DNA from: an uncultured Clostridia bacterium
GTDB taxonomy: Bacteria > Bacillota > Limnochordia > Darwinibacteriales > Darwinibacteriaceae
Direction: 5' to 3'
DNA: 33,458 nucleotides
Assembly (NCBI GenBank): GCA_900018335.1
Contig: FIZK01000029.1
Coordinates: forward strand, 1 to 33,458
A model generated the notes under the pieces. That model worked only from the letters and a program-made list of their open reading frames with translations, had not been told where the DNA came from and did no database searches. This document shows positions 1 through 33,458 of this stretch, piece by piece (within the stretch, counting starts at the first letter, position 1; the number at the start of each line of letters is the position of its first letter). Both the position numbers and the translations under genes were made by a program.

Positions 1-48
1 TGCCGTGAGCAGACCAAGGTTAGCCGCAGTCCTCGCGCTGAACTTCAT
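1..48 (-). CDS. N-terminus of an unidentified gene (partial)
   Basis: The window edge leaves only the first 16 codons, reading MKFSARTAANLGLLTA. An AGGAGG ribosome site sits about 7 bases before the ATG, and the start lies 12 bases after the pmbA stop, so this is the third gene of the tldD-pmbA transcription unit. A short basic stretch followed by a hydrophobic one would suit a membrane protein or a signal sequence, but 16 residues are too few to name a family. Confidence 0.6.
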   Translation of the reverse strand, partial: MKFSARTAANLGLLTA

Positions 49-60
49 CTTCCACGCCTC

Positions 61-1416
61 CTAAATACCTGCAATCGCGAGATTGCTGATGATGAGCGAA
101 GGAGAGCCCACATTTCCCCTGTAGCCCGGATTGCCAAACTCTAAATCAGACCCTACGGCTTCCACATTCTCCAGCAACCTGAAGAAGTTGCCGGCGATGG
201 TGATCTGCTCCACGGGACGGACAATCCTTCCCCCCTGTACCAAATAGCCGTAAGCGCCTAAAGAAAAGTCTCCCGAAACGGGATTAGCACCAGAATGGGT
301 CCCCTGCACATTGATGATAATCAGTCCGTCGCCTAAAGCCTGGATCAAATCGGCAAAACCGGCCTGGCCCGGCTCAATGAAGAAGTTGGTGGGGGCGATG
401 CCCACAGGCGACTTAAAGGATGGGCGCGACGCATTGCCAGTGGATTCCACGCCGTCTTTCCGGGCCGTTTTCAGATTGTGGAGATAAGTTGTTAGACGGC
501 CCGCCTCAATCACATTCTTGCGGCGCCCAGCCACCCCTTCCCCATCGAAAGGCGCAGTGGCCGCCCCATTTTCCAGGAGAGGATCGTCCACTAAAGTGAG
601 GGAGGGGCTGGCGATGAGCTCTCCCAGCCTGCCTTGGAGCAGGGACAACCCCTTCTGCACAGCTTCTGCCGAAAAAACAGGAACAAAGGTGCTGAGCAGA
701 TCCCGAGCCACATCACGGCGCAGCAGGATTCTGTAGCCGCCTGAGGAAACGCTGGATGCCCCCAACAGCGAAACGGCCTCCTGCACCGCTTCCTGGGCCA
801 GCTTGCCAGCGTCAAACTTGGACCAATCCTTGTCAAAGAGGAGTTTGGAACCGGATTTGACCTGCCCGTCCTGGCGCACCAAAGCACTGACGTAGCTGTA
901 GGCTCCGTTCGTGGCAAACCCCTGCTCCAAACCCTTCGTGTTGGCGATGTAAACCTCCGCTTCTTCGTAGCCCGTGATGGCGTAGTTTACCTTGAACACC
1001 CGCTCATCGGCCCCCAGGGCAGCCTTTTCCAGCTCCAGGCAGAAGGACACTCTTTCCTCGGGAGAAACCCCAGCCAGTTGCTCATTGTAGCACGAAACCC
1101 GTGGGTAATCAGGGGATCCAGCATAGAAATCCACTTCGTCCTCGGACTCGTTGATTTGGGCATTGGCTTTTGCCGCGGTAACCAGGTATTGTACCGAATC
1201 CTCATCCAAGCTCTCCACATAGGCGTAGCCTACTCTGCCCCCAAACTTGGCGCGCAGGCCCATACCCTGTTCCAGGCTGACCCTGTAATCGTCAACCTCT
1301 CCTTCAAACACCCGTACATTGAACTGCTTAGCCCGGGTACCGTAGATCTCCAGCTCTTCCAGGCCAGCAGCCTGTCCCGCGGCAAATACACGCTCCTTGA
1401 ACTTGCGAAAAACCAT
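61..1416 (-). CDS. pmbA: TldD/PmbA family protein, PmbA (TldE)-like subunit
   Basis: A 451-residue protein of the TldD/PmbA (U62) family, in the usual size range. It lacks the HExxxH zinc motif that its upstream neighbour carries, as expected for the non-catalytic TldE/PmbA half of the heterodimeric peptidase. Family hallmarks visible are GNASRPSFKSP in the middle and, near the C-terminus, GTHSGANPVSGDFSLGA and IAGNF. The ATG at 1416 shares one base with the tldD stop (TAATG), with GGAGG a few bases upstream inside the end of tldD, so the two are translationally coupled. An in-frame extension to 1512 is possible but would run through the end of tldD and has no better ribosome site. In other bacteria the pair trims modified peptides and degrades unfolded peptides; the substrate here is unknown. 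Confidence 0.9.
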   Translation of the reverse strand: MVFRKFKERVFAAGQAAGLEELEIYGTRAKQFNVRVFEGEVDDYRVSLEQGMGLRAKFGGRVGYAYVESLDEDSVQYLVTAAKANAQINESEDEVDFYAGSPDYPRVSCYNEQLAGVSPEERVSFCLELEKAALGADERVFKVNYAITGYEEAEVYIANTKGLEQGFATNGAYSYVSALVRQDGQVKSGSKLLFDKDWSKFDAGKLAQEAVQEAVSLLGASSVSSGGYRILLRRDVARDLLSTFVPVFSAEAVQKGLSLLQGRLGELIASPSLTLVDDPLLENGAATAPFDGEGVAGRRKNVIEAGRLTTYLHNLKTARKDGVESTGNASRPSFKSPVGIAPTNFFIEPGQAGFADLIQALGDGLIIINVQGTHSGANPVSGDFSLGAYGYLVQGGRIVRPVEQITIAGNFFRLLENVEAVGSDLEFGNPGYRGNVGSPSLIISNLAIAGI

Positions 1417-2807
1417 TAGTTTGCCTCCTTCCTTCCGCCCACCGTGATCTCCGCGACCCGAATGGTCGGCTGCCCCACATCTGCGGGAATGGATCCGCTC
1501 AAGGAACCGCACATGCCTTGGCCTGTGGCCAAGTTGGAGGCAACCATGTCGATTTTTTGCAGGATTTCCGAGCCCTTACCAATGAGGGTGGCGCCGCGAA
1601 CAGGTTCTGCAATCTTCCCGTTGCGCACCATGTAACCTTCGGCCACCGCGAAGTTGAACTCGCCGGTGGCTGGATTCACCGAACCTCCGCCCATGCGCTT
1701 GGCATACAGGGCGTATTCGGTGTTGGCGATGATTTCTTCCCGCGTAGATTCGCCGGCGCAGATGAACGTATTGGTCATACGCGATGTGGGCGCGTACTTG
1801 TATGACTGGCGCCTGGCATTGCCGGTGGGTTCCATGCCCATGCGGCGCGCATTCAGCCGGTCAATCATGTATCCCTTAAGAATGCCGTTTTCAATGAGCA
1901 CGTTGCGCCTAGTTTTGGTGCCTTCGTCATCTATGTTCTGCGAGCCCCATGCGTTGGGAATGGTACCGTCGTCCACAGCGGTTACCAGTTCGCTGGCAAT
2001 CTTTTCACCCAGCTTCCCGCTGAACTCGGACACACCCTTGGCCACACTGGTGGCTTCCAGGCTGTGCCCGCAGGCCTCGTGGAAGATCACTCCGCCAAAT
2101 TCGTTATCGATGATCACGGGGTACTTCCCGCCCGGTGCATAGTCCGCATTGACCATGGTCACGGCACTCTGGGCAGCATCGCGGGCAATCTCCTCCACAT
2201 CGATGCGCTCAAAGAGTTCAAAGCCCATGTGCCGGCCTGGGCCCCGAAACGCGGACTGCTTCTCTTGGCCCTTACTGGCCACTGCGTTGATGGACAAGCG
2301 GGTCCTGACCCTACGATCCTCCACCAACAGCCCTTCCGAGTTGGCTATGCACACATTCTGATCCACATCCCAGTAGTTCACTGCTACTTGGGTGATCTGT
2401 TCATGAAAACCAGCCGCGGCCAGGTGGGCCCTTTTCATCACGGCAACCCGATCCCCATGCTTGACCAGCCGGGGCTCAAGGCGCACAGGATTGAACTTCT
2501 CCACGGCCAGGCGCGCCAAGACGACGGTTTTCCCTGCCGGCACCCCACGCAATGCGGCGGCAGCTTCCCGGGCTGTCTTGATCAGGCCTTCACGGCTCAC
2601 ATCATTGGTATAAGCATACACGCTCTGCCAACCCTGAAAGATGCGGATGCCCACCCCGAAGTCCCGTCCACTTACCGCTTCATCCACTGCGCCATCGAGC
2701 ATGCGGATCTGGGTGCTGTAAGTGTCCTCCATGAAAATTTCTGCAAAATCGCCACCGGTTGACAAGGCGGCCAGAAGCACGTCAGTGATTACGTTTTCAG
2801 AAAGCAA
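1416..2807 (-). CDS. tldD: Metalloprotease TldD
   Basis: The catalytic subunit of the TldD/TldE peptidase, 463 residues. The zinc motif HEACGH lies at about residues 243-248. The C-terminal GMCG motif carries the cysteine that serves as a further metal ligand in TldD, followed by VGQPTIRV. I chose the TTG at 2807 because a GGGAGGG site lies about 5 bases upstream; the ATG at 2846 has no ribosome site and would overlap the divergent promoter at 2828-2836. It is the first gene of a run with pmbA and the partial gene at the window start. TldD/TldE removes leader peptides from some modified peptides and is active on unstructured peptides. No known RiPP modification enzyme is visible in the window. 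Confidence 0.93.
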   Translation of the reverse strand: MLSENVITDVLLAALSTGGDFAEIFMEDTYSTQIRMLDGAVDEAVSGRDFGVGIRIFQGWQSVYAYTNDVSREGLIKTAREAAAALRGVPAGKTVVLARLAVEKFNPVRLEPRLVKHGDRVAVMKRAHLAAAGFHEQITQVAVNYWDVDQNVCIANSEGLLVEDRRVRTRLSINAVASKGQEKQSAFRGPGRHMGFELFERIDVEEIARDAAQSAVTMVNADYAPGGKYPVIIDNEFGGVIFHEACGHSLEATSVAKGVSEFSGKLGEKIASELVTAVDDGTIPNAWGSQNIDDEGTKTRRNVLIENGILKGYMIDRLNARRMGMEPTGNARRQSYKYAPTSRMTNTFICAGESTREEIIANTEYALYAKRMGGGSVNPATGEFNFAVAEGYMVRNGKIAEPVRGATLIGKGSEILQKIDMVASNLATGQGMCGSLSGSIPADVGQPTIRVAEITVGGRKEAN

Positions 2808-2827
2808 ACAAAACCCTCCCTGTTCTG

Positions 2828-2836
2828 TGATATAAT
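2828..2836 (+). promoter_or_regulatory. Extended -10 promoter for the 61-residue gene
   Basis: The sequence TGATATAAT matches the extended -10 consensus (TGnTATAAT) exactly. There is no good -35 box 16-18 bases upstream, which extended -10 promoters tolerate. Transcription would start near 2843, about 27 bases before the ATG of the small gene. It lies just upstream of the tldD start on the opposite strand. Confidence 0.6.
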
Positions 2837-2869
2837 TGTGGCGCACATTACTGAGAAAGGATGTCGTAC

Positions 2870-3055
2870 ATGCTGCCCAGTGACATCATCTGGCGGTTAA
2901 CGGAACGCCTAACTGAACTACAAGTCCTCTGCGAAGAGAGCATTAAGCAGCTGCACCCCAAAAAGAACCAGGACTTAATCTCCAGCATCGAAGAGTGCGA
3001 GCGCCTCTGCCGCACCCAGCTGAATGTGATGAACCGCATCGCCAAGCGATACTAG
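2870..3055 (+). CDS. Small hypothetical protein, 61 residues
   Basis: I do not recognise this protein. It is predicted to be almost wholly helical, charged, and contains three cysteines (in VLCEES and EECERLC), with a basic end (NRIAKRY). The ATG at 2870 has AAAGGA about 8 bases upstream; an ATG at 2861 in the same frame touches that site and is less likely. A perfect extended -10 promoter lies upstream, which supports a real gene. Its last 81 bases overlap the 3' end of the convergent DUF123 gene. It is divergent from tldD. It resembles the short soluble helical proteins common in Firmicutes; a link to TldD is only positional. Confidence 0.6.
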   Translation: MLPSDIIWRLTERLTELQVLCEESIKQLHPKKNQDLISSIEECERLCRTQLNVMNRIAKRY

Positions 3056-3430
3056 CTCCGGCCCCACTCCAGGCAGATGTATCAAATGGGAAGGGCAAGA
3101 GCAGTCCGATGAACCCAGACCCGGCGCGGGAATCGCGGCCCCTGGAAAGCGCAGGAGCTGCGCAGCACAGCTGCATTCCCCGGCCTTGGGGGCTTCAGGA
3201 AAGACGGATACACCCAAAAAACCTGCCTCGGCCCGGAAATAATCAACATGCCAGTGCAGCGTCTTTTCCAGCCTGCGGTGCCTGGCAATTCGCTGCTGGA
3301 GGTTGCGCTGGGCACTGCCAGCATAGGCGTAAACACCGGGGGGAAAGGTAAAGATCCCCAACCTGCCCACGGTGATGGTGGCCCTCTGCGACAGATGCAG
3401 CCAAAGCACATAGACGCCGGAATTAGGCAT
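2975..3430 (-). CDS. DUF123 / GIY-YIG-like (Uri superfamily) protein
   Basis: A 151-residue protein matching the DUF123 family (COG1833), distantly related to GIY-YIG endonucleases and also found fused to some endonuclease III proteins. Visible hallmarks are GVYVLWL at the N-terminus, FPPGVYAYAGSA, the basic RIARHRR, KTLHWHVDYFRAEA, and the C-terminal GLGSSDCSCPSHL. The ATG at 3430 has a purine-rich GGAAGGGGG site upstream; an in-frame ATG at 3448 is less likely. The domain ends near residue 120, and the remaining roughly 30 residues lie entirely in the region that overlaps the small convergent gene, so the tail may be a read-through extension. A nuclease activity is inferred from the fold only. 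Confidence 0.82.
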   Translation of the reverse strand: MPNSGVYVLWLHLSQRATITVGRLGIFTFPPGVYAYAGSAQRNLQQRIARHRRLEKTLHWHVDYFRAEAGFLGVSVFPEAPKAGECSCAAQLLRFPGAAIPAPGLGSSDCSCPSHLIHLPGVGPELVSLGDAVHHIQLGAAEALALFDAGD

Positions 3431-3535
3431 GGCACAGCCCCCTTCCACCTGTTCTAGTTTAATTCTCGCCTATGCAGGTTTTTCCTTTAGCGACCAGAAA
3501 TAATAGAGTTAAACCAGAGGATTGGAGGGAAATTG

Positions 3536-4594
3536 GTGGATGTAAAAGAGGTCTTTCGCAGCTTAAGCGAGGCAGCGGGCGTATCAGGCTACGAGCTCGA
3601 GCTGGCGAAACTCATTGAACAGGGCTGTCCCTGGGCGGATGAAACGCGTCTAGACAAACTAGGCAACCTGATCATGCTGAAAAAGGGCCAGGGGCCCGAA
3701 CCCAGGCCTAAAGTAATGCTGGCCGCCCATATGGACGAAATTGGCCTCGTAATCACCAAAATCGAGAAGGAAGGCTTCCTGCGCTTCAGCACCATTGGCG
3801 GCTTTGATCAGCGGGTGCTGCTGGCCCAGGAAGTTGTGGTTCACGGAAGGCAGAAAGCGCTCACAGGCGTTATTGGAGCTAAGCCGCCCCACATCCAGGC
3901 TCCCGGAGAGCAGAACAAAGCGGTGAAGATGGAAGATCTATTCATTGACGCCGGCTTTGACAGTGCTGAAGAAGCCGCTGAACACGTGCGGGTGGGCGAT
4001 CTAGTCACCATTAAGCGCAGGGTTTCTAACCTGCAGAGCTCCTTCATGGCAGGTAAGGCCTTTGACGACCGAGCTGGGGTAGCCGCCATTTTGGAGTGCT
4101 TTAAGACCCTGTCCAAGATCGACCACCAAGCGGATGTGTACGGTGTTGCCACCGTGCAGGAAGAGGTGGGCTTGAGGGGTGCCATCACCAGCACCTATGG
4201 AATCATACCTGATATCGGTATTGCCATCGATGTGGGTTTCGGCGATTCTCCAGGCCTTCCCGAAACCGATACCATAAAACTGAGCAAAGGGCCGGGTATC
4301 GCCATGGGGCCCCATGTGCATCCCAAGCTGCATACCCGCATGGTGGAAACGGCCAAAGAATGGAACATCAGCTACTCCCTTGATCCATCGCCCTACCCGG
4401 GAGGAACCGACGCCTACGCCATCCAAGTGGCTAGAGCCGGAGTGGCCACCATTTTGCTGTCCATTCCCCTGAGATACATGCACACTCCCGTGGAAACCCT
4501 GGATTACCAGGATGTCCAGCGCACAGGGCGCTTGATGGCCATGTTCATCGCCGGCCTGGATCAAGAATTTGTGGAGGGATTGACATGCTTTTAG
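3536..4594 (+). CDS. M42 family metallopeptidase, first of three
   Basis: A cobalt/zinc aminopeptidase of family M42 (FrvX/YsdC/TET type), 352 residues. All five metal ligands and the catalytic glutamates are in place: AAHMDEIG (about residue 66), KAFDDRAGV (about 180), VQEEVGLRG (about 215), AIDVGFGD (about 238) and YMHTP (about 320). GGAGGG lies 6 bases before GTG 3536; a TTG at 3533 is the alternative start but sits too close. M42 enzymes form hollow dodecamers that trim amino acids from peptides released by larger proteases. This is the first gene of a three-gene operon and overlaps the second by 10 bases. No convincing promoter was found in 3431-3532. Confidence 0.93.
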   Translation: MDVKEVFRSLSEAAGVSGYELELAKLIEQGCPWADETRLDKLGNLIMLKKGQGPEPRPKVMLAAHMDEIGLVITKIEKEGFLRFSTIGGFDQRVLLAQEVVVHGRQKALTGVIGAKPPHIQAPGEQNKAVKMEDLFIDAGFDSAEEAAEHVRVGDLVTIKRRVSNLQSSFMAGKAFDDRAGVAAILECFKTLSKIDHQADVYGVATVQEEVGLRGAITSTYGIIPDIGIAIDVGFGDSPGLPETDTIKLSKGPGIAMGPHVHPKLHTRMVETAKEWNISYSLDPSPYPGGTDAYAIQVARAGVATILLSIPLRYMHTPVETLDYQDVQRTGRLMAMFIAGLDQEFVEGLTCF

Positions 4595-5610
4595 CCCGTT
4601 TGACACAGGCCAACGGCGCACCTGGGCAGGAAAATGAGGTGCGCGATCTGATCCGCGCCGAAGTTGAAGCCCATGCCCACGTTGTGAAAACCGATGCCCT
4701 GGGCAACCTCTTGGCCATCAAGAACCCAGATGCTCCCGGGCCAAAGGTGATGCTAGCCGCCCACATGGATGAAGTTGCCCTCATGATCGTGGGCATTGAC
4801 GGCGACGGCTACCTCAAGTTCCGCCCCATAGGTGGCGTGGATCCCCGGGTGTTGGTGGCGAAAACGGTAGTTGTGGGCTCTAAGAAAACCCCGGGAGTGA
4901 TCGGAAGCAAGCCCATTCACCTACAGAGGCCCGAGGAAAGGGAAAACGCCTTTACCGTCCGGGAGCTTCTGATCGATATTGGCGCCAAGAGCAAGGAAGA
5001 GGCGGAGAAGTTGGTGCAGCTGGGCGAAATCGCCTACTTCACCACGGAGTATGAAGAGGTTGCTAATGGCAAGGTTAAGGCAAAGGCCTTAGATGATAGG
5101 GTTGGGTGCGCCTTGGCCATCCGCCTCCTGCAGGAAGAAGTCTCCTTCCCCTTGATTGCCGCCTTCACGGTGCAAGAAGAAGTGGGCCTCAGGGGTGCCG
5201 GAGTTGCCGCTTACCAGGTAGAACCGGATCTGGCCTTGATTCTGGAAGGCACCACCGCCTCCGACGTGCCCGGAACTGATGAGCACAGGCAGGCTACTGC
5301 CCTGGGACAGGGCCCGGCCATCACCGTCATGGACCGCACGGTCATTACCAACCCGGAACTGGTGCAGGAACTGTTTGCTCTGGCAGCGGAAAAGGGAATC
5401 AAGGTCCAGGTTCGCCGCAGCACGGCCGGGGGAACAGATGCCGGGCGGATTCAGCTGTCGGGGACCGGTGTGAAGGTGGCAACCATCGCGGTGCCCTGCC
5501 GCTACATCCATTCGCCGGCTTCGATCATGTGTAAAGACGACTTTGAAGGAGCTTACCAGCTCGTTAAACACTACTTAGCACGGCTTGAAGAAAGGGCGGG
5601 ATTGAGTTGA
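4585..5610 (+). CDS. M42 family metallopeptidase, second of three
   Basis: A second M42 aminopeptidase paralogue of 341 residues. The ligands read AAHMDEVAL, KALDDRVGC, VQEEVGLRG, LILEGTTASD and YIHSP. The fourth ligand position is glutamate (ILEGT) where the first and third proteins have aspartate (DVG, DVT); this is a known variation in the family and may alter specificity. A stretch of LQRPEERENAF takes the place of the corresponding loop in the first paralogue. The ATG at 4585 lies inside the end of the first peptidase, with GGAGGGAT upstream, so translation is coupled. Its stop overlaps the next start (TTGA). Confidence 0.93.
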   Translation: MLLARLTQANGAPGQENEVRDLIRAEVEAHAHVVKTDALGNLLAIKNPDAPGPKVMLAAHMDEVALMIVGIDGDGYLKFRPIGGVDPRVLVAKTVVVGSKKTPGVIGSKPIHLQRPEERENAFTVRELLIDIGAKSKEEAEKLVQLGEIAYFTTEYEEVANGKVKAKALDDRVGCALAIRLLQEEVSFPLIAAFTVQEEVGLRGAGVAAYQVEPDLALILEGTTASDVPGTDEHRQATALGQGPAITVMDRTVITNPELVQELFALAAEKGIKVQVRRSTAGGTDAGRIQLSGTGVKVATIAVPCRYIHSPASIMCKDDFEGAYQLVKHYLARLEERAGLS

Positions 5611-6608
5611 AAGCCATCATTGAACAGTTAACCCAGGCCTTCGGCCCCTCTGGTTACGAGACGGAAGTTACGGCACTAATCAGGGAGATGATCAAGGACC
5701 AGGCTGACGAGATCCGCACCGATGTCCTGGGCAACCTCATTGCCGTGAAGAACGGCTCACCGGACGGTAAGAAGATCATGTTTGCAGCCCATACCGATGA
5801 AATCGGTATAGTGATCACCTACATAGACGACAAGGGTTTTCTCCGTTTTTCCAATGTGGGCGGCGTGGGCATAGCAACCCTGGTGGGCAGCCGAGTCCGC
5901 TTTGCCAATGGAACCATCGGCGTGATCTACCAAGAAGGAAAAACGCAGTGGAAAGAACTGACCCTCGATAAACTGTACATTGACATCGGAGCCACCAGCA
6001 GAGAGGAAGCGCTGCAGAAGGTGCGCGTGGGCGAGTTCGGCATCTTCCACCGAGACTTTGCCGATCTGGGCGGCCGCCTGGTGTCCAAGGCCATGGATGA
6101 CCGCATCGGCTGCGCAGTGCTTGTGGAGGCCTTGAAGAGGATCTCCAATCCTAAGAACACGCTCTATTTCGTGTTCACCACCCAAGAAGAGGTTGGACTG
6201 CGGGGAGCCCGCACGGCCGCTTTCGGTATTGAACCTGATCTGGGCGTCGCCCTGGACGTGACCCTTACGGGAGATACACCGGAAGCTTTCCCCATGGCGG
6301 TGGAGCTGGGTAAAGGAGCTGCCATCAAAGTGAAGGATTCCTCCCTTATTGCCCATCCCCGGGTAAAGGATCTCATGGTGGAGCTGTGCGAGACCAAGGG
6401 TATTCCCTACCAAATGGAGGTACTAGCACGCGGAGGAACCGACGCGGGGGCCATCCACGTGAGCAAAGAAGGCGTCCCCTCGGGAACCATCTCCATTCCC
6501 TCCCGCTACGTCCACTCGCCTTCTGAGATGGTAGATCTGGGAGACGTACAGGCCTGCGTAGACCTAGTTCTGGCCATTGCCCAGGCGGATCTTGAGGGAG
6601 TAATCTAG
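5607..6608 (+). CDS. M42 family metallopeptidase, third of three
   Basis: A third M42 aminopeptidase of 333 residues, with ligands AAHTDEIGI, KAMDDRIGC, TQEEVGLRG, ALDVTLTGD and YVHSP. The first motif has threonine where the other two have methionine (AAHTDE versus AAHMDE). The TTG start at 5607 shares three bases with the preceding stop (TTGA), with a GGGCGGG purine stretch upstream, so it depends on coupling. The operon ends just downstream at a strong terminator. The three paralogues are clearly diverged, so they are not a recent tandem duplication and probably have different substrate preferences. Confidence 0.92.
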   Translation: MKAIIEQLTQAFGPSGYETEVTALIREMIKDQADEIRTDVLGNLIAVKNGSPDGKKIMFAAHTDEIGIVITYIDDKGFLRFSNVGGVGIATLVGSRVRFANGTIGVIYQEGKTQWKELTLDKLYIDIGATSREEALQKVRVGEFGIFHRDFADLGGRLVSKAMDDRIGCAVLVEALKRISNPKNTLYFVFTTQEEVGLRGARTAAFGIEPDLGVALDVTLTGDTPEAFPMAVELGKGAAIKVKDSSLIAHPRVKDLMVELCETKGIPYQMEVLARGGTDAGAIHVSKEGVPSGTISIPSRYVHSPSEMVDLGDVQACVDLVLAIAQADLEGVI

Positions 6609-6619
6609 CTAAAAAGCTA

Positions 6620-6655
6620 AGAGCTGCACTGCACAATGCAGGCAGCTCTTTTTTT
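6620..6655 (+). terminator. Rho-independent terminator of the M42 operon
   Basis: An 8-base stem, AGAGCTGC (6620-6627) paired with GCAGCTCT (6642-6649), is followed by a run of T to 6655. It starts 12 bases after the third M42 stop and ends 6 bases before the stop of the convergent ABC permease. On the minus strand the stem is followed by a T-rich stretch (TTAGCTTTTT), so it could also stop the exporter operon. Confidence 0.85.
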
Positions 6656-6660
6656 GTGCC

Positions 6661-8265
6661 TCAGACACCAATATCCCGTTTGACATATCCCACACTTCCC
6701 AGGACCCAAAGCGCCAGGGACACTCCCCCCAGCGCGGCAGCCGTCAGGGGCTCAAAAGGCTCCACTGGCAGCTGGGGGCTGAAGCCGAAAGGAGATAGCT
6801 TGGCCATCCACTCAGGTAGGCGCACCAGCACACCGAAGTAGACGGCGAAAAAAGAATAGCCCAAGTAGCCCCAGACCAAACCGCTCCACCTCGGCCTAAA
6901 TCCCATGACCAGAACGGAAGCGGAGGTCATGGCCAGCATGGCCGGAAGCTGAGCCAGGCACGCCCGCAGCATCATTGGCAAACTCAAGCCCTCCTCCACC
7001 ACCACGCTGGCTGCCAGCCAAAGGCCGAGGCCCGAAACCAGCATGGCCGCTCCGCTCACCAAGACACTGAGCGCGGTAAAGCTTGCCAACAGCCTCAGAC
7101 GGGTCACTGGAAGGGCCAAGAGGCTTTCCAGCCTACCCCCTGCCTCCTCCCTGCCCAAGCGCAAGACCGCCAGCAGGCCCGGTATCACCGCCATCATGGC
7201 CATAACCAAGACAACCATGCCCAAGAACTGCTCAGTAAGCGAATAGCCCTGCACAGCGGGGAGGATATCCTTCAGAAACTCATTCCCCGCCAAAAACGCC
7301 TCCAAATCCCCAAACACAGATCCATAAGAAAGGCCGAGGAAAAAGAGGGCGCCGATCCAACTGATGATCGTGGTGCGCTGGAGCCTGAAGGCCAAGGCCA
7401 GGGGGCTCCCCAGCAGCCTGGAGGACGCCTTGCGTTCTGGGCGCCAGCGGATCAAACCGGCACCTAGATCCCGTTCTCGCTTCAGACCAAAAGCCCCCAG
7501 CCAAAGCAGTATTCCTAGGCCAAGCATGGCCCAGACGGGCCACCAGAAATTGCGCACGTAAACCTGGCTGCGCAGAATCAGCCCAAGGGGCGAAATGAGC
7601 GCCAGCCATTCACGCCCCAGATCTCCCATTCCCCTGACAACATACATCACGCCCAAGGCTCCCAGGGACAGGGCCAGGTTAGCCCGGCCTGCCTCGGTCA
7701 ACTGGGCAAAGAGGGCGGTGAGCCCGCCAAAAAACAGGCCCGTGACCCCCAAAACCATCCCAAAGAGCAGCGAACCAGCAAGGTCAACGGACTCCACCCC
7801 AGCTCCCCACATGGCTGCCGCGGTGAGCAGGGCCAGACCCAAGTTCTTCGCCACAGCCAAGGCAAAAACGGCACCTAGACTGCTCAGACGGCCCACGGGC
7901 AGTGAAAGGAGCAGCTCCTGCCTGCCGTCTTCTTCCGCCCCCCTGGTTTGTGCGTTCACCAAAAGGATGTTCATCACGGCCGCGGCCAGGGCCGCGAACA
8001 GCAGCATCTCATGTCCCACCATGGCTCCAATGGTGTAGTCGTCCAGTCCGTAGCCAGGCCCCAGCATAAAGGTCATGGCTGGGTTGCTCATGGTTTCAGC
8101 CATGGCCTGGCGCTCAGCTTCACTTTGGTAAATCTGGTTGTAGGCCAGCACCACCAAGAGATTCAGAAGCACTATGGCCGCACACCACAGGGCCGCCTGC
8201 CGCCTCTCCTGACGCCAGAAAAACCTGCCCAGGGCGGATGATCCAACAAAGCCTCGGCCTTTCAT
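6661..8265 (-). CDS. ABC-2 type exporter permease (COG3559-like)
   Basis: A 534-residue polytopic membrane protein with about a dozen hydrophobic segments arranged as two similar halves. This is the layout of tetronasin/polyketide-antibiotic exporter permeases (COG3559, TnrB-like). The first half has a long outer loop after TM1 (SEAERQAMAETMSNPAMTFMLGPG) and the RGAEEDGRQELLLSLPVGR motif before TM3. The second half repeats this pattern as LGREEAGGRLESLLALPVTR, which supports an internal duplication. The ATG at 8265 overlaps the ATPase stop by 4 bases. With the ATPase it forms a complete exporter; the substrate (drug, lipid or peptide) cannot be read from sequence. Confidence 0.88.
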   Translation of the reverse strand: MKGRGFVGSSALGRFFWRQERRQAALWCAAIVLLNLLVVLAYNQIYQSEAERQAMAETMSNPAMTFMLGPGYGLDDYTIGAMVGHEMLLFAALAAAVMNILLVNAQTRGAEEDGRQELLLSLPVGRLSSLGAVFALAVAKNLGLALLTAAAMWGAGVESVDLAGSLLFGMVLGVTGLFFGGLTALFAQLTEAGRANLALSLGALGVMYVVRGMGDLGREWLALISPLGLILRSQVYVRNFWWPVWAMLGLGILLWLGAFGLKRERDLGAGLIRWRPERKASSRLLGSPLALAFRLQRTTIISWIGALFFLGLSYGSVFGDLEAFLAGNEFLKDILPAVQGYSLTEQFLGMVVLVMAMMAVIPGLLAVLRLGREEAGGRLESLLALPVTRLRLLASFTALSVLVSGAAMLVSGLGLWLAASVVVEEGLSLPMMLRACLAQLPAMLAMTSASVLVMGFRPRWSGLVWGYLGYSFFAVYFGVLVRLPEWMAKLSPFGFSPQLPVEPFEPLTAAALGGVSLALWVLGSVGYVKRDIGV

Positions 8266-9164
8266 CGTCCTGCCCCCTGCCCCTCATAGTGGCGGATGAA
8301 CAAATCCTCCAAAGTTGGCGGGGCACTCTCCAGGCGGACAATTTCTAAGGAGCTGAGGTAAGCCATGACCGTGCCCATATGTTCCGCTTCCACGGAGAAA
8401 TGGGTCAAGCCGTCCTCCTCCCGCAGATCGTGCACACCGGGAAACTCCTGCAATCCCTGGATGGGCCTTTTGGTCTGCACGGCAACGTGGGTGCTGGTCA
8501 GGTGCCTGAGCTCTTCCAATGTACCGTTTTCAATGATCACCCCATCCCGGATGATGCTGATGTAATCGCAGGTTTTTTCCACTTCGGAAAGGATGTGGCT
8601 GGAGAGCAGGACGCTCCGACCCTGGCTCTTCAGCTCCCCAATGCAGTCTTGAAACACCTGTTCCATTAAGGGATCAAGGCCTGAGGTGGGTTCGTCTAAG
8701 ATCAGCAGCTCCGCTCCACTGGCCAGGGCGGCGATGAGAGCCACCTTTTGACGGTTACCCTTGGAATAGGTACCGCATTTGCGGCTGGGATCCAGCTCAA
8801 ACCGTTCGATAAGCTCCTTACGGAGGCGCTGATTCTGCTGCCCCAAACGTCCGCGCAAGCGGGCAAACAAGTCCAGCACTTCCCCACCTGTTAAGTTAGG
8901 CCAGAGGTTCACTTCGCCGGGTACGTAGGCCAGCAACTTGTGGATTTCCACCGCATCTGCCCAGGCATCCTTCCCGAAAAGCTGTGCAGTACCCGAAGTT
9001 GCCTTAAGCAGCCCCAAGAGGATACGCATGGTGGTGGTTTTCCCCGCCCCGTTGGGGCCAATGAAGCCATGGATCTGGCCCCGCTGCACCTTGAGGTTTA
9101 CGCCGTTCAGGGCAAAGAAGTCGCCGAACCTTTTCCTTAAGTCCACGGTCTCCAAAATCGTCAC
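8262..9164 (-). CDS. ABC exporter ATP-binding protein
   Basis: A 300-residue ABC ATPase. Walker A is GPNGAGKTT (residues 36-44), the signature is the degenerate YSKGNRQK that is typical of drug-exporter (DrrA-like) ATPases, and Walker B is LLILDEPTSGLD, followed by the switch histidine in LLSSHILSE. The last 80 residues or so form the C-terminal domain common in this class. The start is the GTG at 9164 with GGAGG about 8 bases upstream. It overlaps its permease (ATGA). The terminator at 9182-9213 separates it from the upstream phosphodiesterase gene, so it should have its own promoter, but I see no clear one in 9165-9249. Confidence 0.93.
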   Translation of the reverse strand: MTILETVDLRKRFGDFFALNGVNLKVQRGQIHGFIGPNGAGKTTTMRILLGLLKATSGTAQLFGKDAWADAVEIHKLLAYVPGEVNLWPNLTGGEVLDLFARLRGRLGQQNQRLRKELIERFELDPSRKCGTYSKGNRQKVALIAALASGAELLILDEPTSGLDPLMEQVFQDCIGELKSQGRSVLLSSHILSEVEKTCDYISIIRDGVIIENGTLEELRHLTSTHVAVQTKRPIQGLQEFPGVHDLREEDGLTHFSVEAEHMGTVMAYLSSLEIVRLESAPPTLEDLFIRHYEGQGAGR

Positions 9165-9181
9165 CGTTCGACCTCCTCTCC

Positions 9182-9213
9182 AAGAAAAGTGCCCTCTTTA
9201 CACAAAAGGGCAC
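9182..9213 (-). terminator. Rho-independent terminator after the phosphodiesterase gene
   Basis: Read on the minus strand, a 7-base stem GTGCCCT/AGGGCAC with an 11-base loop is followed by ACTTTTCTT. It lies 36 bases past the stop of the glycerophosphodiesterase gene and just upstream of the ABC ATPase ribosome site. The T-run is interrupted, so termination may be partial. Confidence 0.65.
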
Positions 9214-9249
9214 GCTCACTGCGGATGTCACGCTGTCCATAAGTCCAGT

Positions 9250-9969
9250 CTAGATCAGACTTTTCACCCTCTCGGGCTCGTTGGTGATAATACCGTCAAC
9301 GCGGCACATCTTAACTCGCTGGATATCCGCTTCCAGGTCCACAGTCCAGGCATTGACCATCATTCCATTCTGCTGCGACGCTGTAACTATCTCCGGGATT
9401 ATGCCTGGATAATAAGGATGCAGAGCCGTGGCCCCAATGCTCTTGGCATATACCCAGGGGTTGACCAGGGCTGCCATGTACAGAATCGCTGTGCGAGCCT
9501 GGGGCTTCAGGCTGATCAGGTGGGCCAGGGCATAGTGGTTAAACGACGAGATGATCGTGCGCTCCCAGCGATCGTATCGGTCCAAAAGAGGCACTAGTTC
9601 CTCGTTGAGCTGCTGAAACCCTAAACCGGTTTTGATCTCGATGTTCAGCAGGACATCCTTGTCCTTAATCAGTTCCAGCACCAGCTTGAGGGTGGGTATT
9701 CTCTCTCCGGCAAACTCCGGTGAAAACCAGGAACCCGCATCCAGTTCTCTCAGTTCCGCCATGGTCTGGTCGCTGACCGGGCCCTTTCCATTCGTGGTGC
9801 GATCCAGGGTATCGTCGTGGATCACCACAATCTCTCCATCTCTGGTCATATGTACATCCAACTCGATACCGTCTGCTCCCACGGCCAGAGCCAACTCGAA
9901 GGCCGCCATGGTGTTTTCCGGCGCTTTTGCTGAATAACCCCGATGTGCCAATACGATCACAGTCATCAT
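9250..9969 (-). CDS. Glycerophosphodiester phosphodiesterase
   Basis: A 239-residue GDPD/UgpQ-type enzyme that hydrolyses glycerophosphodiesters to glycerol-3-phosphate and an alcohol. Motifs in order are AHRGYSAKAPENT at the N-terminus, the metal-binding ELDVHMT, and HDDTLDRTTNG. The C-terminal MVNAWTVD and DGIITNEPE are also typical. No signal peptide, so it should be cytoplasmic. ATGATG gives two adjacent starts (9969 and 9966) that overlap the dapF stop, with a GCGGGAG purine stretch just upstream; which is used is unclear. It is the last gene of the DegT-dapF run and is followed by a terminator. Confidence 0.92.
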   Translation of the reverse strand: MMTVIVLAHRGYSAKAPENTMAAFELALAVGADGIELDVHMTRDGEIVVIHDDTLDRTTNGKGPVSDQTMAELRELDAGSWFSPEFAGERIPTLKLVLELIKDKDVLLNIEIKTGLGFQQLNEELVPLLDRYDRWERTIISSFNHYALAHLISLKPQARTAILYMAALVNPWVYAKSIGATALHPYYPGIIPEIVTASQQNGMMVNAWTVDLEADIQRVKMCRVDGIITNEPERVKSLI

Positions 9970-10781
9970 CTCCCGCTCATTAATGCTTGTAGATCGATAC
10001 TGCCTACAAAAACCCTGGTGGCCGGGCCAGTCATGAAGACACTGCTGCCGGCGCTCCACTCTATGGTCAGCTCGCCTCCGGGAAGTGAGACCTGCACGGG
10101 CCCCCTGGTGAACCCCTGCCTGGCCGACACCACTGCCGCCGCGCACGCTCCTGTACCGCAGGCCAAGGTTGGCCCAGCGCCGCGCTCCCAGACCCGCACT
10201 TTGATCCGGCCAGGGTCCACTACCTCGACAAACTCAACGTTGGCTTTCTGGGGCCAGACCGAACTGGTCTCCAGGGTGGGCCCCCACATGGCCAGATTGA
10301 CTTTGTCCACCTGGTCCACGAAGACAACGGCGTGGGGATTGCCCATGGAAACGGGGTGGCAGATCCACTCCTGCCCAGAGGCTGAGATGGCAATCGTTCC
10401 GCCCCCGGCAAAAGAGAAATCAGGCTCACCCATATCCACCCGATACAGGTTATTTACCACCTGAACTTCCTTCACGCCGGCCAAAGTGCGGATGCTAAGC
10501 TCCGGACCTGCCGCCAAACCCCGGCTGAGCAGATAATCTGCCATACAGCGCACCGCGTTACCGCAGATCTCAGCCTCTGTACCATCGGCGTTGAAGATGT
10601 GCATAACAAACAGTTCACCGTCCCTGCCAACCAAGACCAGACCGTCGGCTCCAATCCCAAAGTGACGGTGGCAGAGCAATCTTGCTAGCTCTTCGCCCCC
10701 CTCCAGAAGATCTCCTCCAAAGTCTTCCAAGAAAATGAAGTCATTGCCCAGTCCATGATATTTCGTAAACGTCAGTTCCAT
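9966..10781 (-). CDS. dapF: Diaminopimelate epimerase
   Basis: A 271-residue enzyme interconverting LL- and meso-diaminopimelate for lysine and peptidoglycan synthesis. Both catalytic cysteines are present: C73 in AEICGNAVRC and C208 in ACGTGACAAA. KYHGLGNDFIF opens the protein, as in the family. The ATG at 10781 has GGAGG about 9 bases upstream; an upstream in-frame extension would run into the aminotransferase gene. It lies 16 bases after the DegT-family aminotransferase stop and overlaps the phosphodiesterase start. No other dap genes are in the window. Confidence 0.96.
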   Translation of the reverse strand: MELTFTKYHGLGNDFIFLEDFGGDLLEGGEELARLLCHRHFGIGADGLVLVGRDGELFVMHIFNADGTEAEICGNAVRCMADYLLSRGLAAGPELSIRTLAGVKEVQVVNNLYRVDMGEPDFSFAGGGTIAISASGQEWICHPVSMGNPHAVVFVDQVDKVNLAMWGPTLETSSVWPQKANVEFVEVVDPGRIKVRVWERGAGPTLACGTGACAAAVVSARQGFTRGPVQVSLPGGELTIEWSAGSSVFMTGPATRVFVGSIDLQALMSGR

Positions 10782-10797
10782 CCCTATTTCCTCCCCA

Positions 10798-12063
10798 CTA
10801 CAACAGGTGGAAGGCAACCTTGTTGATGGCGGCCTCAACATCCTGAAGATCTGCATCACTGACTAAATGGTTGAGATGAATCTGCACTGCTCTGCCCAGA
10901 AGCCCCAAGGTCTTAGGACAGCTGTCCTTGGAATATTCCACGCCGTCTCCCTCTAGTAGACTCCAGGGAAAACTCCCTCCCCAAGCGTCCCGTTTGGCCA
11001 TGAGAAACTCCCAGTTCACGTAAATGTGCTGATCGTTGGCCTGGGAGTCATAGACCTGGAAGGCCGGTATCCCCTCCGCGGTGAGCGCCTGGGCAGTCAA
11101 GCGGGCTTTTTCCTCGTTTTCCACGTAGAAGATCAGACTCACTCCCAGATCCCGCTCAGTACCGAAAACCGGGGAGAGTTCTATCTTTTGCTGCTCCTTG
11201 AGCCGTTCCACCAGTTTCCGTTTGTTCTCCCGGGTTCTGGCCAAGATGGCCGGCATCTTCTCCAGCTGGCCCAGGGACAGGGCTGCCTGTAGCTCCGTTA
11301 AGCGGTAATTCTGGCCAGGAAAAGCAGGTATCTTCCGCTCCACAAAGCGGAACTGATAGCCTGCCCCGTCGTGGTATAGAACCGCCCGCTGCCACATCTC
11401 CTCGGAGTCTGTGACTACCATGCCTCCTTCCCCCGCGGCGATAACCTTGGACTGCTGGAGGCTGAAGCAGCCCAAGTGGCCGATGGATCCCAGCCTGCGT
11501 CCTCCATACGTGCCGCCGTTGGCCTGGGCCGCATCCTCAATCACCATGAGATCGTGTTTGTTGGCCACAGCCATGATCTCATCCATGGCCGCGGAAATCC
11601 CCCGCATATGCACGACAACCACTGCCTTGGTACGGGAAGTGATTTTTGCCTCCAGATCCGCGGGATCCAGAGTCAAACTAGAATCCACCTCCGCCAAAAT
11701 GGGCACGGCGCCCAGAACAGCCGCTGCCGCAGCCGTGGCCACCCAGGTATAGGCGGGAATGATCACTTCATGCCCCGGACCAACCCCGGCAGCTACCAAG
11801 GCGCAGATCAGAGCTGAAGTGCCCGAGTTGACCGCCAAAGCGTAGTTCGTACCCAGAAAGCTCTTGTATTCTTCTTCCAGAGCACTGGCCTCAGAAGTTT
11901 CCAGGCCGCTGGGCAGATAGCGGAAGATCCGTTTCTTCTTCAAGACCCGCAGCACCCTGGCTTTCTCCTCCACCCCTAGTTCCTCGCTACCCATGTATTT
12001 CGACACCCACGGTTTGGACCGCACAGGCGTGCCTCCGTGAATGGCCAGCTTCTCCAAGCCCAT
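10798..12063 (-). CDS. DegT/DnrJ/EryC1/StrS family aminotransferase
   Basis: A 421-residue PLP enzyme of the sugar-aminotransferase type. It opens with the typical LAIHGGTPVR, carries VNSGTSAL (phosphate binding), VIEDAAQA (the aspartate under the PLP ring) and SLQQSKVIAAGEGG with the Schiff-base lysine at about residue 206. The usual VHLYG motif is altered to VHMRGIS, which may bear on substrate choice. The start is uncertain: ATG 12063, ATG 12072 and a TTG at 12057 are all possible, with only a weak GGGAG nearby. It heads the run with dapF and the phosphodiesterase. No sugar-nucleotide genes lie nearby, so the substrate is unknown; the link to dapF raises an amino-acid or cell-wall role (inference). 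Confidence 0.88.
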   Translation of the reverse strand: MGLEKLAIHGGTPVRSKPWVSKYMGSEELGVEEKARVLRVLKKKRIFRYLPSGLETSEASALEEEYKSFLGTNYALAVNSGTSALICALVAAGVGPGHEVIIPAYTWVATAAAAAVLGAVPILAEVDSSLTLDPADLEAKITSRTKAVVVVHMRGISAAMDEIMAVANKHDLMVIEDAAQANGGTYGGRRLGSIGHLGCFSLQQSKVIAAGEGGMVVTDSEEMWQRAVLYHDGAGYQFRFVERKIPAFPGQNYRLTELQAALSLGQLEKMPAILARTRENKRKLVERLKEQQKIELSPVFGTERDLGVSLIFYVENEEKARLTAQALTAEGIPAFQVYDSQANDQHIYVNWEFLMAKRDAWGGSFPWSLLEGDGVEYSKDSCPKTLGLLGRAVQIHLNHLVSDADLQDVEAAINKVAFHLL

Positions 12064-12120
12064 CACTCCCATTCAGATGTCTATGTACTGTTTCTTGAGT
12101 CCAGGCCGAAATCCTGTTCC

Positions 12121-12151
12121 AAAAAAGGAGCCGGGAAACGCCCCGGCTCCT
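12121..12151 (-). terminator. Rho-independent terminator of the fusion gene
   Basis: On the minus strand a 10-base GC-rich stem, AGGAGCCGGG/CCCGGCTCCT, with a 6-base loop is followed directly by six Ts. It begins 18 bases after the stop of the aminotransferase-reductase fusion, so that gene is transcribed on its own. Confidence 0.92.
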
Positions 12152-12168
12152 ATTATACTCCATTCAAC

Positions 12169-14784
12169 TTACGCTGTCTCTTGCTTCCTCAAAGCACGCA
12201 CCCGCTCCCAGATGGCTGGATCCAACGGTCTGTCGAAAGCTCGAAAACCGGCCAGGGAGAAGCCCAGCTTCTTGGCGAGGGTGCGCATGAGCTCAAGGTG
12301 CTCCAGATTCAGATCAGCTCCTAAGCTGATATGCTCATAGCGCCCCTCCAGCGCCAGCATCATGGTCTCGGACATGCAGGCAAAGGCAGTCCCCTTCTCA
12401 AAACCGAAATTCCAACCCAGGTCAGGGCTGTTGGGTAAAGCAATAACCCCTCCGTCAATCACCAGCACATCGGGTCTGTCCTGCAGCACGCTTTCGCTCA
12501 CATTGCTGGGCCTGGACATGTCGCAGACCACCGCGCCCTGCTTCAGCAGCTCTGGAGTGATCAACGCTTCCAGGCTGCTGGTGGCCGCCATAATCAGATC
12601 TGCCTTGGGCAGATGGGCCCTGCTTTCCACAGTTACGGTCAAAGGAGCCCCTGAAGCCAGCACACCCCGTGCATAGTCAATCCACGTGCTCAGGGGTGCA
12701 TCTGCAGCTGGCGAATCGCTGAGCCGGGCGGCGAAATCCCCCAGGCTTCCGGGGGCAAAATGCCGCCCTGCCTTCTTCAGCTCCTGCAGATGCTGGATGA
12801 TCTCCACCGCCACTTTGAGCATGCGGTACTCGCTCTTTTCAGGGCGAGCAGGATTGCCAATGAGGATCAAGCGCTGAACCTGCTCCGCGAGGAGCAGCGC
12901 CAGGGCCTTGCCAATGGCTCCCCCCGCACCCACCACCGCACCGGTTACCTTGTTAAGATCCAGACCAACTTGCTGCGCAGCGGTGGTGGCCGCTTCCACG
13001 CCAGAGACAACCGTGTAGCTGTTACCCGTGGTGAGGGCAACTGGAGTATAGGGCAGCAGCTGCCTGCCGCCCATGGTGACCACAGATGTGTAGGCCCCCA
13101 AGCCCACTATTTTCGCTCCCCGCTCAACTGCCAAATCAATGGCGGCCATAATTTCCTCGATGGCCTGCTTTTTGTCCATGGCCAAGAGCTGAGCCGCAGT
13201 CTTAGGTACGCAGATAAAGTCGCCGTAAGCCGTGCGCCCGTACCGATCGACAATGCGTGTGCTGCTGACCACAAAGGGCTCCACCATGTCATTCCAGCGA
13301 GAGCTCAAGTCCTCCAACTGCGCCTCGGTCAAGGCAGCCAAGCTGGCATCGAAATCAGTGTAGTTGCCCAAATCAACGGGGTGCACCAAGAACGCAAAGC
13401 GGCCATCAGCGGGCTCAGGCCGAATCTCCTGTATTGCGCTGGGCGGGAGAGCACTCTCTGCTTGTTCAGGCCGCCTGAAGCTGACCAGGTGGCCCAAAAA
13501 CGCTGCCGTATCCCTGGAAGCCATAAGCTGCACGGTCCGCTCCACGGCGGCGACCACCCGCTCAATCTCTGCATGGCCGATGATCAAGGGCGGCTCAATG
13601 CGGATCACACTGGCTCCGTTGAGGGTCGGCGCCACCCGCACCCTTTCCACGTTCAACAGATACGAAGCCACCATGGGCGTGAGCATTTCCTGCTCTGCCA
13701 TGACGCCCAGCAGGCTGTGGGGATAGGGAGCCCGGGAGTTGGAAAACTCAATGCCCAGCATGAGGCCGCGGCCGCGGATGGCCTTGATCACTTGGGGATA
13801 CTTCTTGGCCACCCGTTCCAAACCAGCCTTGAGCAAGGCACCCTTTTCCTGCACAGCGCTGAGCAAAGCGCCATCGTCCTTGGTCAGAAGGTCCAGCACC
13901 GCCAAGCCTACCCTCGCACCCAGGGAGTTCCCGGCAAAGGTGGAGGAGTGCTTGAGGCCAAAATCCTCTGTGTATGCATCTGCTGTGCAGAGCACGGCGC
14001 CTATGGGAAGCAAGCCTCCGCCAAGCGCTTTGGCCACCACCATGATATCGGGGGTTACTCCGTCCTGTTCGCAGGCAAACATGGTCCCCGTGCGCCCCAG
14101 ACCAGACTGGATTTCATCGAAGATGGTGAGCACACCGTAGTTTGCACACAGTTCCCGTACCTGCCGCAGATAACCTGGGGGCGGCTCCACAATGCCCCCC
14201 TCGCCTTGGATGGGTTCTACGATGAAGGCTGCGGTGTCCTGGGCATGATCCTTAAGATAAGCTTCCAGGGCACCAGCATCTCCGAAGGGTATGTGGCTAA
14301 AACCTGGCACAGGCGCACCAAACGCCTTTTGGTAACCCTCGTTGCCCGTCGCGGACAGGGCCCCCAAGGTTTTCCCGTGGAAACTGTTCCTGGTGGAAAG
14401 AATCACGGACCTGCCCGTTTTGGCCCGGGCCAGTTTGAAGGCGGCCTCCACCGCCTCCGCCCCGCTGTTGGCGAAGGTCACATACTGCAGCCCAGGCGGA
14501 GCTGCTGCGATGAGCCTGGCGGCCAGTTCTCCCGCGGCCTCAAGCAGGGAAGGCTGAATAAAACTAGGTTCCTGCCTAGACTCAAGGTCATGAAGGGCTC
14601 GCCAGATTTCGGGAGGGTTGTATCCAAAAGGCAGCGCTCCATAGGCGGCAATGCAGTCCAAGTACTCTTCTCCATTGTGGTCATAGAGGTAAACGCCTTG
14701 GCCTCGCAGAAAGCGCTTATCCAGGCCAATATCCGTGAGCAGTTTTCCCAGGTGTGGATTGACGAATTCTATGTACGGATGCAT
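12169..14784 (-). CDS. Class III aminotransferase fused to acyl-ACP-reductase-like domain
   Basis: An 871-residue two-domain protein. Residues 1 to about 425 are a class III (ornithine/putrescine type) PLP aminotransferase: NSGAEAVEAAFKLAR (107-120), FDEIQSGLGRTG (222-233) and the PLP lysine K252 in VVAKALGGG. Residues 460-871 resemble cyanobacterial acyl-ACP reductase and COG5322: GLGAYTSVV (561-569), TTGNSYT (585-591), the nucleotide-binding GAGGAIG (619-625), DGGVIALP (777-784) and FACMSETMMLALEG (801-814). C803 matches the cysteine that carries the acyl group in cyanobacterial AAR. Residues about 647-715 are an insertion not found in cyanobacterial AAR. The ATG at 14784 has GGGGAGG about 7 bases upstream. 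Inferred role: acyl thioester to aldehyde to amine, or the reverse. The gene is monocistronic with its own promoter and terminator. Confidence 0.88.
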   Translation of the reverse strand: MHPYIEFVNPHLGKLLTDIGLDKRFLRGQGVYLYDHNGEEYLDCIAAYGALPFGYNPPEIWRALHDLESRQEPSFIQPSLLEAAGELAARLIAAAPPGLQYVTFANSGAEAVEAAFKLARAKTGRSVILSTRNSFHGKTLGALSATGNEGYQKAFGAPVPGFSHIPFGDAGALEAYLKDHAQDTAAFIVEPIQGEGGIVEPPPGYLRQVRELCANYGVLTIFDEIQSGLGRTGTMFACEQDGVTPDIMVVAKALGGGLLPIGAVLCTADAYTEDFGLKHSSTFAGNSLGARVGLAVLDLLTKDDGALLSAVQEKGALLKAGLERVAKKYPQVIKAIRGRGLMLGIEFSNSRAPYPHSLLGVMAEQEMLTPMVASYLLNVERVRVAPTLNGASVIRIEPPLIIGHAEIERVVAAVERTVQLMASRDTAAFLGHLVSFRRPEQAESALPPSAIQEIRPEPADGRFAFLVHPVDLGNYTDFDASLAALTEAQLEDLSSRWNDMVEPFVVSSTRIVDRYGRTAYGDFICVPKTAAQLLAMDKKQAIEEIMAAIDLAVERGAKIVGLGAYTSVVTMGGRQLLPYTPVALTTGNSYTVVSGVEAATTAAQQVGLDLNKVTGAVVGAGGAIGKALALLLAEQVQRLILIGNPARPEKSEYRMLKVAVEIIQHLQELKKAGRHFAPGSLGDFAARLSDSPAADAPLSTWIDYARGVLASGAPLTVTVESRAHLPKADLIMAATSSLEALITPELLKQGAVVCDMSRPSNVSESVLQDRPDVLVIDGGVIALPNSPDLGWNFGFEKGTAFACMSETMMLALEGRYEHISLGADLNLEHLELMRTLAKKLGFSLAGFRAFDRPLDPAIWERVRALRKQETA

Positions 14785-14810
14785 GCTGGTACCTCCCCAG
14801 AGCATTGAGC

Positions 14811-14828
14811 ACACTTTGTGCACAGTGT
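14811..14828. promoter_or_regulatory. Operator-like inverted repeat at the fusion-gene start site
   Basis: ACACT (14811-14815) and AGTGT (14824-14828) flank a spacer that itself contains the perfect palindrome TGTGCACA (14817-14824). It covers the predicted transcription start at about 14824 and would suit a repressor. No regulator gene lies next to it. Chance occurrence of so short a repeat is possible. Confidence 0.4.
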
Positions 14829-14830
14829 TA

Positions 14831-14859
14831 ATTATACCAACTCTAGGCAGGGATTTCAA
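14831..14859 (-). promoter_or_regulatory. Sigma-A type promoter of the fusion gene
   Basis: On the minus strand a -35 box TTGAAA (14859-14854) and a consensus -10 TATAAT (14836-14831) are separated by exactly 17 bases. Start of transcription is expected near 14824, about 40 bases before the ATG at 14784. Confidence 0.85.
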
Positions 14860-14922
14860 CGGAAAAGATTAAAGATAGAGAAGGGAAGGTCAGTGGAGTG
14901 TCGAGGGCTAGGAGGTTCCAGG

Positions 14923-16173
14923 ATGAAGAAAAGTCTAATCGTGCTTCTGTCAGTGCTTTTGCTGTGGGGAACGGCGGAAGCCCGGATCGATGTCTTTTAT
15001 CTTCCTGAAAGCGGTTTCTTGCGGGTTTCAGGGGAAGTAGTTATTGAACCAGAGGCGGCATCGGTGTCTTTTCTCATCTTCCCCACTGCCCACCTCACGG
15101 AGTTCTGGGCCGATGGCCTGGTGGAATACAGCGTGCAGAGGTATCCCCACAGCACCGCGGTGAGCTTTGCCGTGCGGGAGGTCCAGACGCAGACTGTGAC
15201 CTTCGCCTATGAAGGGCTGGTGGAAGCGCAGCTGCGCGAGGCCGTGCTGGGTCCCGACCAGCTTTGGCTGCCCCAGTTCACCGTCCCGGTACAGACCTCC
15301 ACCGTGGCCCTGCAGCTCCCTGAAAACTGGGAAGTTGTGGCCGGCGATATACAGGCAGTGGAGAAGCAGGGGGCGTTCCAGACGATCCAGCTCGAACCCT
15401 CCTCCCTGTACCCCACCGTTGAGCTGGCCAACACCGCTGAGGCGCCGGAGCCAGCTGAGGCAGGGACGGATGAGGCCGAGCCCATCCTGCCCCTGGAAGA
15501 TCAGGAACCTGAACCGGAAAGGGAAGAAAGCGCAGAACTGGATGAGCTGGGCGCGCGCATCCAGATTCAGATCAACAGGTTCACGCGGGCCCTCAACAAC
15601 CGCAGTCTGGCCGACTTGACAGAGCTGATCAGTGCCGACCTGCAGCAGGAAGGGCTTGCCGACTATCTAGCCAGCCTGCCGCAGTACTTCGGCCGGATCT
15701 CCAGTGCCGTTTTGGAAGTACCGGCGGATCCGAACGGTGCCTACGTGGTTCTTTTCTCCACCGAAAGGGGCACGCACTACACCGCCGTTATGGCCTGGCA
15801 GGAGACGGCAGGTTCACTGCAGCTGCACGAGTTCCGCCTCGTTCCCCAGGAGGCTGAAGTGCCCCCAGAGATCGCTGAGTCCTGTGCCTTCTTCGTGCGC
15901 GAACTGCAAACCGCCCTGAGGGCCGAGAACCGAAGCAGGCTGGAGACGCTGCTTGCTCCCGATCTCAGGCAGGATCCCAGTGAGGTCATGGACTTCCTGT
16001 TCAGCCTGGACAGCACTGGGGACTGGAAGATTGAACAGATCACCCTGGAACCCTTTACCGTAACGATACCGGTGCCAACTGCCCAAGGAGCCAAACTCCT
16101 CCTACAGCTGGATTTGACCCCAGGGCAGTACAACTGGCTGCTAAGGGGAGTGCAGGTCGTTCCCCTTTCCTGA
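14923..16173 (+). CDS. Secreted protein of unknown function with repeated C-terminal domain
   Basis: I do not recognise this 416-residue protein. Residues 1-20 form a Sec signal peptide (MKKS, hydrophobic core, likely cut after AEA); there is no lipobox. Residues about 21-165 look beta-rich. A proline/glutamate-rich acidic linker spans about 167-206. The rest seems to be two related units: FTRALNNRSLADLTELISADL near 216 echoes LQTALRAENRSRLETLLAPDL near 330, each followed by strands, as in NTF2/SnoaL-like folds (inference). GGAGG lies about 7 bases before the ATG at 14923. It is divergent from the fusion gene and its last 33 bases overlap the convergent Gate-domain gene. No clear promoter was identified. 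Confidence 0.8.
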   Translation: MKKSLIVLLSVLLLWGTAEARIDVFYLPESGFLRVSGEVVIEPEAASVSFLIFPTAHLTEFWADGLVEYSVQRYPHSTAVSFAVREVQTQTVTFAYEGLVEAQLREAVLGPDQLWLPQFTVPVQTSTVALQLPENWEVVAGDIQAVEKQGAFQTIQLEPSSLYPTVELANTAEAPEPAEAGTDEAEPILPLEDQEPEPEREESAELDELGARIQIQINRFTRALNNRSLADLTELISADLQQEGLADYLASLPQYFGRISSAVLEVPADPNGAYVVLFSTERGTHYTAVMAWQETAGSLQLHEFRLVPQEAEVPPEIAESCAFFVRELQTALRAENRSRLETLLAPDLRQDPSEVMDFLFSLDSTGDWKIEQITLEPFTVTIPVPTAQGAKLLLQLDLTPGQYNWLLRGVQVVPLS

Positions 16174-16602
16174 AGGAGCTCCACCGCGTTTGTATACGAT
16201 GTACGACATCAAAAAGGCCAGAATCAACCTGGGCACCAGTAGAAGCAGCAAAGGGGCCCCCAGGACGAAAAAGATGATGGTATCCTCGATCAAGGCATGG
16301 GCAATGGCCATAAAGGTGCCGATGACCTTGGCTTCGCGGGCACTGACCTGGCCCGTGCGCACATGGTTGATGATCAGGCCAGAGCCATAGGTGATGCCGA
16401 AAACAATGGCCACGACCAGGGGAAAAACACCCTCCTCACCCACGCCGATGGCCCGGAAAGGTCTAGCGGCGTAACGGTTGATCTTCTGCAGCCAACCGTT
16501 GGCCTGGGCGATCTCCAACACGATCATCAGAGGGATCACGATGAGGGCGATGTTCACTACGCCGCTTACCCCCTGCAGAAAGCCTTCCCACAGCGCGATC
16601 AC
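16141..16602 (-). CDS. Nucleoside-recognition (Gate) domain membrane protein, SpmB-like
   Basis: A 153-residue membrane protein with about four hydrophobic segments. It carries the Gate-domain hallmarks GITYGSGLI and HALIEDT. It pairs with the preceding gene, overlapping it by 4 bases (ATGA). The pair resembles the split SpmA/SpmB spore-maturation proteins and other half-size nucleoside-recognition proteins, but both partners are shorter than the Bacillus proteins (about 178-196 residues), so the spore role is only a possibility. The 3' end overlaps the convergent secreted-protein gene by 33 bases. Confidence 0.78.
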   Translation of the reverse strand: MIALWEGFLQGVSGVVNIALIVIPLMIVLEIAQANGWLQKINRYAARPFRAIGVGEEGVFPLVVAIVFGITYGSGLIINHVRTGQVSAREAKVIGTFMAIAHALIEDTIIFFVLGAPLLLLLVPRLILAFLMSYIVYKRGGAPSGKGNDLHSP

Positions 16603-17027
16603 GGCAGCACCACCCCCAAGACCCAGCCCATGGCCAGGGAACAGCCCAGGCGGATCAAGAAGATGTAGCCCAAGGAGCTGCCCGCCTTCTTGCTGATGGG
16701 CAGCTCAACCAGGAGCGAATGGCAGAGCAGAAGCATGACGGAACAGATGGTGATCTCCTTCACGGTAAGTGTCAAGGCCATGATGCTTCCCGCCGCAGCA
16801 TAGAGATTGATAAAATAGCCACTGAACAGCACAAGGGCCGCCTCGCCCGACAGCCCAAACCAGTTCATATAAGGTGCAAAAAACGCCGTGATCGTCTCCA
16901 GCAAACCGCTGGCTCGAAAGACTGACACCACCACAGCCGTGGGCACCACCACCTTGGCCAGCTCCCAGGTGGTTGCCACTCCCGCCTTAGCACCCTTCTC
17001 AATCATCTTCCCCGTCACGTGGAACAT
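16599..17027 (-). CDS. Nucleoside-recognition (Gate) domain membrane protein, SpmA-like
   Basis: A 142-residue membrane protein, first of a coupled pair. The segment WELAKVVVPTAVVVSVFRASGLLETI is typical of Gate-domain proteins, followed by a GLSGEAALVLFSGYFINLYAA segment that echoes the metal/nucleoside transporter half. Starts at 17027 and 17006 are both possible: AAGGAG lies about 12 bases before the first, and the second overlaps the pseudouridine-synthase stop with GGGGAAG just upstream. Placement at the end of the zinc-transporter run suggests co-transcription. Confidence 0.72.
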   Translation of the reverse strand: MFHVTGKMIEKGAKAGVATTWELAKVVVPTAVVVSVFRASGLLETITAFFAPYMNWFGLSGEAALVLFSGYFINLYAAAGSIMALTLTVKEITICSVMLLLCHSLLVELPISKKAGSSLGYIFLIRLGCSLAMGWVLGVVLP

Positions 17028-17940
17028 TGCTTGCGAATTCTCCTTCCCGAAACCTTTTCCAAACAGAAAGCATCTGCCGGGGCATGGGACGTGTGATCAC
17101 GTGCTCCTTTCCCGTTCGCGGGTGCACAAATTCCAGGCGCCAAGCATGCAGAGCCTGGCCAGGCAGATCCGGTACCGCCCGGCTGTAGAGGGGATCGCCC
17201 ACCAAAGGATGGCCCACATGGGCGAAGTGCACTCGCACCTGATGGGTGCGTCCGCTTTCCAAGCGGGCCCGCACTAAACTGGCCTGCCCAGCGCACTGCA
17301 GAACCCGGTACACCGTCTTGGCGGTCTTGCCTTGAGGATCGGCCATGCGCTTTACCCCATGGTCAGGGGAACGGCCAATGGACACTTCGATAACACCCTG
17401 CTCCTGGGCCAGTTGACCCTGGACGATAGCTAGATATTCCCTGACCAGCTCACGCCTTCCCAGCTGCCTTAACAGCCCGTGCAGTGTGTAGGGTTCCTTA
17501 GCCACCAAAATCAATCCCGAGGTGTCCTTGTCCAGGCGGTGTACCAGACGCACTTTACCCTCCAGGCCAATGGCAGCCCAGTAATGGGCAAGTGCATTGG
17601 CCAGCGTACCCTCCTGATAGGCCCCTGTGGGATGCACCGCCATGCCCGCCGGTTTGTTCACCACCAGCAGGTATTCATCTTCAAACACCACGTCCAGGGG
17701 AATTTCCTCCGGCTCAAGCGCGGTTTTCTCGTCAAAAAAGACGATCTGGATCCGATCGCCAGCCCGTACCCTCCTGGTCAGATAATCCCTCTGCCCGTTG
17801 AGGAATACCCCGCCCCCCCTTTTCATGCGCCGGAGCAGGCCGCGGGTGAGTCCCAAGCGGCCTAAGACAACGTCTTTGACCATGAGGCCTTCCTCCTGCT
17901 CCTCCACGACGGTGGTCAGCACATGTGGATGGTCTAGCAT
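16999..17940 (-). CDS. RluA-family pseudouridine synthase
   Basis: A 313-residue RNA uridine isomerase of the RluA/RluD family. Residues about 20-70 form an S4-like RNA-binding domain (RRMKRGGGVFLNG, RAGDRIQI). The catalytic motif HRLDKDTSGL places the nucleophile at D137. Other family motifs are VVNKPAGMAVHP (94-105) and GRTHQVRVHF. The ATG at 17940 overlaps the permease stop (ATGCTAG) with GGGGAG about 9 bases upstream. The target (rRNA or tRNA position) cannot be told from sequence. Its place after the zinc transporter is probably only transcriptional. Confidence 0.93.
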   Translation of the reverse strand: MLDHPHVLTTVVEEQEEGLMVKDVVLGRLGLTRGLLRRMKRGGGVFLNGQRDYLTRRVRAGDRIQIVFFDEKTALEPEEIPLDVVFEDEYLLVVNKPAGMAVHPTGAYQEGTLANALAHYWAAIGLEGKVRLVHRLDKDTSGLILVAKEPYTLHGLLRQLGRRELVREYLAIVQGQLAQEQGVIEVSIGRSPDHGVKRMADPQGKTAKTVYRVLQCAGQASLVRARLESGRTHQVRVHFAHVGHPLVGDPLYSRAVPDLPGQALHAWRLEFVHPRTGKEHVITRPMPRQMLSVWKRFREGEFASNVPRDGEDD

Positions 17941-18770
17941 GCCAGCCTACTCCCCCTGCGCAGCCTTTGCACCACTAGAACCACAGCAAAAAACAGGGTT
18001 GCCACCAATACTACCGTTGCCCCCGGAGGTGCGCCCCAGAAGTAGGAGATGTACAATCCTAACACCGACGAAGCAAGGCCAAAGGCGGCAGCGAGCACCA
18101 TCTGCAGCTTCAACCCCTTGGTGAGCAGACCCGCTGTGGCTGGAGGAGTGATCAGCAGCGCCACCACCAAAATCACCCCCACGGCTTGGATGGAAATGAC
18201 GATGGCCACCGCGATGAGTGCTAAGAGCAGGCTTTGGAAGGCCACCACCGGAAAACCCGCCGCCTCTGCCCCAATTGGGTCAAAGGAAACCAAAACAAAC
18301 CGCGAGAAGAACAAAACCAAAACCGCCAGCAGCAGCAAGGCAAAACCGCCAATGAGAGCAATCTCCCGACTCTGCATCGCCAGCACCGAACCCAGCAGCA
18401 GGCTGTTGAGATCCCCCACAAACCCAGGGCTTGTGGACAGAAGCACAATGCCCAGCGCAAAAACGCCGGTAAAGAGGATGGCCAAGGCCGTATCGTTCCT
18501 CACATTGGAAACCCGGGTCAGCAAGACAACTCCCAGCGCCGTCAGGAGGGCAAAGAAAAGGGCGCTCAAGTGAATCCCAATACCCAAGAGCAAACCCAGG
18601 GCAATGCCGGTAAAGGCGGTATGGGCAATGGCGTCCCCCATGAAGGCCAGACCCTTCAGTACCACGAAGGTGCCGATGACTGCAGCCACAACCGCAATCA
18701 ATCCCACCCCCACGAAGGCCCGCACCATAAATGCGTATTGAAACGGTTCCAAAATCAGCTCAAGATTCAT
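17934..18770 (-). CDS. Zinc/manganese ABC transporter permease
   Basis: A 278-residue ABC-3 family permease (ZnuB/TroC/MntB type) with about eight or nine hydrophobic segments. Family signatures are GDAIAHTAFTGIALG near residue 45 and the SIQAVGVILVVALLITPPATA block. The ATG at 18770 lies inside the end of the ATPase gene (11-base overlap), with GGGGAGG upstream; a longer in-frame extension is unlikely. It forms the channel for the binding protein and ATPase encoded just upstream. Confidence 0.93.
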   Translation of the reverse strand: MNLELILEPFQYAFMVRAFVGVGLIAVVAAVIGTFVVLKGLAFMGDAIAHTAFTGIALGLLLGIGIHLSALFFALLTALGVVLLTRVSNVRNDTALAILFTGVFALGIVLLSTSPGFVGDLNSLLLGSVLAMQSREIALIGGFALLLLAVLVLFFSRFVLVSFDPIGAEAAGFPVVAFQSLLLALIAVAIVISIQAVGVILVVALLITPPATAGLLTKGLKLQMVLAAAFGLASSVLGLYISYFWGAPPGATVVLVATLFFAVVLVVQRLRRGSRLAC

Positions 18771-19533
18771 GCACCATGACCTCCCCACCTGCACCAACCT
18801 TAGGAAAGTGCCGGGCAAACAGCTCCTCCAGGATCGCCTCCGTGAGCACCTGGGAAGGCTCACCGGCGGCCAGGACCCTTCGGTTTAGGGCTAACACCTG
18901 ATCGAAGCATTCGGTCAAGCAGTCCAGGTCATGGGTGGCCGCGATGATGGTCTTACCTTGCCTGCACAGATCCACAAAGAGATCCGCCAGCTCATGCTGG
19001 GTCTGGGCATCCAAACCCGCCGCAGGCTCGTCCAACAGAATGAGATCCGCTTCTTGAACCACCGCTCGGGCCAGGAAAACCCTCTGCCGCTGTCCGCCGC
19101 TGAGGGCCCCAATCTGTGACGCTTCAAGACCTGCCAGTCCGAATAGCTCCAAGGCGCGCCGGCTGGCAGCGTAATCCTCCCGGCACAATCGGCCCCGCCA
19201 GCCTTTCCTCACCAACCGCCCTTGAAGCACCACCTCCAAGACGGTAATGGGGAAATCCCAGTCAACCTCTTCCCGCTGAGGCAGATAGGCCGTCCTTTTT
19301 CGTCCCAGCTTAGGGCTTTGACCTAAGAGGGTCAAAGTGTCATAACTAAAGGGCTTAAGCAGCCCCACCGCCGTTTTGAGCAGAGTGGATTTGCCGCCTC
19401 CGTTGGGGCCGATGATGGCCGCAAGGGATCCGCGGGGTACCTGCCAGGAAACGCCCTCCAGCACTACCTGGTCTTGGTAGCCTGCGATGAGGTTTCGCAC
19501 TTCCAGGGCAAGTCCCGACTGAAACACCGTCAT
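18760..19533 (-). CDS. Zinc/manganese ABC transporter ATPase
   Basis: A 257-residue ABC ATPase of the ZnuC/MntA type. Walker A is GPNGGGKST (42-50), the Q-loop is in YLPQREEVDWDFPITV (the DWDFP motif is characteristic of metal-importer ATPases), the signature is LSGGQRQR, Walker B is LILLDEPAAGLD, and the H-switch is in AATHDL. The ATG overlaps the binding-protein stop by 4 bases. Cytoplasmic energy subunit of the importer. Confidence 0.95.
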   Translation of the reverse strand: MTVFQSGLALEVRNLIAGYQDQVVLEGVSWQVPRGSLAAIIGPNGGGKSTLLKTAVGLLKPFSYDTLTLLGQSPKLGRKRTAYLPQREEVDWDFPITVLEVVLQGRLVRKGWRGRLCREDYAASRRALELFGLAGLEASQIGALSGGQRQRVFLARAVVQEADLILLDEPAAGLDAQTQHELADLFVDLCRQGKTIIAATHDLDCLTECFDQVLALNRRVLAAGEPSQVLTEAILEELFARHFPKVGAGGEVMVHES

Positions 19534-20432
19534 TGCAACGCCTCCAATAACACCTGTAGGTTGTACTCCATCATCTCCACATAGGTGGGCACCGCCTCGC
19601 TGAGGCTGTCACTATAGAGCGTAAAGACCTGGGCACCGGCTTCCTGGGCCAGGGCCTGGATATAGCGAGTACCGCTGTTGAGCTGGGGTTCTGTGAAGAC
19701 CGCTGGCTTTTCCAGCTGCTTCACCAGTTCCACCAGGCGCCCCAGATCCCTGGGATTGGGCTCTGCCTCCGGGTTGTGCACCAGAAACTCCACCACCTCG
19801 AAGCCGTAACGTTCCGCCAAATAGCTGAAGGCATTGTGATAGGTGACGATGATCCTGTTTTCGGGAGGGATCTCGGCCAACTCGGCCGCCAGTCTCCCAT
19901 CCAAAGCCCACAGTTCCTGGATGTACCTGGCCGCGTTCTCGGCGAAGTAGTCTGCACGGTCCGGGGACAGCTCCTGCAGAGCCTGGGTTATTCGCTCTAC
20001 ATAGGCCACAGCGTTGGGTACGCTCAGCCACAAATGGGGATCATGGGCGTGGGTATGGCCGTGGTGGGTGTGGGCTTCCAGCAGGGATAACCCCTCCGAC
20101 GCCAGGATCAGGGAAACGTGGGGCCCAGCGGCGCTGCGCATCACGGGCAGCAGCCAATCGTCAAAAGCTGCACCATTGGCCACCAGCAAATCTGCCTTGG
20201 CGACTAACCCCGCCTCCCTGGGGGAAGGCTCCCAGGTGTGGGGATCGGCGCCCAGGGGAACCAGCGCATGCACCGCGACCTCCCTGCCCCCCACCTGCTG
20301 AACGAAGTCCTGCAGAATAGAAAAGGTGGTCACCACCTGCAGCTGCCGGGCCTCAAGGCTAGACGCACTCCACAGCGCCAGCAAGCAGACTGCACCACCC
20401 ACCAGCAGAAGCCTATACGCCTTTTTCTTCAC
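19530..20432 (-). CDS. Zinc/manganese ABC transporter substrate-binding protein
   Basis: A 300-residue cluster A-I (ZnuA/TroA) metal-binding protein. Ligands expected from the family are H65 (GADPHTWEP), H133 (DPHLWL), H199 (VTYHNAF) and D275 (YSDSL). A short histidine-rich loop, HTHHGHTHAHDPH, at 121-133 favours zinc, as such loops are common in ZnuA. An N-terminal signal peptide ends near LEA (residue 28); I see no good lipobox, which is unusual for a Gram-positive binding protein and leaves its anchoring unclear. GTG start at 20432 with GGGGG about 8 bases upstream. It is first of the importer run and lies 44 bases after manA. Confidence 0.94.
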   Translation of the reverse strand: MKKKAYRLLLVGGAVCLLALWSASSLEARQLQVVTTFSILQDFVQQVGGREVAVHALVPLGADPHTWEPSPREAGLVAKADLLVANGAAFDDWLLPVMRSAAGPHVSLILASEGLSLLEAHTHHGHTHAHDPHLWLSVPNAVAYVERITQALQELSPDRADYFAENAARYIQELWALDGRLAAELAEIPPENRIIVTYHNAFSYLAERYGFEVVEFLVHNPEAEPNPRDLGRLVELVKQLEKPAVFTEPQLNSGTRYIQALAQEAGAQVFTLYSDSLSEAVPTYVEMMEYNLQVLLEALQ

Positions 20433-20476
20433 ACCAACATCCCCCTTTGCGTGGAAGACAGCCCCGCCAGCCCTGT

Positions 20477-21430
20477 TTAGGTCAGCGCTGGGCTGCTTCT
20501 GAGCACGATGCCCTCCGCTCTCAGCTCACAACTGTCCAGGGCAGCGGGGAGCAGACAAGACTGGCCCGCAGCCAGTTCGGTAACGGTTTCCCCGTGTACA
20601 ACTTCTGCCCTGCCCCCGATCGAGGTGAGAATCTGAAAGGCGCCATCCAGTTTGAGCACACGCCGCTGGGGTTTGTCCAGCACCTCAAACTGGAAGTAGC
20701 GGGCACAGCGTGCTAGATGATAGTCGACATCCAGAGCCTGGGCAGAAAAATCAATGACGTCCAGGGCTTGGTGGATGTGCAGATCCCGAGGATTACCTTC
20801 TTGATCAAGGCGATCCCAGTCATAGACGCGATAGGTGGTGTCAGAGTTCTGCTGGATCTCCGCCACCAGGCAGCCCGCGCCCAGAGCATGCACCAATCCG
20901 GCGGAAATGGGATAGACTTGACCGGCCTGCACGGAAACCTTATTCAAGCAGGCCAAAATGGCCTCTCCCCCCGCCTCAATGGCCTGGGCAAACTGGTCCT
21001 TGGTGACTCCGGGCCGCAATCCCCAGACGATCCACGCACCGGGCTCGGCGTGCACGATGTACCACATTTCGCTCTTGCCCCACGTTTCGGCGGTGTGTTG
21101 GCGCACGTAGTCATCGTCGGGATGAACCTGCACAGAAAGATCCTGGTTCGCATCGATCAGCTTAAGCAGCAGCGGAAACCTGCCCTCGGATGAAACTGTG
21201 CGGCCCAGGAGATCTGTGCCGTACGCATGCACCAGCTCAACCAGGCTTTTCCCAGCCAAGGGGCCTTGATCGACCACACTGGTTCCGTTGGCATGGGCGG
21301 CCACGTCCCAGCTTTCACCGATTAGACCCGGGGGAAGGGCCCGCCCTAAGATCTTGGCCAGCTGCCTTCCCCCCCAAATCTTTTCCTTGTAGATGGGATG
21401 AAAAGTAAGTGGATAGAGCTTTTGCTTCAT
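20477..21430 (-). CDS. manA: Class I mannose-6-phosphate isomerase
   Basis: A 317-residue zinc enzyme that interconverts mannose-6-phosphate and fructose-6-phosphate. Family motifs are KIWGGRQLA (18-26), the zinc-binding QVHPDDDYV near residue 100, SEMWYIV, PISAGLVHALG and the EIQQNSDTTYRVYDWDR block. It is close to the short Bacillus-type class I enzymes in length. AGGAGG lies 6 bases before the ATG. It follows pgi by 10 bases, so the two are co-transcribed and feed hexose phosphates into glycolysis. Confidence 0.95.
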   Translation of the reverse strand: MKQKLYPLTFHPIYKEKIWGGRQLAKILGRALPPGLIGESWDVAAHANGTSVVDQGPLAGKSLVELVHAYGTDLLGRTVSSEGRFPLLLKLIDANQDLSVQVHPDDDYVRQHTAETWGKSEMWYIVHAEPGAWIVWGLRPGVTKDQFAQAIEAGGEAILACLNKVSVQAGQVYPISAGLVHALGAGCLVAEIQQNSDTTYRVYDWDRLDQEGNPRDLHIHQALDVIDFSAQALDVDYHLARCARYFQFEVLDKPQRRVLKLDGAFQILTSIGGRAEVVHGETVTELAAGQSCLLPAALDSCELRAEGIVLRSSPALT

Positions 21431-21440
21431 GGCGAGCCTC

Positions 21441-22790
21441 CTACTTCAGCCGCTGTTCCAGCTCCTGCCTTTCAGCTTCGAAACCGGGCTTGCCCAACAG
21501 GGCAAACATGTTCCTCTTGTACATCTCCACTCCCGGCTGATCGAAGGGATTGACGCCCAACAAGTAGCCGCTCATGGCACAGGCCTTTTCAAAGAAGTAC
21601 AGCAGAGCTCCGCAGTAGAAGGGACTCAGTTCTGGGACCTCCACGATCAAATTGGGCACTCCTCCGTCTGTGTGGGCCAGGACTGTACCGTGGAAAGCCT
21701 TGGCGTTGATGTGGCCAAGATCCGTACCTGCCAAGTAGTTAAACCCGTCCCTGTCTTCTGGATCGCGTGGGACTGACACCTCCGCACCACTTTGTTCCAT
21801 CCACACGGTTGTGGCGAAGATATTGCGCGTGCCATCCTGCATGAACTGGCCCAGGGAATGCAGGTCAGTGGTGAAGTTGACACTGGCTGGGAAAATGCCC
21901 TTCTGGTCCTTGCCTTCGCTTTCCCCGAACAGCTGCTTCCACCATTCGCTGAGATAGTACAGGGAGGGCTCGTAGTTCACCAGGATCTCGATGCTCTTCC
22001 CTTTGCGGTAGAAGATGTTGCGCAGGGCGGCATACTGGTAGGCACCATTTTCGTGCAGCTGGGGCCTGCTGAACCACCCGTGGGCGGCCGCCGCTCCCTG
22101 GAGCAGTTCTTCGATGTCAATACCCGCAACAGCTATGGGCAGCAGCCCCACCGCGGTGAGCACAGAATACCTGCCTCCCACATCCTCGGGAATGGTGAAG
22201 CTGGTGTAGCCTTCGGCTTCAGCCATGCCCCTCAGGGCTCCTTTTGAGGCATCTGTGGTAACGTAAATCCTCTCCCGGGCCCCTTCCGCCCCGTATTTCC
22301 TTTCCAACAGCTCACGGAAGATGCGGAAGGCGATGGCCTGCTCCGTGGTTGTTCCCGACTTGGAAATGACGTTTAGCGCAAAGCTTCGATCACCGACCAG
22401 CTCCACCAAATCCCGCACGTATTTGCTGCTCACGGCATGGCCGGCAAAGAAAATCTGCGGCGTCTTGCGGACGCCTGGGCTCAGCAGGTTGTAAAAGGAG
22501 TGGGACAACGCATTGATTACTGCCCGTGCACCCAAGTACGAACCGCCTATGCCGATAACGATTAGGACTTCGCACTCTTCCTGGATCTTCTGGGCAGCCT
22601 CCTTGATGCGAGCCAGTTCAGCACGGTCGAATTTCACCGGCAGATCAAGCCAACCCAAAAAGTCGCTGCCGGCACCGGTCCCCTCGTGCAGCTGCCTGTG
22701 GGCTTCTGCCACCTGGGGAGCCAACAGCTCCAACTCATTCGGGCGCAAAAAGGGGACTGCGAAGTTGTGGTTGAAAACAAGTTCTTTCAC
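21441..22790 (-). CDS. pgi: Glucose-6-phosphate isomerase
   Basis: A 449-residue phosphoglucose isomerase of the Bacillus-type length. Motifs are [11 protein letters not shown] near residue 80, SKSGTTTE (sugar-phosphate binding), and the C-terminal signature [15 protein letters not shown] chose the GTG at 22790 because it gives the usual VKELVFNHN-like N-terminus and has AAAGGA 11 bases upstream; the spacing is long. A 4-codon reading frame (ATG 22801 to TGA 22787) overlaps this start. It is first of the pgi-manA operon and is divergent from mtnN. Confidence 0.95.
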
Positions 22791-22857
22791 TGTTGTATCA
22801 TTCCTTTCTTCAAAGCGCCTTCCAAACCTATCAATACGACATCGCATCCGCTGTACC

Positions 22858-22886
22858 TTCCATCAAATCCCACTTTGTGGTAAACT
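22858..22886 (+). promoter_or_regulatory. Candidate promoter of mtnN
   Basis: TTCCAT and TAAACT are 17 bases apart, and TG precedes the -10 by one base (TGGTAAACT), giving an extended -10. The boxes match the consensus only partly. Transcription would start near 22893, leaving a very short leader that holds the GGAGGT site. Confidence 0.35.
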
Positions 22887-22905
22887 AAGAATGGAGGTGA
22901 AGTAA

Positions 22906-23616
22906 GTGGACGCAGCACTAATTGCAGCCATGGATGAAGAAGTGGTGGCTTTACGCGAAAAGTTAACCTCGGCCCAACGAGTGGCGGTTCCCTTCGCCGA
23001 GCTGCCCATTTATCAAGGTCAACTACAAGATCTGGACACGGTGATCGTACAGTGCGGCATCGGCAAAGTCAATGCCGCCTTGGCCACACAGTACACTATA
23101 GATCATTTCAAACCCAAGGTGATCATAACCAGTGGAGTAGCGGGAGCAGTCAGCCCCAAAATCCGAGTTGGCGATGTGATCATCGCCACAGCGGCGCAGC
23201 AGCATGATTTTGACGTGCGCGGCTTTGGCTACCCCGTGGGAGTGATCCCGCGGCTCAGCAGCAGTCTGTTCCCTGCAGACCACCGCCTGGTTGAGCTGGC
23301 AGCGGCAGCCGCGGGCAAACTGAATGCCAGAACCCACCAGGGGCTGGTGGTTTCCGGCGACGCTTTTATCTGTTCCCAGGAGCAAAAAGATGAGATCCTC
23401 AAGCATTTCCCAGAGGCACTTTGTGCCGATATGGAAGCGGCCGCCATAGCCCAGGTGGCAGCGCTCAACGGAATACCTTTCTTGATCCTGGAGACTATTT
23501 CCGATCAGGCCGACGATGAGGCAGAGGATGTCTTCTATGAGACGCTCCCGGATGTTCTGGCCGGGTTAAACTCCGTCATCGAGGAGCTGCTGGGACTGCT
23601 TAGGACTGGCCTCTGA
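22906..23616 (+). CDS. mtnN: 5'-methylthioadenosine/S-adenosylhomocysteine nucleosidase
   Basis: A 236-residue nucleosidase that removes adenine from methylthioadenosine and S-adenosylhomocysteine. The catalytic glutamate is in AAMDEEV (E11/E12), the GVAGAVSP loop is near residue 80, the MEAAAIAQVA block is present, and the catalytic aspartate is in ISDQADDEA. GTG start at 22906 with GGAGGT about 7 bases upstream. It supplies S-ribosylhomocysteine to LuxS, encoded 1.5 kb downstream on the same strand. Its last 51 bases overlap the convergent cwlD gene. Confidence 0.96.
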   Translation: MDAALIAAMDEEVVALREKLTSAQRVAVPFAELPIYQGQLQDLDTVIVQCGIGKVNAALATQYTIDHFKPKVIITSGVAGAVSPKIRVGDVIIATAAQQHDFDVRGFGYPVGVIPRLSSSLFPADHRLVELAAAAAGKLNARTHQGLVVSGDAFICSQEQKDEILKHFPEALCADMEAAAIAQVAALNGIPFLILETISDQADDEAEDVFYETLPDVLAGLNSVIEELLGLLRTGL

Positions 23617-24336
23617 CTGCTCACCGTGCCGCCATTCCCAAAACTTCAAGATTCCCTGGCAGAGAGCACTGGCTACTGCAGCGCGAAACTGGGGATCACC
23701 GAGTTTGGCCAGATCCGTCGGGTTGGACATAAAGCCTACTTCCACCAAAACCACGGGAGGCCTAGCCTTTAAGAGGAGCAGGGTGCTGCGGGGTATGGGT
23801 GCCCGTTCGTTGAGCACCTGCACCTTCTCCAACTCTTCTAGGACAAGCTGGGCGTAGATCTGGTCCAAGTAGCTGTCCTTCATGAAGAAGACTATGGCTC
23901 CCGCTTCACTGGAGTCTTTGGCGGCATTGGCATGCACACTAATACCCAGCTGTGCTTGGTTCATCAATTTGAAACGGCCCAAAAGGTCCCTGCGGTGGCG
24001 CGTGCCTTCGTTCACCAAGTGGCTCACATCACGGTCCGTCTCCCGGGTGAGGCCCACCACCAGGCCCTCGCTCCTTAGGATCTCTGCCATCTGCAGCACT
24101 ATATCCAGTACATAGTCCTTCTCGTAAATTTCCCCTTTCCCAATGGCACCTGAGTCGATGCCGCCGTGGCCCGGGTCCAGCATAATGTCGTAGACGATGT
24201 CCTGGTGGATTAAGCTCAGGGCGTGCAGACCCAAGGGATGGTGATGGTAGAGGGACAGGAGCAGCACCACGCCCATGGCGCCCAATAGGAACCAACCCAA
24301 ACCCTTGGGAACAATGAGAATGTATAAACGGGACAT
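23566..24336 (-). CDS. cwlD: N-acetylmuramoyl-L-alanine amidase CwlD
   Basis: A 256-residue amidase_3 enzyme with an N-terminal membrane anchor (about residues 8-30). Zinc ligands are H57 (LDPGHGGIDSGA), E72 (YEKDYVLDI) and H135 (SVHANA), and the catalytic glutamate is E199 (VEVGFMSN). Length, anchor and lack of cell-wall binding repeats match CwlD, which makes the muramic-delta-lactam of spore cortex needed for germination. The start at 24336 is preferred over 24363 on family length. It overlaps mtnN tail to tail by 51 bases. A sporulation-sigma promoter would be expected upstream, but I could not identify one with confidence. Confidence 0.88.
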   Translation of the reverse strand: MSRLYILIVPKGLGWFLLGAMGVVLLLSLYHHHPLGLHALSLIHQDIVYDIMLDPGHGGIDSGAIGKGEIYEKDYVLDIVLQMAEILRSEGLVVGLTRETDRDVSHLVNEGTRHRRDLLGRFKLMNQAQLGISVHANAAKDSSEAGAIVFFMKDSYLDQIYAQLVLEELEKVQVLNERAPIPRSTLLLLKARPPVVLVEVGFMSNPTDLAKLGDPQFRAAVASALCQGILKFWEWRHGEQSEASPKQSQQLLDDGV

Positions 24337-24422
24337 GCGCTTGGGGCCCCCTTTCCCTCCCATGTATATTCCAACGGGGGTTGCCCTAAGCAATTGATGA
24401 AGCCTAGAAAGGAAGGAAAAGG

Positions 24423-25106
24423 ATGCAAAGAGTTCTTTGTGTAGCGTTGATCCTCGTCCTTTTGTCCAGCGGCTTGGCAGCTGCCTCACAGCTTCCCGGC
24501 GAGATCCTGCAAAACGCCGCCGACGTCCTGCGGGAGATGACCCAACAACCCGACTCCCAACAGTTCCAGAACATGGTGGGCAACGCCTATGGAGTAGCCA
24601 TCTTCCCCTCCGTGATCAAAGCCGGGCTGGGTATCGGCGGAAGGTACGGTGAAGGGGTGGTGCTCAAGCACGACCAGGCCACGGGCAAATGGTATGGTCC
24701 CTACTTTGTGGAAATGAAAGGACTCTCCTACGGACTCCAGATCGGTGTGCAGAGCATCTCCCTGGTCCTGGTGGTGGCCACTGAGGAAGGTATCAAAAGC
24801 CTACAGGAGGGACGGGTCACCCTGGGGGGCAATCTCTCCATGGCCGCCGGGCCGGTGGGACGCTCAGCGGAAGCAGGCACCGACATTCAGCTCAAAGCCT
24901 CGATGTACAGCTATTCCATGAGCAGAGGTGTTTTTGCAGGCGCTTCTTTGGAGGGCTCCACCGTGAGCAACCACTCCAGCGCCAACAAGCTTTACTGGAA
25001 CGAGGAGCTAACACCAAGTGAGATGCTGACCAAAGAAGCTAAAGGAACAGACATCCAGGTACTGCTCGACGAACTCAACCGCATAGTCAAAGAACAAGAC
25101 AGGTGA
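24423..25106 (+). CDS. Secreted SYLF/Ysc84-domain (DUF500) protein
   Basis: A 227-residue protein with an N-terminal signal peptide (hydrophobic core to about residue 20, likely cut after AAA or ASQ) and a SYLF lipid-binding domain for the rest. Family features are GVAIFPSVIKAGLGIGGRYGEGV (about 57-79), GLSYGLQIGVQSISLVLVV and GPVGRSAEAGTD, with LKASMYSYSMSRGVFAGASLEG and NKLYW near the end. In eukaryotes SYLF binds phosphoinositides and actin; the bacterial role is unknown. GGAAGGAAAAGG precedes the ATG. It is followed by luxS after 4 bases, so the two are probably co-transcribed. A weak promoter (TTGGGG, 18 bases, TATATT near 24366) lies upstream. Confidence 0.9.
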   Translation: MQRVLCVALILVLLSSGLAAASQLPGEILQNAADVLREMTQQPDSQQFQNMVGNAYGVAIFPSVIKAGLGIGGRYGEGVVLKHDQATGKWYGPYFVEMKGLSYGLQIGVQSISLVLVVATEEGIKSLQEGRVTLGGNLSMAAGPVGRSAEAGTDIQLKASMYSYSMSRGVFAGASLEGSTVSNHSSANKLYWNEELTPSEMLTKEAKGTDIQVLLDELNRIVKEQDR

Positions 25107-25110
25107 TGAC

Positions 25111-25560
25111 ATGAAGGAAATCAAAGTGGAGAGCTTCTCCCTGGACCATACGCAAGTGCAGGCTCCCCACGTTCGACAAGCAGAAGTATTCCATACTCCC
25201 AAGGGTGATGTGATCACCAAGTACGACCTGCGCTTCACGCAGCCCAATCAAGAAATCATGCCCACCGGCGCAGTCCATGCCCTGGAGCATCTGCTGGCAG
25301 GGTTCCTCCGAGAAGAGCTGGAAGGGGTAATTGACCTCTCGCCCATGGGATGCCGCACGGGGTTCTACCTGATCAAACTCGGGCAGAACACAGAAGGCGA
25401 AATCGCCAGGGCGCTGATCAAAGCCTTGGGCAAGGTGCTGGCGGCGGATGAGGTTCCGGCGCGCAGTCCCATCCAGTGTGGGAACTATCGGGATCTCTCC
25501 TTGTTTGGCGCTCAAGAATACGCCAAGACGGTGAAACAAGGGCTGGAAGACAAATACTGA
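25111..25560 (+). CDS. luxS: S-ribosylhomocysteine lyase LuxS
   Basis: A 149-residue metalloenzyme that splits S-ribosylhomocysteine into homocysteine and the precursor of autoinducer-2. The HxxEH motif HALEH places H56, E59 and H60; C81 (GCRTGFYL) is the catalytic cysteine and C123 (QCGNYR) the third metal ligand. It is slightly shorter than the usual 150-160 residues. AGGTGA lies about 5 bases before the ATG. It is last before the terminator at 25585-25619 and works with MtnN. Signalling by AI-2 is not implied: no receptor is in the window. Confidence 0.97.
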   Translation: MKEIKVESFSLDHTQVQAPHVRQAEVFHTPKGDVITKYDLRFTQPNQEIMPTGAVHALEHLLAGFLREELEGVIDLSPMGCRTGFYLIKLGQNTEGEIARALIKALGKVLAADEVPARSPIQCGNYRDLSLFGAQEYAKTVKQGLEDKY

Positions 25561-25584
25561 TCGATGCAAAGCTGAAAGGCCTTG

Positions 25585-25619
25585 AAAAAGGGAACCCGGC
25601 AATCCGTGGTTCCCTTTTT
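25585..25619. terminator. Bidirectional Rho-independent terminator between luxS and glnS
   Basis: AAAAAGGGAACC (25585-25596) pairs with GGTTCCCTTTTT (25608-25619) around an 11-base loop. A-runs on one side and T-runs on the other let it work on both strands, serving luxS (plus) and glnS (minus, stop 9 bases away). Confidence 0.92.
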
Positions 25620-25627
25620 GTGCTTCA

Positions 25628-27301
25628 CTACTTCCGTTGCAGCTTGGCCCAGGTGTCCCTCAGGGGCACTGTACGGTTGAAGACCAGCCGCTCGGGCGTG
25701 GAATCCAAATCCACACAGAAATAGCCGAGCCGTTCAAACTGGAACTTCTCGCCGGGCTGAACATCCTGCATGTTCACCTCAACCCGGGCATCGGTGAGGA
25801 TCTCCAGGGAAGCGGGATTGAGGTTCTCCAACAAGTCGCCTTCGTTGGGATCCTCCTTGGCAAACAAGTGATCATACAGGCGCACTTCCGCAGGGAGCGA
25901 ATGTTCCGCCGCCACCCAGTGCAGGGTGGCTTTCACTTTGCGCCCGTCCGGCGCTGAGCCGCCCTTGGTTTCGGGATCGTAAACAGCCCGCAGTTCAACC
26001 ACGTTGCCCTCATCGTCGTAGATCACGTCAGTGCATTTGATGAAATAGGCAAAGCGCAGACGCACTTCCCGCCCTGGAGCCAGTCTGAAGAACTTCTTGG
26101 GCGGATCGACCATGAAGTCATCGCGCTCGATGAAAATCTCCCGGGCAAAAGGAACCAGGCGGGTGCCAGCATCTGGATCGTTGGGGTTGTTCACCGCCTC
26201 CACATATTCCACCTGGCCCTCAGGGTAGTTCTCAATTACCACCTTCAGCGGTCTGAGCACAGCCATGGTGCGCTTTGCAGTCATATTGAGATCCTCCCGG
26301 AGGCAGTGCTCCAGAAGAGCATAATCCACAATACTGTTGGCCTTAGCCACACCGATGCGCTCACAGAAATCCCGGATGGCCGCGGGCGTGAAGCCACGGC
26401 GGCGCAGCCCGGCCAGGGTGGGCATGCGGGGATCATCCCAGCCACTGACAACACCCTGTTCCACCAGCTGCAGCAGCTTACGCTTACTCATCACCGTGTA
26501 GCTCAGGTTCAGACGGGCAAATTCGATCTGTTGGGGATGCGGCTCGGGAAACACCTGCTCCAGAATCCACTCGTACAGAGGACGGTTGTTCTCAAACTCC
26601 AAGGTGCAGATGGAGTGGGTAATCCCTTCGATAGCATCGGATAGACAATGGGTGAAGTCGTACATGGGATAGATGCACCATTTATCACCCGTGCGGTGGT
26701 GCGGCACTTTCTTGATCCGGTAGAGGACGGGATCGCGCATGACCACATTGGGCGAGGCCATGTCAATCTTGGCCCTGAGGACATGACTTCCCTCTTCAAA
26801 CTCGCCGTTCCTCATCCGTTCAAAGAGCTCCAAATTCTCCTCCACTGATCGGTTGCGGTAGGGGCTGTCCTTGCCCGGTTGTGTCAGCGTCCCGCGGTAC
26901 TCCCGGATTTCGTCTCCACTGAGCTCACAGACATAGGCCTTCCCCTGCTTGATCAGCTCCACCGCGTAGTGGTAAAGCTGGTCAAAATAGTCGGAAGCAA
27001 AATAGAGATGTTCGCCCCAATCAAAGCCCAGCCAACGCACGTCTTCTTGGATGCTTTCGATGTACTCCACCTCTTCCTTCTCAGGATTGGTGTCATCGAA
27101 GCGCAGATGGCACGTGCCTTGATAGTCCCTTGCCAAGCCGAAATTCAGGCAAATGGATTTGGCATGACCAATATGCAGGTAGCCATTGGGTTCTGGCGGG
27201 AACCTGGTCACGATCTTCTTGTGCTTCCCCGTCGATAGGTCCTGTTCAATTATGTTGCGGATGAAATTGCTTGGGATATTGGCATTGACATCCATGGGCA
27301 T
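25628..27301 (-). CDS. glnS: Glutaminyl-tRNA synthetase
   Basis: A 557-residue class I synthetase that charges tRNA-Gln directly. The HIGH motif reads HIGH in [15 protein letters not shown] (residues 35-49), the KMSKS-like motif is VMSKRK, and the C-terminal beta-barrel anticodon-binding domains are complete (length close to the 554 residues of E. coli GlnRS). DDTNP and the [15 protein letters not shown] block are of GlnRS rather than GluRS type. AGGAG lies 5 bases before ATG 27301; ATG 27295 is the alternative. It has its own promoter and a shared terminator. Many Firmicutes lack GlnRS and instead amidate Glu-tRNA-Gln. Confidence 0.96.
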
Positions 27302-27329
27302 ATCCACTCCTCTAGCTTTCCTCTTCTTC

Positions 27330-27357
27330 ACTGTAACACAATCACGCCGGCTGTCAA
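27330..27357 (-). promoter_or_regulatory. Sigma-A type promoter of glnS
   Basis: On the minus strand a consensus -35 TTGACA (27357-27352) is followed after 16 bases by TACAGT (27335-27330), which has the extended TG one base upstream (TGTTACAGT). Transcription would start near 27323, 22 bases before the ATG, leaving no room for a riboswitch or T-box leader. It sits just after the psuG stop. Confidence 0.75.
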
Positions 27358-27379
27358 GGCGAGCACCGCGATGTCCCAA

Positions 27380-28291
27380 TCATGGACGTCCTTCCCGGCA
27401 GTATGCTTTGGCTAGCTGCGCCCCGAGTCTCAAGTTGTTCTTCACCAAAGCTTGATTGGCCCGCACTGTCTCCCCTTGGCTGGTCTCGTGCAGGCGGCGG
27501 AGCATAAAGGGCGTGACATCCTTGCCCGCAACACCCCGGGTGCGGCACTCCTCAAGGATCTGCTCCAGCCACCCATTGAACTGAGCCGCATCTACCTCGT
27601 CTTCTTCTGGGATGGGCGTAACCACCACCATCCCCCCAGGCACGCCCAGCCGTTCTTTGATCCTAAAGGCCTCGGCGATCAACTCAGGCTCGTCCACTCT
27701 GTAGTCAACCCCCAGGCCGCTGTCCCTGAGGTAAAAGGCGGGAAAGCGATCCGTCTGGTAGCCGATGACGCTGGTCCCCTGGCTCTCCAAAACCTCCAAA
27801 GTCTTGGGGAGATCCAGCACCGACTTGGCCCCGGCGCAGACCACCATCACTTCATAGCTGGCCAAGGCCTTGAGGTCAGCGGAAATATCAAAGGTTTGCT
27901 CAGCGGAGCGGTGCACTCCCCCAATTCCGCCGGTAACAAAGACTTTGATGCCGGCCCAGTGCGCGATCTGCATGGTGGCTGCCACCGTAGTAGCTCCATC
28001 CAGGCCTAAAGCCATGAGCAGGGGAACATCGCGCAAACTGGCTTTGCGGATGCTGCCTGCCCGGGCCAGGTGATGCAGTTCTTCCTGGGATAAGCCCACC
28101 TTGAGCTCCCCGCCAAGGACGGCAATGGTTGCAGGTACAACCCCCTCCTCCCACAAAAGGGCCTCCAACTCCAGGGCCAGCTGATAATTGTCTGGATACG
28201 GAAAACCGTGGGCGATGATGGTGGACTCCAAGGCCACCACAGGCCGCCCTTCTGCCAAGGCGTTACTCACTTCCTGGCCCAGTTTCAGCAT
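27380..28291 (-). CDS. psuG: Pseudouridine-5'-phosphate glycosidase
   Basis: A 303-residue enzyme that reversibly splits pseudouridine 5'-phosphate into uracil and ribose 5-phosphate. Family motifs are VVALESTIIAHGFPYP (active-site glutamate, about residues 17-32), the lysine in SIRKASLRD, VFVTGGIGGVHR, VCAGAKSVLDLPKTLE and YQTDRFPAFY. GGAGGAG lies about 7 bases before ATG 28291, which is 29 bases inside the methyltransferase gene. The usual kinase partner PsuK (PfkB family) is absent from the window. It is last of the sfsA-to-psuG run. Confidence 0.95.
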   Translation of the reverse strand: MLKLGQEVSNALAEGRPVVALESTIIAHGFPYPDNYQLALELEALLWEEGVVPATIAVLGGELKVGLSQEELHHLARAGSIRKASLRDVPLLMALGLDGATTVAATMQIAHWAGIKVFVTGGIGGVHRSAEQTFDISADLKALASYEVMVVCAGAKSVLDLPKTLEVLESQGTSVIGYQTDRFPAFYLRDSGLGVDYRVDEPELIAEAFRIKERLGVPGGMVVVTPIPEEDEVDAAQFNGWLEQILEECRTRGVAGKDVTPFMLRRLHETSQGETVRANQALVKNNLRLGAQLAKAYCREGRP

Positions 28292-29465
28292 GTGAACTCT
28301 CCTCCGCCAAAAGGACTTCCAGCGTGGGGCGGATGCCCCACGACTCTTTGAACTCTGCATAGGCCTGCGCAGCCTGCTCCCGCCCCTGCTCCCCTTCCCG
28401 GAAGGCTCTGATGAGCAGGTTCTTGGGCGTGTGTTCTAGATCGATGAACTCCATGATCTGCACGGCATAGCCCTGGGTTTCCAACAGTTTGCCCCGGGCA
28501 GCATCGGTGAGCAGGGCTGCAAACCGCTCTTTGAGAATTCCATGTTCCAACAGCACCGGGTCGGTATCCTTTTCCAGCTGTGTGAAGACCTCATGCTGGC
28601 AGCAGGGAACGGCCAAAATAACTTCCGCTCCCCAGCTCACCGCCTTGGCTAAAGCAAAGTCAGTGGCCACATCACAGGCGTGCAGGGATACCACCAAATC
28701 CACTTTGTCTGCCGCCTGGAAGTCACGGATGTCGGCGCAGATGAACTCTAAGTTGTCGTAGCCCAGCTTACGGGCTGTGGCATTGCAGAACTTAACCACA
28801 TCTTCTTTGAGATCCAAGCCCGTGATGCGAACTGCAAGCCCCAGCTGCTCCACGAGATAATGGTAAAGGGCAAAGGTGAGGTAAGCCTTACCGCTGCCGA
28901 AGTCCACGACAGTGAGGGGCTGGTCCTTTCCTTTGCCCAAATGGGGCAGGCAGTCCTCCACGATTTCCAAATACTTGTTCAACTGCCTGAACTTGTGGCT
29001 GCGCCTGGCCAGCACCTTACCGGAGCTGTTCATTACCCCCAGCTCCACTAAGAAGGGGTAGGCTGTGCCTTCCTGCAGGATGTAGCGTTTGGGCCTGTTG
29101 TGCTGGAGCACCACATCTTCCCTGCTGCGGGAAGGGGGCAGGCGCAGGATCTTTGCCGACCCCTTTTTGCTCACCAAGACCTGGTAATCCGCCTCCGGCG
29201 TACATAAAAGGCCCTGGCGAAAAGTGTCTGCCATGAGCTGCAAAACAAGTTCTGCGGCCTCCGCCGGCAGTAAATTCTTGTGCACAACCCTGTCTCCATA
29301 GTCGTAGACGGCTTGATAGTGCAAGCCGCCCTTCAGCTCCACGGGACGCAGGGTAACGCGTTCGTAGGTAATGGATTTGCGGCGCCTTTTGCTCAAGGTC
29401 CCCGCGAGCAGCTCGCCCTTGGGAAGGACATCCTGGAGCAGCACCGCCAGTTCTTGTTCTTTCAT
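28263..29465 (-). CDS. SAM-dependent methyltransferase (Methyltransf_32-like)
   Basis: A 400-residue protein. The C-terminal part holds a Rossmann methyltransferase domain: VVDFGSGKAYLTFAL (motif I, about 188-202), ITGLDLKEDVVKFCN (motif II) and SLHACDVATDFAL, followed by the VPCCQHE motif common in the COG0500/PF13679 group. The N-terminal 150 residues or so are basic (SKRRRKSITYERV) and may bind nucleic acid (inference). The ATG overlaps the kinase stop by 4 bases, with GGTGAGG upstream. Substrate unknown; RNA or protein are both possible. Confidence 0.87.
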   Translation of the reverse strand: MKEQELAVLLQDVLPKGELLAGTLSKRRRKSITYERVTLRPVELKGGLHYQAVYDYGDRVVHKNLLPAEAAELVLQLMADTFRQGLLCTPEADYQVLVSKKGSAKILRLPPSRSREDVVLQHNRPKRYILQEGTAYPFLVELGVMNSSGKVLARRSHKFRQLNKYLEIVEDCLPHLGKGKDQPLTVVDFGSGKAYLTFALYHYLVEQLGLAVRITGLDLKEDVVKFCNATARKLGYDNLEFICADIRDFQAADKVDLVVSLHACDVATDFALAKAVSWGAEVILAVPCCQHEVFTQLEKDTDPVLLEHGILKERFAALLTDAARGKLLETQGYAVQIMEFIDLEHTPKNLLIRAFREGEQGREQAAQAYAEFKESWGIRPTLEVLLAEESSHAETGPGSE

Positions 29466-30412
29466 GTCGCCTCACCCATCTGCCCTGCCACCGCTTTCTC
29501 AATGACAGGCCTCAAGAAATCCTGCTGATCGTAGATCCAGAGCAGCATGGCCAGGTTCTTATCGGCCAAAACCGTCTTGCCCAGGTCCAGAAAATGGGCG
29601 ATAAACAGAAGTTGAATCAAGTAGACCATGGGAAGAAAGGCGAACTCTTCCGTCCGGGTCAAGGGCGACACTGAACCATAGCCAGCAATGAGCTCTTTCA
29701 GGAAGACCAGCCACTTTCGCCGCTTGTTGGGATCTTCAAAACCTCCGCTCAGCACTGCGGTGGCCAAATAGCAAAGATCGAAGAGGCGGACCCCCAGCCG
29801 CACCCGATCGAAGTCCAAAATACCCACGACCCTGCCGTCTCTGAGAATCAGGTTCCCAGGATGGAAATCCCGGTGGATCAGCTGTCTGGGCAGGGCTTCG
29901 TAGGGATTCACCAGTTCCCCGCCGATCACCTCTTCCAAGTCATGCAGCCCGTGGCCGAACTTCGCAGCTGCATGGGCCTGCACCGCCGGCCAGGCAAAGC
30001 TGGCCGCTTCCTGAAACACTTCGAAGACGGGGAACGACTCGGCGGCCTCGTATTCCGCCAGGCCCAAGTGCAGGCGGGCCAGCGTTGAACCCGCTTCCCG
30101 GGCAAAGGCCGCGGTATAGGTGTCCACTCTGTCTCCAGGGGTTCCCTCTACGTAGCGGTACAGGACATAGATCCCCAGTTGATACTCGGCCCAGGGCGCC
30201 CCCTCCCCCGTGAAGAGCAGCGGCGAAATGGGGTGTCCGTTTTCCGTCAGCCAATTGAGCAGATCATACTCCTCCCATACCCGACTGCGCGTAGCCCTGT
30301 GCTTGAGGATGTAGGTTTCTGCCCCAAGCTGAACGCGCCAAACCCCATCCTCCAAAGGCGAGATCTCAGCCTGGCCAAACTCACAACCCCACTTCTCCAG
30401 AAGTTCTTTCAC
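29462..30412 (-). CDS. APH-fold phosphotransferase, CotS/YutH-like
   Basis: A 316-residue kinase-like protein of the aminoglycoside phosphotransferase/CotS group. The catalytic loop is HRDFHPGNLI and the metal-binding motif is ILDFDRVR, both intact; YILKHRA supplies the N-lobe lysine. The pattern resembles spore-coat CotS-family proteins of Firmicutes, but homoserine- or choline-kinase-like activity cannot be excluded. GTG start at 30412 shares 4 bases with the preceding stop (GTGA), with AGGAGG 7 bases upstream. It lies between a HAD hydrolase and a methyltransferase in one operon. Confidence 0.87.
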   Translation of the reverse strand: MKELLEKWGCEFGQAEISPLEDGVWRVQLGAETYILKHRATRSRVWEEYDLLNWLTENGHPISPLLFTGEGAPWAEYQLGIYVLYRYVEGTPGDRVDTYTAAFAREAGSTLARLHLGLAEYEAAESFPVFEVFQEAASFAWPAVQAHAAAKFGHGLHDLEEVIGGELVNPYEALPRQLIHRDFHPGNLILRDGRVVGILDFDRVRLGVRLFDLCYLATAVLSGGFEDPNKRRKWLVFLKELIAGYGSVSPLTRTEEFAFLPMVYLIQLLFIAHFLDLGKTVLADKNLAMLLWIYDQQDFLRPVIEKAVAGQMGEAT

Positions 30413-31392
30413 TCCAGATCCTCCTGTCCATCCAAGTGCCGCGGGGATTCACCCGCTCTACTCGAGAGCACGAATTCTGTATTGCGGACAATGGTGTCGG
30501 CGATCTCTTCCACCGCGTTCATGATCCACATATAACTCTGGGTATTTGGTTCATAGTTGGCCTCGCCAAAGGCATGGATTCGCCGCTGCTGCTGCAGCTT
30601 GTTGACTTGGGCGAACTCCTCACGGGCACCCTTGGCGTACACCCCGAAAGTCCTGCCCCCGTTTTGGTTGATCAGGGAAAAGACCGGCACGTCGCTGGGG
30701 CCATCGGCAATATAAATCATATTCTGGAAGGGAATGCGCCGTTCTGACCTGGGTATGGCCGTATTCACATCTATGCCTTCCAGTTTGTTGACCCCCTTGT
30801 TGATCTCGAAAATGGCTCTGGTTTTGGTGGTGTTATCAATAACGTAACCAATATCCTGGATGACGATTTCTTCCTCGGGGATTTCCGGAACCCCATCGCG
30901 CAGATAACCCGGAGGTAGGCGCATCTCCACAAACTCACAGGCCCAGATGCCGTCCACATACTCGGCGATCTTACTCCCCAGGATCATCTGGCGCAGACCC
31001 GTACTGACAATATAGTGTTCCACTTTGATATCATACTTGCGATAAACGGGATCGTTGGCCACCCGTTCCTTAACGGCGGAGAAAAACTCAGGCAGTCCAG
31101 GGTAAAACTCCAGCTCGCTGCCTAACTGCCGGAGCAGTTTGTTGTTCAAGCCGTGGAATATGCCCGCTCGCACATAGGAGAGGATGTGATTGAGGTAAAT
31201 GCTGTCCTCAGCCACCATTTCCCTGCCCTCCCGGCGCAGATATTTGGGCAGCGAGTTCACTTCCCGCCAAAATGTGCGGCCGTCCACTTTATAATACCTG
31301 AACAAAGGCTCCTGCATATAACCGGGAATCAGGGTCTTGTCGAAATCCCAGATAACGGCAATATGCGTCTTGGTAACAAGCTCAGTCACCAT
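30409..31392 (-). CDS. HAD-superfamily hydrolase
   Basis: A 327-residue phosphatase-like protein. Motif I is WDFDKTLIPG (nucleophile D16, acid/base D18), motif II is in HYIVSTGL, and motif IV is YIADGPSDVPVF. The DFDKT form and the alpha-helical cap (about 25-110) place it with the PSP-like haloacid dehalogenase group. A tail of about 40 acidic and charged residues follows the domain. AGGAGG lies about 8 bases before the ATG, 12 bases after the sfsA stop. Substrate unknown; the pairing with a kinase next door suggests opposite actions on a common metabolite (inference). Confidence 0.88.
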   Translation of the reverse strand: MVTELVTKTHIAVIWDFDKTLIPGYMQEPLFRYYKVDGRTFWREVNSLPKYLRREGREMVAEDSIYLNHILSYVRAGIFHGLNNKLLRQLGSELEFYPGLPEFFSAVKERVANDPVYRKYDIKVEHYIVSTGLRQMILGSKIAEYVDGIWACEFVEMRLPPGYLRDGVPEIPEEEIVIQDIGYVIDNTTKTRAIFEINKGVNKLEGIDVNTAIPRSERRIPFQNMIYIADGPSDVPVFSLINQNGGRTFGVYAKGAREEFAQVNKLQQQRRIHAFGEANYEPNTQSYMWIMNAVEEIADTIVRNTEFVLSSRAGESPRHLDGQEDLE

Positions 31393-31404
31393 GGAACCAA
31401 CCTC

Positions 31405-32127
31405 CTACCCAAGATGGACTGGGAGCTTTTGCCCCCAAGTGATACCCGTCTCATCTACCCTGCAGTTGTAGGCCAGCACCTGCACGCCGCTGCGGCTGGC
31501 AATGCTCAAGGCTTCGGCGAAGTGCGGATCGATGTGAGCCGCGGGCCTAAACGCCTGGGCATCTGACCTCTGCACTACAAACATCACCGCACCGCGATAA
31601 ATTCCACCGGATTGATGCTGGGCCAGTTCCTTAAGGTGCCTTGCCCCTCGGGCAGTTACGGCATCGGGAAACATGGCCATACCCTCATTGACCAAAGTAC
31701 AGCTCTTAACTTCCAAGAGCAGCTTTTCCCCTTTAGCGCTGGCCAGGAGGAAATCAAAGCGGGAGTTTCCATGGGCAAATTCGGCCCGAACCAGATCCCA
31801 CTGAGCCAAGGCTGCCACCGCCTTCTCCTGTAGGGCTGCTGCAGCTAGGTGGTTAACCAAGGTGGACTGCAGGGAAACTAGGACCGAACCCTGGGCCTGC
31901 ACCAAGATCACCGACCATTTGGTCTTGCGGGTTTTGCTTTGGGCTCTGCGCAGATACAGCAGGGCGCCTGGCACCAAAAGCTCCTTGAGCCGCCCTGGAT
32001 CGGCCAGATGCGCCGTGACCATTTCCTCGCTGTGTTCCAGTTTGCACTGCACGACAAAACGGTTGGGACGTTCCACAAAGCGTGCCTTAACTAAAGGGCC
32101 AAACTCCAGGGTTAAACTGCTCCGCAC
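31405..32127 (-). CDS. sfsA: SfsA family protein (sugar fermentation stimulation / nuclease)
   Basis: A 240-residue SfsA homologue. Family motifs are RFVERPNRFVV, HLADPGRLKELLVPG, NSRFDFLL, EVKSCTLV, MFPDAVTARGARHLKEL and the AFRPAAHIDPHFAEAL block. The E-x-K within EVKSC matches a PD-(D/E)xK-like nuclease core. I chose GTG 32127 with GGTGG 7 bases upstream; ATG 32184 would add 19 residues not usual in the family. It is first of a five-gene run ending in psuG and divergent from the tRNA nucleotidyltransferase gene. No strong promoter is visible in 32128-32249. Confidence 0.93.
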   Translation of the reverse strand: MRSSLTLEFGPLVKARFVERPNRFVVQCKLEHSEEMVTAHLADPGRLKELLVPGALLYLRRAQSKTRKTKWSVILVQAQGSVLVSLQSTLVNHLAAAALQEKAVAALAQWDLVRAEFAHGNSRFDFLLASAKGEKLLLEVKSCTLVNEGMAMFPDAVTARGARHLKELAQHQSGGIYRGAVMFVVQRSDAQAFRPAAHIDPHFAEALSIASRSGVQVLAYNCRVDETGITWGQKLPVHLG

Positions 32128-32249
32128 TGATCCACCACCTAAGGGACTCTGGTGACTAATAGAATTCAATATCCACAACCGCATTCCTGCGCAGAAGAGG
32201 ATAAAGAGCGGGAAATGACGAAGTGAAACGGCGCTAAGGAGGAATGACT

Positions 32250-33458
32250 ATGGCCATCACGGTGCCCCCAAAGGTACTGCGTGCGTGTGTGGCTCTCAGG
32301 GACAACGGCTTCCAGGCCTATCTGGTGGGCGGCGCCATCCGCGACAGTCTTCTTGGCTTTGATCCCATGGACTGGGACATAGCCACCGATGCCGTGCCTG
32401 ACCAAGTTGAAGCCCTGTTCCCCGGCTCCCTGCCCACCGGCAAGCGGTTTGGCACAGTAAGTGTGTTTATGGACGGGACGCCGCTGGAGGTGACCACTAT
32501 GCGCAGTGACGGCCCTTACAGCGACCAGAGGCGGCCCGATTATATTGTCTTCACTGATCGGCTGGAACTGGATCTAGCCCGTCGCGACTTCACCATCAAC
32601 GCCCTGGGGTACGATCCCTTTAGCCAACGCCTCATCGATCCCTTCCAGGGCAAAAAGCACCTCAAGAGAAAGCTCTTGACGACGGTGGGAGACCCAGCCG
32701 CCCGCTTTCAGGAAGACCCCCTGCGCATGCTCCGCCTGCTGCGCTTCCAATCTACGCTGGGCTTTAGGATCCAAAAGCGAACAGAAAAGACACTGCCCGA
32801 TCTGGCGCACCTGATCTGCAAAGTGAGCCCCGAGAGGATTCTCGCGGAGCTCAATAAGATGCTGATGGGCAGAGAATTACTCTCTGCCCTGCAGACTTTC
32901 TATACGAGTACATTGATGGAACGGGTCCTGCCGGAACTGGCCGCCTGCTGCGGTCTCTCCGCGGGCCCTAACCACCCTTACGACCTCTTGACCCATTCCT
33001 TGACGGCGGCACATTATGCCCATCCCGCCCTGGCCCTGCGCTGGGCCGCGCTCCTGCACGATCTGGGTAAGCAGCACAGCCCGGGACGGGACCATGCTGA
33101 GCTCAGCGCTGCGCTGGCCGAGGAGCTGCTCAGGCGCCTGCGGGCCAGCACCAGCTTGATCAGCAGGGTCTCCACGCTCATCGCCCACCACATGTTCGAA
33201 CTGCATCCCCACTCCTCGGATCGGGCCTTTCGCAGGTTCTTAGGCCGGGTTGGTGCGGAAGCAGCCCTGGACTTAATCAAACTGCGCCAGGCAGACATGG
33301 CAGGCATGAATGCCCCGCCCCGCCAGATCATCGCCTGGGGCCGGGCTGTGGAAGCGCGGGTTAATGAAATCCTTGCCCAAAACAGCGCCCTTTCGCTAAG
33401 AGATCTGCAGATCGACGGACGCGTGTTGATGGAGGAGCTAGGGCTCAAACCCGGGCCC
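32250..33458 (+). CDS. cca: CCA tRNA nucleotidyltransferase / poly(A) polymerase family (partial)
   Basis: 403 codons are present before the window ends; the reading frame is open to the last base. The N-terminal head domain carries LVGGAIRDSLLG (25-36), the metal-binding DWD in DPMDWDIAT (41-43) and RRDFTINAL. QEDPLRMLRLLRF marks the neck. An HD domain follows with LLHDLGK and later AHHMFEL, so this is the HD-containing bacterial type that adds or repairs the tRNA CCA end. AAGGAGG lies about 7 bases before the ATG. Family knowledge cannot separate CCA-adding from A- or CC-adding specificity here. Confidence 0.93.
   Translation, partial: MAITVPPKVLRACVALRDNGFQAYLVGGAIRDSLLGFDPMDWDIATDAVPDQVEALFPGSLPTGKRFGTVSVFMDGTPLEVTTMRSDGPYSDQRRPDYIVFTDRLELDLARRDFTINALGYDPFSQRLIDPFQGKKHLKRKLLTTVGDPAARFQEDPLRMLRLLRFQSTLGFRIQKRTEKTLPDLAHLICKVSPERILAELNKMLMGRELLSALQTFYTSTLMERVLPELAACCGLSAGPNHPYDLLTHSLTAAHYAHPALALRWAALLHDLGKQHSPGRDHAELSAALAEELLRRLRASTSLISRVSTLIAHHMFELHPHSSDRAFRRFLGRVGAEAALDLIKLRQADMAGMNAPPRQIIAWGRAVEARVNEILAQNSALSLRDLQIDGRVLMEELGLKPGP

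Follow-up and report, generated by a model that had tools for sequence, protein, structure and literature searches.

A conserved array of three M42 peptidase genes suggests a mixed aminopeptidase particle

Three adjacent M42 peptidase genes (A, B and C), found in a 33,458-nucleotide stretch of DNA from an uncultured Clostridia bacterium of the Darwinibacteriaceae (hereafter the window), form an A-B-C array that is a widespread unit, and their products are probably three subunits of one hetero-oligomeric, TET-type M42 aminopeptidase that would trim peptides in the cytosol. In some lineages C is kept although it lacks the residues needed for cutting, which suggests a mixed particle. Among the new findings, this loss of catalysis speaks most strongly for mixed assembly: a homododecamer that cannot cut would be of little use, but a mixed particle could make use of a subunit without activity. 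Judged by its residues the C of the window is active, so this argument applies to the window through kinship only.

Three overlapping M42 genes

All three genes lie on the forward strand. Gene A (3536-4594) starts with GTG, and a GGAGG ribosome-binding site read from the sequence at 3524-3528 fits this codon as the start; an in-frame TTG lies just upstream, at 3533. Gene B (4585-5610) has an ATG start that produces a 10-nt overlap with A (4585-4594), and its GGAGG ribosome-binding site, likewise read from the sequence, lies within A (4573-4577). Gene C (5607-6608) starts with TTG and overlaps B by 4 nt (5607-5610). On the same strand, a hairpin (about 6619-6650) and the T run behind it, together spanning 6619-6656, form a probable operon terminator; the stretch 3' of C that contains the hairpin folds at -25.9 kcal/mol (z -2.9). 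This hairpin was absent from a mechanical terminator scan of the window, which returned 7 sites where chance alone would give 5.0, and a bulged stem may be why it was missed. The window has no matches in scans for Rfam families or tRNAs.

The three proteins match the M42 family (PF05343) over the full model (positions 1-292), with 316.3, 316.1 and 318.5 bits for A, B and C against a cut-off of 23.2. B is 36% and C 43% identical to A. Each keeps all seven active-site positions (His, Asp, Asp, catalytic Glu, ligand Glu, Asp/Glu, His); the fourth metal ligand is Asp in A and C and Glu221 (E221) in B, and the motifs around the first His read AAHMDEIG, AAHMDEVA and AAHTDEIG, respectively. The predicted structure of window B has the TET subunit fold (against 1y0r, Z 42.4 and rmsd 1.9 over 322 residues), and window A and C match solved TETs in sequence. 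The first-pass annotation had described three complete M42 genes overlapping end to start before one terminator, with metal ligands kept in all three, Glu at the fourth ligand of the second and variation around the first His. The two overlaps and the one hairpin bear out the gene layout, and the alignment confirms the ligands and the motif differences.

All three proteins score below the NCBIfam equivalog cut-offs for the PepA glutamyl aminopeptidase (TIGR03107; 158.1, 203.0 and 172.2 bits, cut-off 469.7) and the archaeal lysyl aminopeptidase (NF040822; 276.7, 201.0 and 213.2 bits, cut-off 700). The cut-offs are so far from being reached that specificities cannot be assigned to A, B or C. Within clan MH, Glu in place of Asp at the fourth ligand is associated with carboxypeptidases or dipeptidases. 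CelM itself has been found to be an aminopeptidase, according to the literature.

A widespread array of three old clades

We found A-B-C in 107 of the 118 loci read (80 of these located through gene B), a recurrence that shows the array itself not to be a matter of chance. Gene order and strand were identical in all 107, and hosts include Bacillota, Chloroflexota, Caldisericota and WOR-3 and TA06 bacteria. In 102 of 141 A/B pairs and 73 of 170 B/C pairs, a start codon is present at the offset seen in the window; in Chloroflexota, members are spaced by up to about 0.8 kb. Gene overlaps are also found in operons whose products never touch, which counts against overlap as evidence of assembly.

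The arrays are mostly all-or-none. In an even sample of 41 genomes from the window's phylum, 14 (including that of the window) carried three M42 genes side by side, and no genome had an internal pair; G166 carries C together with a partial copy at a contig end. A member is absent, with no adjoining contig end, from L073, L142 and L148 (no C), L156 (no A) and L152 (B only), and G201 has A and B with no C within the 7.5 kb read. Across the whole set of loci we found no shared functional neighbour of the triad. Because the most frequent neighbouring gene family recurs in at most 22 of the 120 loci compared, the triad is itself the conserved unit.

In a quick tree, in which some rows sit on long branches, A, B and C fall into separate clades (SH-aLRT 99, 98 and 100), each holding one Thermotoga maritima chain (1vho in A; 2fvg, TM1049, in B; 3isx/4p6y, TM1050, in C). 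Three clades common to several phyla rule out chance or a recent duplication; the clades would either predate the split of the sampled phyla or have moved among phyla as one set. The structure 1vhe, which we take to be one member of the B. subtilis YtoP/YsdC pair, groups with single M42 genes outside all three clades. Glu occupies the fourth ligand in 170 of 178 clade-B copies, and in the alignment also in TM1049, and on this sequence evidence it is a clade-B hallmark and no local oddity. The locus numbers TM1048, TM1049 and TM1050 are consecutive and follow the order A-B-C. We take 1vho to be TM1048 and the three T. maritima genes to be adjacent. To our knowledge, there is no report of a joint TM1048-TM1049-TM1050 complex.

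Loss of catalytic residues in C

In a first set comprising the window and loci up to L157, minus the misfiled L076 and L077, 8 of 111 C had lost catalytic residues, as against none of the 108 A and none of the 116 B, leaving 103 of the 111 C intact. In an enlarged set, a strict rule found the catalytic Glu or key ligands gone in 68 of 174 C. The active site of B is complete in 171 of 178 copies, and each of the 7 that are inactive by sequence adjoins an intact A and a residue-deficient C. For A, the full set of active-site residues is present in 167 of 168 copies (141/141 in the enlarged set and 26/27 fetched later). A match to the M42 peptidase family does not always mark a peptidase, as some of these genes cannot encode one.

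Among 41 Alicyclobacillaceae genomes, 38 had M42 matches and the remaining 3 had no match for any M42. C was inactive in 38/38, next to an intact B in 38/38 and an intact A in all 36 loci where A is uncut; the His-Asp-Asp ligand set was retained in 34 of 37 of these C (the very divergent L230 left out). In Clostridiaceae, C lacked catalytic residues in 27 of 30 copies; in L237, L238, L239 and L241 the catalytic Glu alone is replaced and all five ligands are present. C is intact in L243 and, outside the sample, in L096 and L114, which NCBI places in Clostridiaceae. A could be read from full arrays in 27 of 28 Clostridiaceae loci (L286 runs into a contig end), and in one of the 27, L277, the frame is short and without the last His.

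Inactive C genes are still in place in the array, with frames open over their whole length. One such C is predicted to keep an intact M42 fold (pLDDT 93; against TmPep1050, Z 44.9 and rmsd 1.4 over 323 residues). In 25 close pairs (of 76 pairs; B proteins at least 81% identical, sequences trimmed to the homologous core), dN/dS of C was 0.07-0.22. Of these, 23 are from Alicyclobacillaceae and 2 from Clostridiaceae; the strict rule does not class C of L251/L255 as inactive, and L234/L236 is the single close pair of inactive C outside Alicyclobacillaceae. Where close pairs allow testing, inactive C is under purifying selection, and for these pairs pseudogene decay is ruled out. In Alicyclobacillaceae the evolutionary rate of C exceeds that of A and B. 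Most pairs beyond these 25 are distant ones; in distant pairs, where dS is saturated, dN/dS of C reaches 0.80.

Parsimony over 174 C requires 6 changes, 5 of them forced by the starred branches, and over 61 C with the active-site columns removed 5 changes, 3 of them forced. Placing every inactive row in one clade was rejected by an AU test (p 2e-5); with the active L243 included in that clade, the test gave no rejection (p 0.31). It is therefore likely from the trees that catalysis was lost in C more than once, provided that L243 is not a regain. L112 and L260 are weakly supported in their placement.

A mixed particle and its alternatives

The first-pass annotation had proposed a three-subunit mixed particle. 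By comparison this proposal is well supported, through the conserved order, the recurrent overlap, the mostly all-or-none arrays and the inactive C or B beside an intact A; it is weakened by TmPep1050, which falls in clade C of our tree and, according to the part of PMC3511314 available, is on its own an active leucyl aminopeptidase in vitro. The title of PDB entry 5ne6 records a dimeric form of TmPep1050 that was crystallised.

The activity of TmPep1050 expressed alone (PMC3511314, in part) could also reflect three separate homododecamers with complementary specificities, co-regulated for peptide degradation in the way first reported for Pyrococcus TET1/TET2/TET3. The distinct specificities reported for PhTET1/2/3 (excerpts of PMC4220976) and a fourth ligand of B that differs nearly throughout its clade point the same way. 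We nevertheless consider this unlikely, as it leaves unexplained both the inactive C in 38/38 Alicyclobacillaceae and 27/30 Clostridiaceae copies and the scarcity of internal pairs and lone members.

The concentration of catalytic loss in C would also be expected if the enzyme were A plus B, or A alone, and C a separate regulator or inhibitor, binding peptides or docked on the particle and not built in. Retention of His-Asp-Asp in 34/37 Alicyclobacillaceae C indicates that the fold, and perhaps one metal, is still selected. However, C is intact in the window, in its class and in 103/111 of the first set, so that a regulatory role would be derived, and the fold match of the inactive C spans the whole chain; we regard this reading as improbable. 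Very improbable, in our judgement, is a tandem duplication that chance or a dosage effect has preserved while C decays to a pseudogene where it is unneeded. The three genes are indeed homologous neighbours and C is the fastest-evolving member in Alicyclobacillaceae, but the three clades either predate the divergence of the sampled phyla or were transferred as a set, and inactive C keeps a full-length open frame whose dN/dS in close pairs is far below 1.

In a mixed particle, the overlapping genes would supply three subunits in step. Each subunit would form a homodimer, like Pyrococcus TET2/TET3, and the dimers would assemble into a mixed dodecamer, perhaps of 4:4:4 composition, with different active sites in each apex chamber. 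In the organism of the window all three subunits would be active, probably with different preferences for the first residue; the C of Alicyclobacillaceae and of most sampled Clostridiaceae would have turned into a structural or regulatory subunit. More tentatively, the operon could encode an obligate three-colour tetrahedron, 4:4:4 with 222 symmetry, which we see as possible but somewhat doubtful. Six homodimers (A2, B2 and C2, twice each) would occupy the six edges, each type forming one opposite-edge pair, so that A, B and C would each be present exactly once at every apex; three would be the number of paralogues usable by this geometry. One or two colours would now be silent frame subunits in Alicyclobacillaceae and Clostridiaceae, with A staying active.

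If the triad does form a mixed particle, mixed TET peptidases are an operon-encoded machine of many bacteria, beyond an archaeal curiosity, and M42 is one more protease family in which paralogues have become inactive building blocks. M42 proteins studied singly, TmPep1050 included, may then belong to a larger assembly, and division of labour among different active sites in a tetrahedral chamber becomes a testable question. Inactive paralogous subunits serve as building blocks in other proteolytic complexes, such as the proteasome beta subunits and ClpP/ClpR; their folds are unrelated to that of the triad and the comparison is one of analogy only.

Relation to known systems

Among the matches listed for the open-access PMC literature, we found no report of the A-B-C triad or of inactive M42 subunits. 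For T. maritima, the available part of PMC3511314 treats TM1050 as a single enzyme. The two-paralogue precedent in Pyrococcus that the first-pass annotation had invoked is real, although it concerns P. horikoshii TET2/TET3 dodecamers reconstituted in vitro from dimers (excerpts of PMC4220976). In the same excerpts PhTET1 acts on acidic residues, PhTET2 is a leucyl-aminopeptidase and PhTET3 acts on basic residues, and one 8:4 PhTET2-TET3 form is named 'opposite', which we read as minority dimers on opposite edges. As proposed for the triad from its genes, M42 paralogues of differing specificity there share one dodecamer built from homodimers; the difference is that PhTET2-TET3 has two subunits, both catalytic and combined in vitro, whereas here three are encoded in one operon and some are inactive. 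In B. subtilis, heteromeric YtoP-YsdC cross-links have been found in cells (PMC10090944, in part; PDB 9a5r). That system comprises two paralogues, with 1vhe outside clades A, B and C; like the triad, it is made of bacterial M42 paralogues, which in this case were cross-linked to one another in the cell.

The M42 operon and its surroundings

The window carries three complete M42 peptidase frames on the forward strand, A (3536–4594), B (4585–5610) and C (5607–6608), with a GGAGG at good distance for both A and B. A overlaps B by 10 nt and B overlaps C by 4 nt, and 3' of C lies a hairpin followed by a T run, in agreement with the first-pass annotation of three complete overlapping genes ending at one terminator. 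Each protein covers the Peptidase_M42 profile end to end, B and C being 36% and 43% identical to A. The claim that metal ligands are kept in all three, with a glutamate at the fourth ligand of B, also held: the catalytic Glu and all ligands are present, and this residue of B is Glu221. Upstream and divergent lie a TldE/PmbA-TldD pair (61–2846, minus strand) and, between it and the operon, a DUF123 protein (2975–3448); a convergent ABC transporter lies downstream.

Elsewhere in the window, an 896-aa open frame (12169–14859, minus strand) has a class III aminotransferase Pfam match spanning residues 52–442 only, with no family found for the remainder and a 682-aa frame lying opposite. Two short Gate-domain proteins, possibly a spore-maturation SpmA/SpmB-like pair, lie side by side at 16141–17027 (minus strand), the first scoring slightly below the Pfam cut-off. 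The window's own genome has a fourth full-length M42 gene (locus L077, contig C62, 5386–6456) that is distant from A, B and C, scoring 284.5 bits to PF05343 versus just 47–62 bits to the triad profiles.

Three clades in a conserved array

A quick tree of 83 proteins separated A, B and C, each as one starred group. The Thermotoga maritima chains 1vho, 2fvg and 3isx were placed in A, B and C, respectively (SH-aLRT 99, 98 and 100). Outside the three groups fell 1vhe, the M. jannaschii enzyme and all but one of ten single M42 genes; the exception, L162 from a Bathyarchaeota genome, was sister to the B clade. Judged by sequence, A, B and C are three old clades. The same Bathyarchaeota genome has a B-like gene without adjoining A or C (L152). 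Glu occupies the fourth ligand position in 170 of 178 B proteins (leaving out L076, a stand-alone gene that had been classed as B); the other eight have Asp (seven) or Gly (one), and seven of them had lost other active-site residues, L153 (Asp) being otherwise intact.

The search covered 40 genomes, the window's own plus 39 relatives, and loci were taken from 38 of them. A-B-C was present in 35 of 38 loci (including L066, where C is cut), two more were cut by a contig end and one genome, G037, had A and B only; within this search, no M42 gene was matched in G036. The best 80 loci from scanning named genomes with a profile of B came from Bacillota, Chloroflexota, Caldisericota, WOR-3, TA06 and one Bathyarchaeota genome, with all three members in 72 of these 80. 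Pooling both sets, A, B and C occur in 107 of 118 loci with identical order and strand in all 107, seven of which have one member cut at an end; two genomes are apparently present twice (L061/L078 and L062/L082), and both copies stay in these counts. The remaining 11 loci comprise six at contig ends and five that are truly partial (L073, L142, L148, L152 and L156).

Because the 80 loci had been found through B, an evenly drawn sample of the phylum was examined as well, in which 14 of 41 genomes (own included) had three adjacent M42 genes and none had an internal M42 pair; G166 had C together with an incomplete copy at the end of a contig. Three M42 genes in a row were found in 5 of 41 Chloroflexota genomes, in some of them with members up to about 0.8 kb apart as estimated from match positions, and G201 had A and B without C within the 7.5 kb read. 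By the same estimate, two triad members in G195, G208 and G218 lie 0.7–0.8 kb apart and do not overlap.

A start codon that would make B overlap A by 10 nt is available, in frame, in 102 of 141 A/B pairs, and one giving C a 4-nt overlap with B in 73 of 170 B/C pairs. Within the window's own class, TldD/TldE-like genes lie upstream in 21 loci (window included, and all of that class), a DUF123 protein recurs in 22 and a GDPD phosphodiesterase in 20; a Mur ligase lies 5' of the array in 10 distant loci. No neighbour is common to all arrays, the maximum being 22 of the 120 loci compared.

Loss of active-site residues, mainly in C

We inspected the motif rows directly at seven active-site positions (His, Asp, Asp, catalytic Glu, ligand Glu, Asp/Glu at the fourth ligand, and His). 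In the first set (the window plus loci up to L157, leaving out L076 and L077, and allowing Asp or Glu at the fourth ligand of B), catalytic and ligand residues were complete in 108 of 108 A and 116 of 116 B, and 8 of 111 C lacked the catalytic Glu and other residues. These eight come from three Alicyclobacillus, two Clostridium, two other Bacillota and one TA06 genome.

Two family samples were added, in which C was scored inactive by a strict rule (loss at the catalytic Glu, ligand Glu or last His). Alicyclobacillaceae gave matches in 38 of 41 genomes, with no match to any M42 in the other three; because the queries were inactive C proteins, this sample and the next are enriched for losses, and here all 38 C count as inactive, and all 38 B and all 36 uncut A as intact. 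Clostridiaceae gave matches in 45 of 59 genomes, and among the best 30 matches, which were taken as loci, C is inactive in 27, the exceptions being L251 and L255, which miss the fourth ligand only, and L243, which is intact. Seven of 29 B in these loci are inactive, every one beside a C with lost residues. Arrays were refetched for A, which had been cut in the earlier loci, and 26 of 27 A are intact, including all seven beside an inactive B; in those loci (L272, L275, L278, L279, L282, L283 and L287) A is the sole subunit with all seven positions. In the exception, L277, B is intact and C inactive; the A frame (2792–3562) is just 256 aa long and lacks the last His, through either a genuine truncation or an error in the sequence. 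Across all sets, A is intact in 167 of 168 and B in 171 of 178, and the strict rule scores 68 of 174 C as inactive, with 70 lacking at least one of the seven positions.

Parsimony requires 5–6 changes to account for inactive C, and the AU test rejected a single clade of all inactive C (p = 2e-5). A single clade was not rejected when the active L243 was included (p = 0.31), a history that would call for regain of the catalytic Glu. As such a regain is improbable, several separate losses of C activity are the better, if unproven, reading.

Among 37 Alicyclobacillaceae C rows, variability across the seven positions peaks at the catalytic Glu (entropy 2.2 bits), the last His is lost in all 37, and no row differs at the first His or its Asp partner. 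The His-Asp-Asp ligand set is present in 34 of 37 (leaving out the very divergent L230), so one metal site may persist in inactive C. Such a site would fit the dimer–dodecamer switch of TmPep1050 (3isx), which is reportedly governed by metals. In L237, L238, L239 and L241 the catalytic Glu is the sole replaced position. For 25 close pairs, dN/dS is 0.07–0.22 for C, 0.04–0.12 for A and 0.04–0.17 for B. A predicted model of inactive C from Alicyclobacillus tolerans, for which 19 inactive and five intact C were aligned as input, has a mean pLDDT of 93. It matches the TmPep1050 structure across 323 residues at an rmsd of 1.4 and a Z of 44.9.

A proposed mixed-particle model

TET particles are built from six dimers, giving twelve subunits, with three active sites close to each apex. 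Three homodimer types, each occupying two opposite edges of the tetrahedron, would place one A, one B and one C at every apex, an arrangement that we infer from geometry. Overlapping genes in an operon would coordinate the supply of A, B and C. All three sites would be active in the window's organism, giving three pockets per chamber, and particles with an inactive C or B would have fewer sites within an unchanged frame. Because window C is itself intact, the argument from inactive subunits would reach the window only through orthology.

The precedent named in the first-pass annotation, mixed particles of two paralogues in Pyrococcus, is borne out by an account in which TET2 and TET3 homodimers combine into dodecamers of mixed composition, 6:6 ('Z') and 8:4 ('opposite'), with specificities mixed at each apex (PMC4220976). 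Cross-links between YtoP and YsdC are described in Bacillus subtilis cells (PMC10090944), and TmPep1050 is described as active by itself in vitro (PMC3511314). The sole window protein modelled, B, has a pLDDT of 86.7 and matches P. horikoshii TET2 with a Z of 42.4.
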